DNA from: Parasutterella excrementihominis YIT 11859
Lineage (GTDB): Bacteria > Pseudomonadota > Gammaproteobacteria > Burkholderiales > Burkholderiaceae_F
Assembly (NCBI RefSeq): GCF_000205025.1
Contig: NZ_GL883677.1
Span: 62,001-126,000 of the forward strand
DNA: 64,000 nt
Reading direction: 5' to 3'
How positions within the stretch are numbered: position 1 is the first letter of the stretch; each line of letters starts with the position of its first letter. Position numbers and translations under genes: made by a program. Below, in pieces: positions 1 through 64,000 of the stretch. The notes beneath the pieces were generated by a model. It ran no database searches. It was not told the origin of the DNA and worked only from the letters and a program-made list of their open reading frames with translations.

Positions 1-54
1 AGATTCGGGCAGTTCAAAATCAAAATCTGATAAGTGTTGTTCTTTCGTTTCCAT
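1..54 (-). CDS. queA: S-adenosylmethionine:tRNA ribosyltransferase-isomerase, N-terminus only
   Basis: Only the first 18 codons lie in the window; the gene runs leftward past base 1. The peptide METKEQHLSDFDFELPES carries the (L/V)-S/T-D-F-x-F-E-L-P-E-S start typical of QueA, which transfers and isomerises the ribosyl group of S-adenosylmethionine onto preQ1 in tRNA to make epoxyqueuosine. The ATG lies 32 bases after the greB stop on the same strand, so the two may be cotranscribed. No clear ribosome binding site is visible before it. The call rests on a short but characteristic N-terminus. Confidence 0.7.
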   Translation of the reverse strand, partial: METKEQHLSDFDFELPES

Positions 55-86
55 GGCTTGACCGGCCAATTGCAAAAAGTGAAAAG

Positions 87-662
87 TTAAATAATGTGGG
101 GTTTCCCGGGAGGATCGTTGACGTAAGTCACTTCCAAAATCTCAAGTTTCTTTACGCCTTTCGGTGTCGGCAGAAGCACGGTGTCTCCCTCAAAATGTTT
201 GAGGAAAACTCGCGCGATCGGAGAGATCCAGGAAACATCTCCTACCGAGGCATCAGCCTCGTCGATCCCGACAATACGAATCTTGGATTCATCGCCCTGC
301 TCATTGGCATAAACGATGGTGGCGCCGAAGAAGATCTGATCTGTCGGCGGTCTTTTATCGATATCGATGACCTCGCTCGCCTCGATTCGCTTATTCAGGA
401 AGCGGATGCGGCGGTCGATTTCACGCAGACGCTGTTTGCCGTACTGGTAGTCGGCGTTTTCGCTGCGATCGCCGTTGGAAGCCGCCCAAGCAACGACATT
501 CACGACGTTCGGGCGCTCGACTAAAACCAGGTTCTTGCGCTCATCAAGAAGCCGGTTGTAGCAGGCGCGCGTCATATAGTTCTTTGTCCCGTGAATCTCG
601 GGAATTTTGACTTCTTCTTCGTCGTCTTCGTCGATATCTTTGAATTCAAGATCTTCGTTCAT
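87..662 (-). CDS. greB: transcription elongation factor GreB
   Basis: GreB rescues backtracked RNA polymerase by inserting its coiled coil into the secondary channel and stimulating cleavage of the transcript 3' end. The protein (191 residues) shows the coiled-coil signature G-D-R-S-E-N-A-D-Y-Q-Y near residues 64-74, whose tip Asp and Glu are the catalytic acids, followed by the basic R-L-R-E-I-D-R-R-I-R-F-L segment and a C-terminal FKBP-like domain with the S-P-I-A-R motif. The Y-x-Y/R-E-I-D form separates it from GreA, which is also present at 11147-11620. It is about 30 residues longer than E. coli GreB because of an acidic N-terminal extension (residues 1-25, mostly Asp and Glu). Confidence 0.93.
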   Translation of the reverse strand: MNEDLEFKDIDEDDEEEVKIPEIHGTKNYMTRACYNRLLDERKNLVLVERPNVVNVVAWAASNGDRSENADYQYGKQRLREIDRRIRFLNKRIEASEVIDIDKRPPTDQIFFGATIVYANEQGDESKIRIVGIDEADASVGDVSWISPIARVFLKHFEGDTVLLPTPKGVKKLEILEVTYVNDPPGKPHII

Positions 663-782
663 TTTTAAAGCTCGATGAACAGATGAAATGATTTAAATCC
701 CGCGTCTGAACCAAACAGCTTTTACGAAGTTTTTACTGCGTTTCTTCGATGAGCTGTCACTGTCCTTCCGCACTAAAAATAG

Positions 783-810
783 AGAGACCGCGGAAGCGGC
801 CTCTTCTATT
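783..810 (-). terminator. rho-independent terminator after ftsH
   Basis: Nine-base arms at 783-791 and 796-804 pair (one G-U) around a four-base loop. On the minus strand they are followed by a short T-rich stretch. The hairpin lies 19 bases downstream of the ftsH stop. Confidence 0.7.
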
Positions 811-822
811 GCAATCGTTATT

Positions 823-2859
823 TTAGGCTTTAGGACGATCGTCGGAATCCTTCGGCTTATCTTCCGGTTTCACTTCCTCGGAAGGAGCTTCAGCCAGTTT
901 AGCGTTCGCTTCAGGTTCAGGCGACTCGGTCTGCGGAGCCTGCTCCGTCTTCTTTTCTGCCGGAGCTGCCTGAGCGGTCTGTTCTCCTTCAGCCGGCTGA
1001 GCCGCTTCTTCGTTCTTTCTGCGAACCTTGCTCAGCTGCTTGGGAGGACGCGGATCCTTACCGTTCATGATGTCGTCGATCTGCTCGGCGTCAATGGTTT
1101 CCCATTCGAGCAGAGCGTGCGCCATCTTGTGCATTTCTTCCTGATGAGACTCGATGAGCTTACGGGCAATTGCGTACTGTTCGTCAATAATGCGGCGAAC
1201 TTCTGCATCGACCTTTTCCATCGTGCTCTCGGAGATATGCTTGGACTGAGTCACGGAGCGGCCGAGGAACACTTCGTTCTCGTTTTCACCGTAAACCATC
1301 GGGCCCATCACATCGCTCATGCCGTAGCGGACGACCATGTCGCGAGCCATCTGAGTGGCGCGTTCAAAGTCATTAGACGCACCCGTTGTCATTTGATGCA
1401 TGAAAACTTCTTCGGCAATACGTCCGCCGAACAGGATGGCGATACGAGAGAGCAGATACTGCTTGTCATAAGAGTAATGGTCTTCGGCAGGCAGCTGCAT
1501 CGTCAGACCCAACGCACGTCCGCGAGGAATAATCGTGACTTTGTGTACGGGGTCGCTCTTCGGCATCAGACGTGCAACCAGAGCATGGCCGGATTCGTGG
1601 TAAGCCGTGTTGCGTTTTTCGTCTTCGGACATGACCATGGCTTTGCGCTCAGCGCCCATCATGATCTTGTCTTTAGCGCGTTCGAAGTCTTCCATGGCAA
1701 CCACACGGCCGTTGCGGCGAGCGGCAAACAAGGCCGCTTCGTTCACGAGGTTAGCCAGATCGGCACCGGAGAAGCCGGGCGTACCGCGAGCGAGGACAGA
1801 CTCGTCCACGTCGGCGCCGACCGGAATCTTGCGCATGTGAACTTTCAGAATCTGTTCACGGCCGCGAATATCGGGCAGCGGAACCACGACCTGACGGTCA
1901 AAGCGGCCCGGACGCAGCAATGCGGGGTCAAGAACGTCAGGGCGGTTCGTGGCAGCGATCACGATGACGCTGCTGTTGGTGTCGAAACCGTCCATCTCGA
2001 CGAGCATTTGGTTCAAAGTCTGTTCGCGTTCGTCATTGCCTCCGCCGAGACCGGCGCCGCGCTGACGGCCAACCGCATCAATTTCGTCGATGAAGATGAT
2101 GCAGGGAGAATTCTTCTTAGCGTTCTCGAACATGTCGCGAACACGAGCGGCACCGACACCGACGAACATTTCAACGAAGTCGGAACCGGAAATTGTGAAG
2201 AAGGGAACTTTAGCTTCGCCGGCAATGGCTTTGGCCAAAAGTGTTTTACCGGTACCCGGAGAGCCGACGAGCAGCACGCCGCGGGGAATACGACCACCTA
2301 AGCGCTGATAACGGCTCGGATCCTTGAGGTAATCCACGATTTCGGTCACTTCTTCTTTGGCTTCATCGCAGCCGGCGACGTCGGCAAAAGTGACATTGTT
2401 ATTCGAGCTGTCGAGCATTCTGGCTTTAGATTTGCCGAAGCTGAAAGCACCGCCCTTTCCGCCGCCCTGCATTTGACGCATGAAGAAAATCCACACGCCG
2501 ATGAGGATGAGCATCGGGAACCAAGAAATAAAGATGGAAGCTAAGAAGCTCTGTTCTTCATCAGGCTGACCGTAGACCTGAACGCCGGCCTTACGGAGGT
2601 CTTCAACCATCCAAAGGTCTCCAGGAGCTGTGATCTTATAGGCAGCTCCTTCCGTCGGAGTGACGGTAAGCGTACGACCCTGAACATCGACGCGTTTAAT
2701 TTTGCCTTCCTTGGCTTGGTCCATAAATTGCGTATAGCTCGTGGACGGTTCATTAGCCACCATCTTCTTGGCGCCGTCAAACTGCTTAAATACAGTAAAC
2801 AGCACTAAGGCAATCACGATCCATACGGCAACTTTGGCGAATAAATTATTTTTGTTCAA
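823..2859 (-). CDS. ftsH: ATP-dependent zinc metalloprotease FtsH
   Basis: FtsH is the inner-membrane AAA+ protease that degrades misfolded membrane proteins and short-lived regulators. Residues 8-24 and about 108-127 form two membrane helices around a periplasmic domain. The AAA module has Walker A GSPGTGKT (199-206), Walker B IIFIDE (254-259) and the second region of homology near [19 protein letters not shown]. The zinc site HESGH is at 421-425. The C-terminal 60 residues are low-complexity, rich in Ala, Pro, Glu and Lys, and longer than in E. coli. The first codon is TTG (2857-2859), about 5 bases after a good GAGGTG ribosome binding site; the next in-frame ATG would remove the first membrane helix, so TTG is preferred. 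Confidence 0.96.
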
Positions 2860-2876
2860 AATTTCACCTCAAATGC

Positions 2877-2893
2877 ACGGCCTATAGGGCCGT
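2877..2893 (-). promoter_or_regulatory. small hairpin in the ftsH leader
   Basis: Six-base arms ACGGCC (2877-2882) and GGCCGT (2888-2893) form a perfect stem with a five-base loop, 18 bases upstream of the TTG start of ftsH. No T-run follows on the minus strand, so it is not an obvious terminator. It could influence translation or simply be chance. Confidence 0.3.
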
Positions 2894-3052
2894 CGGTTGT
2901 CGATTTATAAGGGCGAAACCCGCCCTGGTTATCAAACAATACCAAAAACCGAGTAACAAAAAAGGCCTTTCTTACCTTTTCTTGCGATTTCTATAAATTA
3001 TGAATAATACTTAGCCTAAAAACCTAATTTTTTCTCAGTTCGGGAGCTGAAG

Positions 3053-6000
3053 TTACAAGCCGTAAGCCACTTCAACCTGCCGAATAGAGGGCGAATCCTC
3101 TAAATCTCGGACCAATGTCCAATCGGCGGCTGCTTTATACGGACAGGTAAGACGAACACGGAAACTGCGGTCGTCCGAGAATTCGAAGTCCACGCGAATC
3201 GCTTCTTCGGGATGCGTCATCTGGACGTCCAAAATCAGGCGCTCGAGCTCCTTCGGATCAGCTTCTTCCGCCGGCCGAATGACAATATGCGCTCTCTGGC
3301 GATGGCGCAGTTCGTAAAGCGGATAGAAGGCTCCGGGACTTGCCCAGGTCTTTCCGCTCTTCTTACTGTGAGACTTTTTAAGTTCCACGACCACAATCTC
3401 GCCTTTGGGAATCTCTTTGATTCGGACTCTTTCCTGTTCGAAGTACTGGTTCTTAACGCTGTAGTCCACCGGACCGTCGGGCGTCGCCAAATGCAACGTA
3501 ACGAACGGAGAACCGTCCTTGCCGCGGCGCTGTTCGCAGCCGAGATACATACCGGCAACGAGGTATTCCCCCGGATTCTCAGATTCGGTACCTGCCACAA
3601 GAGCTCCGAAATTACGCTTGAGTTCCGACTGATAGGCTTCCAGCGGATGACCCGAGAAATAGAAGCCGAGAACATACTGCTCTTTTTCCATCCGAGTGCG
3701 GTCACTCCAAGGCGCAACTTCCTTGATCGGTACTTCGTTAGACGGTTCTTCTCCGAAGAGGCTGAACTGGTCAGCCGCCTTTTCGTTTTCCTGAGCAGAC
3801 TGAACTACCACGTCAGCATTTTCAAACCACTTGCGGCGATTGGGCTCAATGGAATCAAAGACGCCTGCCATTGCAAAGACCTGGATAATCTTCTTCGTGA
3901 TGAGCTGAGAGCCCACCCGTTTGACGAGATCGAACGGGTCTTTGAACGGACCATTTTGTTCTCTTTCGGCCTTGATAGCTTCTGCAGGTGCTGAACCCAC
4001 ACCCTTTAGGGCGCCTAAGCCCATACGAATTTCCATCGTCTTGGGACTGGTATAGTTAAATTCGCTCTCGTTGATATCCGGCCCGAGAAGTTTGACACTA
4101 TGGCGTTTAGCATCCATCAAAATCTTCAGAGACTTCTCCGGATCGGTCATCACTTCACTCAAAGAGGAAGCCAGGAATTCTGCCGGGTAGTAATTCTTCA
4201 GCCAGCCGGTTTTATAGGCAACATAAGAGTATGCAGCAGCGTGGGATTTGTTAAAGCCGTAGCCTGCGAACTTACGCATTAACTCGAATAAGTGAGCGGC
4301 CACTTCCTCAGAAACGCCGTTCTTTGCCGCACCTTCGATGAACACTTTGCTCTGGCGTTCCATTTCGGCGACGTCTTTCTTACCCATGGCGCGTCGAAGA
4401 ATGTCAGCGCCGCCGAGTGAGTAGCCGCCGATCTTCTGCGCCACCAGCATCACCTGTTCCTGATACACCATAATGCCGGCCGTATCTTCCAGAATCGGAA
4501 TCAAACGGGGATCCGCATATTCGGCTTTCTTGCGTCCGGCACGAATATCCAGGAAGTCCGGAATCAGGTCCATCGGGCCCGGACGATACAAGGCGTTCAA
4601 AGCGATCAAGTCGGAAAGCTGAGTCGGTTTCGCATCAATCAGAAGCTTGTGCATACCCGGAGATTCAAACTGGAACACGGCAACCGTATCTCCGGTCTGG
4701 AAAATCTTCTTGTACGTGTCCTCATCATCACACTCCATGTGCTCGATGTCCGGACGAACGCCGATGTTCTTTTCGATGTAGTCGAGCGCACGTTCAATAA
4801 TCGTGAGCGTTGTCAGACCAAGGAAGTCGAACTTCACCAGACCTACGGCTTCCACGTCCTTTTTGTCATACATACTGATGACGTTTTCCGGCAGCATGCC
4901 TGCTGCGTAGAGCGGACAGAAATCAATCAGTTTGCCCGGTGCAATCAGCACGCCGCCTGCGTGAATGCCCAAGCTTCGGGTGGTGCCTTCCAATTTCAAG
5001 GCGTACTCAATGAGTTTGCGGGCCTGAGGATTGTTGCGAACTTCAGCGCGGAACTGCGGCTCTTCGCTGAGCGCTTCTTCAAGGGTCGTGTTGTGACCGG
5101 GGCGCGTCGGAATCATGCGGGAAAGGCGATCGGCCTCGGAATACGACATATCGAGAACACGGCCGACATCTTTAATGACGCCCTTGGCACCCATCGTACC
5201 GAAGGTCGCAATCTGGCTCACGGACTCTTCGCCGTACTTGGATTTCACGTACTCAATCACGCGTCCGCGGTTGTTCTGGCAGAAGTCCACGTCAAAGTCA
5301 GGCATGGACACACGTTCCGGATTCAGAAAGCGTTCGAACAGCAAGTCGTACGCAAGCGGATCCAAGTCGGTAATACCCAAGCTGTAAGCCACCAAGGAAC
5401 CGGCACCCGAACCGCGGCCCGGACCCACAGGACAGCCGTGGGTCTTGGCCCAGTTAATAAAGTCTTGCACGATGAGGAAGTAACCCGGGAAGTCCATGTC
5501 CTGAATGATCTTGATCTCACGCTCCAGGCGTTCCTTGTAGCGCGGGAACGCTGCTTCGCGTTTTTTCTCATCCGGATATAAGACTTTCAGGCGGCGGTCT
5601 AGACCCTCGCGCGCGAGCTGTGCCATGTAGTCTTTGAGAGACATACCGTCGGGCGTCGGGAAAATCGGCAGCTGCGGTTTCCCGAGTTTGATCGTGACAT
5701 TGCAGCGTTTTGCAATTTCAACGCTGTTTTCAATCGCAGAAGGAATGTCTTTGAAGAGCTCGCACATTTCTTCTTTCGTACGGAAATACTGCTGAGGCGT
5801 GTAAATACGAGGACGAGCCTTATTTGCCAGCGTGAAGCCGTCGGCAATCGCCACGCGAGCTTCATGGAATTCAAAATCTTCCGGGTTCTCAAACTGAATC
5901 GGCTGAGTAGCAACAACCGGCAGCCCGAGTTTCTTGGCGAGCTTGACGGATTCGGCGATGAGCATTTCGTCATTCGGGCGCCCCACTCTCTGCAGCTCCA

Positions 6001-6499
6001 TAAAAAAGTGCGGGAATTTCTGGGACAATCTGCGGGCTTCCTGTTCGGCAGCCGATGAACTTCCGTTCAGGATAGCCTTACCGATCGCCCCGGTATTGAA
6101 GCCGGAGAGCACAATCAAGCCATCGGCCATTTCCGGCGTAATCCAGTCGAGGTCGACTTCGCCTCTGTCTTTATATTGATTGGTGAGCCACGCACGACTC
6201 AGCAGGTCGCAAAGCGTCAGGTACCCCTGATGATTTCTCGCTAAAAATAAGAGGCGCAGATAATCATCACGGTTGTAGTGATTCGTAATCGAGCAGTCCG
6301 CGCCGAGAATCGGCTTGATACCGGCGGCTGATGCGGCTTTATAGAAAATGACATCACCGAACATCGCCGTGGCGTCTGTAATCGCCAGCGCCTTCATCCC
6401 GGAGGCAATCGCCTTATGTACTACTTTCTTCGGGTTGAGCATACCGTCTTTGATTGAGAACTCGGTATGCATACGAAGATGGACGAAATCTTGAGTCAT
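3053..6499 (-). CDS. dnaE: DNA polymerase III alpha subunit
   Basis: This is the replicative polymerase subunit that extends both strands in the holoenzyme. Order of domains: PHP domain at the N-terminus (HLRMHTEFS start), then the C-family polymerase palm with the catalytic aspartates in PDFDVDFC (about residues 400-407), fingers with the SLGIHAGGV and YRPGPMDLIP motifs, a helix-hairpin-helix region and a C-terminal OB fold. At 1148 residues it matches the usual DnaE length. The reading frame can be extended to a TTG at 6508, but the ATG at 6499 gives the conventional Met-Thr-Gln start and follows a GGA-containing stretch, so it is chosen. The gene lies upstream of ftsH on the same strand with a 193-base spacer. 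Confidence 0.96.
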   Translation of the reverse strand: MTQDFVHLRMHTEFSIKDGMLNPKKVVHKAIASGMKALAITDATAMFGDVIFYKAASAAGIKPILGADCSITNHYNRDDYLRLLFLARNHQGYLTLCDLLSRAWLTNQYKDRGEVDLDWITPEMADGLIVLSGFNTGAIGKAILNGSSSAAEQEARRLSQKFPHFFMELQRVGRPNDEMLIAESVKLAKKLGLPVVATQPIQFENPEDFEFHEARVAIADGFTLANKARPRIYTPQQYFRTKEEMCELFKDIPSAIENSVEIAKRCNVTIKLGKPQLPIFPTPDGMSLKDYMAQLAREGLDRRLKVLYPDEKKREAAFPRYKERLEREIKIIQDMDFPGYFLIVQDFINWAKTHGCPVGPGRGSGAGSLVAYSLGITDLDPLAYDLLFERFLNPERVSMPDFDVDFCQNNRGRVIEYVKSKYGEESVSQIATFGTMGAKGVIKDVGRVLDMSYSEADRLSRMIPTRPGHNTTLEEALSEEPQFRAEVRNNPQARKLIEYALKLEGTTRSLGIHAGGVLIAPGKLIDFCPLYAAGMLPENVISMYDKKDVEAVGLVKFDFLGLTTLTIIERALDYIEKNIGVRPDIEHMECDDEDTYKKIFQTGDTVAVFQFESPGMHKLLIDAKPTQLSDLIALNALYRPGPMDLIPDFLDIRAGRKKAEYADPRLIPILEDTAGIMVYQEQVMLVAQKIGGYSLGGADILRRAMGKKDVAEMERQSKVFIEGAAKNGVSEEVAAHLFELMRKFAGYGFNKSHAAAYSYVAYKTGWLKNYYPAEFLASSLSEVMTDPEKSLKILMDAKRHSVKLLGPDINESEFNYTSPKTMEIRMGLGALKGVGSAPAEAIKAEREQNGPFKDPFDLVKRVGSQLITKKIIQVFAMAGVFDSIEPNRRKWFENADVVVQSAQENEKAADQFSLFGEEPSNEVPIKEVAPWSDRTRMEKEQYVLGFYFSGHPLEAYQSELKRNFGALVAGTESENPGEYLVAGMYLGCEQRRGKDGSPFVTLHLATPDGPVDYSVKNQYFEQERVRIKEIPKGEIVVVELKKSHSKKSGKTWASPGAFYPLYELRHRQRAHIVIRPAEEADPKELERLILDVQMTHPEEAIRVDFEFSDDRSFRVRLTCPYKAAADWTLVRDLEDSPSIRQVEVAYGL

Positions 6500-6595
6500 A
6501 TTTTCCAAAATAAAAAGATGCTGTTTTAAAACGGAGCTCGAAGCGTGCAGGAAAGTTTAGCGCAGCTGCCAAACATCCTCGATCCGTTCTTCGGC

Positions 6596-7501
6596 TTAAT
6601 TGTTTTGAGCTGCTTCTGCGCTCAATGCGTAGTCTTTCAAATATTCATGGAAGGCTTGCGCCGCGCGGGAGAGCACTTTTTCCTTCTTTCTGATGAGATA
6701 GGTAGCAGAATGAAGTTTGGGCGCTAAGGGCTTAATCATTAAGGGGCCGTTTGGATCCAGGTCAATTAAGTTATCAAAAGAGATCATCAGACCGAGGCCC
6801 TCTTCAACCATGAGTTTCGGCGTGTTGATCAGCGTGAAATACGCCACCACATTTAGCTCTTCAAGACTGCGCCCAAGCCAAGACTTCAAAAAGCCGGCAC
6901 CTCGGGTTTGTGCTGACAATATCAGCGGACGATCTCGAAGCATCTGAGGTGTAACGAATGGCTCTTCTGCGAGCGGATCGTCTTTGCGCAGATAGACGCA
7001 CCAATCTTCTTTCCAGGGCAAGCGGGTGTATTCGTATTTCGAGACGTCAAAAGGATCAAACACAATTCCGAGGTCGGAGAGACCGACATTCAACTGATAG
7101 GCCACATTAGCGCTGTTGCCGCTCGTCACTGAGAACTCAACCTTCGGATGTATAGCTTTAAAAAGCGACATCGCCCGAATGACATTGCGCATGCCTTCAG
7201 ACTCACCGGCAGCGATCCGCACTTCCCCGCTCAGCTCACTACCCTTTGAATCTACAAATTCGGCCTTGGTCTTGTCCACCAAAGACAAGATTTCTTCCGC
7301 CCGCATTCTGAGAAGTTCGCCTTCCTCAGTGATTTCCACTCCGCGGGCCGTGCGAACAAACAACTGCGCGTTCAACTCTTCTTCCAAGGCCTTAAGCGCC
7401 CGAGAGATGTTCGGCTGAGTCAGATGCAGGGATTCCGCGGCCTTTTGAACGCCGTTGTTTTCTGCGACAGCAAGGAAGAAACGAAGACTTCTCAAATTCA
7501 T
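6596..7501 (-). CDS. LysR-family transcriptional regulator
   Basis: The protein (301 residues) has the N-terminal LysR winged helix-turn-helix (residues 1-60, NLRSLRFFLAVAENNGVQKAA followed by LHLTQPNISRALKALEEEL) and a periplasmic-binding-like effector domain from about residue 90. It is transcribed away from an exported alpha/beta hydrolase whose gene starts about 100 bases away, the usual arrangement in which a LysR protein controls its divergent neighbour. The inducer cannot be told from sequence. It closely follows dnaE in direction but is separated from it by about 95 bases with no gene, and is probably independent of it. Confidence 0.9.
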   Translation of the reverse strand: MNLRSLRFFLAVAENNGVQKAAESLHLTQPNISRALKALEEELNAQLFVRTARGVEITEEGELLRMRAEEILSLVDKTKAEFVDSKGSELSGEVRIAAGESEGMRNVIRAMSLFKAIHPKVEFSVTSGNSANVAYQLNVGLSDLGIVFDPFDVSKYEYTRLPWKEDWCVYLRKDDPLAEEPFVTPQMLRDRPLILSAQTRGAGFLKSWLGRSLEELNVVAYFTLINTPKLMVEEGLGLMISFDNLIDLDPNGPLMIKPLAPKLHSATYLIRKKEKVLSRAAQAFHEYLKDYALSAEAAQNN

Positions 7502-7600
7502 ATACTAAAAAAGCATATCTTAGTTGTTAAATAAGTATTTGATATGTTAAAACAAAGCTTCTATTCTGTCCCTACTCGTTTTCAACGTCAGTCGAAAATC
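7502..7600. promoter_or_regulatory. divergent promoter/operator region between the LysR gene and the hydrolase
   Basis: This AT-rich spacer must hold the promoters of both genes. Two nested inverted pairs are visible: ATACT (7502-7506) with AGTAT (7534-7538), and ATATC (7515-7519) with GATAT (7541-7545). Such dyads are compatible with LysR binding, but the arms are short and no assignment can be made from sequence alone. Confidence 0.35.
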
Positions 7601-8650
7601 ATGCAAAGAAGATCTTTCATTATCGGAGCTGCAACACTTACCGCTTTAACCGTTGCGGGGCCTGTACGCTCCTCGGAGGGAAAAACAAAGATGAACAATT
7701 TAGAGAAATGGGACAAAACGTTCCCGCAGGACGACAGGGTCGAACATAAAAAAGTATCTTTTTATACCCGCTTCGGCACGAGATTAATCGGTAACCTATA
7801 CTGCCCCAAAGGCGTGTCGGGCGACCTGCCGGCTATCGCTGTTTGCGGCCCGTTCGGAGCAGTCAAGGAACAGGCTTCGGGACTTTATGCGCAGACATTG
7901 GCCGCAAACGGCTTCGTGACTTTAGCTTTTGATCCGTCCTTTACCGGGGAAAGCTCCGGCTTCCCCCGCAATCTAGCTTCTCCTGACATCAGTACGGAAG
8001 ATTTCTCCGCAGCTGTCGATTATCTGTCGAACCTCAAGGGCGTCGACCACAACAAGATCGGGGTGCTCGGCATCTGCGGATTCGGCGGTTTTGCATTGAA
8101 CGCCGCTGCAATCGACACCCGCATCAAAGCTACCGTCACCTCCACTATGTACGACATGAGCCGTGTGAACACCTATGGCTATTTCGACAAGATGGATAAA
8201 AATGCTCGCTATGCATTGAAGCAGGAATTGAATGCCCAGCGTACCGAAGACACCAAAGACGGAACCTACGCACCCGGCGCAGGTCTGCCTGATAAACTTA
8301 CCGGCGATGAACCTCAGTTCGTAAAAGATTACTGGGAGTATTACAAGACACCGAGAGGCTTCCATCCGAGGTCCATCAACTCCAACGGACACTGGAACAA
8401 GACTTCGGCGCTCTCCTTCATCAATACACCGCTGCTGACTTTCGCTGACGAAATTAGAAGTCCGGTGCTGATGATCCACGGAGAAAAAGCCCACTCTCTG
8501 TATTTCAGCAAAGACGCTTTCAAGAAGCTCACCGGCGACAACAAAACACTCATGATTATTCCGGCAGCCAATCACACGGATCTCTACGACAACATAAAAT
8601 ATATTCCTATGAGGGAAATCGTTGCGTTCTACAAAAAGAGTTTTTCTTAA
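7601..8650 (+). CDS. exported (Tat) alpha/beta hydrolase, YcjY/dienelactone-hydrolase type
   Basis: The protein starts MQRRSFIIGAATLTALTVAG, a twin-arginine signal with a hydrophobic core, so export in folded form is likely. The mature part is an alpha/beta hydrolase. The nucleophile elbow reads G-I-C-G-F-G-G, giving cysteine in place of the usual serine, as in dienelactone hydrolases, and the C-terminal A-N-H-T-D supplies the probable catalytic His. The substrate is unknown. An upstream in-frame ATG at 7544 would add 19 residues before the Tat signal and leave only 42 bases for two divergent promoters, so 7601 is preferred, although neither start has a good ribosome binding site. The divergent LysR gene is the likely regulator. 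Confidence 0.75.
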   Translation: MQRRSFIIGAATLTALTVAGPVRSSEGKTKMNNLEKWDKTFPQDDRVEHKKVSFYTRFGTRLIGNLYCPKGVSGDLPAIAVCGPFGAVKEQASGLYAQTLAANGFVTLAFDPSFTGESSGFPRNLASPDISTEDFSAAVDYLSNLKGVDHNKIGVLGICGFGGFALNAAAIDTRIKATVTSTMYDMSRVNTYGYFDKMDKNARYALKQELNAQRTEDTKDGTYAPGAGLPDKLTGDEPQFVKDYWEYYKTPRGFHPRSINSNGHWNKTSALSFINTPLLTFADEIRSPVLMIHGEKAHSLYFSKDAFKKLTGDNKTLMIIPAANHTDLYDNIKYIPMREIVAFYKKSFS

Positions 8651-8677
8651 AACAAACGCTTCTTGATTCGCCTTTCG

Positions 8678-8708
8678 AGGGCGGCCTATTGGCCGCCCTT
8701 CTGTTTTT
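8678..8708 (+). terminator. rho-independent terminator after the hydrolase gene
   Basis: Perfect nine-base arms at 8678-8686 and 8691-8699 enclose a TATT loop and are followed by TCTGTTTTT on the plus strand. Confidence 0.85.
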
Positions 8709-8747
8709 ATTAGAAATAAATTATTACAATACGCAAAAGTCTTTTTA

Positions 8748-8781
8748 TTGATACTTTGTCCTAATTAGGATAGTATATCAA
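8748..8781 (+). promoter_or_regulatory. perR promoter with palindromic operator in the spacer
   Basis: A promoter can be read as TTGATA (-35, 8748-8753) and TAGTAT (-10, 8771-8776) with exactly 17 bases between. The spacer holds the perfect 12-base palindrome TCCTAATTAGGA (8759-8770). A wider imperfect dyad also runs TTGATACT (8748-8755) to AGTATATCAA (8772-8781). A Fur-family gene starts directly downstream, so autoregulation by binding across the promoter is the likely function. The sequence differs from the Bacillus Per box. Confidence 0.65.
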
Positions 8782-8791
8782 TCAAGATTTA

Positions 8792-9199
8792 ATGTTATTA
8801 AAGGCAATGACTAATTCTCGTAACACGATTCAGAGACAACTGGTATTAAGCGCAGTAAGGCAGCTGCAGAACCATCCGACTGCTGACGAGGTTTATCAGG
8901 AAGTTCAAAAAAACTGCCCGACCATCAGCCGTGCAACTGTTTACAGAAACTTAAAACTGTTAGCAGAAGAAGGAGAAATTCGACTTCGCAACATCTCAGG
9001 TTCTCCTGAACGTTACGACCATATTTGCAGCAATCACTATCACCTGAGGTGCGAGCAATGCGGCAAGGTAATGGATGTAGAAATGCCTTACATGGCATCT
9101 CTAGATGAGGAAGTCAGAAAAAGAAATAAATATCTGATAAAGAGTCATGACCTCACATTTGTCGGGCTCTGTCCCGAGTGCGCCAAGAAAAAACATTAA
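8792..9199 (+). CDS. perR: peroxide-responsive Fur-family repressor, PerR type
   Basis: The protein has an N-terminal winged helix (recognition segment SRATVYRNLKLLAEEG) and a C-terminal dimerisation domain with two C-x-x-C pairs (CEQC and CPEC) for structural zinc. The regulatory metal site looks like PerR rather than Fur: HPTADE supplies the first His, RYDH the Asp, NHYH two His, and the residue after GKVM is Asp where Fur has Glu. PerR proteins sense peroxide by iron-catalysed oxidation of these His residues. An alternative ATG at 8807 gives a 130-residue protein and may be the true start, since the predicted transcript begins only about 10 bases before 8792. The next gene, 41 bases on, is probably in the same operon. 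Confidence 0.8.
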   Translation: MLLKAMTNSRNTIQRQLVLSAVRQLQNHPTADEVYQEVQKNCPTISRATVYRNLKLLAEEGEIRLRNISGSPERYDHICSNHYHLRCEQCGKVMDVEMPYMASLDEEVRKRNKYLIKSHDLTFVGLCPECAKKKH

Positions 9200-9240
9200 A
9201 CCGAATTGAAATTGATACCGTCCTCACTAAGGAGAAAAGT

Positions 9241-9804
9241 ATGAGAAGCATCACGTCTTTTGATTTGCAGTACGCACATCGTTTTCTTAATTTTCAAGGA
9301 GAAGCCCAGTATTTACACGGACATACCGGTGTTTTAACCATCGAAGTTGAAGACACGATCGAACCCGGGGTCAATATGGTCTTTCCTTGCAACGAAATTC
9401 GAAAGACTGCTTGGGAAGTTTTGAAGAACTTCGACCACGCTCTGATTCTTAGAGAGGATGATCCTTTGCTTCCCGCTATCCTTGCCGTCTACGATGCACA
9501 AGGCATTCGAAACGGAGCTCCCTCCAACAGAATGAAGGGTGCTCCAGTTAAGACAGACCTCATTACCTGTTATCCCGATTGCCGTCTTGTCGTTACAAAG
9601 GAAACGCTCACCACGGAAGGAATGATCAAGATCGCTTACGATCTGCTGAAAGACAAACTCAACATTGCCAAAATCACTTTCACGAGCGGTGTAAATGCAG
9701 CTTCTCAGGAATATAAACCTCAAGGAACTGTGGACCGCTGTCCTCTCTGCGGTATCGCGTTAGATGAGAACGGCGTATGCCCGAAGTGCGGTTACCGCAA
9801 ATAG
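9241..9804 (+). CDS. 6-pyruvoyl-tetrahydropterin synthase/QueD-like protein with C-terminal zinc ribbon
   Basis: The fold is that of the PTPS/6-carboxytetrahydropterin synthase family: AHRF and LHGHTG supply the three zinc-binding His, FDHALIL the catalytic Asp-His pair and VTKET the substrate-binding Glu. Two things are odd. The catalytic Cys, normally four residues before the HGH motif (CxxxHGH), is absent; that position is Ala, with a Glu just before it. The C-terminus carries an added C-P-L-C-G and C-P-K-C-G pair, a zinc ribbon or rubredoxin-like knuckle not found in ordinary QueD. The ATG at 9241 follows a strong AAGGAGA site. It follows perR closely and probably shares its promoter. Its reaction cannot be assumed to be that of QueD. 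Confidence 0.75.
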   Translation: MRSITSFDLQYAHRFLNFQGEAQYLHGHTGVLTIEVEDTIEPGVNMVFPCNEIRKTAWEVLKNFDHALILREDDPLLPAILAVYDAQGIRNGAPSNRMKGAPVKTDLITCYPDCRLVVTKETLTTEGMIKIAYDLLKDKLNIAKITFTSGVNAASQEYKPQGTVDRCPLCGIALDENGVCPKCGYRK

Positions 9805-9843
9805 GACGATAACCTTTTGACAAGTAGCCTCTCCCAAGGGGTT

Positions 9844-9886
9844 AAAAAAATCTCAGCAGGGTTTCTCTCAGAAGGAAAACCTGCTG
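9844..9886 (-). terminator. rho-independent terminator after rlmE
   Basis: Arms CAGCAGG (9854-9860) and CCTGCTG (9880-9886), extended by further A-T pairs, are followed on the minus strand by a run of seven T (9844-9850). It lies just beyond the rlmE stop and may also stop transcription from the PTPS-like gene on the plus strand. Confidence 0.8.
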
Positions 9887-9902
9887 TTTCTCTTGCAGCC
9901 GG

Positions 9903-10547
9903 TTATTTCAAATCACGCGCAACAATATACACTTCTGCCGAAGAACTTCTGGAGGCCTCGGGCTTTCGCACGGAAACCTTTCTAAAAGTTTTTTTGCAAG
10001 CTTCAACGTACTGAGAATAGCCGCTCCCCTGAAACACCTTGCAAACAAAAGAACCGTTCTTCTTGAGGTTCTCTTTAGCGAAATCCAAGGCCAGTTCATT
10101 CAAGAGCAGGCAGCGGGCAGCGTCGGCCGCGGCAACACCGGACAAGTTCGGGGCCATATCGGAGAGAACGACGTCGACCTTCTCCCCTTCCAAGAGATCG
10201 GTTAGCTTGTCTGCGACTTCCTGCTCTCGGAAGTCGCCCTGCAGGAAATGGACACCTTCAATCGGCTCCATCGGCAGGATATCCATGGCGATAACTTTAC
10301 CGTCGATTTTCCCGTCCTTATCGGTCAGACGCTCTTTAACAATTTGGGTCCAGGACCCGGGCGCAGCGCCTAAATCGACAACACTCATGCCGGGTTTGAT
10401 GATTTTATCTTTATCATCAATCTCCATGAGCTTGTAAACCGAACGGGCTCGGTAACCTTCCTGAACACTTTTCTTAACAAAAGGATCGGTCAGGTGACGC
10501 TTAATCCACGCAGGATTAGAGCGAAGTTTCTTTTCAGATACCGGCAT
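9903..10547 (-). CDS. rlmE: 23S rRNA (uridine-2552) 2'-O-methyltransferase
   Basis: RlmE (FtsJ/RrmJ) methylates the 2'-OH of U2552 in the A loop of 23S rRNA late in large-subunit assembly. The 214-residue protein has the Rossmann S-adenosylmethionine site VVDLGAAPGSWTQ, the Asp of VVLSDMAPNLSG and the K-D-K-E tetrad: Lys in the ARSVYKL region, Asp in LSDMAP, Lys in FVCKVFQG and Glu near the C-terminus in SSAEVYIV. It is divergent from yhbY with only 38 bases between starts, a pairing found widely in proteobacteria, often next to ftsH (here ftsH lies about 7 kb away). Confidence 0.94.
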   Translation of the reverse strand: MPVSEKKLRSNPAWIKRHLTDPFVKKSVQEGYRARSVYKLMEIDDKDKIIKPGMSVVDLGAAPGSWTQIVKERLTDKDGKIDGKVIAMDILPMEPIEGVHFLQGDFREQEVADKLTDLLEGEKVDVVLSDMAPNLSGVAAADAARCLLLNELALDFAKENLKKNGSFVCKVFQGSGYSQYVEACKKTFRKVSVRKPEASRSSSAEVYIVARDLK

Positions 10548-10585
10548 AGGCTTACACTTTCAAAAAATCAAATAAGGAGTTAATA

Positions 10586-11125
10586 ATGTCACAATTAGTG
10601 CTCGATCGTAACGCTCGCCTCTTACTTCAGGCAAAAGCACATCACCTTGATCCGGTGGTTCTGCTCGGCGGAAACGGTCTTACAGAAGCCGTGATTAAGG
10701 AAGTGGACCGCGCCTTAACCGCTCACGGCTTGATCAAGGTCAAAGTCCCGAGCGACGACAGAGAAGAACGCACGGCCATTTTTGAAGAGCTGGCTGACAA
10801 ACTCGGCGCCGCCAAGATTACCCAAATCGGAAAACTTTTAGTCTTGTTCCGTCCGATTCCTGAAAAAGAAGAAACCGAAGAAACCCCGAAGGTTAAGAAA
10901 GCTGCTCCGGCAGCCGCTCGCAAGACCGGCGCCAAAGCACGCAACAACCGCAAGCGCCTCACGGAAATGATTCAGAACAAGAACAAGGAAGCTAAGAGCC
11001 TTCCCTGGGCTAAAACCGTGAAGAAAGGCAAGACACCGAAGGGCCAAGTAAAAGCAGTGGGAGCCAAAGGCAAAACCCTGGGCTCCCGCTTAGCCAGCAA
11101 GAATAAAGGCATCTCCGAAGAGTAA
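10586..11125 (+). CDS. yhbY: ribosome assembly RNA-binding protein YhbY (CRM domain), extended
   Basis: Residues 1-95 form a CRM/YhbY RNA-binding domain (ARLLLQAKAHHLDPVVLLGG, then GLIKVKV and GKLLVLFR), which in E. coli associates with the pre-50S particle. After it comes a long basic tail (residues 105-179) rich in Lys, Ala and Arg that is absent from the roughly 97-residue E. coli protein; such tails are common in betaproteobacterial homologues and probably contact RNA non-specifically. The ATG follows an AAGGAG site. It is divergent from rlmE. Confidence 0.9.
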   Translation: MSQLVLDRNARLLLQAKAHHLDPVVLLGGNGLTEAVIKEVDRALTAHGLIKVKVPSDDREERTAIFEELADKLGAAKITQIGKLLVLFRPIPEKEETEETPKVKKAAPAAARKTGAKARNNRKRLTEMIQNKNKEAKSLPWAKTVKKGKTPKGQVKAVGAKGKTLGSRLASKNKGISEE

Positions 11126-11146
11126 CTGCCTTTATCGATGCATCAA

Positions 11147-11620
11147 TTAGATGTATTGGACCGAAATAATTTCGTATTCCGACAGGCCCCCCGGGGCCTG
11201 TACTTCCACCTCGTCCCCTTCCGACTTGCCGATTAAGGCACGAGCCATCGGGCTAGCCACGGAAATACGACCGAGTTTAGTGTCGCTTTCATCGTTGCCC
11301 ACAATCTGAACCGTTTGACGATTGCCTGTCTCAACATCTTCAATCGTCACAGTGGCGCTGAACACAACTTTGCCGTTATCCGGAAGTGTGGACGGATCAA
11401 TCACCTGGAACTGAGCAATTTTGCTCTCGAGCTCTAAAATTCGGCCTTCAATAAAGGCCTGAGACTCTCTGGCTGCATCATATTCGGCATTTTCAGAAAG
11501 GTCTCCCTTTTCACGTGCTTCGGCAATTGCCTGAACAACCGCAGGTCTATCCTGCGTTTTCAAACGCTGAAGCTCGTCTTTCAACATCTTTGCCCCGCGG
11601 GCAGTAATAGGTATAGGCAT
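11147..11620 (-). CDS. greA: transcription elongation factor GreA
   Basis: GreA (157 residues) relieves paused and backtracked RNA polymerase by stimulating transcript cleavage. The coiled coil carries [20 protein letters not shown] with the acidic tip residues, and the C-terminal FKBP-like half has [20 protein letters not shown]. The N-terminus [20 protein letters not shown] is standard. It lies between yhbY (convergent, 21 bases away) and the ornithine carbamoyltransferase gene, with a structured leader upstream. Confidence 0.95.
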
Positions 11621-11635
11621 TTTCTAAAAATCTAA

Positions 11636-11735
11636 AGGCGGTCGTTGACCGCCTGTTTATTAACGAATGCGCTAATCATAGCGCATTCAGTTATGAGGTT
11701 TCTCTCATTGCTCCTGATGCGGGCCGAACTCCCGC
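11636..11735 (-). promoter_or_regulatory. three successive hairpins between the carbamoyltransferase gene and greA
   Basis: Within 100 bases there are three stems: 11719-11735 (GCGGG/CCCGC), 11665-11688 (perfect ten-base arms GAATGCGCTA/TAGCGCATTC, four-base loop) and 11636-11654 (GGCGGTC/GACCGCC with a three-base loop). On the minus strand the last is followed by TTTAGATTTTTAG, ending about 16 bases before the greA ATG. The last stem looks like a terminator or attenuator; the middle one is too strong to be chance. They may end the carbamoyltransferase transcript, modulate greA, or both. Confidence 0.6.
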
Positions 11736-11764
11736 TTTCTCCCAAGCAACGTTTCTTCCGTCGT

Positions 11765-12769
11765 TTATGCCAAAGAGGAAACTAAGACTGCCTTAATTGT
11801 ATGAAGGCGGTTTCCGGCCTGCTGGAACACAATAGAAGCAGGAGACTCAAATACTTCTTCAGTCACCTCCACACCGCCCGCGAGTTCCGGGTGAGCCTTG
11901 ATAACCGCTTCTCCGACCTTTGTCTCCGTGTTATGGTAGGCAGGCAGACAGTGCATAAATTTCACGTTCGGATTGCCGGAAGCTTCCATCAGTTTTTTAT
12001 TGACTTGATAGGGCAGAAGCGCTTCGATACGTTCATCCCAAACTTCCTTTGGTTCTCCCATAGAGACCCAAATATCCGTATGGATGAAGTCCACCCCTTT
12101 TACCGCTGCTTCGGGATCTTCAGTAATCGTGATCCTTGCGCCCGAAGCCTTGGCGAATTCTCGGCACATGTCAATCAATTCCTGAGAGGGCCAATAAGCC
12201 TTTGGTGCTCCGATACGAACATCCATGCCCATTTTTGCGCCGACAAGTAGCAGAGAATTACCGGTGTTAAAGCGAGCATCTCCGAGATAAGCAAAAGAGA
12301 TGTCTTTCCAGCGCTTTCCGCTGGCCTCTTTCATGGTAAGCAAGTCGCAGAGCATCTGGGTCGGATGCCATTCATCGGTCAGTCCGTTAAAAACAGGAAC
12401 GCCCGCATACTCGGCGAGCTCTTCAACCGTTTCCTGCTTGAAGCCGCGAAATTCGATTGCGTCATACATGGAGCCCAAAACGCGAGCGGAGTCTTTAATA
12501 CTTTCCTTATGACCAATCTGTGAAACAGCAGGATCAAAGAAAGTCGTATGTGCACCCTGATCATAGGCAGCCACTTCAAAGGCAGAACGAGTACGTGTAG
12601 AAGTTTTTTCAAAAATCAGCGCAATGCTTTTTCCGCGAAGCTGAGGACGTTCCGTACCTGCTCTTTTGGCCTTCTTAAGATCTTCGGCCAATGAAACCAA
12701 GTAATCAATCTCTTCGGGTGTGTGGTTCACAAGACTCAGTAAGGAACGATTTTTCAGATTAAAGGGCAT
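11765..12769 (-). CDS. argF: ornithine carbamoyltransferase
   Basis: The enzyme joins carbamoyl phosphate and ornithine to give citrulline, or runs the reverse reaction in the arginine deiminase pathway. The carbamoyl phosphate motif STRTR is at residues 57-61, the HPTQ motif follows DEW, and the ornithine-side HCLPAYH motif is near residue 274. At 334 residues and with the N-terminal [13 protein letters not shown] it is close to both ArgF and catabolic ArcB of proteobacteria, and the sequence alone does not settle which. Its position next to carA-gmhA-carB, which supplies carbamoyl phosphate, favours an anabolic role; no arcA or arcC is present here. Confidence 0.9.
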
Positions 12770-12823
12770 ATTTACTCCCGGTTAATTGCGCCTTCTTGAA
12801 AGAAAGCGCTCATAAGAATGAAA

Positions 12824-15800
12824 TTAGTGCTGAAGGTGTTTGTGCAGCTCTTGCTGCGCATAAACCTCGGTATCCTGCATATGACGAATTCCTTCAATCA
12901 CTGCCAAGGCATTTGCCATAGCCGTGTAGAAAGTCACGTGGTTAGCCAATGAGGCAATTCGAATGGCGGAAGCATCTGCGATTTCAGAGCGGCTTTCGGC
13001 TGCGACTGCAATCACCAATTGGATAGTGCCGTTTTTCAATTCGTCCACAATATTCGGGCGCCCCTCGGAAACCTTGTTCACCACATCGCATCGGTAGCCG
13101 GCTTCGCGGATGACTTTGGCCGTGCCGCGAGTAGCAACGAGCTGATAGCCTGCTTCCGTGAAGTTCTTAGCGAGCTGCGGCAGACGAGGCTTGTCTTCTT
13201 CCTTGACGGAAATAAAGACGCGCCCGGACTTAGGAATCGCAGAATCGGCACCTAATTGGCTCTTAAAGAGAGCTTCGCCGAAGCTGCGGCCGACACCCAT
13301 GACTTCGCCGGTGGAACGCATTTCCGGTCCGAGAACCGGGTCAACGCCTAAGAACTTGGCAAACGGGAAGACGGCTTCCTTAACGCTGTAGTGGTCGAGT
13401 TCAACTTCTACCGGCTGCTTCTGCTCTTCCAGACTCTGGCCGACCATACAGCGGGCGGCGATCTTAGCGAGCTGCTGTCCGGTGGACTTGGAAACAAACG
13501 GAACGGTTCTGGAAGCGCGCGGATTGACTTCGAGCACGAAGATTTCCGGATGATCGGAGAAGGCGTGCTGAATCGCAAACTGAACGTTCATCAGACCGAC
13601 AACGTTTAAGGCGCGAGCCATTTCGCGGGTCTGGCGCTTAACTTCTTCGACCAGGGCCGGATCAAGAGAATACGGAGGAATCGAGCAAGCGGAGTCACCG
13701 GAGTGAACGCCAGCCTGTTCGATATGCTGCATCACGCCGCCGATTCTGACTTCTTTACCGTCAGAGACGGCATCGACGTCCATTTCAACGGCGTCATCCA
13801 AGAAGCGATCCAGAAGAACCGGAGAATCGAAAGAAACTTTAATGGCTTCGCGCATGTAGCGTTCGAGTTCGCTTCTGTCGTGCACGATATCCATGGCGCG
13901 ACCGCCAAGCACGTAGCTCGGACGAACAACTAGCGGATAACCGATTTCGTCAGCCAAACGAATGGCCTCTTCTTCGGTGCGAGCGGTTCTGTTAGGGGGC
14001 TGATGAAGTCCGAGATTCTGCAGCAAGTGCTGGAAGCGTTCACGGTCTTCGGCAGCGTCAATGGAATCCGGAGACGTACCGATAATGTTGACACCGTTGG
14101 CTTCCAGGGCGCGAGCGAGTTTAAGCGGTGTTTGGCCGCCATACTGAACAATGACGCCTTCGGGTTTTTCGACATCGATGATTTCGAGCACGTCTTCGAG
14201 CGTGACCGGTTCAAAGTACAGCCTGTCGCTCGTGTCGTAGTCGGTGGACACCGTTTCCGGGTTGCAGTTGACCATGATGGTTTCATAACCGTCTTCGCGG
14301 AGCGCCATAGAGGCATGAACGCAGCAATAATCAAACTCGATACCCTGACCGATACGGTTGGGGCCACCGCCCAGAATCATGATCTTGCGGCGATCAGAAG
14401 GATTAACTTCAGATTCTTCCTCGTAGGTCGAATACATGTAAGCGGTATCCGTCGGGAATTCGCCTGCGCAGGTATCCACGCGTTTGTAGACCGGACGAAT
14501 TCCGAGTTCGTGACGACGAGCACGAACCTGGTCTTCCTTGACCTTCAGAAGCTTAGCAATGCGACGATCGGAGAAGCCTTTCTTCTTGAGGAAAAGCATT
14601 TCTTCCTTAGAGAGCTCAGGCAGGCTGTATTCCTTGAGACGGTTCTCAATATCGACAAGCTCTTTAACCTGAACCAAGAACCAAGGATCAATCCTGGTGG
14701 CGCGATGAGCTTCTTTGACGGTGTAGCCCAAACGGAAAGCGTCGGCCAAGTACCAAAGACGGTCGGGGCCCGGTTCACTGATCTCGTGGTGGATCGTAGC
14801 GCGATCAGTCGAGATTTCGTTTAAGCCGTCTTTACCGGTTTCCAAACCGCGAAGTGCTTTCTGAAGTGCTTCCTGAAAGGTACGGCCAATGGCCATCACT
14901 TCGCCAACTGACTTCATCTGTGTGGTCAGGCGCTTATCGGCTTTGGGGAATTTCTCGAAAGCAAAGCGCGGTGTCTTGACCACAACATAGTCGATGGTCG
15001 GTTCGAAAGATGCTGGAGTACGGCCGCCCGTGATTTCGTTTTTGAGTTCGTCGAGCGTATAGCCCACGGCCAGCTTGGCTGCTACTTTGGCGATCGGGAA
15101 GCCCGTTGCCTTAGAGGCCAGAGCGGAAGAGCGGGAAACACGCGGGTTCATCTCAATGACGACGAGACGACCGTCTTTCGGGTTCACAGCGAACTGAACG
15201 TTGGAGCCGCCGGTGTCGACACCGATCTCTCGCAGAATGGCGATAGAGGCGTCACGCATGATCTGATATTCCTTATCAGTCAGCGTCTGAGCCGGCGCCA
15301 CGGTGATGGAGTCGCCGGTGTGGACACCCATAGGGTCGAAGTTTTCGATGGAGCAAACGATGATGCAGTTGTCTTTGCTGTCGCGGACAACTTCCATTTC
15401 GTATTCTTTCCAGCCGAGCAAGGACTCTTCAATCAAGAGTTCGTGTGTCGGGGAGAGTTCAAGGCCGCGGGTACAAATCTGGATGAATTCTTCCATGTTG
15501 TACGCAATACCGCCGCCGGAGCCGCCGAGCGTAAAACTCGGCCGAATAATTGCCGGGAAGCCGATCTTAGCCTGGACTTTTAAAGCGTCGTCTAAAGAGT
15601 AAGCAATACCGGAGCGAGCGCTGCTCAGTCCGATCTTGTCCATTGCTTCTTTGAATTTCAGACGGTCTTCGGCTTTTTCAATCGCTTCGGGAGAAGCGCC
15701 GATCAGCTCGATATTGTATTTTTCGAGCACGCCGCTCTTTGCGAGTTCCATGGCGCAGTTAAGCGCCGTCTGGCCGCCCATAGTCGGGAGGATGGCATCC

Positions 15801-16048
15801 GGTCTTTCTTTTGCAATAATGCGTTCGACCACTTCTTTGGTGATCGGTTCAATATAAGTTACGTCCGCAGTCTGCGGGTCGGTCATGATGGTCGCCGGAT
15901 TGCTGTTAACCAAAATAACCTTATAGCCTTCCTCACGGAGAGCTTTACAGGCCTGTGCACCGGAGTAATCGAACTCACAGGCTTGTCCGATGACAATCGG
16001 ACCGGCTCCGATAATCAGAACCGATTTAATGTCAGTGCGCTTAGGCAT
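12824..16048 (-). CDS. carB: carbamoyl phosphate synthase large subunit
   Basis: CarB makes carbamoyl phosphate from bicarbonate, ammonia (tunnelled from CarA) and two ATP, feeding arginine and pyrimidine synthesis. The 1074-residue protein has the duplicated layout: first carboxyphosphate half ([17 protein letters not shown] start, ATP-grasp), oligomerisation domain, second carbamate-phosphorylating half ([17 protein letters not shown]) and a C-terminal MGS-like allosteric domain from about residue 940. Length matches E. coli CarB (1073). It is the last gene of carA-gmhA-carB, beginning six bases after the gmhA stop. Confidence 0.97.
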
Positions 16049-16054
16049 GATTTC

Positions 16055-16657
16055 TTATTCCTTGGATGGATTGGGTTCAGCCATACCAGCTTCGATTAAC
16101 TCGATGAGGATGTGAATGACTTTGATGTGCAGTTCCTGAACGCGGTCGGCAAAACGACCGGCAGGCGTGATGATGACCACATCCGCAAGTTCGCAAATCG
16201 GAGTATTCGGTTTGCCGGTGAGAGCAACGACTTTTATTCCTTTCGCTTTCGCCGCTTGAGCTGCTTTGACGACGTTTTTACTCGTTCCGCTCGTTGTAAT
16301 ACCGAGCAGAACGTCTCCTTCTCTGCCTATGCCTTCTACAAAACGAGAAAAGACATCTTCGTATCCATAATCGTTAGAAACGCAGGACATATGAGAGGGA
16401 TCTGCCAGTGACATTGCCGCATAAGCGGGACGATCTTGTCTGAAACGACCGGAGAGTTCTTCGGCAAAATGCATTGCGTCGCACAAAGAGCCTCCGTTGC
16501 CGCAGGACATAACCTTACCGCCCTGCTGCATGGAGGCAACCATGAGGTCGGCCGCTTTGACTACTTTTCCAAGCATTTCTTCATTGGAAAGCAGGTTCTC
16601 TAAACCGCTGCGGGCCTCTTGGAGCGCTGCTCTAACTGTCTGAACTTTATCTGTCAT
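16055..16657 (-). CDS. gmhA: sedoheptulose 7-phosphate isomerase
   Basis: GmhA is the SIS-domain isomerase that makes D-glycero-D-manno-heptose 7-phosphate, the first step toward ADP-heptose for the lipopolysaccharide inner core. The match to E. coli GmhA runs through the whole protein: [62 protein letters not shown] and the C-terminal [15 protein letters not shown], including the catalytic Glu of AEEL and the His of HIKVIH. It is 200 residues, the usual size. Its ATG overlaps the carA stop by four bases and carB starts six bases after it, so it is translationally embedded in the carbamoyl phosphate synthase operon. Confidence 0.92.
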
Positions 16658-17844
16658 AAAGACTCTTTGTACTTCTGAATATTTGCAATGAAACGGTCAA
16701 ACAGCGGCTGAATGTCGTGCGGACCGGGGCTGGCTTCCGGATGTCCCTGGAAGCAGAAAACCGGAGCGTCCTTTAATTCGAAGCCCTGGAGAGAACCGTC
16801 AAACAAGGACTTGTGCGTGACCTGTACGTTCTCAGGAAGACTCGCTTCGTCCACCATAAAGCCGTGATTCTGGCTCGTGATGTAAACACGTTTCGTTGCT
16901 AAATCGACCACAGGGTGGTTGGCACCATGATGACCGAATTTCATCTTGAGGGTCTTTCCGCCGACGGCCAAACCCAGAATCTGATGACCTAAACAAATGC
17001 CGAAGAGCGGAATCTTGGCAGCAATCGCTTTCTGCGCAACCTCAATTGCGTAGTCACAGGGCTCAGGGTCTCCGGGACCGTTAGAAAGAAAGATGCCGTC
17101 CGGATGCAGCGCCATAGCTTCTTCAAAAGTCGTACGAGCCGGCACTACATGAACATGAATACCGCGGTCAGCCATTAAACGAAGGATGTTTTCTTTTACG
17201 CCGAAATCCCAAGCGACCACGCTGTAGGGATAGTCTTCGGGTTGGAAGGACCCCGGGCGCCCTAGACCGTTGTCCATGCGCCAAGTACCTTCGCCCCATT
17301 CGTAGCGGTAAGTCGTGCTGACTTTAGAAGCCAGTTCCTGGCCAACCATTCGAGGTGCTTCTGCTGCCGTTTTGGCAGCAACCGCAATTTCATTATCTGT
17401 GAGTTTGCCCTCAGCAGCAGCCACGATGCAGCCGGTTTGTGCGCCGGTCGTACGAAGGATTCGAGTGAGACGTCGGGTATCCACTTCAGCGATAGCCACG
17501 ATACCGTTTTGTTTGAGATATTCCGTCAGACTTCGCTGGCCTCGCCAATTGGAGACCACCGGAGACTCGCTGCGGATCACGAGGCCTGCAACGTGAACAT
17601 CGGAAGATTCCACATCGTCTTGGTTTACGCCGACATTACCGATGTGTGGATAAGTAAGAGTAACGATTTGTCCTGTATAGGAAGGATCCGTGAGGATCTC
17701 TTGATAGCCCGTCATTGCCGTATTAAAAACGACTTCGCCCACGGCCATGCCGGAAACGCCGATAGACCGGCCTTTAAAAACAGCTCCGTCCGCAAGCACT
17801 AATGCTGCTTCAGGTCGGGCGTCATTAATTAGATGATTATGCAC
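16654..17844 (-). CDS. carA: carbamoyl phosphate synthase small subunit (glutaminase)
   Basis: CarA hydrolyses glutamine and passes ammonia to CarB. The class I glutamine amidotransferase triad is visible: Cys in FGICLGHQ, His and Glu in GHPEASPGP. The N-terminal CarA-specific domain has [25 protein letters not shown]. The start codon is GTG at 17844, preceded by a CGGAG site about seven bases away; the N-terminus is around eight residues longer than E. coli CarA. Its last four bases overlap gmhA. Confidence 0.96.
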
Positions 17845-17938
17845 TATGACTCCGTATCGCCATCGAGACGCCGTTTCGGTCCCGATCGCAGTTAGAAAAA
17901 AGCTCGATTCAAGTTGTGTTTGAGACCGAGCGAAATTG

Positions 17939-17969
17939 ATTATATCAACGGGTATTTGGCGGACTTGAA
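17939..17969 (-). promoter_or_regulatory. probable carA promoter
   Basis: A consensus -10 TATAAT lies at 17939-17944 on the minus strand, about 95 bases before the carA start. The -35 is weak (TTCAAG-like at 17964-17969). The resulting leader of about 85 bases shows no clear attenuator. Confidence 0.5.
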
Positions 17970-18073
17970 AGATGAAATACTGTTTTTAGCTATAGAGGAA
18001 AGTTCTTAGACGGCGATTATTTAAGTTTGTTTTTAGGAGAGTTTTCTATAATTTCTGAGACAGTTTGAAAGGT

Positions 18074-18107
18074 CAAAAAATTAAGCCGGAACAATCATCA
18101 TTCCGGC
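18074..18107 (-). terminator. second hairpin terminator downstream of the autotransporter remnant
   Basis: Perfect seven-base arms GCCGGAA (18085-18091) and TTCCGGC (18101-18107) are followed on the minus strand by TTAATTTTTTG. The rest of the 17845-18275 gap holds only the carA promoter region and the hairpin at 18231-18255; I see no gene in it. Confidence 0.6.
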
Positions 18108-18230
18108 CTTTGAACCCAAACCCGAGGAAATTTGCCGTCAAGACCTCCAGTTGAGGGCTTTGAGGCAGTTTGAAATGCGGGTTCTAATTACTACAAATTT
18201 TTGCTTTTCAATTTTGTCTTGAAACTTTGG

Positions 18231-18255
18231 CACACTCGGCGGAATGCCGAGTGTG
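18231..18255 (-). terminator. strong hairpin directly after the autotransporter remnant
   Basis: Perfect ten-base arms CACACTCGGC (18231-18240) and GCCGAGTGTG (18246-18255) enclose a five-base loop, 20 bases past the stop of the remnant. The following T-run is poor, but position and stem strength fit a terminator. Confidence 0.6.
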
Positions 18256-18275
18256 TTAGAGCCGAGAGGCAATAG

Positions 18276-18826
18276 CTAGAACTTACATCTCAGCCCAAGC
18301 ATCACTTCGATTTCCTTCGTGTAATGCTTGCCGTTTTCCCGTTCGAGCTGACCATAAAGGCTGACCTTCTTGTTCGGATTCGCTTCGAAGCCAAGACCAT
18401 AATAGCCGCTTGTTCCCTTCAGTTCATCCTTAAATTGAACCGAATTGGCATACAACTTCTGCTTGCCTGCAAACTGTTGTTTGACGCCGCCCTTTACAAA
18501 GACCTGAGCCTTGGTGTTGCCTTCAGCATCTTTGAAGTCTTTACCGGCGACGAGGCCCAAGCGGCCAACCCAGCTGTTGAAGTCACCTTGTTCGACTTTC
18601 ATACCGTTGGACATAGAGAAGTCTTTACCCTTGATCCAGTAGTAAGCCAACTGAGCCTGGGGCTCGACGAAGAAGTCCTTAGTCAAACCGAACTTCTTGC
18701 CGACTTCGGCAGATAAACCGAGACCGAAGTTATTGACCTTACCGCTTACACCTCTTCCATCCAACATTGAAGTTGTGATCTTCTGTTGGTAGAGGTCGAA
18801 GGGGCAACGGTATCGGTGTAAATGCC
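18276..18826 (-). pseudogene. remnant of an autotransporter beta-barrel protein
   Basis: The open 163-codon stretch (18276-18767) encodes only the last part of a type V autotransporter beta-barrel: alternating hydrophobic strands, the GLGLSAEVGKKFGL and FFVEPQAQLAYYW segments and a terminal Phe (GLRCKF) as required for BAM recognition. There is no signal peptide, passenger or full barrel. Upstream, the residues FDLYQQKITTS continue in the same frame, but the preceding barrel motif GIYTDTVA is in another frame (18803-18826), two bases out of register near 18801. Beyond 18826 the similarity stops. This is a 5'-truncated, frameshifted gene that keeps a terminator. A short expressed protein is unlikely to be functional. 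Confidence 0.75.
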
Positions 18827-18934
18827 ACGGCAGAGCTGAAATTCTTCTTTTCTCCCGAATGTGAACAATCTATTCGCTTTTTACAGATATTCGGGTTTTA
18901 CAATAGAAAAATTTGACCCAAGTTATAAAAAGAC

Positions 18935-19903
18935 ATGACTCAGCTTGATCAATTAGCTTCCCTGACGACCATTGTGGCTGATACTGGGGATATCGCGTCT
19001 ATCGCAAAAATCCAACCACAAGACGCAACAACCAATCCTTCTCTTATCCTGAAAGCTTCCAAAGATCCTGCCTATCGGGCTTTCTTAACGGAAGCAGTTG
19101 AAAATTCCGTTTCCTTAGAAGACGCCGCTGATCGCGTTCTTGTGAACTTCGGCGCAGAGATCCTTAAATACGTCAAAGGCCGTGTATCTACCGAAGTCGA
19201 CGCTCGCCTGTCCTTTGATGTTGAAAAGACAATCGTCAAAGCTCGCCGTTTAATCGAGCTCTATCAAGAAAAAGGCATTGATAAAGAACGTGTCTTGATT
19301 AAGATCGCTGCAACATGGGAAGGCGTCCAAGCCGCTCGCGTACTGGAAAAAGAAGGTATCCACTGCAACCTGACGCTTATCTTCTCCGTTGCTCAGGCAG
19401 AAATCGCTGCCAATGCCGGTGTCACTTTGATCTCGCCTTTCGTCGGCAGAATCTACGACTGGTTCAAGAAAAAAGCCGGCGCCGATTGGAATGAAGAAGC
19501 AAACGCCGGAGAAAACGACCCTGGCGTTCAGTCTGTGAGAAAAATCTTCGAGCGCCTCAAAGGTTTGGGCGCCAAAACTCAGATCATGGGCGCTAGTTTC
19601 CGCAACAAAGGCCAGATCGTGGCGCTTGCCGGCTGCGACCTGCTAACCATTTCTCCTAAACTGATCGAAGAGCTCTCAAACTCCGAAGAGAAATTCGAAA
19701 AAAAACTCGACGTTGCTAAGGTGAGCCCAATTCGTGCTGAACCTTTAACGGAAGCTCAATGGAGATTCGCAATGTGCGAAGACGAAATGGCATCTTATAA
19801 ATTAGACGAAGGCATCAGAGCATTTGTTAAAGATACGCTCACACTCAAGGAGACACTGCGACAAATGCGTACTGAGACAGGTAAGATTTGGCCGCAGGAT
19901 TAA
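18935..19903 (+). CDS. tal: transaldolase
   Basis: Transaldolase transfers a dihydroxyacetone unit between sedoheptulose 7-phosphate and glyceraldehyde 3-phosphate in the non-oxidative pentose phosphate pathway. The Schiff-base Lys lies in VLIKIAATWEG (near residue 130) and the N-terminal DATTNPSL and C-terminal MGASFRNKGQI motifs match the TalB subfamily (322 residues, usual 317). It is followed 31 bases later by gmk and may share transcripts with it. Sedoheptulose 7-phosphate is also the substrate of GmhA encoded about 2.3 kb away. Confidence 0.95.
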   Translation: MTQLDQLASLTTIVADTGDIASIAKIQPQDATTNPSLILKASKDPAYRAFLTEAVENSVSLEDAADRVLVNFGAEILKYVKGRVSTEVDARLSFDVEKTIVKARRLIELYQEKGIDKERVLIKIAATWEGVQAARVLEKEGIHCNLTLIFSVAQAEIAANAGVTLISPFVGRIYDWFKKKAGADWNEEANAGENDPGVQSVRKIFERLKGLGAKTQIMGASFRNKGQIVALAGCDLLTISPKLIEELSNSEEKFEKKLDVAKVSPIRAEPLTEAQWRFAMCEDEMASYKLDEGIRAFVKDTLTLKETLRQMRTETGKIWPQD

Positions 19904-19934
19904 TTGCAAAATCTATTTTTAAAAGAGTCTTTCA

Positions 19935-20579
19935 ATGACAAACCAATCTTTTAAACCGAGAAATGCAGGCTCGCTCTTTTTGGTCTCCGCCCCGAGCGGC
20001 GCCGGAAAATCTTCGCTGGTCAATGCACTCCTTGCAAAAATTCCGGGTATCGCACTCTCCATTTCTACGACGACCCGCGCCCCTCGTCCGGGTGAAGTTA
20101 ACGGACGCGAATATCATTTCACAACGGTCGAGGAGTTTCTCGCCGCCCGCGAAAGAGGTGAGTTTTTAGAATCTGCAGAAGTTCATGGAAATTTCTACGG
20201 CACTTCCAAAAAGTGGATTGAGGACACAATGGCCAAAGGAGGCGACGTCCTTCTTGAAATTGACTGGCAGGGAGCCCGTCAGGTGAGAGAACATTTCCCC
20301 GAAGCTGTAAGCATTTTTATCCTGCCTCCTTCTATCCAAGCCTTGGAAGACAGGCTTCATAAGCGCGGACAGGATTCCGAACAGACCATTACGAGACGTC
20401 TTTTGGGCGCCGGCGCCGAAATGGCTCATGCAAGTGAATTTGACTTCGTTATAATTAATTCAGTTTTTGAAAATGCGCTCGATGAATTCTGCGCAATCGT
20501 GACCGCAAGCCGTCTCCGTTTTGATAAACAGGCGGCTCGTTGTCGTGATATTTTTATTCAGCTCGGAATCCCGAACTGA
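19935..20579 (+). CDS. gmk: guanylate kinase
   Basis: Gmk phosphorylates GMP to GDP with ATP. The P-loop [16 protein letters not shown] is near residues 17-32, followed by [19 protein letters not shown], the GMP-binding region. Length (214) is slightly above the typical 205-210. It precedes rpoZ and spoT, the conserved gmk-rpoZ-spoT order of many proteobacteria, linking guanine nucleotide supply with ppGpp metabolism. Confidence 0.96.
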
Positions 20580-20597
20580 ATTTGATAGGTTAGATCA

Positions 20598-20798
20598 ATG
20601 GCACGTATTACAGTTGAAGATTGTTTAAAAAAGATCCCGAACCGTTTCCAGATGGTTCTCGTAGCATCTGTCCGCGCTCGTCAGCTTTCTCAGGGTCATA
20701 CTCCTAAGATTGAGTGTAAGGATAAGGCGACTGTTGCCGCACTCCGTGAAATTGCTGAGGGCGTCACAGGCTTAGAAATGCTCAACGGTATAAGATAA
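20598..20798 (+). CDS. rpoZ: DNA-directed RNA polymerase omega subunit
   Basis: Omega (66 residues) stabilises the beta' subunit of RNA polymerase and contributes to one ppGpp site. The start [20 protein letters not shown], the VASVRARQL segment and the LREIAEG stretch are diagnostic. It lies 18 bases after gmk and is followed by a strong terminator, so gmk-rpoZ can end there. Confidence 0.96.
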
Positions 20799-20818
20799 TA
20801 GAAGTTATCTGCACAGTC

Positions 20819-20855
20819 GGGGTTCGGCTCGCAGCCGAACCCCGTTTTGTTTTTT
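20819..20855 (+). terminator. rho-independent terminator between rpoZ and spoT
   Basis: Perfect 11-base arms at 20819-20829 and 20833-20843 with a CGC loop are followed by GTTTTGTTTTTT. spoT therefore probably depends on partial readthrough or on its own promoter in the 50 bases that remain. Confidence 0.92.
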
Positions 20856-20908
20856 GGTGAAGCGCAGAAGAAAACACGAAAAATAAAACCTCAGCTAGGA
20901 GAGCAACC

Positions 20909-23209
20909 ATGGCCCCGAATACCGCAACTGCAGGAAAAAGCTACGCACAAAAAGCCGCAGACTTGTTCATGACAGCCGTCGGCATGAAATCGGCGACTAA
21001 ACCGGAGCCCAAGGAGGATGCCTTCGCAGAGGAAAAACTCAACCCTGTCGCGTCTGCCAATCTGCTTGCCGAACGTTGCCGTCAATACCTCTCTAATAGC
21101 GACGTTCAGAAAATTCGTGAAGCATTCCGATATGCTGACCAAGCGCATTTAGGTCAATTCCGTAATTCCGGTGCTCCCTACATTACTCATCCGATCGCAG
21201 TTGCAGAAATCCTTGCCTCCTGGCACATGGATGCCGAAACCATTGAGGCCGGTCTCATGCACGATGTCTTAGAAGACACGGGCATTACCAAGATCGAAAT
21301 GAGCGAAAAATTCGGAGTGAAAGTTGCTGAGCTTGTCGACGGCGTCTCAAAGCTGGACAAGCTCAAATTTTCTTCGAATGAAGAGGCTCAGGCGGAAAGC
21401 TTTCACAAGATGCTGCTCGCGATGTCCCGCGATGTTCGTGTCATCCTAATTAAGCTTGCCGACCGTCTTCATAACATGCGCACATTGGGCGCGGTTAAGC
21501 AGCATAAAAAATTCCGTATTGCTAAAGAGACCATGGATATCTACGCTCCGATTGCGAGCCGCCTTGGTCTCTTTTCTGTTTATAGAGAGCTCTCCGACAT
21601 GAGCTTCTCTTACATGTACCCGATTCGCTATCGTGTTCTTGAAAAGAAAGTAGCTGAATCCCGTATGCGCAAAAAGAACGCTCTGGATCAGATTTATCAC
21701 GAAACGTCGGATCGTCTGGCTGCTCGTAAAATCCGCGGCGACGTACAAGGTAAAAACAAATCCCTTTGGCGCATCTACTCCAAAATGAAGGAACGCAAGA
21801 TCCGCTTTAGCGAAGTGCTGGACGTGCACAGCTTCCGCGTTTTAGTTCCGACAAGGGACGACTGCTACCGCGCCTTAGGCGTGATTCATGAACTCTATAA
21901 ACCAGTTCCGGGACGTTTCAAAGATTTCGTTGCGATCCCGAAGGCTAACGGTTACCAGAGCCTGCATACCACCGTCATCGGACCTGGCGGTCTCATGGTC
22001 GAATTCCAGATTCGCACGGAAGAAATGCATCACATCTGTGAAGACGGTATTACAGCGCACTGGCTTTACCGCGACCGCAACACGTCCGACCAGCTGCAGC
22101 GCAATACGATGGACTGGCTCAACGGGTTGCTGGAAATTCAAAAGCAGAGCGGAACATCCTTGGAATTCATGGAAAATATCAAAGTCGATATTTTCCCCGA
22201 TCGAGTTTACGTCTTCTCTCCGCGAGGCAGAATTATCCAGCTGCCTAAAGGGTCAACAGCAGTTGATTTCGCTTATCAAATTCATACTGACCTCGGCAAT
22301 TGCACAATCGGCTGTGAAATTAATGGCGAAACGGCGCCCCTTACTCGTGAACTCAAGAACGGCGAAATGATTAACATCATCAAGGGCGACAAACCCACGC
22401 CTAATCCTTCTTGGCTCTCCAGTGTTCGAACCGGTAAGGCAAGAGCTGAAATCCGCCAATATATGCGCTCCCTTTCTGAAGAAGGCAAAATCGAACTGGG
22501 ATCCAAACTCTTGGAGAGATCTTCCAAGTCTCATCACTTACCCTATTCAAAAGTCACCAATGAGGATTGGACCCGCGTCTGCAAGGCGAACGGTTTCACA
22601 GATAAGAATGCTTTGCTTGATGCAATCGGCTCGGGACAGAAGGACTCCCTCCTGCTTCTTCATCAATTGACCGCCCCCTACACATTGAAAGGGAACGAAA
22701 CAGCGACTACTGTCCAACAGAGCCAAGAACCTGTCTTAGCACTCAAAGGCCAAATCTGCAAGCTTGCGCCCTGCTGCACACCGGCAATGGATGATGTCAT
22801 CATCGGACATTACATCGCCGGTACCAATACCCTTCATGTTCATCGCAAGGACTGCAGTCACGTTCAGCGTGGAATGAGGACCGACCCTGAAAATTGGCGC
22901 GATCTGCAATGGAACAGCCAATATAAAGGCGGCTATCCGGTTAAGTTAGACATTGAATTGACCAATACCCATGCCACGCTTGAAAGATTGACCAGCATGA
23001 TTGCTCAGCAGCATTCGAGCGTCACGGGCTTTGCCATGAGCCAGCAAAACAGCGTGGATAAGGTCGAGCTCACAATCTTAGTGGGCGACACGAAACATCT
23101 GCAGAAGATCATCAACGCCATTCGTACGATTGATACCGTTCGACTCGTCAGCCGTCATTTAGAAAGTACGCCGGCGATGAAGCCCGTTGACGTCGAAATC
23201 GACGAATAG
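20909..23209 (+). CDS. spoT: bifunctional (p)ppGpp synthetase/hydrolase
   Basis: The RelA/SpoT homologue (766 residues) controls the stringent response. Order: a 45-residue N-terminal extension; HD hydrolase domain with HDVLEDT intact; synthetase domain with the RFKD motif expected of bifunctional enzymes rather than the acidic motif of RelA; TGS domain (DIFPDRVYVFSPRGRIIQLP); helical/zinc-finger region with CKLAPCC; and a C-terminal ACT domain. The ATG follows AGGAGAG. Being bifunctional, it may be the sole long Rsh enzyme, but the rest of the genome is not seen. Confidence 0.94.
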   Translation: MAPNTATAGKSYAQKAADLFMTAVGMKSATKPEPKEDAFAEEKLNPVASANLLAERCRQYLSNSDVQKIREAFRYADQAHLGQFRNSGAPYITHPIAVAEILASWHMDAETIEAGLMHDVLEDTGITKIEMSEKFGVKVAELVDGVSKLDKLKFSSNEEAQAESFHKMLLAMSRDVRVILIKLADRLHNMRTLGAVKQHKKFRIAKETMDIYAPIASRLGLFSVYRELSDMSFSYMYPIRYRVLEKKVAESRMRKKNALDQIYHETSDRLAARKIRGDVQGKNKSLWRIYSKMKERKIRFSEVLDVHSFRVLVPTRDDCYRALGVIHELYKPVPGRFKDFVAIPKANGYQSLHTTVIGPGGLMVEFQIRTEEMHHICEDGITAHWLYRDRNTSDQLQRNTMDWLNGLLEIQKQSGTSLEFMENIKVDIFPDRVYVFSPRGRIIQLPKGSTAVDFAYQIHTDLGNCTIGCEINGETAPLTRELKNGEMINIIKGDKPTPNPSWLSSVRTGKARAEIRQYMRSLSEEGKIELGSKLLERSSKSHHLPYSKVTNEDWTRVCKANGFTDKNALLDAIGSGQKDSLLLLHQLTAPYTLKGNETATTVQQSQEPVLALKGQICKLAPCCTPAMDDVIIGHYIAGTNTLHVHRKDCSHVQRGMRTDPENWRDLQWNSQYKGGYPVKLDIELTNTHATLERLTSMIAQQHSSVTGFAMSQQNSVDKVELTILVGDTKHLQKIINAIRTIDTVRLVSRHLESTPAMKPVDVEIDE

Positions 23210-23230
23210 TTTCCTTACGGTTTCAACGAC

Positions 23231-23256
23231 AAAACCCGAGCAATTGCCCGGGTTTT
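23231..23256. terminator. bidirectional terminator between spoT and ansB
   Basis: Arms AAAACCCG (23231-23238) and CGGGTTTT (23249-23256) pair perfectly and provide a T-run in either direction between two convergent genes. Confidence 0.8.
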
Positions 23257-23296
23257 GCCGTCTCTGAAAAGGCTATCGCCTTCTTAACCTATCGGT

Positions 23297-24340
23297 TTAG
23301 TACTGATCGAAGATCTTCTGGATTTCTTTCGGATCCTTAGTCTGAGTCAGGGCCAGCATCAAAAGAACGCGAGCTTTCTGAGGATTCAGAGAACCGGACG
23401 AAACAAAACCGTACTTAGCGTCATCGACTTCCGCGTCTTTGGTTGTAGAACCGGTCGGCACACGAGAGGAGCGAACGATCGCAATGCCGTCTTTAGCTGC
23501 CCTCTCGATGATCGGGAATGTTGACTTATGAAGGTTGCCGTTGCCAACGCCGGCGGTGACGATACCGTCGTATTTGGCATCAACTAAGGCTTGAGCCTGA
23601 ATTCCTTCAACACCTGCGTGCTGATAGACCACACCGACCTTCGGCAGCTTGTCTAAACCGTCGACCTTGAACTGAGTCTGAGTCGTGTGTTTGGTCACTG
23701 GTGTTGCATCCCACAGAACCTTGCCGTTATGGATCGTTGCCAGCTGACCAGCGTTCGGGCTCTGGAAAGTTTCAACGCCTGTTGTGTTTGTCTTCGTGAC
23801 GTCACGTGCACCGAGAACACGGTCATTCATCACAACCATAACACCTTTGCCGGCAGCGGAAGGATCACCGGCGACAGCAACGGCATTGTAGAGGTTAGCA
23901 GGACCGTCAGCAGAAAGTGCATTCGACGGGCGCATAGCACCTACCAGAACGATCGGTTTGTTGCACTTAGCCGTGAGGTTCAGGAAGTAAGCGGTTTCTT
24001 CCATCGTGTCGGTCCCGTGTGTAATCACAAAACCGTCTTTCTTGCCGCACTCAGCATTGATCTTCTTAGCAAGCGTCAGCCAAACAGCATCGCTCATATC
24101 CTGAGAGCCAATCTGTGCAACTTGATCGCTAGTGACATTGGCGATGTTTGCAAGTTCAGGGACTGCCTGCACTAATTTGTCGACACCGACCTTGGCAGCA
24201 GAGTAATTGGTTTTATCAGACGCCGCGGATTGTCCGGCAATCGTACCGCCAGTCGCGTAAACAGCAACGTTCGGCAGAGCGGCAAAAGCGGCACCGCATA
24301 CTGCGGCAAGAACAGTTCCTAAAACAGCCTTACGAATCAT
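23297..24340 (-). CDS. ansB: periplasmic L-asparaginase II
   Basis: The enzyme deaminates asparagine to aspartate in the periplasm. Residues 1-20 form a Sec signal peptide ending A-A-F-A. The first catalytic Thr lies in YATGGTIAG (residues 28-36) and the second in HGTDTMEET; the NLTAKCNKPIVLVGAMRP segment is also characteristic. At 347 residues it matches AnsB. The ATG follows a GGAGGAG site. In E. coli this enzyme is induced anaerobically and supplies aspartate for fumarate respiration; that fits an asaccharolytic gut anaerobe, but regulation here is not visible. Confidence 0.94.
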   Translation of the reverse strand: MIRKAVLGTVLAAVCGAAFAALPNVAVYATGGTIAGQSAASDKTNYSAAKVGVDKLVQAVPELANIANVTSDQVAQIGSQDMSDAVWLTLAKKINAECGKKDGFVITHGTDTMEETAYFLNLTAKCNKPIVLVGAMRPSNALSADGPANLYNAVAVAGDPSAAGKGVMVVMNDRVLGARDVTKTNTTGVETFQSPNAGQLATIHNGKVLWDATPVTKHTTQTQFKVDGLDKLPKVGVVYQHAGVEGIQAQALVDAKYDGIVTAGVGNGNLHKSTFPIIERAAKDGIAIVRSSRVPTGSTTKDAEVDDAKYGFVSSGSLNPQKARVLLMLALTQTKDPKEIQKIFDQY

Positions 24341-24720
24341 TCTTCTCCTCCTCGAATTAAGAAAGCAAACATCACAAAGTGGTCTTGATGCTTGCTTTTG
24401 AATGATTCGGAGATTCTATTAACCACGTTTCTAACTAAAAATCGCTTGTTTGTGGTCATTGACTTTTCAGAAACTCAATTTATTTGCACCTAAATTTCTA
24501 ACTATCCTTATAAATCAATCAACTATCTAATTTATTAAAACTTTATCTTCACCCAAACATTGAAAACTCATTTATTAATTGTCGTGGTTTCCACTAATGA
24601 ATACGGATGATGGGTAACATGAATTTTCTATGCCGTAAATTTCGACTCGCAAGAGATTGTTGCTCATGAAGAACAGACTCAAGAAAATTGTTTCAAATCT
24701 TTTCTTTCCGGCGACAGCTA
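24341..24720. other. intergenic stretch upstream of ansB
   Basis: About 380 AT-rich bases between the ansB start and the terminator of the ABC transporter operon. It must contain the ansB promoter, but I see no confident -10/-35 pair, no clear FNR or CRP dyad and no coding region. Confidence 0.5.
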
Positions 24721-24743
24721 CAAAAATGGGCGCCGAAGCACCC
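24721..24743 (-). terminator. rho-independent terminator after the ABC transporter operon
   Basis: Arms at 24728-24733 and 24738-24743 (one G-U) close a UUCG-type tetraloop and are followed by ATTTTTG on the minus strand, 20 bases past the permease stop. Confidence 0.8.
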
Positions 24744-24763
24744 AATAGTCAGAAATTTTGGTT

Positions 24764-25600
24764 TTAAAGCTTTTCGCTCCTGCCGCCCTTCGGCTGCCAC
24801 TTCATGAAATGGTGTTCAGCCAGAGACACCATCCAGTCCAGGACCAGTGCAAACGCAGTCAGAACCAAAATACCGGCCATAACCGTGTTGATATCAAACG
24901 TACTTTCAGCCTGCAGAATCAGGTAACCGACACCGCTTGCGGAACCTAAGTATTCGCCGACGACCGCACCGACGAAGGCCATACCGACGGAAGAATGCAG
25001 CGAAGAAAACACCCAGCTCATCGCGCTCGGAAGATAAACAAATCGGAGCAGCTGAGTTTTATTGGCGCCGAGCATGCGAGCACTCGCCAGCACATTCGGG
25101 CTAACCTCTCGAACGCCTTGATAGACGTTGAAGAACACGATGAAAAAGACCAGCGTGATACCGAGGGCAACTTTAGAGCCGATGCCAAGACCGAACCAAA
25201 CACCGAAAATCGGAGCCAGGATCACGCGAGGCATGGAGTTCAAACCCTTGATATAAGGATCTGCAATCGCCGCAGCTGTCGGAGCAAGTGCGAGCCAAAG
25301 GCCGACGAGAAGACCGGCAGCAGTACCAAAAATAAACGCAAGAACAGTTTCCGTCAGCGTAACGGCAAGGTTGGGATAGATTTCTAAGTTAACAGCAAAC
25401 CAGTCCCAAATAACCTTTCCGATCTGAACCGGTTCACCGAAAAAGAAGGCGGCCTGGTTCTCATCCTGAAACATGAACGGAGGAATGAGGCCGGGCTTCG
25501 TCATCAGCCACCAGAATAAGAAAATTGCAACGAGCAGAAGGAGCTGGCAGGTGACTAACTTGGTTTTTGACTGAAGAATAGGTGTGCTTCCTTTTTTCAT
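24764..25600 (-). CDS. NitT/TauT-family ABC transporter permease
   Basis: The 278-residue inner-membrane protein has about six hydrophobic segments and the binding-protein-dependent permease EAA-like loop (PSAMSWVFSSLHSSVGMAFVGAVVGEYLG). It most resembles SsuC/TauC-type permeases. It is the third gene of a leftward operon of binding protein, ATPase and permease, with two bases between it and the ATPase gene. The substrate is not indicated: sulfonates, nitrate, taurine and pyrimidine precursors all use this family. Confidence 0.88.
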   Translation of the reverse strand: MKKGSTPILQSKTKLVTCQLLLLVAIFLFWWLMTKPGLIPPFMFQDENQAAFFFGEPVQIGKVIWDWFAVNLEIYPNLAVTLTETVLAFIFGTAAGLLVGLWLALAPTAAAIADPYIKGLNSMPRVILAPIFGVWFGLGIGSKVALGITLVFFIVFFNVYQGVREVSPNVLASARMLGANKTQLLRFVYLPSAMSWVFSSLHSSVGMAFVGAVVGEYLGSASGVGYLILQAESTFDINTVMAGILVLTAFALVLDWMVSLAEHHFMKWQPKGGRSEKL

Positions 25601-25601
25601 T

Positions 25602-26411
25602 TTATTTCACCCGATTTCTCTGGTTCTCATAGCCCTTGAGCACCTCTTCGCGAAGGTCGGCCCAAATGGCGTTGTGCAGTTCAATGAAGCGCGGTGTGAC
25701 ACGGACTTCGGCCACGTCACGCGGACGAGCGATGTCGATATAGAACTCACCGATCGGATGAGAACCCGGGCCGGCGGAGAAAACCACCACGCGGTCGGAA
25801 ATCGAAATAGCTTCGTCTAAGTCGTGCGTAATAAAGAGCACGGCCTTTTTCTTCTGCGACCACAGAGCCAGCACTTCGTTTTCCATCAGCTGGCGGGTCT
25901 GAATATCCAAAGCGGAGAACGGCTCGTCCATCAGAATGATATCCGGATCCATGATCAGCGTCTGAGCCAGAGCAACACGCTTTCTCATACCGCCGGAGAG
26001 TTCATGCGGATAACGGTCTTCAAAACCGCTCAAACCCACGCGCGAGAGCCAATGACGGGCTTGTTCATGGCGTTCTTTCTCAGGAACGCCCTTAAACTGC
26101 AGACCTGCAGAAACGTTATCAATAGCCGTTCTCCAGGGCATCAATGCCTCGGCCTGGAACATGTAGCCGGCTCGCTTATTTAAACCGACAAGCTCCTCTC
26201 CGAAAACCTTGACGGTTCCTTTTGACGGCGTTAAAAGTCCCGCTGCCATATTAAGTACGGTCGATTTACCGCATCCTGTCGGACCGACGACGCTGACAAA
26301 CTCACCGTCTCCGATTGTTAAATTCACATCTCTAACGGCCGTGTAGTGTTTATTGTCATCGCTGACAAAACTGCACGTCACATCGTCAAATTCCACTGCT
26401 GGCTGATTCAT
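25602..26411 (-). CDS. NitT/TauT-family ABC transporter ATP-binding protein
   Basis: The 269-residue ATPase has Walker A GPTGCGKST, the ABC signature LSGGMRKRVALAQ, Walker B DIILMDEPFSALD and the switch His in LFITHDLDEA, so it should be active. It energises import by the adjacent permease. It lies between the binding protein gene (72 bases upstream) and the permease gene. Confidence 0.92.
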   Translation of the reverse strand: MNQPAVEFDDVTCSFVSDDNKHYTAVRDVNLTIGDGEFVSVVGPTGCGKSTVLNMAAGLLTPSKGTVKVFGEELVGLNKRAGYMFQAEALMPWRTAIDNVSAGLQFKGVPEKERHEQARHWLSRVGLSGFEDRYPHELSGGMRKRVALAQTLIMDPDIILMDEPFSALDIQTRQLMENEVLALWSQKKKAVLFITHDLDEAISISDRVVVFSAGPGSHPIGEFYIDIARPRDVAEVRVTPRFIELHNAIWADLREEVLKGYENQRNRVK

Positions 26412-26483
26412 CTTGAATGCTGTGTATTCGTTGTTATTCGGTTTCTCTTGGGCGGAGCGCCTAGGCTCCGCCTCTTATTTTAT

Positions 26484-27527
26484 TTATTTAGCCGGATATT
26501 TCTTTAAGGCTTCATCAACAAATTTATTGGTATAAACCTTGGTTAAATCAATCTTGGCAGGGTCGATCTTATCGTTCACGGTCTGAAGGGCGCCTAGAGA
26601 AATCTTGGCGCAGCCGTCCGGGAAGCGTCCGTCCGGAGACAGAGCGTCACGGTTGCCTTCGAAACCGGCAAGATAAATGTCACGGTTGCCCATTAAGTAG
26701 GAAGCCGGAACAACCTTGGCAACTTCTTCCGGAGTGGCCTTGGAGAGCCATTCGTCAGCACGGACGATGGCGTTGGTCAGAGCCTGAACAGTCTGGGGAT
26801 TCTTTTCGATGAAAGAAACCGGTGCGTAGAGGCAGCCGGCAGGCATCGTGCCGCCGAAGAAGCTTTCGGATTCTTTAACTTTACGGGTGTCGGCAACGAG
26901 CTTGGCGTCACCGTTCTTCAGAAGAATCGTGATAACCGGATCAAGGTTAATTAAGGCATCAATCTGGCCGCTTCTGATGGCAGAAACTGCGCCGGAAGAA
27001 GAACCGACACCGATGAAAGCAACGTCCTTAGGTCCGAGGCCGCCCTTCTTGAGGATGAAGTTGGCAACCATCTGAGAAGAAGAGCCCGGAGCGGTTACAC
27101 CGACTTTCTTGCCCTTCAGATCGCTCAGCTGTTTGTAGTCTTTCATTGTCTTGTTGGAGACAACGAGAGCCAGCTGAGGCGCACGGCCCTGCAGAACAAA
27201 GGCGGTCATGGGCTGCTTTTTAGCCTGCATGGAGATGGTATGTTCAAAGGCTCCGGAGACAACGTCTGCACTGCCGCCCACAACTGCTTGAAGCGAACGG
27301 GAGCCGCCCTGGAAGTCAACAATCTTGACATTCAGACCTTCGTCTTTGAAGTAGCCGAGCTGTTCAGCGATAGAAAGAGGCAGATAGTAGTAAAGACTCT
27401 TACCGCCCACGGCAATCGTCACGTCTTTCTTTTCCGGTGCTTGCTGAGCAAAGGACATCGGCCCGAAAGTCATAGCTGCAGCAGCACAGGCAGCTGCGAT
27501 GACGGTACGGCGTGTGAATTTATTCAT
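26484..27527 (-). CDS. ABC transporter substrate-binding protein (NMT1/THI5-like)
   Basis: The 347-residue protein begins with a signal peptide of about 27 residues ending F-A-Q (MNKFTRRTVIAAACAAAAMT, hydrophobic core, then GPMSFA); the Arg-Arg pair could also allow Tat export. The mature part has the NMT1/SsuA-like two-lobe pattern (GKSLYYYLPLSIAEQLGYFKDEGL, GVTAPGSSSQMVANFILKKGGL). It captures the substrate in the periplasm for the permease and ATPase encoded downstream. The substrate cannot be named. A terminator-like hairpin lies directly before its ribosome binding site. Confidence 0.88.
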   Translation of the reverse strand: MNKFTRRTVIAAACAAAAMTFGPMSFAQQAPEKKDVTIAVGGKSLYYYLPLSIAEQLGYFKDEGLNVKIVDFQGGSRSLQAVVGGSADVVSGAFEHTISMQAKKQPMTAFVLQGRAPQLALVVSNKTMKDYKQLSDLKGKKVGVTAPGSSSQMVANFILKKGGLGPKDVAFIGVGSSSGAVSAIRSGQIDALINLDPVITILLKNGDAKLVADTRKVKESESFFGGTMPAGCLYAPVSFIEKNPQTVQALTNAIVRADEWLSKATPEEVAKVVPASYLMGNRDIYLAGFEGNRDALSPDGRFPDGCAKISLGALQTVNDKIDPAKIDLTKVYTNKFVDEALKKYPAK

Positions 27528-27544
27528 TTTTATTCCCCAATAAT

Positions 27545-27567
27545 AAAAAAGGCCCGCTTGGCGGACC
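27545..27567 (-). terminator. terminator-like hairpin immediately upstream of the binding protein gene
   Basis: Seven-base arms at 27551-27557 and 27561-27567 (one G-U) with a three-base loop are followed by six T and then ATTATT on the minus strand, ending about 15 bases before the ATG at 27527. It could be the end of the dnaX-ybaB-recR transcript, but its place next to the ribosome binding site also fits conditional attenuation of the transporter operon. Confidence 0.75.
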
Positions 27568-27873
27568 GTCTTTGAACTACGAATTTAGTTGATAAGAAAC
27601 GATATATACAAAAACAGTCCTAGCCGACATTAAGGCGCAATCGCAGCAAGCCCAAAGCCAAGCTAAGACCGTTAAGAGAAAGGACGCAAACAGCCGCAAA
27701 CCCCGGGATTGCCGGAGTGTTGTTTCGGTTGCCTGTTGTATTCGTCACTTTTCTTCCGTTTGTAAAATTGAGTTACAGATAAAGAATACCGCCTAAATCT
27801 CGTTTGTGCGGAAATCTAACTAAGTAATAACACTTAGAAGAAAAATTTTTGCTCGAATCGAAAAGAAAGCGTT
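27568..27873. other. non-coding stretch between recR and the binding protein gene
   Basis: This 306-base region follows recR on the minus strand and forms the possible leader of the transporter operon. A weak hairpin CTAAGT/ACTTAG (27820-27837) follows recR. The middle part (27620-27750) is more G+C-rich than its flanks, with GCAA/CAAG-rich repetition. A 42-codon GTG frame at 27620-27748 (minus) is hydrophobic but unsupported. I matched it to no known riboswitch. Confidence 0.4.
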
Positions 27874-28485
27874 TTAGTCGCTTTCACGAACACGTCTATT
27901 GAGCATTGCCTGCGCCACGGTGTTGACATCCGTGTATTCAATTTCGGCTCCGGCAGGAACGCCTCTTGCAATGCGCGTGAGTTTTAATTGGGGATAGTGT
28001 TTGGAGAGAAGTTCCGAGACGGCAAAGGCAGTGGCCTCTCCTTCTGCGGTGAAAGAAGTTGCAATGATAACTTCTTTGACTTCGGGTTCACCGGCTCGTT
28101 CCAACAGCTTGTCCAAGCCGATTTCGTGGGGTCCGACGCCGTTTAACGGGGACAGGCGTCCCATCAGAATAAAGTAGCGGCCGTGATAAGAAAGGCTCTG
28201 CTCAATCACCATCAAATCAGCAACGCTCTCAACAATACAAAGCAGAGAGTCATCGCGGTTATGAGAAGAGCAGTAGCTGCACAGCTCGCCGTCGGTCAGA
28301 TTGTTGCAGCGGGCACAGCGATGCACCGTCTTAGTGGCCTTTAAGAGGGCCTCTCCGAGACGGTTCGCATCACTTCTGTCGCCGTTTAGCAGCTGATAAG
28401 CAATGCGCTGAGCAGCTCTCGGACCGACTCCGGGAAGCTTCTTCAGCGCATCTATCAGTTCGGCAATTGCTCCGATTTGTTCCAT
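27874..28485 (-). CDS. recR: recombination mediator RecR
   Basis: RecR works with RecF and RecO to load RecA at gaps. The 203-residue protein has the N-terminal helix-hairpin-helix (LPGVGPRAAQRIA), a four-Cys zinc finger at residues 57, 60, 69 and 72, and a Toprim domain with VCIVES-like LLCIVESVADLM. It is the last gene of dnaX-ybaB-recR, a highly conserved order, four bases after ybaB. Confidence 0.96.
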   Translation of the reverse strand: MEQIGAIAELIDALKKLPGVGPRAAQRIAYQLLNGDRSDANRLGEALLKATKTVHRCARCNNLTDGELCSYCSSHNRDDSLLCIVESVADLMVIEQSLSYHGRYFILMGRLSPLNGVGPHEIGLDKLLERAGEPEVKEVIIATSFTAEGEATAFAVSELLSKHYPQLKLTRIARGVPAGAEIEYTDVNTVAQAMLNRRVRESD

Positions 28486-28489
28486 TGAA

Positions 28490-28816
28490 TTAGAACGGGA
28501 GTTTCATACCACCGGTTGCCTTGCTGATCTTGGCATTGGTTTCGGCTTCGACCTTCTTGGAAGCATCGTTGATTGCCGTCAGAAGGAGGTCTTCGAGCAT
28601 TTCGCGGTCAGCATCGGCACCGACAAGGCTGTCGTCGATCATGACGCGGCGGCAGACGTTCTTGCAGGTCATCGTAACTTTAACCATACCGTTGCCGGCT
28701 TCACCGGTGACTTCAATAGTTTCGAGCTCTTTCTGGGCTTTCTGAATGTTCATCTGCATCATCTGAGCCTGTTTCATCATCTGGCCCATCTGACCCATTC
28801 CGCCAAATCCTTTCAT
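28490..28816 (-). CDS. ybaB: nucleoid-associated protein YbaB/EbfC
   Basis: The 108-residue protein is a dimeric DNA-binding protein of the YbaB/EbfC family. The Met- and Gln-rich start (MGQMMKQAQMMQMNIQKAQ) and VTGEAGNGMVKVTM match the family. It sits between dnaX and recR on the same strand, with 17 bases separating it from the dnaX stop. Confidence 0.95.
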   Translation of the reverse strand: MKGFGGMGQMGQMMKQAQMMQMNIQKAQKELETIEVTGEAGNGMVKVTMTCKNVCRRVMIDDSLVGADADREMLEDLLLTAINDASKKVEAETNAKISKATGGMKLPF

Positions 28817-28833
28817 TTTGATTCCTCTTAAAT

Positions 28834-30915
28834 TTAAATTGTTCTAACTTTGCCTTCTTTATCTAAAAGGTCCAAGTCTTCTGCCTTCGGCTCGACGTTA
28901 AAGACCTTCATGAAAGAAAGAATTCTTTTGTCTTTCTTCAGCTCGGAGAGCTTTTTCTGCTTTTCTGCTAAAAATCTCTGAGCGTAAAGCGTACGAAGAT
29001 TCTGGTATTTCGAGGGTGCCGTCGTCACTGTGACGAGGACATCGCTCCCAAGAACCTTCTTTAGTTCGGCCGCAAGTTTAGCAACCATATCGTGCGCTGT
29101 CAGTTTTTCCAAATCCACGGTGAGCTTCATATTCTGACCGTCGAAACTCTCCAGCTCGGCGCTGGTCACTAACGGCTGAGACGCCGGATCCAAATGAATC
29201 TTTTCTGCGGCTTCAAGCCACGCGTTCATCTGAACGGGTTCAGCGGGAATATATTCCTTCTGCTTTTCCTGAGGAGCGGGCGGGAGCACGGAGACCCCGG
29301 CTTCTTCTGAATATTCTTCGGGCCAAGCCGGAGGCGCCATCCAATCGAGGTCATCGGGGGGGACGCTGTCAGTCTCCGGAACCCACGGCGCATCGTCATC
29401 CGGCATGTCGATCGAAGGGATAGCAGGAGCGGCTGCTATTTCCGGAGGAAAAGGCTCAGCTTCCGGCGCCTTCGGCTGAGGGTTGACTTCTTTTGCCGCC
29501 GGAGCCGCTGCTGCCGGTTTTGACTTTTCGGCCGCTTTCTTCTTTAAGTTGGGAACTGCGGACTCCGAACCTTGAGGAACGAAGACGGGTTTGCCTGTCG
29601 CAATACTGTGATCCCAGGGAATGCCTTCCAGCTCCTGTGTGGATAAAACCGGTTTTGCAGAAGCCGCCGGAGCTTCAGGAGCTTTCGGCTGAGTATCTAC
29701 TGACTGAGCTTTTTGCTGCGCCGGCAGCTCAGTCTTAGCCGGCTCAGTTTTTGGGAGGGCTGGTGCCTCTTCTTTATGCGTTACAGCAGCAGGCAGGCTT
29801 TTCGGCATCTTTCCTTCTAAAGGAGCAAACGCCAGCATGCGCAGAAGCGCCATTGTGAAACCTGCATACTCATCGGGTGCCAGCGCCATATCGTTGCGTC
29901 CATGAATCGCAATCTGATAAAAGAGCTGGACTTCGTCCGGAGAAAACACGCTCGCCAATTGACGGAGTTCGGGCGCGTCAGGTTCTTCATCGGTCAGAAT
30001 TTCCGGCAGCTGCTGCGCCATCGCAATGCGGTGCAGCAGAACGGCCAAATCCTTCATCGCCTGCGTATAAGACAAGCTGCGGGCACCGATTTCGTCGGCC
30101 ACCTTCATGATCTCTTTCGGCTCATGGTTGGCCAAGGCGCCGAGCAAACGAATCAGTGTCGTCGAGTCAATCGTACCGAGCATCTCGCGCACTGACTCCA
30201 ATGTAACATTACCTGCACTGTAGGCGATTGCCTGGTCCAGGAGGGAAAGTCCGTCGCGCATGGAGCCTCTCGCTCCCGAAGCAAGCATTCTAAGAGCCGG
30301 CTTCTCAAAAGAAATTTGTTCTTTCTCTAGAAGCTCTGCCATATGGGAGGAAATAAGCTGAGGAGACAAACTCTTCAGATTGAACTGCAAACAACGAGAA
30401 AGAACCGTAACCGGCACCTTTTGAGGATCCGTTGTGGCCAAAATAAATTTGACGTATTCGGGCGGTTCCTCCAAAGTCTTAAGCATGGCGTTAAATGCCG
30501 CGGAAGTCAGCTGGTGAACTTCGTCGATCATGTAGACCTTAAAGCGGGCATTCGTCGGAACATATTTGGCTCTTTCCAAAAGCGAAACCATGTCGTCAAT
30601 ACCGCGGGTCGAAGCCGCGTCCATTTCGATGTAATCTACGAAACGATCTTCATCAATCGCGCGACAAGCCTCGCACACTCCGCAAGGCTCTGCTGTGATG
30701 CCGCCTTTCCCGTCCGGCCCGACACAGTTTAGGCATTTAGCAAGAATTCTGGAGATTGTGGTTTTTCCAACTCCTCGCGTGCCGGTAAAAAGATAGGCGT
30801 GGTGCAGCCGATTTTCCGTCAGAGCATGCGTCAGAGCTCGAACAACGTGATCCTGTCCGAGCAAAGAAGAAAAATCATGAGGCCGCCACTTGCGTGCCAA
30901 AACTTGGTATGACAT
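28834..30915 (-). CDS. dnaX: DNA polymerase III subunits tau/gamma
   Basis: DnaX is the clamp-loader ATPase and, as tau, couples polymerase and helicase. The N-terminus has YQVLARKWRPHDFSSLLGQ, Walker A TGTRGVGKTT near residues 44-53, the zinc module C-x-x-x-x-x-C-G-V-C-E-A-C, Walker B-like MIDEVHQL and sensor SRCLQF. After residue 365 comes a Pro/Ala/Glu-rich linker, then the tau C-terminal domain contacting alpha. At 693 residues it is full tau. I saw no A-AAA-AAG slippery site in the linker, so programmed gamma production of the E. coli kind is not supported. Confidence 0.95.
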   Translation of the reverse strand: MSYQVLARKWRPHDFSSLLGQDHVVRALTHALTENRLHHAYLFTGTRGVGKTTISRILAKCLNCVGPDGKGGITAEPCGVCEACRAIDEDRFVDYIEMDAASTRGIDDMVSLLERAKYVPTNARFKVYMIDEVHQLTSAAFNAMLKTLEEPPEYVKFILATTDPQKVPVTVLSRCLQFNLKSLSPQLISSHMAELLEKEQISFEKPALRMLASGARGSMRDGLSLLDQAIAYSAGNVTLESVREMLGTIDSTTLIRLLGALANHEPKEIMKVADEIGARSLSYTQAMKDLAVLLHRIAMAQQLPEILTDEEPDAPELRQLASVFSPDEVQLFYQIAIHGRNDMALAPDEYAGFTMALLRMLAFAPLEGKMPKSLPAAVTHKEEAPALPKTEPAKTELPAQQKAQSVDTQPKAPEAPAASAKPVLSTQELEGIPWDHSIATGKPVFVPQGSESAVPNLKKKAAEKSKPAAAAPAAKEVNPQPKAPEAEPFPPEIAAAPAIPSIDMPDDDAPWVPETDSVPPDDLDWMAPPAWPEEYSEEAGVSVLPPAPQEKQKEYIPAEPVQMNAWLEAAEKIHLDPASQPLVTSAELESFDGQNMKLTVDLEKLTAHDMVAKLAAELKKVLGSDVLVTVTTAPSKYQNLRTLYAQRFLAEKQKKLSELKKDKRILSFMKVFNVEPKAEDLDLLDKEGKVRTI

Positions 30916-31134
30916 TAGGCTATTCCGAAATATGTTGTTCAGCCGATTATGCGGAGAGCTGTTCTCCCGTTATCGAGCTTTTAAGCATGAGGATAATCCT
31001 ATCTCAATTCTGCTCGGATTGTCCTATTCGTCATCGAGTTAGGAAATACTTCTTTACGTCAAAGAAGTCGGCCAAACACTCTCCGATTCATCCGGACCTT
31101 TGAGCTAAGCCGTAAGAGGCTGTAGATATAATAC

Positions 31135-31156
31135 AGGGCGCCGCTATGGGCGCCCT
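31135..31156. terminator. hairpin terminator after the acetyltransferase gene
   Basis: Perfect eight-base arms AGGGCGCC (31135-31142) and GGCGCCCT (31149-31156) lie 18 bases past the acetyltransferase stop. On the minus strand the tail is GTATTATATC, and on the plus strand TCTACTTTTT, so activity is possible in either direction. The 30916-31134 interval upstream of dnaX shows no gene. Confidence 0.65.
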
Positions 31157-31173
31157 TCTACTTTTTAAACTCT

Positions 31174-31683
31174 TTATTTTGCAAGTGCTTTTTGAGCAAA
31201 TTGCTCAAGTTTTTCACCGGTCAGACGGCAAATACGCCATTCCTGCATAACAGTAGCGCCGATGCTTTCATAGAAATCAATTGCCGGCTGATTCCAATCC
31301 AGAACAGACCACTCAAATCGGCCGCATCCGTCAGCCACAGCTTTGGCCGCCAAATAATTCATCATCTTCTTGCCGATGCCGCGGTGTCTGTATTCAGGAA
31401 GTACAAAAATATCTTCTAAGTAGAGACCCTTGCGCGCAAGGAAGGTAGAGAAGTTATAGAAATAAAGCGCAAAGCTTACCGGTTTTTCTGTTCCGTTTTT
31501 TCCCGTCAGCCAGCCAACTACGGCATAACATTCGGGTTTGTCTCCGAAAAGGCATTTTTCAAGGAGTTCGGGAGTGACCTGACACTGGTCGTCAAGTTTT
31601 TCGTAATGGGCCAATCCGCGGATAAGTTCGGCAATAACCGGGCAATCTTGAGGACGAGCATTGCGAATATTGAAGTTATCCAT
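31174..31683 (-). CDS. GNAT-family N-acetyltransferase (diamine acetyltransferase-like)
   Basis: The 169-residue protein has the GNAT acetyl-CoA motif RHRGIGKKMMNYLA (Q/R-x-x-G-x-G/A) near residue 99, preceded by LEDIFVLPEYR and followed by WNQPAIDFYESIGA. The start NIRNARPQDCPVIAELIRGLAHYEKL resembles SSAT/thialysine acetyltransferases, so a polyamine or thialysine substrate is possible but unproven. It lies just downstream of the 4.5S RNA gene on the same strand, and the ATG follows an AAGGTG site; readthrough from the RNA promoter could express it. Confidence 0.85.
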   Translation of the reverse strand: MDNFNIRNARPQDCPVIAELIRGLAHYEKLDDQCQVTPELLEKCLFGDKPECYAVVGWLTGKNGTEKPVSFALYFYNFSTFLARKGLYLEDIFVLPEYRHRGIGKKMMNYLAAKAVADGCGRFEWSVLDWNQPAIDFYESIGATVMQEWRICRLTGEKLEQFAQKALAK

Positions 31684-31707
31684 TTGAGCACCTTATTGAA
31701 AAGGAAA

Positions 31708-31800
31708 GGCGAACCACACCTCGGCACTGCTAGTTTCGCTATGGCTGCTTCGTTCCCGACCTGACCAGATTCACGACATTCACATGCGAGGGGGCTCGCC
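31708..31800 (-). ncRNA. ffs: 4.5S RNA, signal recognition particle RNA (small type)
   Basis: On the minus strand the domain IV core reads CTGGTCAGGTCGGGAACGAA followed by GCAGCC, which matches the conserved GGUCAGGUCCGGAAGGAAGCAGCC pattern with its Ffh-binding internal loops and apical GGGAAC-type tetraloop. The ends pair: GGCGAGCC (31793-31800) with GGTTCGCC (31708-31715), one G-U. The length of about 93 bases is typical of small bacterial 4.5S RNA. It scaffolds Ffh for cotranslational targeting. A T-rich tail (TTTCCTTTTC) follows. Proximity to dnaX is a common arrangement. Confidence 0.92.
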
Positions 31801-31808
31801 GGCTACGA

Positions 31809-31837
31809 ATTATATATGAATTTGAATTCTGCGCCAG
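31809..31837 (-). promoter_or_regulatory. promoter of the 4.5S RNA gene
   Basis: A consensus -10 TATAAT (31809-31814, minus strand) lies eight bases before the predicted RNA 5' end. The -35 at about 31832-31837 (CTGGCG) is a poor match. Confidence 0.6.
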
Positions 31838-31920
31838 CAAAGAAAATGAAACTGAAATAGAGAGCCTTTTTCACGATTCAGAGTGGTAAGATGAACTAAC
31901 TATAAGAAAAGGAGGAGAAA

Positions 31921-32166
31921 ATGATTAGATTCAGCGTTCCATTCATCGCCCTTATGCTCGCGTTCTCCGGCACGGCCAATGCTAAATTTATTGGTCGTTG
32001 GGATCCTGCCGCCTACGCCCAGGGTAAATTTGAAATTCAAAAAACAGCCTTTGTTCAGAAAGAACCTGTTGTTGAAAAAATTCAGATTGAAAGCAAACAC
32101 ATTCTTGTGAAAGTCGATTACACAGGAAAGATTTTCCGAAAAGGGTATGCGTTTGCTAAAAATTAA
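31921..32166 (+). CDS. small exported protein of unknown function
   Basis: The 81-residue protein has a clear Sec signal peptide: MIRFSVPFIALMLAFSGTAN followed by A-K, with cleavage likely after T-A-N-A (residue 21). The mature part of about 60 residues is rich in Lys, Phe, Val and Ile in an alternating pattern suggestive of beta strands, and has no Cys. The ATG follows a near-perfect AAGGAGGAGAAA site, and a terminator lies 20 bases after the stop, so it appears to be a real single-gene unit. I do not recognise the family. Confidence 0.75.
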   Translation: MIRFSVPFIALMLAFSGTANAKFIGRWDPAAYAQGKFEIQKTAFVQKEPVVEKIQIESKHILVKVDYTGKIFRKGYAFAKN

Positions 32167-32186
32167 CCTTGTCCAATAGTCAAACG

Positions 32187-32225
32187 AGCGTCGCTCCGGA
32201 AAGTAGTTTCTGCGCGGCGCTTTTT
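32187..32225 (+). terminator. rho-independent terminator after the small exported protein gene
   Basis: Arms AGCGTCGC (32187-32194) and GCGGCGCT (32214-32221), one U-G pair, enclose a loop with an inner GAAA/TTTC pairing and are followed by TTTT. Confidence 0.75.
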
Positions 32226-32512
32226 AGTTCTGCTTATTTGGATCGTTTTCAAAACTCCGGCCTGCACCCGCTTAGCTTTTCCTTCCTTGTCCGCTCAACG
32301 TTCTAAGAAGTTTTCACACATTGTTAATATCTAACGTTGCACACACACGCCCTCAAGGTTGCTTCAAATGTGTATAGTTACAAAAATCCAGCATGAGTTT
32401 CACCTTTTTGGGGTTGTTAGTTAAGCCCTGAAAGCTCTCGGTGATAGTATCCCATCATCCGTTGGAGCCGATTTCGGTTCCAGGGAATCAATAATTGGAG
32501 GTAATTTAAAAA
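32226..32512 (+). promoter_or_regulatory. long upstream region of trxA
   Basis: The 287 bases before trxA hold no gene that I can see. A TATAGT-type -10 occurs near 32394-32400. Just before the ribosome binding site a hairpin GGAGCC/GGTTCC (32464-32481) can form. The strong GGAGGTAA site is at 32497-32504. A long untranslated leader is likely. Confidence 0.4.
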
Positions 32513-32833
32513 ATGGCCTTGAAACAAGTTACAGACGCCAGCTTTGTTGACGACGTCCTGAATCAAAAAGGTGTGGTGGTCGTTGACTTCTGGGCTCCCT
32601 GGTGCGGTCCCTGCCGCATGCTCGGACCGGTTCTTGAAAAAGCTGCCGAAACCCTTCCCGACGGCGTTCAGATCGTTAAATACAACGTTGATGAGTGCCA
32701 GGATGTTGCTTCTCAGCTGGGCGTTCGCGGTATTCCGACTCTTGCCGTTTACAAAGACGGTCAGCTCCAGGCTCAGCAGGCCGGCGCTATGAATTCCGCT
32801 CAGTTCTCTGAATTCCTCAAGAACTTCATCTAA
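32513..32833 (+). CDS. trxA: thioredoxin 1
   Basis: The 106-residue protein has the redox motif W-C-G-P-C at residues 30-34 in VVDFWAPWCGPCRML and the cis-Pro loop RGIPTLAVYKDGQ. It reduces protein disulfides in the cytoplasm with thioredoxin reductase. The ATG follows GGAGGTAA. trxA upstream of rho is a conserved proteobacterial order. Confidence 0.97.
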   Translation: MALKQVTDASFVDDVLNQKGVVVVDFWAPWCGPCRMLGPVLEKAAETLPDGVQIVKYNVDECQDVASQLGVRGIPTLAVYKDGQLQAQQAGAMNSAQFSEFLKNFI

Positions 32834-32843
32834 TTTTGCTCTA

Positions 32844-32876
32844 CAACGGTTCGATTTCCTCTTTATCGAACCGTTG
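32844..32876 (+). terminator. strong hairpin between trxA and rho
   Basis: Perfect 12-base arms at 32844-32855 and 32865-32876 enclose a nine-base loop, 10 bases past the trxA stop. The tail is C/T-rich (CTTCCTTCCTCCC) rather than a pure T-run, so it may be a terminator or a stabilising 3' end with some readthrough into rho. Confidence 0.7.
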
Positions 32877-32970
32877 CTTCCTTCCTCCCTTAATTCTTCT
32901 TTCCTCTTTTATTTAAATCTCTTCGCTTGGGATTGTTGTGTAATCCTTATTTGCAAGAGCTTCATTTCCT

Positions 32971-34227
32971 ATGCATTTATCCGACCTTAAATCCAAGCAC
33001 GTCTCCGAGCTTCTCGATATTGCTTTAGAGCTCGATGTTGATAACGCCAGCCGCCTTCGCAAGCAGGAACTCATGTTCGCTATCTTGAAGAAACGTGCGA
33101 AAGCCGGCGAACAGATTTTCGGTGACGGAACTTTGGAAATCCTTCCTGACGGATTCGGTTTCCTTCGCTCTCCGGTTTCTTCTTATTTAGCCAGCACGGA
33201 AGATATTTACATTTCTCCGTCTCAGATCCGCCGCTTCAATCTTCATACCGGTGACACGGTTGAAGGTGAAGTCCGCATTCCGAAAGACGGCGAGCGTTAT
33301 TTTGCTTTAGTCAAAGTCGACAAAGTTAACGGTCTTCCTCCCGAAGCTCTTAAACACCGCATTCTCTTCGAAAACCTGACTCCGCTTTTCCCGAACCAGC
33401 CGCTCAAACTCGAACGCAATATCTCGGGCGACGAGAACCTCACCGGTCGTTTGATCGACATCCTCGCTCCGATCGGTAAAGGTCAGCGTGCTCTGCTGGT
33501 TGCCTCTCCGAAGTCCGGTAAGACCGTTTTAATGCAGCACATCGCTCACGCGATTACAGCCAACTATCCGGACGTTATCTTGATGGTCCTTCTGATCGAC
33601 GAACGTCCGGAAGAAGTGACGGAAATGGAACGTTCCGTCAAAGGTGAAGTCATTGCCTCTACCTTCGATGAACCGGCTACCCGCCATGTTCAGGTTGCAG
33701 AAATGGTCATCGAAAAAGCCAAACGCCTGGCTGAAAGCAAGAAAGACGTTGTCATCCTTCTTGACTCCATTACTCGTCTGGCCCGCGCCTACAACACTGT
33801 CGTCCCGACTTCCGGCAAAGTGCTCACCGGCGGCGTGGACTCCAACGCCCTGCAGCGCCCGAAACGCATTCTCGGTGCAGCCCGCAATCTGGAAGAAGGC
33901 GGCTCGCTCACGATCATCGGCACTGCTCTGGTAGAAACCGGCAGCCGTATGGACGATGTGATTTATGAAGAATTCAAGGGTACCGGCAACATGGAAATCC
34001 ATCTGGACCGACGTCTTGCTGAAAAGCGCGTCTACCCGGCCATTAACGTTGCCAAGAGCGGAACCCGTAAGGAAGAACTGCTTCTAGCTCCGCAGGAACT
34101 TCAGAACATTTGGATTCTTAGAAAGTTCCTCTACGACATGGACGAAATCCAGGCAATGGAATTCCTGCTTGATAAGATGCGCCCGACAAAGAACAATGCT
34201 GAGTTCTTTGCCATGATGCGCCGATAA
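32971..34227 (+). CDS. rho: transcription termination factor Rho
   Basis: Rho is the hexameric RNA helicase that ends transcription at C-rich unstructured sites. The 418-residue protein has the N-terminal [18 protein letters not shown], the OB-fold primary RNA site ([15 protein letters not shown]), Walker [10 protein letters not shown], Walker [17 protein letters not shown], the Q-loop [13 protein letters not shown] and the R-loop [18 protein letters not shown]. Length is the same as E. coli Rho (419). The DNA upstream (32877-32970) is very T/C-rich, as expected for a rut-like leader of the self-regulated rho gene. Confidence 0.97.
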
Positions 34228-34239
34228 TCAGGCATCTGT

Positions 34240-34267
34240 TTGCTTTACAAGGAAATTTGGGTATAAT
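34240..34267 (+). promoter_or_regulatory. rpmE2 promoter
   Basis: TTGCTT (34240-34245) and a perfect TATAAT (34262-34267) are 16 bases apart, just after the rho stop. Transcription would begin near 34274, giving a leader of about 100 bases. Confidence 0.75.
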
Positions 34268-34325
34268 TTTGCCCTTGTTTTTATTAACTTAGGCACGTTC
34301 TGACATGCCGGACGTAAGACTCACA

Positions 34326-34368
34326 ACGGTGAGCGGTCTCGCAAGGTTGGTGGCGACCGACATTTTTT
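34326..34368 (+). promoter_or_regulatory. structured rpmE2 leader with terminator-like hairpin
   Basis: The stem CGGTCTCGC (34334-34342) with GCGACCG (34353-34359), one bulged base, is followed at once by ACATTTTTTGG, and the ATG comes nine bases after the T-run. A terminator so close to the start suggests an attenuator; ribosomal protein L31 leaders acting in autoregulation are known in several bacterial groups. Confidence 0.55.
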
Positions 34369-34377
34369 GGAATACAC

Positions 34378-34674
34378 ATGAAACCGAATATTCATCCGCA
34401 GTATCGTGAAGTTGCCTTCACCGATATGTCCATCGGCAAGACCTTCATTATTCGCTCTACTGCCGACGCTCGTGACACCATCGAAATCGACGGCGTTACC
34501 TATCCGCAGGTTAAGCTTGATACCTCCAGCGAATCTCATCCTTTCTACACTGGCGCTCAGACACGTATCGTCGAAGCCGGCCGCGTTGAAAAATTCCGTC
34601 AGAAATTCGCTGCTAAGTCTGCTGCCCTTAACGCTTCTGCTGAAGCTGCCAAGGCTGCTAAGGCTAAAAAATAA
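34378..34674 (+). CDS. rpmE2: ribosomal protein L31, type B
   Basis: The sequence [20 protein letters not shown] with [21 protein letters not shown] is the type B (zinc-independent) L31; no C-x-x-C pair is present. L31 bridges the subunits in the 70S ribosome. After residue 80 there is an extra Ala/Lys-rich tail, so that the protein has 98 residues against about 87 in E. coli YkgM. As a C-minus form it may be the only L31 or the zinc-starvation one; the genome would have to be checked for the C-plus paralogue. Confidence 0.95.
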
Positions 34675-34697
34675 TTTTTCAGTTTCATACTGATCCG

Positions 34698-34727
34698 AAG
34701 GGCAGCCTTTTGGGCTGCCCTTTTCTT
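34698..34727 (+). terminator. rho-independent terminator after rpmE2
   Basis: Perfect ten-base arms AAGGGCAGCC (34698-34707) and GGCTGCCCTT (34713-34722) are followed by TTCTTT. Confidence 0.9.
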
Positions 34728-34769
34728 TAGTAAAATCGCACCTTTCAGGTCTACAACCACACTGCTTCG

Positions 34770-36494
34770 ATGTTAAGTAACCATTCCTCTCCGGCCGTCG
34801 TCAGCGCTTCGGCTGCCGGTAAGCTTCCGAGAGCTGCATTGATTGCACTTTTAGTTGCCTTCGTGCTGCCGTTGTTCTTTTCTACGGATGTCTGGAGCGG
34901 AAAGTCGCTTATTTCGTTCGGTGTTGCGTGGAACATGGCCAACGGTTCCTTTGCCGACTGGCTTCTTCCGAACGTCAACGGATTCCCGGCTTCCGACGTC
35001 GGACCGCTTTCCTTCTGGTTTGCAGCACTCAGCATCAAGGTTTTCGGACCTCTTTTCGGAAACGTAGAGGCATTTCATATCACCGCAGGTTTGTGGTTTT
35101 CAGTGACCACGGCCGCGATTTGGTATTCCACTTATCTTCTTTCCCGACGCGATGAAGCTCAGCCCGTGAGCTTTGCCTTCGGCGGTGAAGCCGCTCGCAA
35201 AGACTACGGCCGCTTAGTCGCCGATATTGCCGTTCTCTTAACTGTCGGCACCTACGGCATCATTTCCGCTTTCCACGAACTGACACCGGTTACCTGTCTG
35301 CTCGCTTTTTCTGCCTTGGCTTTCTACGGCATCGTATTAAGTCTTCAATATCTGTGGCGCGGTTCCATTATTGCCGGACTTTCTATCGGCGCAATTGCCT
35401 TAGCCAGCAGTCCCGGAGCCGGCCTTTGGTGCTTTTTCGGCGCTTGGGTCGCGATTTTCCTGACGCCTGACTACACCAGCCGTTCCAAACGCGCCGTGCT
35501 GACTTTATCGATAGCCTTTGCAACAGCAATGCTGTGGCCGATCCTGGTCTTTGCCTGTTTCCCCGCAGAAGCCGCAGAATGGTTCAAGAGCTGGATCTCT
35601 ACCAGTCTTGCCGTGCTTTCTCCGCTGCCGGCTGACGAATACCTTTGGCTGCTTAAAAACATTTCCTGGCTGACCTTCCCCCTTTGGCCTTTGGCTTTGT
35701 GGGGCATCTACGCCTGGAGAGACCAGATTCGTCAGGCTCCGCTGATTATTCCGCTTTCCTTCTCGGTTGTTGCACTTTGCTCCGTGATCTTCACCGGAAC
35801 CGAGCTGTACAGCACCCTGCTCTTTTTAGTTCCTTCGCTGTCTGTTTTAGCCGCACTCGGCGTCGTCAGTCTTAAACGCAGCCGCGAGAACTTCCTGGAC
35901 TTGTATTCCGGCATTATTTATACACTTGCCGTAATTGCCGTCTGGATTTACTTCTTCGCCTGGACAGAAGGCGTTCCGGCCAAAATGGCTTTCTCCCTTA
36001 CTCGTTTAGCCCCGGAGGTTGAGCCGCACGGAACTTCCGTTTTCCTCTTCTTCCTTGCCGTTACCGCCACGGTCCTTTGGATTGCAATCGTCTTCTGGCG
36101 CTTGTTCAAACACCCGGTTTTCTCCTGGAGAGGCGCATGGATGGCCGGAACCGGCCTGACTGCGGTATGGATCATCGTCATGAGCTTATTCGTCAACTTG
36201 ATTGACGGAGCTCGTTCTATGAAGCCGATTGTCGACAACTTCAAAGCAGTTGTCGTTGAAAACAAAATTCCGCTCGACAAGATCGGTGCTTCTCATTTAA
36301 CTTTGAGCAATATCGCTGCTTTTAATTACTGGGGCGGTGTCAACTTTGATAAGCAGGCAGACGCACCTTGGGTTCTGCGTGCCGTTGACCGAGATTACGA
36401 TGAAAACACGCTTGACCTTCGCTACGAAGTTGTTGATGTTTTCCAAGGCCGTCCGAGAAGCAGCGAAAAGTTCCTCTTAATTCGCAGAAAGTAG
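34770..36494 (+). CDS. polytopic membrane protein, ArnT/GT39 (PMT)-like glycosyltransferase family
   Basis: The 574-residue protein has about 11-12 hydrophobic segments and a soluble C-terminal part from about residue 480. The first loop contains WSGKSLISFGVAWNMANGSF, then FPASDVGPLSFWFAALSIKVFG, the layout of GT39/ArnT-type transferases, which use polyprenyl-phosphate sugars on the periplasmic side; the acidic residues of the first loop are weakly preserved, so activity is uncertain. It follows rpmE2 and precedes a MATE transporter by 16 bases, so the two are probably cotranscribed. The acceptor and sugar are unknown. Confidence 0.65.
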   Translation: MLSNHSSPAVVSASAAGKLPRAALIALLVAFVLPLFFSTDVWSGKSLISFGVAWNMANGSFADWLLPNVNGFPASDVGPLSFWFAALSIKVFGPLFGNVEAFHITAGLWFSVTTAAIWYSTYLLSRRDEAQPVSFAFGGEAARKDYGRLVADIAVLLTVGTYGIISAFHELTPVTCLLAFSALAFYGIVLSLQYLWRGSIIAGLSIGAIALASSPGAGLWCFFGAWVAIFLTPDYTSRSKRAVLTLSIAFATAMLWPILVFACFPAEAAEWFKSWISTSLAVLSPLPADEYLWLLKNISWLTFPLWPLALWGIYAWRDQIRQAPLIIPLSFSVVALCSVIFTGTELYSTLLFLVPSLSVLAALGVVSLKRSRENFLDLYSGIIYTLAVIAVWIYFFAWTEGVPAKMAFSLTRLAPEVEPHGTSVFLFFLAVTATVLWIAIVFWRLFKHPVFSWRGAWMAGTGLTAVWIIVMSLFVNLIDGARSMKPIVDNFKAVVVENKIPLDKIGASHLTLSNIAAFNYWGGVNFDKQADAPWVLRAVDRDYDENTLDLRYEVVDVFQGRPRSSEKFLLIRRK

Positions 36495-36510
36495 TTTCTG
36501 CCTTTTTGGT

Positions 36511-37902
36511 ATGTCAACTCGAATTTTGAGCCGGCTTCAACCGCCGGATACTTCCTATTGGGCAATTCTTAAGCTCTCGCTCCCCGTTTGGATCTCCAAC
36601 GTTGCCATTGTCGGCGGAGCCACACTCGATACTTTAATGACCGGCCATCTTGGTTCTACCGACTTGGCCGCTGTTGCCATCGGCTTAGCCGTTTCCGTCT
36701 CGGTCTTTGTTGCTTTAGTCGGCGTCATGCAGGGACTTTCTCCGATCGCCGGCCACCACTACGGTGCAGGACATCACGAAAGAATCGGCTTCGAGCTTCA
36801 CCAAACTATTTGGCTCGCCATTCTTCTTGCCATCATCGGTATGGGCCTGATGTGCTATACGCCGATGTGGATGACGCTGACAAACTCCACCGGTCGTGTT
36901 GCAGAAATTGCGACAAACTTCCTGCTGATCAACGCTATCGGTCTGCCGGCTGCCATGGCAGGACGCGCTTATATGGCGATGAACGCGGCTGTTTCCCGTC
37001 CCAAAGTGGCAATGTGGATCGCGCTCTCTATGCTGGCCGTCAAAGCCGTCACCAATTACATCTTTATCTTCGGCTGGGCCTTTATTCCGAGTTTCGGAGG
37101 CGCAGGATGTGCGATCTCTTCTACCATCAATGCGTTCCTGAGCTTGTTCCTTTACTGGGTCATTTGGCACTATGACAGCTTCTACGCCAAGATGCGCCAG
37201 AAGCGAATTTCCATGCCCAACCGCAAGGCTTTAACCAACCTGCTTAAGCTCGGAATTCCGATCGGTCTTTCCGCCTTCTTTGAAGTGACATCGTTTACCT
37301 TCATGACGATTTTCATTTCTCGTTTAGGCGCCGACGTCGTTTCCGCGCACCAGATCGTTGCGAACTTAACCTCGCTCTTTTACATGGCTCCTCTTGCCAT
37401 CGGTGTGACCTCTTCTGTCTTGGTTTCTCAGTCTTTAGGTGCCAATTCACCTGAGACCGCCAGAATGGCGACCTACAAATGTCTTAAGTTCTGCATTTGC
37501 TTAGCGGTATTTGTTTCTGCCCTGCTCTATTTCTGCAAATACTTCTTTGTAGGCCTCTACACGAGCGATTTAGACGTCATTAAGGTCAGTACCTACCTCA
37601 TCGGTTTTGCGTCCATCTATCACGTTTTTGACGCGGTTAACTGTGTCGGCAGCTTCTCCATGCGCGGCTACCGAATCACATTCCTGCCGATGATCATTTA
37701 CGGTGTCTTCCTTTGGGGCTTGGGTCTGGGTTTAGGAAGCATCCTTACCTTTACTGATTATTTAAGTCCCGCTCCGATGGGCGCTGCAGGTTACTGGACT
37801 GCCATTACGATCGGCCTGACACTTTCGGGTATCATTGTCGGGCTTTGCGCCGTTTACGTTGCCAGAGCTTTTGCACACGGTCATAAAGTCTGGCTACGTT
37901 AA
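36511..37902 (+). CDS. MATE-family multidrug efflux transporter
   Basis: The 463-residue protein has the twelve-helix MATE layout in two repeats: ILKLSLPVWISNVAIVGGATLDTLMTGHLG at the start of the first half and LLKLGIPIGLSAFFEVTSFTFMTIFISRLGADVVSAHQI in the second. It exports cationic compounds using Na+ or H+ gradients and resembles NorM. A 16-base gap to the upstream membrane protein gene suggests one operon. Confidence 0.9.
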   Translation: MSTRILSRLQPPDTSYWAILKLSLPVWISNVAIVGGATLDTLMTGHLGSTDLAAVAIGLAVSVSVFVALVGVMQGLSPIAGHHYGAGHHERIGFELHQTIWLAILLAIIGMGLMCYTPMWMTLTNSTGRVAEIATNFLLINAIGLPAAMAGRAYMAMNAAVSRPKVAMWIALSMLAVKAVTNYIFIFGWAFIPSFGGAGCAISSTINAFLSLFLYWVIWHYDSFYAKMRQKRISMPNRKALTNLLKLGIPIGLSAFFEVTSFTFMTIFISRLGADVVSAHQIVANLTSLFYMAPLAIGVTSSVLVSQSLGANSPETARMATYKCLKFCICLAVFVSALLYFCKYFFVGLYTSDLDVIKVSTYLIGFASIYHVFDAVNCVGSFSMRGYRITFLPMIIYGVFLWGLGLGLGSILTFTDYLSPAPMGAAGYWTAITIGLTLSGIIVGLCAVYVARAFAHGHKVWLR

Positions 37903-37918
37903 TCCGATCTTTCTCTTT

Positions 37919-37949
37919 GAAAACAGCTCACGATTTGTGAGCTGTTTTC
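37919..37949 (+). terminator. rho-independent terminator after the MATE gene
   Basis: Perfect 13-base arms at 37919-37931 and 37937-37949 with a five-base loop include the terminal TTTT of the descending arm. Confidence 0.9.
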
Positions 37950-38007
37950 TTATGAGCACCTCAGTTCGCATGTGCTATCGAAAATTCATTTGCCGCCAGC
38001 ATCGAAC

Positions 38008-38334
38008 ATGACTACATTAGAAGAATATCTCTCCGCACAAACTCCGGCCTTCCGAAAGAAAGTTAAAGCAGAATTTAGACAGATGTCTTTGCAGTGTGCC
38101 GTCTCAAGACTTCGATACGAGCAGAACTTGACTCAACAAGAAGTCGCAAGGAAGCTTCAGCTCTCTCAGTCTGCCGTGAGCAAAATTGAAAGAAACGCCT
38201 TGGACGTCAAATTGTCCGATCTCGTGAGATACGTGAACATTCTTGGCGGAAAGCTCTCGCTGCAAGTTGATCTTCCTTCAGGAGAAAAGATCGTCGTCGC
38301 ATTGGCAAATTTTGAGCATTCCGACGATTGCTAA
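38008..38334 (+). CDS. XRE-family helix-turn-helix protein, antitoxin-like and without a toxin partner
   Basis: The 108-residue protein has a Cro/CI-type HTH in its centre (LRYEQNLTQQEVARKLQLSQ, then SAVSKIERN) followed by a short beta-like tail (LGGKLSLQVDLPSGEKIVVAL), a layout seen in RelE/HigB-associated antitoxins. No toxin gene lies on either side: upstream is the MATE terminator, downstream a shared terminator and htpX. The frame opens at a GTG at 37972; the ATG at 38008 is preferred because it starts the conserved-looking part, but neither start has a visible ribosome binding site. Confidence 0.7.
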   Translation: MTTLEEYLSAQTPAFRKKVKAEFRQMSLQCAVSRLRYEQNLTQQEVARKLQLSQSAVSKIERNALDVKLSDLVRYVNILGGKLSLQVDLPSGEKIVVALANFEHSDDC

Positions 38335-38373
38335 AAAGCCCGATTTCGTTCTCTACGAGACAACACGGGTAAC

Positions 38374-38399
38374 AAAAAACCGCCTTGCGGCGGCTTTTT
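38374..38399. terminator. bidirectional terminator between the HTH gene and htpX
   Basis: A CCGCC/GGCGG stem (38380-38384, 38389-38393) with a TTGC loop is flanked by A-run and T-run, so it can stop transcription from both convergent genes. Confidence 0.8.
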
Positions 38400-38420
38400 G
38401 ATTGGAAATCAGTCTGTCAA

Positions 38421-39317
38421 TTAATGAGCGTTCTGTGTGCGCAGAGCTACGATACGATCTTCAATGGAAGGATGCGTAGCGAGCAGCTGGCCGATAGAAC
38501 CGGCGATACCGAAACCCTTGACAGCCCCCGGAAGCTCTTCGGTCGGAACACCGCCCAAACGAGCCAGGGCGTTGATCATCGGAGTCGAGCTGCCCATGAT
38601 CTTTGCGGCACCGGCATCGGCTCTGAATTCGCGATGACGGGAGAAAGCGGCCACAACCATGGAAGCCAGGAAACCAAGAACCAAGTCAAGGATGAAGGAA
38701 GTCACGTAGTAACCGACACCGGGAGCATCATCCTCGTTGCGGAGAATGCCGCGGTCCACGAAGTTACCGATAATACGAGACAGGAAAACGACGAAGGTGT
38801 TGGTGACACCCTGAATCAATGTCATGGTCACCATGTCACCGTTAGCAACGTGAGCGATCTCATGTGCCAGGACAGCCTCCACTTCTTCTTTGTTCATGCT
38901 GGAAAGAAGACCTGTGGAAACAGCCACCATGGAAGAATTCTTTGTTGCGCCGGTTGCGAAAGCATTGGCTTCGCCTTCATAGATACCGACTTCCGGCATC
39001 GGGATACCGGCTTTCTGAGAGTGATGGTGAACGGTGTCAACGAGCCAAGCCTCGAGTTTGGTGCTCGGATGATTGACGTCAATCATCTGCACGCCCATCG
39101 TCGATTTGGCAATCGTCTTGCTCATGAGCAAAGAGATGATGGAACCGCTGAAACCGACAATCCCCGCAAATATCAGAAGTGTCCCATAGCTCTGGCCTTT
39201 CCCGGCAACGTTAGAGAAGTTGATTCCGAAAACGGCAGAAACAATGTTGAGAACAACTCCGAGTACAACCAAAACGGCTACGTTGGTCAGGAGGAATAAA
39301 CCTATTCTTTTAAACAT
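38421..39317 (-). CDS. htpX: membrane zinc metalloprotease HtpX
   Basis: HtpX (298 residues) is an M48 inner-membrane protease acting with FtsH in membrane protein quality control. Two N-terminal membrane helices (5-30, 45-65), the zinc site HEIAH at residues 152-156, two further helices and the third ligand Glu in [14 protein letters not shown] are visible. The sequence matches gammaproteobacterial HtpX throughout. It is a single-gene unit; the 124 bases between it and lapB hold nothing recognisable. Confidence 0.95.
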
Positions 39318-39441
39318 ATCTACTGATCAATCCCTGGATAAATGTTGTTATTTCATCTCTAATTATCATTTATTGCATGCTGCCATGCTCCGCAAAATTT
39401 GGATGAAATTGTTTCAAATTATGCGGTTGCAAGCGAGCCTG

Positions 39442-40611
39442 TTACTTTCCTGAAAGGTTTTCCTGACGGACCGGCGGGAAGGTTTCCCACTGATGACATC
39501 CGGGGCATCTCCACAGGAATTTACGGGTCGCAAAGCCGCATTTTGTGCACTTGTAACGAACCGCTTTACTGAGCATATTCTTCAATAAACCATGCAGCTG
39601 CTTTAGCGATTCGTTTTCAGGCTCATTGGCCAAACGCAGATCGATTAAACGGTAAAAGGCTACCAAGGTCGGCTGAGTCTTCAGATGTTCCTGGATCAGC
39701 GTAATGGCTTCCTTAGAGTTGCCGGCTTTACCGAGCAGAATACCTGCGGTATCGACTTCATCGGTGGTAGAGCCGTCCTTAAACAAGTCTTCCAAATATT
39801 TAACGGCCTCTTCTTTGCGTCCGGCTTCAAGAAGCAGAGAAGCAATCTGTTCGACAACAAGCGTTCCATAGACAGGAGAAATCTGACCGACTTGTTTCCA
39901 TGTCGCCAGGGCACCGTCGATGTCGCCCTTTGCCTTGAGCATCTTGCCCTTGATAATCAGGGCGCGCTTATTGTTGGGATCTACTTTAAGGGCTTTTTCG
40001 AGTGCTTCAGCCGCACCCTTGAAATTCTTAAAGTAGAGATTTTGCTGCGTCAGTTCGCAGTAAAGCTGTGCGATACGCGTGCTTTGATCTTCACCGCTTT
40101 GACGCTGAATAATGTTGGCCTCGTCAATGGCCTTCTGCCATTCTTTTTCCGTTTCGTAGATATGCAGAAGTTCCTTGCGAGCAATCGTTTTATAGCTCTC
40201 ACTGGTGTCAGAAAGCTTTAAGAAGCACTCTTCGGCGCGATCCCAAAGACCGGCCTTCAGGTAGTCTTCGCCCAATTCATAGAGGGCTCTGGAACGAATC
40301 TTCTTCGGCAGATCTTCACGGTTAACCAAGACGTTATGAATCTTGATTGCGCGGTCAAATTCTCCGCGGCGGCGGAAAAGCCCCGCAAGAGAAAAATGCA
40401 TTTCAACCGTATCCGGATCGAGTTTGACCAGATTGATAAAGGCATCAATGGCCTGGTCCTGTTTATTGCTGAGAAGAAGGTCCACGCCTTTGTACAGCGT
40501 GTCTTTTTCGTTGGCGATCGTCTGTTTTTCTTTGATGTCGAATGAACGGGCAAACCAGCCGGCCGCGAAAAGAAGCGGAACCAATATAAGGTACCAAAGC
40601 TCAAAATCCAT
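39442..40611 (-). CDS. lapB: lipopolysaccharide assembly protein LapB (YciM)
   Basis: LapB links LpxC degradation by FtsH with lipopolysaccharide transport. The 389-residue protein has one N-terminal membrane anchor (LWYLILVPLLFAAGWFARSFD), then a series of TPR repeats and a C-terminal rubredoxin-like zinc module C-T-K-C-G ... C-P-G-C-H near residues 353-372. In many proteobacteria lapA lies directly upstream after ihfB; here no lapA is seen between ihfB and lapB. Confidence 0.93.
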   Translation of the reverse strand: MDFELWYLILVPLLFAAGWFARSFDIKEKQTIANEKDTLYKGVDLLLSNKQDQAIDAFINLVKLDPDTVEMHFSLAGLFRRRGEFDRAIKIHNVLVNREDLPKKIRSRALYELGEDYLKAGLWDRAEECFLKLSDTSESYKTIARKELLHIYETEKEWQKAIDEANIIQRQSGEDQSTRIAQLYCELTQQNLYFKNFKGAAEALEKALKVDPNNKRALIIKGKMLKAKGDIDGALATWKQVGQISPVYGTLVVEQIASLLLEAGRKEEAVKYLEDLFKDGSTTDEVDTAGILLGKAGNSKEAITLIQEHLKTQPTLVAFYRLIDLRLANEPENESLKQLHGLLKNMLSKAVRYKCTKCGFATRKFLWRCPGCHQWETFPPVRQENLSGK

Positions 40612-40694
40612 AGGATAACCTGCAGCTTTCTCTAAAAATAATCCATTGTATTCGCAAATGCCTTGTCCTAGAACAACTCATTGCGTCAGAACCG

Positions 40695-40730
40695 AAAAAA
40701 AAGCGGCCCGGTTGCTTACACAACCGGGCC
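40695..40730 (-). terminator. rho-independent terminator after ihfB
   Basis: Perfect ten-base arms GGCCCGGTTG (40705-40714) and CAACCGGGCC (40721-40730) are followed on the minus strand by GCTTTTTTTT. It ends the gyrA-to-ihfB gene series and separates it from lapB. Confidence 0.93.
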
Positions 40731-40758
40731 TGGGCAACTAACTTATGCCGAGCCGAGA

Positions 40759-41061
40759 CTAATCGTCAGCCAACTTGTCTACGCGTTCACGCATTTCCTT
40801 ACCGGCCTTGAAGTGAGGCACGATCTTGGCGGGAACTTCGACAGTATCTCCGCTCTTCGGATTACGGCCCACGCGAGGCGGACGGTAATTGAGCGAAAAG
40901 CTTCCAAAGCCACGGATTTCAATCCGGCTGCCTTGTGCTAACGCGGCAGTCATAGCATTCAGAATCGAATTAACAGCATCGTCAACATCGCGAGCGGTCA
41001 GATGATTTCCGATGACTGCCGGATCAGCGGCAAGCAGCGCAATGAGTTCTGACTTAGTCAT
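40759..41061 (-). CDS. ihfB: integration host factor beta subunit
   Basis: IHF beta (100 residues) pairs with IHF alpha to bend DNA by about 160 degrees. [42 protein letters not shown] and [18 protein letters not shown] are the family hallmarks, including the intercalating Pro in RNPKSG. It follows rpsA by 17 bases in the conserved rpsA-ihfB order. Confidence 0.97.
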
Positions 41062-41078
41062 TGCAACCTCGCTATAAA

Positions 41079-42773
41079 TTATTTGTTCTGTTCGAGCTTA
41101 GCTCTCAGGAGAGCGCCGAGGTTGGTTGTACCGGCCTGGGCGTCTTCTTCCATCTTAGCCATGGCTTCACGAGTTTCAGCCTGGTCTTTAGCACGAATGG
41201 ACAGCTGGATGGAGCGAGCTTTGCGATCGATGTTGGTGATCGCGGCTGTAACTTCATCGCCTTCTTTCAGAACATTGCGAGCGTCTTCAACACGGTCCGG
41301 ACCGATTTCGCTGGCGCGCAGATAGCCTTCTGTGTCGTTACCGAGATCGATAACAGCACCCTTGGCTTCAACGGACTTCACTTTACCGGTGACAACGGAG
41401 CCCTTTTCGTGTGTGGAGCAGAAGTTGTTGAACGGGTCACCGCTCATCTGCTTAACACCGAGGGAGATACGTTCACGTTCCACGTCGATAGAGAGAACAA
41501 CTGCTTCGAGTTCTTCGCCCTTCTTGTACTTGCGAACGGCTTCTTCACCGGGTTCTGTCCAGGACAGGTCGGAGAGGTGAACGAGACCGTCGATGCCGCC
41601 TTCAAGGCCGATGAAAACACCGAAGTCGGTGATGGACTTGATCTGGCCTTTAACTGTGTCGCCCTTCTGGTGTGTAGCGGCAAATTCTTCCCAAGGATTG
41701 GGTTTGCACTGCTTCATGCCGAGGGAGATACGACGACGTTCTTCGTCGATTTCGAGGACCATGACTTCAACTTCTTCGCCAAGCTGAACGACTTTCTTCG
41801 GATCAACGTTCTTGTTTGTCCAATCCATTTCGGAAACGTGGACAAGACCTTCGATACCGGCTTCGATTTCAACGAAAGCACCGTAGTCGGTGATGTTGGT
41901 GACCTTACCGAAGAGACGTGTGCCCTGCGGGTAACGGCGGGCGATGCCAATCCAAGGATCTTCGCCGAGCTGTTTGATACCGAGAGAAACACGGTTCTTT
42001 TCCTGATCGAACTTCAGAACCTTAGCGGTGATTTCCTGCCCCTGTTCGAGGACTTCGCTCGGATGACGAACGCGGCGCCATGCGAGGTCGGTGATGTGCA
42101 GAAGACCGTCGATACCGCCGAGGTCAACGAATGCACCGTAGTCAGTGATGTTCTTAACGATACCCTTGACGATAGCGCCTTCCTTGAGTGTTTCAAGGAG
42201 TTTGGCTCTTTCTTCGCCCATGGAAGCTTCGACAACAGCGCGACGAGAAAGAACGACGTTGTTGCGTTTGCGGTCAAGCTTGATGACCTTGAATTCCATG
42301 GTCTTGCCTTCGTAGGGCGTTGTGTCCTTAACGGGACGTGTGTCAACCAGAGAACCCGGCAGGAATGCACGGATGCCGTTGGTCATCACAGTCAAGCCGC
42401 CCTTAACCTTGCCGGTAACAGTACCAGTAACGAGTTCGCCGGTTTCGAGGGCTTTCTCGAGGTTCATCCAGGCAGCCAGGCGCTTGGCCTTATCGCGGGA
42501 CAGGACTGTGTCGCCATATCCGTTTTCGAGGCTTTCGATAGCAACGGAAACGAAATCGCCAACCTTAACGTCGACTTCGCCGCGGTCGTTCTTGAATTCT
42601 TCGATAGGAATGAAGGATTCGCTCTTGAGGCCGGCGTTAACAACGACGTAGTTGTAGTCAACGCGGACGACTTCTGCGGGGATAACTTCACCCTGCTTCA
42701 TTTCTTGTTTAGCAAGGCTTTCTGCGAACAAATCGGCAAAGGATTCGGTAGGCTTGGTAGTAGTGTTGGTCAT
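41079..42773 (-). CDS. rpsA: 30S ribosomal protein S1
   Basis: S1 binds mRNA and helps start translation. The 564-residue protein has six S1 OB-fold repeats, seen in recurring blocks such as [41 protein letters not shown] and [21 protein letters not shown]. Length agrees with E. coli S1 (557). It lies between cmk (93 bases upstream) and ihfB. Confidence 0.97.
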
Positions 42774-42866
42774 GTAAATAACTGTTTGCTCTGATAAAAA
42801 TAATCAGAACGGGTTAAAAATTCCCGACGACCGGATGGGCGTCAGGGGCACGGTAAAGAGGCTTTT

Positions 42867-43529
42867 TCAAGCCTTGCTCTCGCGGTACCAGGCGAGAACC
42901 AGATCGATCGTTTCCTGCAGAGTAAGGCCGGACGAATCGAGGATTCGCGCGCCCTCTGCCGGCTTCAAAGGTGCCACAGATCGCTCCATATCACGTCTGT
43001 CACGATCCTTCAAGTCGGAAACGAGGTCGTCAATATTACTTGAGATTCCTTTTTCTTTCAACTGGTTATAGCGTCTTTTTGCACGCGACTCAGCCGATGC
43101 TGTTAAAAAGATTTTCAGCCGAGCTTCGGGAAAAACCACGCTTCCCATGTCGCGGCCGTCAGCCACAAGGCCGGGTGCAACTGCAGATCTTCTCTGCAGT
43201 TCAAATAAAGCTTTTCTGACGCCTGGATAAGCAGCAATTTTGCTTGCATTCAATCCGACTTCTTCCGTACGGATTGCATCGGTAACCTCTTTGCCTTCCA
43301 GATAGATTTTTCCGTCCTTAAACAACGGGTTAAGTGACTGGGCGACCTTTTCCGCCGCAGCAGCGTCGCTCAAATCCACACACTGGTTCATGCAGGCCAG
43401 AGCCGTCAGACGATAGAGCGCGCCGCTGTCCAGCACATGAAAATCCAAAGCCTTGGCAACGCCGGAAGAAACGCTTCCTTTTCCGGAAGCTACCGGTCCG
43501 TCAATCGCGATGACATCAACTTGACTCAT
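42867..43529 (-). CDS. cmk: cytidylate kinase
   Basis: Cmk phosphorylates CMP and dCMP. The P-loop IDGPVASGKGSVSSGVA is at residues 9-25, the CMP-binding region has LVADGRDMGSVVFPEA, and the LID includes the SAESRAKRRYNQL segment. At 220 residues it is standard. Its ATG overlaps the aroA stop by one base (TAATG), showing translational coupling. Confidence 0.96.
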   Translation of the reverse strand: MSQVDVIAIDGPVASGKGSVSSGVAKALDFHVLDSGALYRLTALACMNQCVDLSDAAAAEKVAQSLNPLFKDGKIYLEGKEVTDAIRTEEVGLNASKIAAYPGVRKALFELQRRSAVAPGLVADGRDMGSVVFPEARLKIFLTASAESRAKRRYNQLKEKGISSNIDDLVSDLKDRDRRDMERSVAPLKPAEGARILDSSGLTLQETIDLVLAWYRESKA

Positions 43530-44824
43530 TATTTCTCCACAACGCCGGCCAGACGTTCAAAGTAATCGGGGAATGTTTTTCTCACGCAGTTCGGATCACG
43601 AATCTCAACGGGCACGCCTCCTGCAGCAATCAGGGACATACACATCGCCATGCGATGGTCCTTGTAGGTATCAAAAACAGCGCTTCTGAGTTTTACAGGC
43701 GGCGTAATTTTGATCATGTCGTCCGTGCTTTCCACTCTGCAGCCGACTTTGGTAAGCTCGTTGTGCATTGCGGCAATACGATCGGTCTCTTTGACTCTCC
43801 AGCTGGAGATGCCTCGAAGGATTGTCGGACCTTCGCACATCGGTGCCATGGCGGCAAACGTCATCGCTGCATCCGGAATCGGACGAACATCGGCCTGCAG
43901 ACCGTGCAGTTTATGACCGTAGCGGCTCGGACCGGTCTTGATCCAGTTCTCTCCGCGGGTCACCGCGGCGCCCATCTTCACAAGATATTCGACGAAGGCC
44001 GCATCGCCCTGGACGCTGTCGGCTCCGATACCGTTAATTTTGAGGGGACCGACGAGCGCACCGAGAGCCAGGAAGTATGAAGCACTCGAAGCATCGGCTT
44101 CTACTTCAAAAACGCTGGGTGCTTTGTACAGAGTACGAGGCACAAGGAAGTCTTTTTCGGAAGTTTTTACCTCAACACCGAAGCGTTCCATCAGGCGGCA
44201 CGTCAGTGAGACGTACGGAGAGCTGATCAGCTCTCCGTCAATGCGGATTCTCAAACCCTGTTCCGGAGCAATCAGCGGAGCGGCCATCAGCAGACCGGAA
44301 ACGAACTGACTGGAAACATCGCCGCGAACATGGACAATGTCGCTATTAATCCTGGTTGCCGGTTCAATCTTGATCGGTGGGAATCCCGGCTCTCCAAGAT
44401 AAGAGAGGCGGCCGCCGACAGAATTCAATGCTTCTACAAGATGGGCGATCGGGCGCTGACGCATTCTAGCGACGCCGTCCAATACGTATTCGCCGCCACT
44501 GAACGCCAAAGAGGAAGACAACGGACGCATAGCGGTACCGGCATTCCCGAGAAAAAGATCAGCCTTCTTCACAGGGAAGTTGCCGCCGCAGCCTTCCACT
44601 TTCACTTCTGTGCCGTCGTTGGAAACTTCGAGTTTGACACCGAGCGTCTCCAGTGCGCCGATCATCATTTCCGTATCTTCGGCGACCAGCAAATTATTTA
44701 ATTCGGTTGTCCCTTCGGACAGTGCCGCTAAAAGCAGTGCTCGGTTAGAGATGCTTTTAGAGCCCGGTAAGTCCACCGAGCCTCCGACCTTCATAATCGG
44801 ATCAAGTTTTAAAATTTCTTCCAT
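43529..44824 (-). CDS. aroA: 3-phosphoshikimate 1-carboxyvinyltransferase (EPSP synthase)
   Basis: AroA condenses shikimate 3-phosphate with phosphoenolpyruvate, the sixth shikimate pathway step. LPGSKSISNRALLLAAL near residues 19-35 and LFLGNAGTAMRPL near 90-102 are the substrate loops. The second has G-x-A at the position linked to glyphosate sensitivity (class I). Length 431. It lies between tyrA and cmk in a tightly packed operon. Confidence 0.96.
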   Translation of the reverse strand: MEEILKLDPIMKVGGSVDLPGSKSISNRALLLAALSEGTTELNNLLVAEDTEMMIGALETLGVKLEVSNDGTEVKVEGCGGNFPVKKADLFLGNAGTAMRPLSSSLAFSGGEYVLDGVARMRQRPIAHLVEALNSVGGRLSYLGEPGFPPIKIEPATRINSDIVHVRGDVSSQFVSGLLMAAPLIAPEQGLRIRIDGELISSPYVSLTCRLMERFGVEVKTSEKDFLVPRTLYKAPSVFEVEADASSASYFLALGALVGPLKINGIGADSVQGDAAFVEYLVKMGAAVTRGENWIKTGPSRYGHKLHGLQADVRPIPDAAMTFAAMAPMCEGPTILRGISSWRVKETDRIAAMHNELTKVGCRVESTDDMIKITPPVKLRSAVFDTYKDHRMAMCMSLIAAGGVPVEIRDPNCVRKTFPDYFERLAGVVEK

Positions 44825-44835
44825 CGTTGTTATCC

Positions 44836-45696
44836 TTATTTTCCGGGGAAGACTAAGCCGCGACGGTTTCTGACGGCGTTTTCAAAAACGCTTTCCAAAG
44901 CCTTTCCGTCGGACTCATCAATATATTTTTGAAGTGTGTCCAAAGAAGCACGATAGCGTTCGAGCTCGTGAGACAACGCTTCGCGATTGGACAGGCAGAT
45001 GTCGCGCCACATCACCGGAGAACTCGAAGCAATACGCGTGAAATCTCTGAAACCGGCGCCGGCCATCTTGAGTTTTTCTTGGGCGTTTTCTTCTCTCGCG
45101 ATCATGTCCACCAAGGCATAAGCCAGGACATGGGGCAAATGGCTGACAGAGGCAAACGTCAGGTCATGCTGAAGCGGGCTCATAGCCTGCACGCGTGCGC
45201 CGGCCTTACGCCACGCCTCTTCGATGAAGGTAACGACCTTCGGATCCATTCCTTCATCCGGCGTCGAGATGACGACTTTTTCGTCAAAAAGATCGGCAGA
45301 CGCATAATCCACGCCCGGCATTTCGCCGCCGGCAATGGGATGTGCCGGGGCGTACTGATGAAACTTATCGCCGAGTCCTTTGCGCGCAGCCGCAATCACG
45401 GTTTGACGGGTAGATCCGACATCAGTAACCACGGCATCAGACTTAAGGAACGGAGCCATTTCCGTAAAAACGGATTCCATCGCCTCCACGGGAACGGCGC
45501 TGACAACGATGTCCGCATCTTTGACAGCCTCTTCCATCGAAGTCGTCACGGTATCTGCTGCGCCTTTATCCAAAGCCTTCTGCAGAGTGGCCGGATTGTG
45601 TCCGAAAGCAATCACTTCGTCGACAATCCCGGCTCTTTTCCAGCTGAGCGCCATCGATCCGCCGATGAGGCCGCAGCCGATCACTGCCATTTTCAT
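44836..45696 (-). CDS. tyrA: prephenate dehydrogenase
   Basis: TyrA oxidatively decarboxylates prephenate to 4-hydroxyphenylpyruvate for tyrosine. The N-terminal Rossmann motif is VIGCGLIGGSMALSW. The PAHPIAGGEMPGVDYA stretch carries the conserved His and Gly residues, and the second half is the all-helical dimerisation domain. At 286 residues it is monofunctional. Its ATG overlaps the hisC stop by four bases. Confidence 0.93.
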   Translation of the reverse strand: MKMAVIGCGLIGGSMALSWKRAGIVDEVIAFGHNPATLQKALDKGAADTVTTSMEEAVKDADIVVSAVPVEAMESVFTEMAPFLKSDAVVTDVGSTRQTVIAAARKGLGDKFHQYAPAHPIAGGEMPGVDYASADLFDEKVVISTPDEGMDPKVVTFIEEAWRKAGARVQAMSPLQHDLTFASVSHLPHVLAYALVDMIAREENAQEKLKMAGAGFRDFTRIASSSPVMWRDICLSNREALSHELERYRASLDTLQKYIDESDGKALESVFENAVRNRRGLVFPGK

Positions 45697-46820
45697 GCAG
45701 ATGTCTCCTCGAACTTAGCTAATGCTTCTTTCAGAACTTCCAGGAAGCGTTCGTTCTGTTCGGGCGTCCCGACAGACACGCGGATCCATTCCGGCAAGTC
45801 ATAAGACTTCATGCGGCGAACGATAATGCCTTTTTTCAGCAGGTACTGAACGATATCGTCGGCATGCGGTCCGACTTTGACGGTAATGAAGTTAGCGTGC
45901 AGGCCCATGTACGGGAGTCCCAGTGCATCAAAAGCCTCGGAAAGGAACTTGATGCCTTTGCGGTTGACCTCCAGAGTCTTCTCGACAAACTCCTGATCCT
46001 GCAGGGCAGCCAGAGCCGCAATCTGAGAAAGATCATTCACGTTGAACGGATGACGAACGCGGTTCAGCATGGAAAGCAGTCCCGGCTGAGCGATACCGTA
46101 ACCGACGCGAGCACCTGCCAAACCGTAAGCCTTGGAGAAAGTGCGTGCGACCATCACATTCGGGTGCAGACGAACGATTTCCATTGAGTCACAGCGCAGT
46201 GCGGGCTCGAGAAACTCGACATAAGCTTCGTCAAACAAGACCATCACCGTCGGCGGAATCTTATCCAGGAAGGCGAGAATGTCTTTCTCGGCAAGGTAGG
46301 TTCCCGTCGGGTTGTTAGGATTCGTTAAGAAGATCAAACGGGTGCGCTCATCCACGGCGTCGGCCATTGCGTCGAGGTCGGCGTTGAAGTCTCCCGTTGA
46401 CGGAATTTCAATCGTCTCGGCTCCGCACAAGCGAGCAACCATCGGATACAGCGAGAAAGAATACTGCGGATAAATCGCCGTTGTACCTTCGGACAAAACG
46501 GTCTCGGCGGCCAAACCCAACAATTCGCTCGAGCCGCTGCCGATCACAACCCAATCCTGCGGCACGCCGTATTTTTCTGCGATGGCTTTCTGAAGATGAT
46601 AGGCGTCGGCATCCGGATAACGGTTGAGATTCAAGGCGGCAGTTGCAACCGCCTCTTTAACCTTAGAACTCATACCGTTCGGGTTCTCGTTGGCGACCAG
46701 CATGATGATTTCTTCGGCTTTTAGACCTAAATCAGCCGCAACGTCTTCAATCGGTTTGCTTGCAACGTATTTATCTAAAGCCTGCACCCAAGAAGGTGTG
46801 GTAATTGTTGTTTCGGTCAT
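45693..46820 (-). CDS. hisC: histidinol-phosphate/aromatic aminotransferase, HisC type
   Basis: This PLP-dependent class II aminotransferase has the Schiff-base Lys in ARTFSKAYGLAGARVGYG, the NPNNPTG motif and the C-terminal WIRVSVGTPEQNERFLEVL. It could make histidinol phosphate, or, given its place between pheA and tyrA, act on phenylpyruvate and 4-hydroxyphenylpyruvate. Embedded HisC2-like copies of this type are common in this supraoperon. Length 375. It overlaps pheA upstream and tyrA downstream by four bases each. Confidence 0.92.
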   Translation of the reverse strand: MTETTITTPSWVQALDKYVASKPIEDVAADLGLKAEEIIMLVANENPNGMSSKVKEAVATAALNLNRYPDADAYHLQKAIAEKYGVPQDWVVIGSGSSELLGLAAETVLSEGTTAIYPQYSFSLYPMVARLCGAETIEIPSTGDFNADLDAMADAVDERTRLIFLTNPNNPTGTYLAEKDILAFLDKIPPTVMVLFDEAYVEFLEPALRCDSMEIVRLHPNVMVARTFSKAYGLAGARVGYGIAQPGLLSMLNRVRHPFNVNDLSQIAALAALQDQEFVEKTLEVNRKGIKFLSEAFDALGLPYMGLHANFITVKVGPHADDIVQYLLKKGIIVRRMKSYDLPEWIRVSVGTPEQNERFLEVLKEALAKFEETSA

Positions 46821-47938
46821 AAATTTGATCCTTTAGTATCTGCTCGGCGAAAATTCTTCTCCGTCGGATAAGAACCCAGACATTTCAGAGAGGCACAGCC
46901 TTCACGGAAAATCTCCAGCGCTTCTCGAATCTTGGGCTCGCTCATGTTGCCCTCAATGTCGGTGTAGAAGAAATATTCCCACGTTCCGCGCTTAGCAGGG
47001 CGTGAGTCCAGTCTCATCATGGACACACCGAAATCATCGAACGGCTTTAAAGCCTGATAAAGCGAACCGGCTCGATGCGGCACGGAGAAAATCAGGGAGG
47101 TCTTATCTTCCTGCGGATTAGCGGAAGGCTCGGCAGGCTCGCGGCCTAAGATCAGGAAACGCGTACGGTTGGTGTTGGAGTCCTGAATATTGGTCGCCAC
47201 AATCTGCAGCCCGAAAATCTTTGCCGCGACTTCACCGGCAATCGCCGCATAAGCCGGATTCTCGGAAGCCAAACGCGCAGCCTCTCCGTTGCTCTCAGCA
47301 GTCAGTCTTTCTAAAGAAGGCACATTGCGATTGAGCCACTGGACGCATTGTCCGAGAGACTGAGGGTGCGAATAGACGCGAGTGATGCCTTCCATCGTGC
47401 CGGAGCGCGTCATCAAGTTGTGCTGAATCGGAATGGAACATTCGCCTACGATGAAGAGCGATGTCTTCAGCAGATAGTCCATGGTGCGGTTGACCGCCCC
47501 TTCGGTGGAGTTCTCTATCGGAACAATACCGTAGGCGGCATCACCGGACTCAACCTTTCTAAAGACCTCTTCGATACTGCCAGAGGGCATTCCGACCACA
47601 CCGGAGCCGAACTGACGAATCATCGCCTGTTCGCTGAACGTTCCGCGAGGACCGAGGTAAGCCACTTTCAGTTCGGACTCAAGGCCGCGGCAGGCGCACA
47701 TGACCTCACGCCAGATGGCCACTAAAGATTCATTGGGCAGAGGCCCTTCGTTTTTACCGCAGATCTTTTTTAAAACTTCCGCTTCGCGTTCGGGTCGGTA
47801 AACCGGGAGACCGACCCGAGCCTTGATCTCGCCGATTTCTTTGGCGACCTCCGCCCGCTCGTTGAGCAGGCGGACGAGCTCGGAATCGAGCCCGTCGATC
47901 TTATTACGAAGAGGAAGCAGTTCTTCGTTGACAGACAT
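46817..47938 (-). CDS. pheA: bifunctional chorismate mutase/prephenate dehydratase
   Basis: PheA converts chorismate to prephenate and then phenylpyruvate. Residues 1-90 are an AroQ chorismate mutase (LLPLRNKIDGLDSELVRLLNERAEVAKEIGEIK); then comes the dehydratase (VAYLGPRGTFSEQA, catalytic Thr in TNRTRFLIL) and a C-terminal ACT domain for phenylalanine feedback (DSRP in place of ESRP). A longer frame begins at a TTG at 47968 inside serC; the ATG at 47938, ten bases after the serC stop and with an AAGAG site, gives the normal N-terminus (373 residues) and is chosen. Confidence 0.95.
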   Translation of the reverse strand: MSVNEELLPLRNKIDGLDSELVRLLNERAEVAKEIGEIKARVGLPVYRPEREAEVLKKICGKNEGPLPNESLVAIWREVMCACRGLESELKVAYLGPRGTFSEQAMIRQFGSGVVGMPSGSIEEVFRKVESGDAAYGIVPIENSTEGAVNRTMDYLLKTSLFIVGECSIPIQHNLMTRSGTMEGITRVYSHPQSLGQCVQWLNRNVPSLERLTAESNGEAARLASENPAYAAIAGEVAAKIFGLQIVATNIQDSNTNRTRFLILGREPAEPSANPQEDKTSLIFSVPHRAGSLYQALKPFDDFGVSMMRLDSRPAKRGTWEYFFYTDIEGNMSEPKIREALEIFREGCASLKCLGSYPTEKNFRRADTKGSNL

Positions 47939-47948
47939 GGCTCGGCTC

Positions 47949-49016
47949 TTAGCTGTGACGTTCGGCAAAAGCCTTCATGTAATCGGCCAGAGCTTCTGCG
48001 GCTTCCACGCTGACCGCGTTGTAGAGCGAAGCACGCATGCCGCCGACGATTCTATGGCCCTTGATGTTGGCCAGGCCTTTCTGAAGCGCTTCTTCAATGA
48101 AGAGCTGATTGAGCTCTTCGTTCTTCAGATTGAAGACCACGTTCATGCGGGAGCGGGACCGCTTTTCAATGTTGTTGTAGTAGAAACCGTCCGAGTTATC
48201 GATCGCGTCGTAAATCTTCTGACTCTTCAGAATGGAGCGTCTCTCCATTTCCTTGACGCCGCCTTCGGCAAGCAGCCACTTGCAGACCAAGTGCGAAATG
48301 TAGATCGCAAAGGTCGGCGGCGTGTTGTACATCGATTCGAAGTTCGCATAGGTCTGATAGTCGAGCATGGTCGGCGTTGTCGACTCGGCGCGGCCTAAAA
48401 GATCCTTTCGGGCGATCACGACCGTGAGACCGGCTGGACCGAAGTTCTTCTGAGCACCGGCAAAGATCAGACCGTACTTAGAAATATCGACCGGCTGAGA
48501 CAGGAAGTCACTGGACATATCGGCAATCAAGGGAACATTGACTTCCGGGCGATACCAGTAACGAATGCCGTTGACCGTTTCGTTGGAGCAGTAATACAGA
48601 TAAGCAGCGCCGTCGGTGACTGCGAGTTCGTCCTGACGAGGGGCTCTGAGTTCAGTGCAGGCAACTTCGGCAGCCTCGCCGATCTTCTGTGCTTCGTTAA
48701 AAGCTTTGCGGCTCCAAACGCCGTCCACGGCGTAGTTGCCGATTCCGCCCACTGCAAAATTCAGCGGGATCATGGCAAACTGCAGATGACCGCCGCCCTG
48801 AACGAACATGACTTCATATTCTTCGGGAATACCGTAGAGCTCACGAAGCATTTCCACGGTTTCGCGGTAAATGCCCATGAATTCTTTGCTGCGGTGGCTC
48901 ATCTCCAGAATGGAGTATCCGACACCGTGCCAGTCGGTCATTTCCGAGGCTGCCTGTTCAAGCACAGGCAAAGGCATGGCCGAAGGGCCGGCCGCAAAAT
49001 TAAAGATTCTCGTCAT
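47949..49016 (-). CDS. serC: phosphoserine aminotransferase
   Basis: SerC makes phosphoserine from 3-phosphohydroxypyruvate and also serves vitamin B6 synthesis. The start [21 protein letters not shown], the PLP-binding Lys in [19 protein letters not shown] and the final [13 protein letters not shown] region identify it (355 residues). The frame is open for 39 more codons upstream inside gyrA, but the ATG at 49016 follows GAGGAAGAAGAA and gives the usual length. It overlaps the end of gyrA by 17 bases. Confidence 0.96.
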
Positions 49017-51867
49017 TTTCTTCTTCCTTGAGGATGGCCTCGTCTTTTGCTTCGAGTTCGGCTTCTTCTGCCTCCGTTTCCGAGACCACTTCGACTTCAA
49101 CCGCTGCATTATCGGAAGCATTGTCTCCGTCATCGTTTTCGGTCACGCGCTCAAGACCTACGAGCTTGGTGCCTTCTTCCATCGAGATGAGTGTCACGCC
49201 CTGAGTGTTGCGGCCGAGGACGCGGATCTCGTTGACACGGGTACGAACCAGCTTGCCGGTAGAGGTCAGCAGAATGATTTCGTCGTTTTCTTTTACGAGG
49301 AGTGCGGAAACGACCTTGCCGTTTCTCTCGGTCGTCTGGATCGAAATAATGCCCTTCGTGCCGCGGCCGTGGCGTGTGTACTCAGCCAGCGGAGAACGTT
49401 TGCCGTAGCCGAACTCAGTAGCGGTCAGAACCGTCACGTCTTCGTCATCGCCGCAGACCAGCATGGAAATGACCTTCTGGCCTTCATCGAGTCTCATACC
49501 GCGAACGCCGGTTGCGGCACGGCCCATGGCGCGAACTTCATCTTCGGAGAAGCGGACAACTTTGCCGTTGTCGCTAAAGAGCATGACATCATGCTTGCCG
49601 TCGGTCACGGCAGCACCGACCAGAACGTCGCCTTCAAGCAGATTGATGGCGTTGATACCGGCTCTTCTCTGGTTCTTGAAGTCGCCGATCGGTGTCTTCT
49701 TGACCGTACCGTCAGCAGTGGCCATGAAGATATAGAGATCTTTGGCGTAATCCTCATCGGAGATCGGCAGAACGGCAGTGACTTTTTCGTCATCCGTGAG
49801 TTCAAGCATATTGACGATCGGACGACCCTTGGAAGAGGAAGAGCCCTCGGGCACATCCCAAACGTTGAGCCAGTGCAGACGGCCCTTGTTGGTGAAGCAC
49901 AGCAGCACGTCGTGCGTTGTAGCCACAAACAGCTGATTAATAATGTCGCCTTCCTTCATTTGGGCGGCGCGTTTACCCTGACCGCCGCGTTTCTGAGCGC
50001 GGTATTCGATCGAAGCCTGGCTCTTGATGTAGCCGGTATCCGTCAGGGTTACGACCATTTCTCTCAGCGGGATCAGGTCTTTTGTCTTGACGTTTTCTGC
50101 ATTGGCAACAATCTGAGTCTTTCTTTCGTCGCCGAATTCGGCTGCAACGGTTTCAAGGCTGTCGGCAATGATCGCGGTGACGCGTTCGGGCTTCGCCAGA
50201 ATGTCGGTCAAATCAATAATAGTGTCCACGAGTTCTTTATATTCTGCGTGAATCTTTTCCTGTTCCAAGCCGGTCAGGCTCTGCAGGCGCATCTGAAGAA
50301 TGTTCTTAGCCTGCATGGAACTTAAGCGGTAGGTTTCCTGATCCGTGAGGCCGAGCGTCATGTCTTCGTCTTCGGGGCGCAGGAATTTCTTATCAAGGTT
50401 GGCGCGCTTGATCATCTCGGCGGCTTCATGAGCCGGCCATTCGCGCTCCAGCAGTCTTTCCTCGGCAATCTTGGCGTTGGCAGAAGTACGGATGATGTTG
50501 ATGAAGTCATCAAGGTTCGCCAGCGCGATTGCCTGACCTTCAACCAGGTACACGCGGGCGCGAGCTTTATCGCGGCGGAACATCGTGACGCGAGTCACGA
50601 CTTCACGGCGGAAGCTTAAGAACTCAACTAGGATTTCTTTGATGTTGAGCTGTTTCGGCTGGCCGTTGACAAGCGCCACTAGGTTGATACCGAAGCTGTC
50701 CTGCAGCTGGGTGTTCTTATAAAGAAGGTTCAGAACGACATTGGCATTGGCGCCGCGCTTCAGTTCGATCACGCCGCGCATACCGTTCTTATCGGATTCG
50801 TCGCGAACGAAGGACATGCCGTCAATTTTCTTTTCAGCGACGAGCTGAGCGATCTTCTCAAGGAGCAGACGCTTGTTGACCTGATACGGAATCTCGTCGA
50901 TGATGATAGATTCGCGGTTGCCGTTGTCCCATTCTTCAATGTGGGTCTTGGCACGAATAATCGCTTTGCCTCGGCCGGTGCGATAGGCCTCATGGACATC
51001 GGACAAACCGTAAAGAATGCCGCCTGTGGGGAAGTCCGGAGCCGGCATGACTTTAATAATTTCGTCGATGGTGCATTCAGGGTTACGAAGCACCAGCAAG
51101 CAGGCGTTCACGGTTTCACGCAGGTTGTGCGGAGGAATGTTCGTTGCCATACCGACCGCGATACCGGCGGAGCCGTTGATCAGAAGCTCTGGGAACACTG
51201 TCGGAAGAACGGTCGGCTCTTTCTGCGTGCCGTCGTAGTTCGGAGCGAAATCAACTGCGTCTTCATCCAGACCGCGGAGCATTTCGGAAGAAAGCTTCTT
51301 CAAACGAACTTCGGTGTAACGCATAGCAGCGGCGCCGTCACCGTCGACAGAACCGAAGTTGCCCTGGCCGTCGACCAACGGATAACGCATGGAAAAGTCC
51401 TGAGCCATACGAACGATTGTTTCGTAAGCTGCGGCATCACCGTGAGGATGGTACTTACCGATCACGTCACCGACCACACGAGCAGACTTCTTATGCTGTG
51501 TGTTCCACATGTTGTTCAATTCGAACATCGCGAAGAGCACACGACGGTGAACGGGTTTTAAACCGTCACGCACGTCGGGCAGTGCTCGGCCCATGATCAC
51601 GCTCATCGCGTAATCAAGGTAGGAGCGCTTCATTTCATCTTCCAGAGAAATCGGCTCGGCCTTATTTACCTGCTGGCGAATGAGATTCCAGTCAGGCGTG
51701 TTCTCGCGGCGGCTGCGGGAGCGACTTTTCTTTTTCTCGCCCTCGCCGGCGTCGCCGGACTCTTCAGCCTGATTCTCGGGTGTCTCAGAACCGGTCTCAT
51801 CAGAGATGTCCTGCTCCTGCTCTTCTTTGTCTTTTTCGTTTTCGTTGTTGTGGTCGTTGTCAGCCAT
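49000..51867 (-). CDS. gyrA: DNA gyrase subunit A with an N-terminal extension
   Basis: GyrA breaks and rejoins DNA in the gyrase tetramer. The catalytic Tyr lies in [10 protein letters not shown] (near residue 183), and the C-terminal beta-pinwheel contains the GyrA box QRRGGKG variant KRGGQGK. At 955 residues it is about 80 longer than E. coli GyrA: residues 1-62 form an extension, first acidic (Asp/Glu/Asn) then basic ([10 protein letters not shown]), before the usual [18 protein letters not shown]. The C-terminus is an acidic tail. Positions equal to E. coli Ser83 and Asp87 are Ala145 and Glu149. The ATG follows AAGGA. It begins the leftward series reaching ihfB. Confidence 0.96.
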
Positions 51868-51981
51868 CTAACAAATCCTTCTTAATGCGTCCGGGCTAAC
51901 GGACTGTAAAAATAACCCGTCAATTTTAGTGGACTTAACAGCTCTGTGCCTCAAAACGCTTATAAATCGTTTTTAGTGTGC

Positions 51982-52002
51982 TATCGTAATCCGATACTAT
52001 CG
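51982..52002 (+). promoter_or_regulatory. probable operator of the HigA-like gene
   Basis: TATCG (51982-51986) and CGATA (51992-51996) form an inverted pair, and a second TATCG follows at 51998-52002, just before the ribosome binding site. HigA antitoxins usually repress their own promoter through such short dyads. Confidence 0.45.
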
Positions 52003-52014
52003 AGAGGCGTTACT

Positions 52015-52314
52015 ATGAAAAATCTGGAAGCATTGCACCCCGGCATGGTTCTCAAGACCATGTTTCTTGAGCCTCTAAAACTTTCCGTTTACCGAGTCGC
52101 AAAAGACATTCACGTTCCTCAGACGCGCCTGAGTCAAATTATTGCCGGAGAGCGCGCTATTACACCGGACACTGCGCTGCGGCTTTCGAAATACTTCGGC
52201 CTAGAAGAAATCTTTTGGCTCGAGCTGCAGGCGGTCTATGATTTGGCAAAGCAAAAGGCACTAATGAAGGAAGAGTTGGACGCCATTCAGCCGTTTCAAC
52301 CGAAAAACCTCTAA
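52015..52314 (+). CDS. higA: HigA-family antitoxin-like HTH protein, orphan
   Basis: The 99-residue protein matches HigA/VapI: LHPGMVLKTMFLEPLKLSVYRVAKDIHVPQTRLSQIIAGERAITPDTALRLSKYFG followed by FWLELQAVYDLA is the complete family pattern, in pieces, with the HTH in the first half. A longer frame opens at a GTG at 51946, but the ATG at 52015 follows GAGAGG and begins the family sequence. No HigB toxin is present: gyrA lies divergently upstream and an amidohydrolase gene starts 19 bases downstream. It may be a solitary regulator or the survivor of a lost pair. Confidence 0.85.
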   Translation: MKNLEALHPGMVLKTMFLEPLKLSVYRVAKDIHVPQTRLSQIIAGERAITPDTALRLSKYFGLEEIFWLELQAVYDLAKQKALMKEELDAIQPFQPKNL

Positions 52315-52333
52315 TTTCTAATAGGAGAAGAAT

Positions 52334-53674
52334 ATGCAGACCGAAAAACTCCTTCTTCCCCGCTGGATCATTCCGCTTGAGGGCGACACTGAAGTTCTGG
52401 AGAACTATGGCCTGGCGATTGAAAACGGAAGAATTGCCGCGCTGATCCCGCCTGCAGATCTCAAGAACGTTGAAGCCAAAGAAGTCTTTGAGCTCCCCGA
52501 TAACGTGGTTATGCCAGGCTTTGTGAACTGCCATACCCATGCTTCCATGAATCTTCTCCGCTGCGTGGGCCCTGATCTCACAACGCCGAACTGGCTCACC
52601 AAATGCATTTGGCCCATTGAAGGGCAGCTGATGAGTCCGGAATTCGTCTATGACGGTGCCCTGCTCGGAGGCGCTGAAATGCTCCGAGGAGGTACAACGA
52701 CGTGCCATGACATGTATTTCTTCCCGGATTCTGCTGCCAAAGCGCTGAGAGAAGTCGGACTGCGTGTCGTTCAGGGTGCGTTTGTAATCAAGTACCCGAA
52801 TGCTGAGTACAAAGGAGAAGAAGATGCTTTTGGGGGCGCCCGAGCACTCGCTGCACGTCACAAAGACGATCCCGGCCTTTCTATCAATATTGCACCGCAT
52901 GCTCCCTATTCCGTCACTGCGGAAGCTTTGCAGGCATCCATGCGGTTAGCCGAAGAGCTGGACACAACCTGGCAGATTCATCTCTCCGAGACCGAAGAAG
53001 AAAGACAGAACGCCATAAAAGAATTCGGGTGCTCTCCGGTGGAATATTTGGCCAAATTAGGCTGCCTGAATGAACGGACGATTGCCGTGCACTGTGTTGC
53101 TCTTTCCGACCGCGACATCGGACTGCTCGCCGAAAGCGGCGCATCCGTCGTCCACTGTCCCGTGAGCAATATGCGGCTCGGCTGCGGCGCAAGTCCCGTC
53201 GTCAAACTTTTAAAGGGCGGCATCAACGTTGCCTTGGGAACCGACGGTGCAGCGAGCGCCTGCTCTCTGAGCATGTTCGAGCAAATGCGGACGGCAGGTC
53301 TCATCGCTAAGGGATTTTCTCAAGACCCGACGGAGCTCACGGTCAATCAAATTATTCGTATGGCAACAATAAACGGAGCTAACGCGTTAAAATTGCATTG
53401 TGACGTGGGCTCCCTTGCAGTTGGGAAGCTCGCGGACCTAGCCGTCATTGACATGTCACAGCTTGTAACTATGCCCGTTTTGGATGTGTTATCAAACGTT
53501 ATTTACGCGGTTGAAGCACAATGCGTACATCAGGTTTGGGTGAGCGGTTCCCTTGTTGCAAATATACAACAGGAAAAATTACTTAGGCCTGATCGGGGCA
53601 AGTTACTTACAAAAAGTAATATCATGTCGTGGCAGAATAGGGTGTGTGAGATACTACGGGACGATTTTAATTAG
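52334..53674 (+). CDS. mtaD: amidohydrolase, 5-methylthioadenosine/S-adenosylhomocysteine deaminase type (TRZ/ATZ family)
   Basis: This metal-dependent deaminase of the cytosine deaminase-like amidohydrolase group has HTH at residues 67-69 (GFVNCHTHASMN), then His in IAPHAPYSVT, His in AVHCVALS and the catalytic Asp in LGTDGAASA. These match MtaD/SAH deaminases, which convert S-adenosylhomocysteine or methylthioadenosine to the inosine forms; related members act on other aminopurines or triazines, so the substrate is provisional. The ATG follows AGGAGAAGA. The HigA-like gene is just upstream and may be cotranscribed. Confidence 0.82.
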   Translation: MQTEKLLLPRWIIPLEGDTEVLENYGLAIENGRIAALIPPADLKNVEAKEVFELPDNVVMPGFVNCHTHASMNLLRCVGPDLTTPNWLTKCIWPIEGQLMSPEFVYDGALLGGAEMLRGGTTTCHDMYFFPDSAAKALREVGLRVVQGAFVIKYPNAEYKGEEDAFGGARALAARHKDDPGLSINIAPHAPYSVTAEALQASMRLAEELDTTWQIHLSETEEERQNAIKEFGCSPVEYLAKLGCLNERTIAVHCVALSDRDIGLLAESGASVVHCPVSNMRLGCGASPVVKLLKGGINVALGTDGAASACSLSMFEQMRTAGLIAKGFSQDPTELTVNQIIRMATINGANALKLHCDVGSLAVGKLADLAVIDMSQLVTMPVLDVLSNVIYAVEAQCVHQVWVSGSLVANIQQEKLLRPDRGKLLTKSNIMSWQNRVCEILRDDFN

Positions 53675-53763
53675 CGGACCGGTGGTTATACACTCGGAAT
53701 GCATAGCGGCCGATCCCTGAATTTGCCGTATGTTGTGTGGTTTTACTGCATCAAAAGAGGAAA

Positions 53764-54402
53764 ATGATGAATACAAAGACAAAATTCGGAATGCTTATCG
53801 CTTCTGTAGCGTTAGCTGCTTCCGGTGCTGTTTGCGCAGCTGATGCCCCTGCTAATCCTTATGTTCAGGCAGCCGGCCAAACATTGATGACTAATTTCGG
53901 CCTGTGCGTCCGCACCGGCTATTGGACTCCTGCTCTGGCAGAAGCCCAGGGCGCTCTTGGCCAGAACTGCCAGTGCGACACAGACATTATTAAGTGCGAA
54001 GCCGGCGCAGAAAGAGTTACTCTTTCTGCCGACACACTCTTCGCCTTCAACAAAGCCGTTCTGAAACCCGAAGGCATCGCCAAGTTGACAAAACTCACAA
54101 GCCGTATGTCCGGCTTGACACTTGACGTTGTCATGATCAATGGCTACGCCGACCGTATCGGCGGTGCTGCCTACAACCAGAAACTGTCTCAGCGTCGTGC
54201 AGACGCCGTCAAGACTTTCTTGGCTGAACACGGCGTTCCTGCTGCTCGTATCCACGCCGAAGGCAAAGGCCAGGCTGACCCTGTCGTCAACTGCCCGAAT
54301 CCTTCTGCTAAGGGCGAAATCAAGACATTCAAACAGTTGATCGAATGCCTGCAGCCGAACCGTCGTGCCGTTATCGAAGTTAAGGGCACACGCAACAAGT
54401 AA
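53764..54402 (+). CDS. OmpA-family outer membrane/peptidoglycan-binding protein
   Basis: The protein (213 residues) has a signal peptide (KTKFGMLIASVALAASGAVC, cut likely after A-V-C-A), a short Cys-containing region and a C-terminal OmpA-like domain (VTLSADTLFAFNKAVLKPEG, VVMINGYADRIGGAAYNQKLSQRRADAV, IHAEGKGQADPV) that binds diaminopimelate in peptidoglycan. The ATG at 53764, with a second at 53767, follows AGAGGAAA. In Burkholderiales such a gene often lies near gyrA, ubiG and gph; here gph follows directly without ubiG. Confidence 0.88.
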   Translation: MMNTKTKFGMLIASVALAASGAVCAADAPANPYVQAAGQTLMTNFGLCVRTGYWTPALAEAQGALGQNCQCDTDIIKCEAGAERVTLSADTLFAFNKAVLKPEGIAKLTKLTSRMSGLTLDVVMINGYADRIGGAAYNQKLSQRRADAVKTFLAEHGVPAARIHAEGKGQADPVVNCPNPSAKGEIKTFKQLIECLQPNRRAVIEVKGTRNK

Positions 54403-54423
54403 TCTATTGCATTAACTTGTGAA

Positions 54424-54454
54424 AAAGGGGTCGTTTGCGACCCCTTTCTTTTTG
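54424..54454 (+). terminator. rho-independent terminator after the OmpA-family gene
   Basis: Perfect ten-base arms AAAGGGGTCG (54424-54433) and CGACCCCTTT (54438-54447), TTTG loop, are followed by CTTTTTG. It ends three bases before the gph start. Confidence 0.9.
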
Positions 54455-54456
54455 TC

Positions 54457-55116
54457 ATGACCGAACATCCCAACGTTTATTTATTTGATCTTGACGGCAC
54501 ATTGCTGGATTCTGCGCCGGATCTAGCGGCAGCGGCTAATCATCTTCGAGAAGTCCGAGGTTTGACGCCCCTCCCCTTTGAGACGCTTCGCAAAACCGCA
54601 TCCAGCGGCGCACGAGGCCTTCTTGGTGCGGCTTTCGGCATCCACCCGGATGATCCTGGCTACGCTGAAATGGTCAAAGAGTTTTTGGACTATTACGAAG
54701 CCCATATGGCGGAGCACTCTCATCTTTTTGAAGGCGTTCCGAAAATGATTGACAACATCAAAGCTCAAGGAGCAAGCTGGGGCATCATTACCAACAAGCA
54801 CGCCCGCTTTGTTCATCCTTTAATCAAATTCCATAAGCTCGAACCAGCTGTGGTCGTGTGCGGGGACACGCTCAAAGTTTCCAAACCGAACCCCGAACCG
54901 ATTCTTTTTGCTCTGAAAAGCATTGACGCGAAAGCTTCTGAGGCCATTTATGCCGGCGACGACAAACGAGATATTGATGCAGCCAACGAAGCTAACGTTT
55001 TCTCGGTTGCCGTGAAATGGGGATATCTCGGTTCACCGCAGCCTGTCGAGCTGTGGGGCGCAGATCTCATTGTGCACAATCCGAGCGAAATTTTAGAGAT
55101 CAAGCTTACAAAGTAG
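54457..55116 (+). CDS. gph: phosphoglycolate phosphatase-like HAD hydrolase
   Basis: The 219-residue protein is a HAD-superfamily phosphatase. Motif I is DLDGTLLDS (Asp nucleophile), motif II the Thr in GIITNKHARF, motif III the Lys of SKPNPEP and motif IV GDDKRDIDAA. The cap position and length match Gph, which removes 2-phosphoglycolate formed in DNA repair, although related family members act on other small phosphates. It begins immediately after the terminator of the OmpA-family gene. Confidence 0.85.
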   Translation: MTEHPNVYLFDLDGTLLDSAPDLAAAANHLREVRGLTPLPFETLRKTASSGARGLLGAAFGIHPDDPGYAEMVKEFLDYYEAHMAEHSHLFEGVPKMIDNIKAQGASWGIITNKHARFVHPLIKFHKLEPAVVVCGDTLKVSKPNPEPILFALKSIDAKASEAIYAGDDKRDIDAANEANVFSVAVKWGYLGSPQPVELWGADLIVHNPSEILEIKLTK

Positions 55117-55170
55117 TCATACTTTTGCCTATGTCGGAAGTCTTTTTATTCCGCTAAGCGAGGGAACGAT

Positions 55171-58104
55171 ATGGGCAAAAAACTTTGGATAACAACCGGA
55201 ATCATCGGAGCCTTGGCAGCCGCCTACACAGCCGGCGGCTTCCTTGGTGTCCCTTACGGAGTGAACTGGGCGCTTAAAAAATACGCCGAACCGATTGTCG
55301 GGCGCACGATCACAACGCAGGAAGTTAAATTCAATCCTTTCACACTGCAGTTTTCTGTTAAGGGACTGAACGTCCAAAAAGACGGAGAGCCGGCTTTGCT
55401 TTCCGTCGGATCTCTGCAAACCAAAGTTCTGTGGGATTCTCTTTTCAAACTGTCTCCTTTGGTGCAGTACATCACGATTGACGGCCTCAACAGCACCGTA
55501 ATCCGTACGGGGCTGGACACTTTTAACTTCAGCGACATCATCCAACGCATTCAGGAAATGCCGACTTCACCGGAAGAAGAGAAGAAGGATGACAAGCCGC
55601 TGCAGTTTTCTATCGGCAACATCAAGCTGACGAACTCTTCAATCACGCTTGATGACAAGTTCAGACACAAGGTTGATAAGGTTACCGACCTTAACTTTGC
55701 CCTGCCCCTCATCTCTAATTTCCAAAACGACGTCGACGTTCCTATCACGCCTGACCTGAAATTCAATTTCAACGGCGAGCCTTTCGCCATCAATGCCGAG
55801 AGTGTTCCGTTTACACCAGGCAAAAAAACCGGCGTGAACTTCACCGTCACTGGGTTAAACCTGGAGAATGCGGCTTCCTTTAATCCGATTCCTCTGAATG
55901 TCAAAGTTACCAAGGGCACAATGGACTGTGCCTTCAACCTGGACTTTGAGAAAAAACAAGGCGAAGAGAACGCTTATCTGCGTCTAAAAGGCACCGTCAA
56001 GATGAAAGGCGTGGGCCTCGAAGACGAGCTCGGTAAAGCCTATCAAATCATCGGCGTCAAAGAGATCGATGCAAACTTGAAAGAGTTTGCTTTCTTCCGC
56101 CAGAATCTGGATATTGGAGAAATCCAGATTCATAATCCTTCAGTTGTTGTTATTAGAGACAAAGACAGCCTGAATTTGGTCCAACTGCTGACGCATATCG
56201 TTAAGGAACAAAAGGCCCAGGCTAAACAAGACGCGAAGGAAGCTAAGGAAAAAGCAACCCTTCCAGAAGACGAAAAGAAGACGCCGAACGATTGGACCTG
56301 GAACATTGATAAGGTCAGCGTCCGCAACGGAATAATCAACTTCACGGATACCACCAATAATTTCAAACGTCCGGTTACGAACGTTAATGTCTCGCTCGCC
56401 CCGATTAACGGTAAAAACGGCACTCGGACTTCTATCGATGCCTCCGTCGGCGCTATCGGCGGTCATATCCAAGCAAACGGCGGGATAGTTATCACGCCCT
56501 TCAGCATGGATCTGAATCTGCAGAGCAGCGGATTATCCATTGCTGATCTGACTCCGTATATTTCTCAGTATTCCAGCGCCCACGTCACGCAAGGTACGTT
56601 CAGCAACAAGGGTGAACTCAAGCTAAATCTAGCCAAAGACGTTTCCTTCTCTTACAGCGGCAATGCAGATGTTGCATCGCTGAACGTGACAGACAAACAA
56701 GGCGCAGCAGCTGTTTCGCTTAAGAATCTTGCCGTTGGCGGTATTAGTGTTTCGGGACTTTCTCCACTGCAAATTTCACTTGGCACCATTGCGCTTACGT
56801 CGCCTAACGTGAATGTCGTCATGAACAAAAACGGAAGCATTAACTTGGCTTCCTTAGGCACTCCGAGCAACGCTCCGGCGCCTGCAGCTACGACGGACAA
56901 GCCGGCCGCTTCTAAGCCCCAGTCTAAAGCTCAGGCAAGTTCCGGCTCATCTTCTGCTCCGGCCATCAATGTCGGAAAGATCACGCTGACAGACGGCCGT
57001 GTACGCTACACGGACAACAGTATTGAGCCTACTTTCAAGCTCAATGCCTCCAACCTTGCCGGCTCTTTGAGCAATTACTCCACGACGACCAAAGGCAATG
57101 CCACCGTGGATGTGAAGGGTCTGTTGAACGGCACGCCGATGAATATTTCCGGCACGATCAATCCGTTTGAATCGAAGCTCAAACTCGCGATGAAAGGCGA
57201 AGTGACCTCACTGTCGCTGCCGGCCTTCTCTCCGTTCTCGGCTAAATTCACCGGTCATCCGATTGAAAAAGGTCTGTTAACTTACAAGGGCGCCTTTGAC
57301 ATCAATCAAGATAAACTCACCAGCGAAAATGCACTTGTGATCAATAAACTTGAATTCGGTTCGCAGGTTCCTGATGCGAAGGACGCTTTACCGGTCGGCT
57401 TGGCGGTTTCTCTTCTGCAGGATCGTCAGGGACAGATCGATTTGAATATTCCGGTCTCGGGCTCCTTAGATGATCCCGAATTCTCGGTCGGCGGCATTAT
57501 TGTCAAAGTCATTGTAAACCTGATCAGTAAAGCCGTTACTGCTCCGTTCGCACTTATCGGCTCGATGTTCGGCGGCGAAGACATGGATTTGAACAACCTG
57601 CAGTTTGCCAGCGGCAGCGCTCGTTTAGATGAAAAGACGATCAAGGCCCTCAACATCGTGGCGAAAGCTATGCAGGATCGTCCGGGCATCAAGATTCAAA
57701 TCATCGGTATGGCTTCTGAAAAGGAAGACGGCGAAGGTTTGAAAGAACAACTGCTGATGCGAGATATGCGTTATGCCATTTATCGCGACACAACTTCCGC
57801 GACGAATGCGAAGGTTTTGACGGCTGCACAAATCGATAAAGCGATTAAACAGCTCTACAGCGAATCGACTGCGCCGAACAAACCAAAGAATACCGATATT
57901 GAGCAGATGAAAGCCTTCCTCATGAAGAACCAGCGTGTAGCCACTGCCGATCTGAAGCAGTTGGCCGACCGCCGAGCTGCAGCCGTAAGGAACTACTTGA
58001 TTCAGAAAGAAAAAGTCGCTGCGGATCGACTGTTTATTTCGACATCCGAGACTCAGCGCGGCGATCAAGTTGTGCCAGGCGTTGCCTTGGGTCTGCAAGA
58101 TTAA
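55171..58104 (+). CDS. large DUF748/AsmA-like envelope protein
   Basis: The 977-residue protein has an N-terminal membrane anchor (LWITTGIIGALAAAYTAGGF) and a long, mostly beta-structured periplasmic body of the DUF748/AsmA type (repeated blocks such as VKFNPFTLQFSVKGLNV and LTPYISQYSSAHVTQGTF). A low-complexity Ala/Ser/Pro stretch occurs near residues 570-595. The last 150 residues (FASGSARLDEKTIKALNIVA, IKIQIIGMAS, DRRAAAVRNYLIQKE) resemble an OmpA-like domain. AsmA-clan proteins are proposed to bridge the envelope for phospholipid transport; the exact role here is unknown. The ATG follows AGGGAACG. Confidence 0.75.
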   Translation: MGKKLWITTGIIGALAAAYTAGGFLGVPYGVNWALKKYAEPIVGRTITTQEVKFNPFTLQFSVKGLNVQKDGEPALLSVGSLQTKVLWDSLFKLSPLVQYITIDGLNSTVIRTGLDTFNFSDIIQRIQEMPTSPEEEKKDDKPLQFSIGNIKLTNSSITLDDKFRHKVDKVTDLNFALPLISNFQNDVDVPITPDLKFNFNGEPFAINAESVPFTPGKKTGVNFTVTGLNLENAASFNPIPLNVKVTKGTMDCAFNLDFEKKQGEENAYLRLKGTVKMKGVGLEDELGKAYQIIGVKEIDANLKEFAFFRQNLDIGEIQIHNPSVVVIRDKDSLNLVQLLTHIVKEQKAQAKQDAKEAKEKATLPEDEKKTPNDWTWNIDKVSVRNGIINFTDTTNNFKRPVTNVNVSLAPINGKNGTRTSIDASVGAIGGHIQANGGIVITPFSMDLNLQSSGLSIADLTPYISQYSSAHVTQGTFSNKGELKLNLAKDVSFSYSGNADVASLNVTDKQGAAAVSLKNLAVGGISVSGLSPLQISLGTIALTSPNVNVVMNKNGSINLASLGTPSNAPAPAATTDKPAASKPQSKAQASSGSSSAPAINVGKITLTDGRVRYTDNSIEPTFKLNASNLAGSLSNYSTTTKGNATVDVKGLLNGTPMNISGTINPFESKLKLAMKGEVTSLSLPAFSPFSAKFTGHPIEKGLLTYKGAFDINQDKLTSENALVINKLEFGSQVPDAKDALPVGLAVSLLQDRQGQIDLNIPVSGSLDDPEFSVGGIIVKVIVNLISKAVTAPFALIGSMFGGEDMDLNNLQFASGSARLDEKTIKALNIVAKAMQDRPGIKIQIIGMASEKEDGEGLKEQLLMRDMRYAIYRDTTSATNAKVLTAAQIDKAIKQLYSESTAPNKPKNTDIEQMKAFLMKNQRVATADLKQLADRRAAAVRNYLIQKEKVAADRLFISTSETQRGDQVVPGVALGLQD

Positions 58105-58106
58105 TC

Positions 58107-58135
58107 TTGACTGGGAGGACGGTCTTTAATAAAAT
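58107..58135 (+). promoter_or_regulatory. tmRNA promoter
   Basis: TTGACT (58107-58112) and TAAAAT (58130-58135) are 17 bases apart, 13 bases before the mature tmRNA 5' end, which RNase P would process. Confidence 0.8.
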
Positions 58136-58148
58136 TACCAATCCTCGT

Positions 58149-58515
58149 GGGGGCGACCTGGTTTCGACAGGGGCCATGAGATATTTGGACGCGTGCCGAG
58201 GTGTGAGTTCCTCGCTAAACCGCTTACAAAAATATAAACGCCAACGATGAGCGTTTCGCTCTCGCCGCTTAATTTCCGGTGAGACGCTGCGACCGGTTCG
58301 CTTCTAGGCCGGGTCCCGCAATGGACGGCAGCGACATATCATAGGAGCTAGTTCCTGCAGGAGTTGTGACTGCGGGAGCGAAACTTAGCAACTGGCCGGC
58401 AACTGGCATCGCTAGTTTGCAGGGTTGCCGGTAAGAACTAAGTGAATTAGCTACGCACGTAGAGGCTGGTATTGATAGCTTCTGGACGCGAGTTCGATTC
58501 TCGCCGCCTCCACCA
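58149..58515 (+). ncRNA. ssrA: transfer-messenger RNA (tmRNA)
   Basis: tmRNA rescues stalled ribosomes and adds a degradation tag. The 5' end GGGGGCGACCTGGTTTCGAC and the 3' T-arm with GGTTCGAT-type GAGTTCGATTCTC ending CGCCTCCACCA form the tRNA-like domain; the seven-base acceptor stem pairs with one G-U. The tag frame runs from the resume codon GCC at 58240 to TAA at 58272 and reads ANDERFALAA, the form common in betaproteobacteria. Encoded CCA ends at 58515. Length about 367 bases. Confidence 0.97.
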
Positions 58516-58527
58516 CAAGACATCGTT

Positions 58528-58563
58528 GAGCAGGTTATCCGATTGGATGCCTGCTCGATTTTT
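58528..58563 (+). terminator. rho-independent terminator after tmRNA
   Basis: Arms GAGCAGG (58528-58534) and CCTGCTC (58550-58556) with an inner ATCC/GGAT stem are followed by GATTTTT. Confidence 0.88.
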
Positions 58564-58945
58564 ATGTAAAGCGCCGAGAATCATTCTGCCCTATCTTTCG
58601 AGCCTCATAAAACGCTTTTAATGAATTAAGCGGTAACCCTGACTTCAATTGTGTAAAGAATGAAGCTCATTAGCTCAATTGTCTCTTATCTTAAGGAAGA
58701 AAAATTTTTCACCTTCCCTTAAGGTTACGACGCTAGTAAAAGTCAGCTCTTCAAAGGCATAAAAATAAATAATCAAGAAGGACAGTTACTTTTGATGTTA
58801 TTACCTGTTTATCACCTTCAAATCTCTTTCTGCTATAACTTCTAGAGTTTTGAGGTCTTTCTTGAGTTAAACCTTACAAATACAAATACTGCTCAGAAAA
58901 TACCCTTCGTAAAAACACTGTTTCAGGCCTCCCATGTTTTCTCTA
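58564..58945. other. AT-rich non-coding stretch before the oxidoreductase operon
   Basis: About 380 bases between the tmRNA terminator and the palindrome upstream of the molybdoenzyme gene. It is markedly more A+T-rich than the rest of the window, contains an imperfect TCTTAAGG/CCTTAAGG dyad near 58689-58728 and no convincing gene. It marks the boundary between core genes and the accessory module. Confidence 0.5.
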
Positions 58946-58967
58946 TATTTAGCAATATAGCTAAATA
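58946..58967 (+). promoter_or_regulatory. palindromic operator, candidate ArsR-family site
   Basis: TATTTAGC (58946-58953) and GCTAAATA (58960-58967) are perfect eight-base arms around AATATA. A half-site-like TTAGC occurs again at 58973-58977. The dyad ends 45 bases before the start of the molybdoenzyme gene, and an ArsR-family gene is the last gene of the same operon, so autoregulatory binding is likely. Confidence 0.65.
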
Positions 58968-59012
58968 GCAAATTAGCTTATCCCCAATCTCTTTCCCTAA
59001 GGAGAACATCTA

Positions 59013-61562
59013 ATGAAACTCACAAGAAGAGTCTTTATAGAGCTAGCCGGCAGCTCCGCCCTCATGGCCTCTGCCCCGTCTTTATTAGCTCAGGGTGTAA
59101 CGGTTAAAAGACTGCCGTTGCCTTGCAGCCCGGCTCAGGGCAGATGGATCGGATCTGCCTGCCAAGGATGCACTCAGTACTGTGCAATTGAAGTTTTTAA
59201 TCAGAACGGAAGAGCCACCCGAGTCCGTGGGAACCAACATTCTCAAGGCAATCACGGTTTCTGCTGTCCTAGAGGCCATTTGATTCCGCAAGAAAATTAC
59301 GATCCTGATCGTATTAAGCAGCCGTTAAAGAGAACAAATCCGCAAAAAGGCAGAGGTATCGATCCCAAATGGATTCCTATCACTTGGGATGAGGCTTTAG
59401 ATATCGTCGCAGATAAGATGATGGAGCTTCGTAATGCCGGCGAACCTGAGAGACTGCTTTATCTAAAAGGCCGCTACGGAAACACGTCTCACGCCCTTTT
59501 ATACGGAACTGTCGCGAAACTGTTCGGCTCTCCGAATAATTTTTCGACTTCCGCCCTTTGTGCCGAAACTGAGAAAATGGGACCCGGCTATACACAAGGA
59601 CTTTTCTCTTATAGAGATTACGATCTTGGAAATTCAAAGTGTGTTGTTTTCTGGGGTACAGATCCTTTCGCATCCAACCGCCAGGTCCCGAATGTGATTT
59701 CTCGACTTGGAAGCCTCCAAAAGAACGGCACTCTGATTACCGTTGATCCGCGGCTTTCTACAGCTGCTGCGAAATCCAAAGAGTGGCTGCCGCTTCTTCC
59801 CGGAACAGACGGAGCTTTAGCGAATGCGATTGCCCACGTTCTATTAACCGAAGGACTTTGGAACAAAGAATTCGTCGGTGACTTTGTTGATAGTAAAAAC
59901 CAATTCATTGCCGGTAAAACGGTCAAGCCGGAAGCCTTCAAGGAAAACAATACGCTCGGCCTCGTCACCTATTGGAACGAAGAGGCAAAAGATTGGACGC
60001 CTGAAAAAGCGGGCAAGGAATGCAGACTCGATCCCGAACAGATCCGAAGAGTAGCTAGAACGCTTGGCAAAGCTGCTCCTAATGTCATCGTCTGGATGGG
60101 CCCAGGCGTTTGCATGAACCCGAGAGGAACCTATTCCGCCATGGTTGTCCATGCACTCAACGGCATCCTTGGTTCCGTGGATAATGTCGGCGGCACTCAT
60201 GACCCTGTTAAAGCCTTGACCGGCAAGTATCCGTCAATGGACAAATATGTGGATGAGTTGGCCAAGACGCACGGAAAAGGCAAGAAGATTGACGGCCGCG
60301 GCGATAAGGACATGCCGGCAGCCATGAAAGCGAAGCTGGGCAGCGGTGTTGTCACCAACAACATTGCTAACTACATGCTTGAACATCCTGACTTTATTAA
60401 GGTCATGATTAGTTCTTGGACGAATACTCCTTTTGCAGCGTCTGACGGCAAACGCTGGGAAAAGGCATTAAGCAATGTTCCTTTCTTTGTCCACATGGTT
60501 CCTTTCCCGTCTGAAATGACCCAGTTCGCAGACATTGTGCTCCCCTCAACCTTCAATGCAGCCGAGGGAATGGGCGCGGTTACCGGTTTCGGCTCTATGC
60601 ATGCCTGGACCTCTCTGCAGCAGCCCACTTGCGACAGAATTTGGGATGTAAAACAGGAAGAAAACGAAGTCACTTGGCTTCTCGCAGAAAAGCTGGCAAA
60701 GAAAGGCTGGCCCGCACTGCTGAACTACTATGCCAACGAGTTCGCTGATCCGGAAACGGGTGCAAAGCCCACAAACGAAAAAGAATTCCAATTAATCACA
60801 ACCAAGATCGCTTCCGCTCCGTGCTGGCTCCATGGTTCCAAGCCGATTCCCGGAGATCAAATCAATGGTTGGGAAGACTTCAGACAAAAGGGCATGCATA
60901 ACTCTGCCCCTCAGACTTACAAGAAACATTGGGGCGGCAAGTTCCCGACTCCCAGCGGCAAGTTTGAATTTGTTTCCGGCGATCTGAAGAAAGTGTTGGA
61001 AACGCATGCAGCGAAATACAACTCAACTCCGGACCAAATTCTTGAACTGTGTAATTATCAAGCCAGGGGCATTAAAGGCTGGATGCCGCATTACGAAGCA
61101 CCGCTGCGCCACGGCGATCAACAGCAATTCCCGTTCCTTTTCATCGATCATAAGAGCCGCTTGAACAGAGAAGGACGTTCTGCAAATCTTCCTTGGATGC
61201 AGGAGTTCAAGAAATGCGATGCGGGCGACCGCTCCTGGGGAGATGTCCTTAAGATCAACCCGACCGACGCTAAAGCGCTCGGCCTCAAGGATAACGACCT
61301 GGTCGAAATATCTTCTCCGGTCGGCACTATTGTCACAGAGGTCAAACTTTGGGAAGGCGTAGGTCCGGGCACTGTTGCAAAAGCCTACGGACAAGGCCAT
61401 TGGGCATACGGCCAGATTGCCGCCAAGGAATACGGCAAGACACCGCGCGGCGGCAACAATAATGAAATTCTTGTTGATGACTACGATCGTTTATCCGGTA
61501 CTTCCTGCAGAAACGGCGGATACACACGCGTCAGCATCAAGAAGGTTTCTAGCAACAATTAA
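59013..61562 (+). CDS. arrA: molybdopterin oxidoreductase catalytic subunit, ArrA-like (respiratory arsenate reductase)
   Basis: The 849-residue protein is a Tat-exported DMSO-reductase-family enzyme. The signal is LTRRVFIELAGSSALMA. A 4Fe-4S cluster is bound by Cys at residues 50, 53, 57 and 84 or 85 (CQGCTQYC then CCPRG). The Mo ligand is Cys183 in SALCAETEK, and KGRYG at 152-156 lines the active site; these blocks, with YRDYDL and WGTDPFASNRQVP, resemble ArrA more than polysulfide or thiosulfate reductases. It would reduce arsenate to arsenite in the periplasm. The related arsenite oxidase-type ArxA remains possible. The ATG follows TAAGGAG. Electron partner, chaperone and ArsR genes follow. 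Confidence 0.65.
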   Translation: MKLTRRVFIELAGSSALMASAPSLLAQGVTVKRLPLPCSPAQGRWIGSACQGCTQYCAIEVFNQNGRATRVRGNQHSQGNHGFCCPRGHLIPQENYDPDRIKQPLKRTNPQKGRGIDPKWIPITWDEALDIVADKMMELRNAGEPERLLYLKGRYGNTSHALLYGTVAKLFGSPNNFSTSALCAETEKMGPGYTQGLFSYRDYDLGNSKCVVFWGTDPFASNRQVPNVISRLGSLQKNGTLITVDPRLSTAAAKSKEWLPLLPGTDGALANAIAHVLLTEGLWNKEFVGDFVDSKNQFIAGKTVKPEAFKENNTLGLVTYWNEEAKDWTPEKAGKECRLDPEQIRRVARTLGKAAPNVIVWMGPGVCMNPRGTYSAMVVHALNGILGSVDNVGGTHDPVKALTGKYPSMDKYVDELAKTHGKGKKIDGRGDKDMPAAMKAKLGSGVVTNNIANYMLEHPDFIKVMISSWTNTPFAASDGKRWEKALSNVPFFVHMVPFPSEMTQFADIVLPSTFNAAEGMGAVTGFGSMHAWTSLQQPTCDRIWDVKQEENEVTWLLAEKLAKKGWPALLNYYANEFADPETGAKPTNEKEFQLITTKIASAPCWLHGSKPIPGDQINGWEDFRQKGMHNSAPQTYKKHWGGKFPTPSGKFEFVSGDLKKVLETHAAKYNSTPDQILELCNYQARGIKGWMPHYEAPLRHGDQQQFPFLFIDHKSRLNREGRSANLPWMQEFKKCDAGDRSWGDVLKINPTDAKALGLKDNDLVEISSPVGTIVTEVKLWEGVGPGTVAKAYGQGHWAYGQIAAKEYGKTPRGGNNNEILVDDYDRLSGTSCRNGGYTRVSIKKVSSNN

Positions 61563-61576
61563 CCCGGGAGAGAGAA

Positions 61577-62338
61577 ATGAAATTTGGAATGATCATTGAT
61601 TTGAATTTATGCTCCTCCTGCGGAGCTTGTGCTCTGGCGTGTAAGGCGGAGAATAATACCCGTACGAGAGGCGAAGGACAGTCTTTCAACTGGGCTGACT
61701 TTCTGCAGGAAACTAAAGGGACTTTCCCAAACAGCACTCAAATCGCAATCCCCGTGATGTGCAATCATTGCGAAAATCCGCAGTGCGTAAAAGTTTGTCC
61801 TACAGGAGCCATGTTCATCAGTCCCGAGGGTGTCGTACTTCACAATGATGAAGTATGTATCGGCTGCCGTCTCTGTCAAAAGGCCTGCCCATACTCCTCT
61901 GCTGAGTTGGGTCCTGAAAGTCTTGACGGAAAATCTTATTCGGTTATTAGTTTCAATCCGAAAGGAGTCGATCCGAGAGGAGACGCCGCAACAAGGCCCG
62001 TTCTTATTGAGGGCGTTACAGGAGGAGCTTTAGAACTGGCAAAGAAAGCAGGAGCGCTTCCTGCTTATGCCAACCTGTTCAAAGCCGGAGATACGGCCGC
62101 TCAGAGAAAAGAAGGCGTAGTGGAAAAATGCAATTTCTGCTATCACCGCACTTCCAACGGTCTTAATCCCGCCTGCGTGGATGCCTGCCCTGCCGGAGCA
62201 AGAATTTTCGGCGATTTAGACGATCCTAAATCTGCTATTTCGGCCAAGATGAAAGCTTCGAAGGTCTGGAGACTTCAAGAAGACAAGGGAACCAATCCTA
62301 AAGTCTTCTATGTCGGACAGTTCTCTCCCAGAGAATAA
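61577..62338 (+). CDS. arrB: 4Fe-4S electron-transfer subunit, ArrB-like
   Basis: The 253-residue ferredoxin subunit carries four cysteine clusters for [4Fe-4S] centres: CSSCGACALACKAEN (residues 12-22), CNHCENPQCVKVCP, CIGCRLCQKACP and, late in the protein, CNFCYHR paired with CVDACP. LNPACVDACPAGARIFGDLDDP is close to ArrB and related DMSO-reductase-family B subunits. It passes electrons to the catalytic subunit, from which its gene is separated by 14 bases with a GGGAGAG site. No membrane-anchor subunit gene is adjacent, as in arrAB loci that use a CymA-like quinol oxidase encoded elsewhere. Confidence 0.78.
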   Translation: MKFGMIIDLNLCSSCGACALACKAENNTRTRGEGQSFNWADFLQETKGTFPNSTQIAIPVMCNHCENPQCVKVCPTGAMFISPEGVVLHNDEVCIGCRLCQKACPYSSAELGPESLDGKSYSVISFNPKGVDPRGDAATRPVLIEGVTGGALELAKKAGALPAYANLFKAGDTAAQRKEGVVEKCNFCYHRTSNGLNPACVDACPAGARIFGDLDDPKSAISAKMKASKVWRLQEDKGTNPKVFYVGQFSPRE

Positions 62339-62347
62339 CTAAGTAAT

Positions 62348-62373
62348 TCGGAAGAGGCTGAAGCCTCTTCCGA
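62348..62373 (+). repeat. perfect 12+12 base inverted repeat between the arrB-like and chaperone genes
   Basis: Arms TCGGAAGAGGCT (62348-62359) and AGCCTCTTCCGA (62362-62373) are separated by only two bases. No T-run follows, so it is not a normal terminator. It may protect or process the mRNA between the enzyme genes and the weakly translated chaperone gene. Confidence 0.75.
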
Positions 62374-62388
62374 CAATCTAAATACACT

Positions 62389-62940
62389 ATGCAAACGACA
62401 CCGCTTAACCTTATTCTTCTTGGTTTATTTGAGCCGGAACAAGAGCTCAGAGAACTGCATGTTTTCAAAAAAGCAGCTGAAAATCTCGATGAAGATTTAG
62501 CAAGAAGAGCCGTTCTTTTGGACCAACTGTACACACAGGGAACTGCCAGTTCTAAAGCGTTTAAAGAAATGCTTCTGGACTACACAAGATTATTCCTGAG
62601 TCCCGGTACGCCTTTGGCCAAAAACTATTTGACTTGTTGGAAAACAAAGTTAGGAGATAATATTCTAGAAGAATATCTTTCTTACCTTGAGAAAAAAGGA
62701 TTCAAAACAGAAAAAGACATTAAAGAACTTCCGGAACATATCGTCCCCGTTCTGGAAGTTTATGAATTATTAGATAAAGAAGAAAAGCCTGAGTACTTTG
62801 AAAAATTTCTCAGCAAATTTATCCTGGACTGGTCGAAACTATTGGAGGTTGAGGCCAGACACGGCTTTTATAAAAATCTAGGGAAATTTTTTACTGAATG
62901 GGCTAAATTGGAGGCAAAAAAGAATGGCGCAGTTCCCTGA
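62389..62940 (+). CDS. TorD/DmsD-family molybdoenzyme chaperone, ArrD-like
   Basis: The 183-residue all-helical protein matches the TorD family in layout: LLDYTRLFLSPGTPLAKNYLTCWKTK in place of the usual E-Y-x-x-L-F-x-G-P block, and a C-terminal helix pair with HGFYKNLGKFFTEWAKLE. Such chaperones hold the catalytic subunit until Mo cofactor and Fe-S insertion and guard the Tat signal. No good ribosome binding site precedes the ATG, in contrast to its neighbours. Its last 17 bases overlap the ArsR gene. Confidence 0.75.
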   Translation: MQTTPLNLILLGLFEPEQELRELHVFKKAAENLDEDLARRAVLLDQLYTQGTASSKAFKEMLLDYTRLFLSPGTPLAKNYLTCWKTKLGDNILEEYLSYLEKKGFKTEKDIKELPEHIVPVLEVYELLDKEEKPEYFEKFLSKFILDWSKLLEVEARHGFYKNLGKFFTEWAKLEAKKNGAVP

Positions 62941-63232
62941 GATTTATACGGAACAAGCAAAAATATTTAAAGCAATCGGGCATCCTGCAAGATTGATGAT
63001 GGTTGAAGCTTTACTTGAAGGCCCCAAAACCGTCTCTGAGCTTACTGCTATCGTTCAGTTAGAAATGCCCACTGTCTCACGGCATTTAAACTGTTTGAAG
63101 GAAGCTCAAGTGGTCAAGTCTGAAAAAAAAGGAAATTCTATTATTTATTCAGTAGAACTGACTTGTCTTAAAAATTTCCTTCATTGCTCCAGAAGCGTAG
63201 TGGTGATGAAGAAAAGCAAGACTCTCCTCTAG
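62924..63232 (+). CDS. ArsR-family metalloregulator
   Basis: The 102-residue winged-helix protein has KAIGHPARLMMVEALLEGPKTVSELTAIVQ and the recognition helix MPTVSRHLNCLKEAQVV. The classical arsenite site in helix 3 (ELCVC) is missing. Instead, Cys residues occur in the recognition helix region (HLNCLK) and as C-x6-C near the end (LTCLKNFLHC), suggesting a C-terminal metalloid or metal site, a variation known among ArsR proteins. A GGAGG site lies inside the chaperone gene. As last gene of the operon it probably represses the promoter near 58946-58967 and may also act on the facing permease operon. Confidence 0.85.
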   Translation: MAQFPEIYTEQAKIFKAIGHPARLMMVEALLEGPKTVSELTAIVQLEMPTVSRHLNCLKEAQVVKSEKKGNSIIYSVELTCLKNFLHCSRSVVVMKKSKTLL

Positions 63233-63288
63233 CCTTAATTAACGATATCTCACAGGCGTTGGTTTCTATCGGCCAACAGCTACGATCC

Positions 63289-63333
63289 CCGATCCCTTGC
63301 TAAAACTTTTTGAAAAAAGAGCCAAAGGATCGG
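63289..63333. terminator. large stem-loop between convergent operons
   Basis: CCGATCC (63289-63295) pairs with GGATCGG (63327-63333), extended by further pairs with one mismatch, and an inner CTTTTT/AAAAAG stem. It lies between the ArsR gene and the small Cys-rich protein gene, which converge, so it can terminate both. Confidence 0.6.
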
Positions 63334-63353
63334 AGATTGTCTTCGCAGAGTTT

Positions 63354-63515
63354 TTATTTTTTATCCTTTTCTCCGCCAACTTCTTTGGCTTCGTCGCTCT
63401 TTTTCGGCACGGATTCGGTCTTTTCTTCATTTTTTACGATGTTAAGCTGACAGCAGCAGCCTTCTTTCTTCTTATTCCCAAAAAATCTTGAAAAGAATGA
63501 TTCTTTTTCTGCCAT
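63354..63515 (-). CDS. small Cys-Cys-Cys protein downstream of the ArsP-like permease
   Basis: This 53-residue protein starts MAEKESFFSRFFGNKKKEGC and continues with C-C-Q-L-N, so three consecutive cysteines are at residues 20-22; the rest is charged (Lys/Glu) with no hydrophobic core. The ATG at 63515 follows GTGGAG, and it lies 15 bases after the permease stop on the same strand, so the two form an operon. The amphipathic start could bind the membrane or permease, and the triple Cys could bind trivalent arsenic, another thiophilic metal, or take part in redox. It is too short for standard gene length cut-offs. No family is recognised with certainty. Confidence 0.75.
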   Translation of the reverse strand: MAEKESFFSRFFGNKKKEGCCCQLNIVKNEEKTESVPKKSDEAKEVGGEKDKK

Positions 63516-63530
63516 ATTTGCTCCACTAAA

Positions 63531-64000
63531 TTAAAACGAAAAATAATTAAATAAATAACCTGTCACGCATGCAACCGAAAACACCGACAGAAGAAACGCT
63601 ATCAGCATTTGTTTTTTAAAAATAGAGTTCAACAATGCAACTTCCGGAATGCTTGCACCAGCACCTCCGATAATAAGCGCAATCAACGCCCCAGGTCCAA
63701 CTCCGGCGCCATATAAAATTGAAGCAATCGGAATCATGGTTTCGGTTCGGATGTAGAGCGGAATACCGACCAATGCTGCAAGAGGAATTGCCCACCAGGC
63801 GCTTACACCGGCAAATTTTTCGACAATATCCATCGGCAGCGCTTCATGAATAAAGCCGCCGACTAATGCACCGAATAAAAGATAAGGAAAGACCTTCTTA
63901 AGCAGTCCAAGGGAATCTCCGAAAGCCAACACGACTGCATGCCAAAACTTCTCTCGGAATGTTCCTGTAAAAGAATGCCAGGCCTCCGACGAAGTTTTGC
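63531..64000 (-). CDS. ArsP/COG0701-family permease, C-terminal part
   Basis: The frame is open to the window edge, so about 156 C-terminal residues are visible and the N-terminus is outside. At least four membrane segments are present (VFPYLLFGALVGGFIHEALP, WWAIPLAALVGIPLYIR, GPGALIALIIGGAGASIP, MLIAFLLSVFSVACVTGYLF). The GIPLYIRTETMIPIASILYGAG and GGAGASIPEVALL segments are typical of DUF318/ArsP-type permeases, which export organoarsenicals or act as metal exporters. A GTG at 63932 is not taken as the start because coding clearly continues upstream. The gene faces the arr-like operon and is followed by a small Cys-rich protein gene. Confidence 0.75.
   Translation of the reverse strand, partial: KTSSEAWHSFTGTFREKFWHAVVLAFGDSLGLLKKVFPYLLFGALVGGFIHEALPMDIVEKFAGVSAWWAIPLAALVGIPLYIRTETMIPIASILYGAGVGPGALIALIIGGAGASIPEVALLNSIFKKQMLIAFLLSVFSVACVTGYLFNYFSF

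Follow-up and report, generated by a model that had tools for sequence, protein, structure and literature searches.

The locus at the right end of this stretch of DNA raises the question of whether a gut bacterium carries a respiratory arsenate reductase, and of whether arsenate is still the substrate of that enzyme. The window, i.e., the whole stretch of 64,000 nucleotides analysed here from Parasutterella excrementihominis YIT 11859, has near its end an operon that in Parasutterella and Turicimonas probably encodes a periplasmic ArrAB, an arsenate respiratory reductase. The occurrence of arrAB in gut Parasutterella has been in print since 2014, when the genes of strain YIT 11859 were published with identities of 46% (ArrA) and 42% (ArrB) to those of Shewanella sp. 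ANA-3 (PMC3954881), and the locus in the window is very probably the same one or nearly identical to it. That paper reports no ars-like genes at the P. excrementihominis arrAB, whereas the present analysis shows an ArsP_1 permease gene and two arsR genes at the locus, and residue 189 of the catalytic subunit was examined. The homology, clade, gene order, footprint, co-occurrence and residue change described below were computed here, adding to the published record the gene set in three gut species, a small CCC protein, a shared dyad and the change of His189 to Thr. No paper on Turicimonas and arsenate was found in the open-licence literature.

Layout and recurrence of the locus

The features of the locus are as follows:
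58949-58964, no strand: dyad TTAGC-AATATA-GCTAA, 16 bases, upstream of arrA, identical in 3/3 gut species
58965-58980, no strand: degenerate second dyad copy, adjoining the first
59013-61562, + strand: arrA-like catalytic subunit gene, 849 aa (ORF list, Pfam/NCBIfam)
61577-62338, + strand: arrB-like Fe-S subunit gene, 253 aa (ORF list, Pfam/NCBIfam)
62389-62940, + strand: TorD-family chaperone gene in the arrD position, 183 aa (PF02613, 38.6 bits)
62924-63232, + strand: ArsR1 gene, ArsR/SmtB regulator, 102 aa (PF01022; HTH_metalloreg over cut-off)
63354-63515, - strand: small CCC protein ORF, 53 aa, in the interval separating the arr operon from the permease gene
63531-64000, - strand: C-terminal part of an ArsP_1-family (PF03773) permease with a PFCSCS motif, the gene being cut by the window end
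G000:C4:126454-126816, beyond the window: ArsR2 gene (ICVCE motif), overlapping the permease gene

The gaps between arrA, arrB, torD and arsR (14, 50 and -17 bases) fit a single operon on the + strand (59013-63232), and the reading frames, spacing and Pfam/NCBIfam matches bear out the preliminary description, which had placed an ArrA-like and an ArrB-like subunit, a TorD protein and an ArsR regulator in one operon. The ArsP-like permease that it saw facing this operon was also recovered (PF03773, opposite strand), with its own CVC-type ArsR outside the window; the KGRYG and SALCAETEK motifs are both present in the catalytic subunit, as it had said, and the twin-arginine start MKLTRRVFI, read by eye, agrees with the Tat export that it proposed. 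That description began at 58946, almost at the start of the dyad, and the 53-aa CCC frame on the permease strand was absent from its list. A scan for consensus promoters and terminators gave matches only at the shuffled level.

Among the best 80 of 509 relatives of the window ArrA, the nearest are those of Parasutterella muris and Turicimonas muris, presumably gut species by their names, which bears out the suggested Sutterellaceae host. The order arrA-arrB-torD-arsR-permease-CCC protein is found in both of these close relatives (2/2), and the arrA-arrB-torD-arsR-permease set recurs in the three gut species. The closest modules beyond this trio are those of Rhodoferax, Ramlibacter, Propionivibrio and others (L053-L130; 54-63% identity), the gut or environmental origin of all loci being taken from record titles and species names. 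These environmental modules likewise have an arrB-like gene (75/78) and a TorD-like gene (65/78), but PhnD-like, kinase or sigma-54 regulator genes occur at 42/78 of them and at 0/3 gut loci, as counted by tblastn with one query per gene on contigs many of which are short, 49 of the 78 loci being at least 12 kb long. The arr genes of ANA-3 are flanked by arsDABC (PMC3954881), instead of which the gut locus has arsR, the PF03773 permease and the CCC protein.

Both regulators match HTH_metalloreg (83.2 bits for ArsR1, 76.2 bits for ArsR2; cut-off 55 for ArsR1). ArsR1 has Cys81 and Cys88 near its C-terminus in a CX6C arrangement that is conserved in 3/3 gut species, and ArsR2 bears a CVC motif, by which ArsR of E. 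coli binds As(III). The 16-bp dyad before arrA occurs once per genome with this spacer, and in the window, with three mismatches allowed, 3 of 100 shuffles equal the real match count; it may be regarded as a candidate operator of the operon-encoded ArsR1.

The permease, of 318 aa in full and mostly beyond the window (PF03773, 80.6 bits for the window part and 171.6 for the genome place), is the sole PF03773 permease of the genome and matches the NCBIfam equivalogs SaoE and SO_0444, both below cut-off; a search of solved structures at E up to 1 gave no relative. Homologues of more than 50% identity were found in only 3 of the 67 family genomes, the same three that have the Thr-type ArrA discussed below, and PF03773-type permeases lie near 10/78 environmental arrA genes (tblastn). 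A later replacement of the window-species permease from elsewhere was considered and dropped, given that in the family survey it is closest to the two other permeases linked to arr, from which it differs by faster divergence and an inversion. ArsP exports trivalent organoarsenicals, and the window permease is, by its family, a putative exporter of trivalent arsenic species.

Directly behind this permease lies the gene of the CCC protein, 15 bases downstream in the window species and 6 bases behind in T. muris (48 aa) and P. muris (53 aa). Such an unannotated protein of 48-53 aa was found in this place at 3/3 gut loci vs 0/22 other PF03773 loci, the background rate of the CCC motif being 10/1987 small ORFs; it has no family in Pfam/NCBIfam, where the one match was at chance level (E 0.097). 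It is a candidate for a protein that binds soft metal(loid)s and acts together with the permease.

Family and clade of the catalytic subunit

The NCBIfam ArrA model is the top match of the catalytic subunit, which at 927 bits lies below the curated cut-off of 1600 bits, and the best solved structure is the ArrA of Shewanella sp. ANA-3 (845 bits). The cut-off is reached in 0/67 family genomes and looks tuned to a narrower set, because two His-type relatives, at 1024 bits, miss it too. The ArrAB of ANA-3 (6cz7) has the same domains, with an ArrA identity of 47.2% over 816 residues, and the same Fe-S and Mo ligands, (R/K)GRY motif and residues Tyr166, Ser190, Lys198 and Tyr210; as at the gut loci, no NrfD gene is known beside its arrAB. 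In the window ArrA, the alignment shows the [4Fe-4S] ligands Cys50/53/57/85 to be kept, together with the Mo-ligand Cys183, which stands at the place of Cys193 of ArrA. The corresponding Fe-S ligands of ArrA are given as Cys61/64/68/96 (PMC10654088), and the (R/K)GRY motif, which serves as an ArrA criterion in PMC11283718, is kept as KGRY at residues 152-155.

The tree was built by a quick method from 40 rows, including 25 of the 78 environmental sequences, 5 of the 12 GRGWG rows and 5 paralogues from among the genome's own molybdopterin enzymes, with ANA-3 as the sole row with a solved structure and a long-branch warning for ANA-3 and three of the paralogues. In this tree the gut trio lies inside the ArrA clade together with 14 environmental rows (SH-aLRT 99), of which 12 are titled as alpha-, beta- or gammaproteobacteria or their genera. 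A position of the trio outside all other ArrA was rejected (AU p 0.0165), an alternative position among the environmental ArrA had p 0.09, so that the exact place is not fixed by the tree, and the stem of the gut lineage is long, at 0.65 changes per column. The phylogenetic check proposed earlier thus places the enzyme inside the ArrA clade and apart from ArxA, in a tree in which the genome's own paralogues were the only rows to represent further molybdoenzymes, in place of reference PsrA, PhsA or TtrA. Decay of arrA was considered and dismissed in view of the lack of in-frame stops in the three species and of a pN of 0.06-0.07 vs a pS of 0.77-0.78 (a ratio of about 0.08-0.09, the synonymous sites being saturated).

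The ArrB-like subunit also has the NCBIfam ArrB model as its top match (228 bits, below the curated cut-off of 450) and 6cz7_B as its best solved chain, and its 16 Cys, at the same positions in 3/3 gut species, are enough for four [4Fe-4S] clusters. The chaperone matches Pfam TorD/Nitrate_red_del, with weak matches to the NCBIfam TorD/DmsD models, and shares 70% identity with its counterpart in P. muris and also with that in T. muris. The presence of arrDE beside arrAB is a criterion in PMC11283718; an ArrE-type Fe-S match was found at 0/3 gut loci, with a single query that matches only 10/78 environmental loci.

Residue 189 and the substrate

The presumed substrate contacts of ArrA are Tyr166, His189, Tyr210, Ser190 and Lys198 (PMC10654088), of which 4/5 (Tyr166, Ser190, Lys198 and Tyr210) are kept in the gut ArrA. 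The fifth, His189 of ANA-3, is Thr179 in the window enzyme and Thr in 3/3 gut enzymes, whereas it is His in all 78 environmental loci (L053-L130, among the best 80 of 509 relatives, a sample outside which lie the ArrA of Bacillota, Chrysiogenota and Campylobacterota), and in 97/97 ArrA/ArxA-type sequences examined outside the gut lineage, some of those with G handles being, or possibly being, from the same genomes as L053-L130. His189 is not known to us as a published criterion of ArrA membership, but the remaining sampled members of the family show no variation at this position; no published report of its change to Thr in ArrA was found in the open-licence literature. The comparison of active-site residues that had been proposed is therefore divided, with KGRY and four contacts being ArrA-like and the fifth replaced. 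Because the place of His189 is taken by Thr in the gut lineage, arsenate is to be regarded as a putative substrate; most likely, the gut enzyme has an altered pocket but still works as an arsenate reductase.

The change may also reflect a shift of substrate in this descendant of ArrA, which we consider rather unlikely, toward methylated or aromatic pentavalent arsenicals or another oxyanion. Under such a shift, itself doubtful, organoarsenicals would be reduced to trivalent forms and then expelled by the ArsP-type permease, with Thr opening or re-tuning the pocket; in its fullest and similarly tentative form, an ArrA re-tuned through the loss of His189 to a different or broader acceptor (e.g., methylated or aromatic pentavalent arsenicals) would have become a host-associated enzyme in Parasutterella and Turicimonas, rewired to ArsR product sensing and to a dedicated PF03773 exporter, which would receive its substrate from very small Cys-Cys-Cys carriers of a new family. 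Thr at 189 in 3/3 gut species and 0/97 others fits a shift of this kind, but Thr is still able to hydrogen-bond, and 4/5 contact residues and KGRY are kept. The long stem and the departure of the gut ArrA at 7/160 otherwise invariant ArrA columns, including 163 and 189 in active-site segments, point the same way, followed by strong constraint on arrA since, yet other lineages depart at such columns too (ANA-3 at 23/173, L132 at 10/160; counted without L055, L078 and L091, which have a stop within the matched stretch). Further points in favour of a shift are the naming of the permease family for ArsP, the CCC protein found behind the permease solely in the gut lineage among 25 loci, and the absence of PhnD-like sensor genes at the gut loci.

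An improbable reading is that arsenate reduction serves mainly detoxification or redox balance, not growth, and that together with the permease it replaces a missing cytoplasmic ArsC. No PF03960 ArsC, the one ArsC type searched, was found in the genome, and its sole PF03773 permease lies at the arr locus under ArsR-type control; however, an extracytoplasmic conversion of As(V) to As(III) is not in itself detoxifying, and periplasmic Tat-exported quinol-linked enzymes are typically respiratory.

A polysulfide, thiosulfate, tetrathionate or selenate reductase of the PsrA/PhsA/TtrA type misread as ArrA is very improbable, although the superfamily is the same and the genome has 16 molybdopterin-enzyme places: the scores, by which this comparison was made (the tree having only the genome's own paralogues to stand for such enzymes), are 845 bits for ArrA vs 155 for thiosulfate reductase among solved structures, and 927 vs 220 (PhsA) and 62.5 (TtrA) in NCBIfam. 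Least probable of all, and hardly credible, is an ArxA-type arsenite oxidase, a sister family, in which the signature GRGWG stands in place of KGRY. The five GRGWG rows form a separate clade (support 100), and residue 166, a Tyr in the gut trio, is Gly in all 12 GRGWG sequences. No paper giving GRGWG as the ArxA signature was found in the open-licence literature. Both alternatives named in the preliminary description, ArxA and another metalloid or chalcogen reductase, are thereby made unlikely, the first by KGRYG and the tree and the second, for the PsrA/PhsA type, by model and structure scores. An arx-type island on plasmid pORIO3 of Cereibacter azotoformans ORIO does resemble the gut locus in that the chaperone gene is followed by a CVC-arsR and a permease, but it differs in its GRGWG motif, its NrfD anchor, its PhnD-like, kinase and regulator genes, a small thioredoxin gene behind the permease with no CCC protein, and a catalytic subunit only 29.1% identical to the window ArrA. 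A search of the plasmid collection at E up to 1e-60 gave one distant arx-type match only.

Predicted electron path and meaning for the gut lineage

Against the reading as an arsenate respiratory reductase we counted Thr at 189, the long stem, the missed NCBIfam cut-offs, the lack of a PF03960 ArsC in the genome, where the best of three SBF places did not look like ACR3 on visual inspection, the absence of ArrE-type, PhnD-like, kinase and sigma-54 genes from the gut loci and of NrfD from the arr contig, and the listing of Parasutterella, in a review, among the genera that decrease under arsenic exposure (PMC11940129).

For the respiratory reductase we infer the electron donor, the ligands of both regulators, the role of the CCC protein and the direction of transport. 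No NrfD gene was found on the arr contig in 3/3 gut genomes, and there is therefore no local quinol anchor. NapC/NirT cytochromes occur at two places in the window genome, and in P. muris a homologue 88% identical to one of them is located some 1.9 kb away from the permease. Quinol electrons would pass to a tetraheme cytochrome of the NapC/CymA type, whose gene lies in another part of the genome, and from it to the four Fe-S clusters of ArrB. The Fe-S cluster of ArrA would then relay them to the molybdenum site for the reduction of As(V) to As(III), with the TorD protein aiding in cofactor loading and guarding Tat export. Bound to the TTAGC-N6-GCTAA dyad, ArsR1 would repress the operon as long as Cys81/Cys88 are not occupied by a trivalent arsenical or some other ligand of thiols, and the permease, controlled in the window species by the second, CVC-type ArsR, would expel trivalent arsenic species, perhaps delivered by the CCC protein.

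Parasutterella is a common gut genus and T. muris YL45 is a cultured strain that belongs to a defined mouse consortium, and the claim on gut arsenic speciation is therefore open to laboratory tests. Should arsenate or organoarsenicals be reduced by this lineage, the gut would have in it a defined source of the more toxic trivalent forms. Exporters of the ArsP type may have in the CCC protein a partner that has so far gone unrecognised, and the natural replacement of His by Thr at a presumed substrate contact would offer a ready probe of Arr specificity.

The arr operon and the place of its enzyme

The region 58946-64000 holds an operon of four forward-strand genes, together with the last part of a permease gene that faces them; the gaps within the operon (14, 50 and -17 bases) are consistent with co-transcription. 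The product of the first gene (849 aa) has ArrA as its top NCBIfam model (927 bits; runner-up PhsA, 220) and, among solved structures, the ArrA of Shewanella sp. ANA-3 as its top match (845 bits, about 47% identity; then thiosulfate reductase, 155). The second has ArrB as its top model (228 bits) and 6cz7_B as its best-matching solved chain, and its 16 cysteines are sufficient for four [4Fe-4S] clusters; both missed the curated NCBIfam cut-offs (1600 bits for ArrA, 450 for ArrB). A TorD-family chaperone (PF02613) and an ArsR/SmtB regulator (ArsR1), which keeps Cys81 and Cys88 in 3/3 gut species (P. excrementihominis, Parasutterella muris and Turicimonas muris), complete the operon. The ORFs and Pfam/NCBIfam matches thus bear out the gene set of the preliminary description, in which ArrA-like, ArrB-like, TorD-type and ArsR genes lie in one operon beside an ArsP-like permease.

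The presence of arrAB in a gut Sutterellaceae had already been published: a survey from 2014 that covered 188 genomes of Burkholderiales (PMC3954881) found arrAB only in P. excrementihominis YIT 11859, 46% and 42% identical to those of ANA-3, and reported no ars-like genes at this locus. The arsR and permease genes beside arrAB extend that description.

A maximum-likelihood tree (quick method) was built from 40 rows, comprising the gut trio, 25 of 78 environmental relatives (from the best 80 of 509), ANA-3, another GRY-type (ArrA-type motif) row, five GRGWG (ArxA-type) rows and five paralogues from the window genome. The gut trio formed one clade within the GRY-type clade (30 rows, SH-aLRT 97), grouping with 14 environmental rows (SH-aLRT 99), 12 of them titled as alpha-, beta- or gammaproteobacteria or their genera. 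This tree supports the ArrA-like reading, and the suggested ArxA alternative is unlikely on sequence, since the GRGWG rows stood apart (100) and the gut motif is KGRY; the ArrA criteria of PMC11283718 are an (R/K)GRY motif and neighbouring arrDE. By sequence, the gut enzyme belongs to the ArrA clade. Placing the trio outside all other ArrA held together was rejected (AU p 0.0165), and joining the 25 environmental rows without the gut was not (p 0.09), so the place of the gut clade within ArrA is not fixed.

Matches resembling ArrA or ArxA at E no higher than 1e-100 were rare; with the window's own counted, they occurred in 5/369 genomes of the class, 11/399 of the order and 4/398 of the phylum, and ArrA matches above 900 bits in 5/67 family genomes (G000, the window genome; G049, P. 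muris; G063; G033; G040). One family member (G033) has two such enzymes, an ArrA of the GRY type and one with GRGWG (loci L047 and L050). Three metagenome-assembled records titled Chitinophaga pinensis, Selenomonadales and Bordetella parapertussis (L066, L089, L115) have an arrA resembling environmental proteobacterial ones, and are probably mis-titled or mixed bins.

The substrate pocket

According to PMC10654088, Tyr166, His189, Tyr210, Ser190 and Lys198 of ANA-3 ArrA correspond to residues that are presumed to form hydrogen bonds with the substrate. The active-site comparison called for in the preliminary description gave a divided result, given that the gut trio retains KGRY, Tyr166, Tyr210, Ser190 and Lys198, and position 189 is Thr in 3/3 gut sequences. 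Outside the gut lineage, His189 was found in 97/97 sampled sequences, some perhaps from the same genomes: the 78/78 environmental loci (from the best 80 of 509 relatives), ANA-3, six more GRY-type sequences (L132, L167, L168, L169, L176, L177) and 12/12 GRGWG sequences. Of the five family genomes above 900 bits, three are Thr-type and two His-type.

Across 77 ArrA rows from outside the gut lineage (ANA-3, L132 and 75 environmental rows, three having been dropped), 160 columns were invariant; the whole gut trio departs at seven of these: W67Y, R163K, H189T, L335A, S487A, F578W and R794G. As controls, ANA-3 alone differed at 23/173 and L132 at 10/160 such columns, neither at 189, and of six other single rows five had zero departures and L109, an environmental row, 3/153. 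Departures per se are therefore not specific to the gut enzyme; their location in the pocket is. With pN of 0.06-0.07 against pS of 0.77-0.78 for arrA across the three gut species, the H189T change lies in a strongly constrained gene. The loss of a pocket residue that all other sampled sequences keep would suit an enzyme whose substrate has shifted, the main, though rather unlikely, alternative to arsenate reduction.

Regulators, permease and a small CCC protein

The DNA upstream of arrA has largely diverged among the three gut species, with TTAGCAATATAGCTAA identical in all and followed by a degenerate second copy, the distances from the ends of the two copies to the arrA start codon being 48 and 32 bases. 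The number of TTAGC-N6-GCTAA sites is not above chance, since G000, G049 and G063 have 1, 2 and 6 against 6, 7 and 4 in a backward-read control; a copy with this exact spacer precedes arrA in 3/3 gut species, and the dyad is a candidate ArsR operator. The second ArsR (120 aa, ICVCE motif), whose gene overlaps that of the permease, is preceded at two places by a different dyad, ATGCAA-N4-TTGCAT and a variant (3 strand-wise matches; as many in 0/200 shuffles). This second ArsR (L001:6455-6817, extended window locus, outside the window) bears a CCC motif, KEICCCF, in its C-terminal tail, as does the small protein behind the permease described below in its own sequence.

The permease (PF03773, ArsP_1; 318 aa), whose gene extends past the window end, is the single PF03773 place in the window genome. 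In T. muris and P. muris the order arrA-arrB-torD-arsR-permease lies on one strand throughout; the window genome has the permease gene in inverted orientation, with its own ArsR. Among 67 family genomes, 17 had any permease match, and homologues above 50% identity occurred in exactly the three Thr-type genomes (next best, 31%). The window permease (L001:5532-6488) is about 55% identical to the copies of the two relatives (L051; L052, P. muris), which share 73%; for arrA every pair shows 88-90% identity, unlike this faster-diverging, inverted permease. Behind the permease gene lies a small ORF, as follows.

Small CCC ORFs behind the permease gene
63354-63515 (window), permease strand: 53 aa, 15 bases behind the permease gene
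T. muris, permease strand: 48 aa, 6 bases behind the permease gene
P. muris, permease strand: 53 aa, 6 bases behind the permease gene

All three share a similar N-terminal stretch and a Cys-Cys-Cys motif, belong to no Pfam or NCBIfam family, and keep the permease strand even where that gene is inverted. Where at least 400 downstream bases were retained (25 PF03773 loci), such an ORF followed the permease gene in 3/3 gut against 0/22 other loci, some of which have a small thioredoxin-like ORF in its place (background, CCC in 10/1987 small ORFs). The protein may bind metal(loid)s and act as a partner of the permease.

Genomic context and functional reading

The genome carrying the window locus (on contig C4) measures 2.83 Mb and has 16 molybdopterin-oxidoreductase places, a large repertoire. 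NapC/NirT-type cytochromes occupy two places in it, and about 1.9 kb past its permease P. muris has a homologue that shares 88% identity with one of these; NrfD was found at 16 places across the three gut genomes, none on arr contigs. Behind the P. muris arr operon stand an apparent C69-type peptidase, a NapC-like cytochrome, an apparent ModE-type regulator and apparent ModA/ModB genes, all but the cytochrome named by eye, and contig C14 of the window genome has a similar peptidase-cytochrome-regulator block (loci L052:13502-18539 and L136). An apparent NikR-type regulator, SAM methyltransferase and FecBCD-type ABC importer cluster, also named by eye, lies outside the window (L001:10256-14362). 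The family search found no PF03960 ArsC in the window genome and three SBF-family places, the best of which, judged by eye, is of the bile-acid-symporter type and was rejected as an ACR3-type exporter.

Of the environmental arr loci, 42/78 have a gene for a PhnD-like binding protein, a kinase or a sigma-54 regulator (28/49 of those of at least 12 kb, with all three genes at 21/49), whereas the 3 gut loci, within the locus itself, have none. PF03773 permeases occur at 10/78 environmental loci and ACR3-like genes at 18/78. The Cereibacter azotoformans plasmid pORIO3 (L141, 35666-49762), typed as conjugative, has an arx-type island in which chaperone, CVC-type arsR and permease genes follow one another in this order; behind the arsR-permease pair come thioredoxin, rhodanese and CcdA genes, perhaps a thiol-linked arsenic export module.

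Taken from its genes, the module of the gut lineage would combine a putative arsenate reductase with product-type control and a dedicated exporter, and it is moderately probable that it works in this way.
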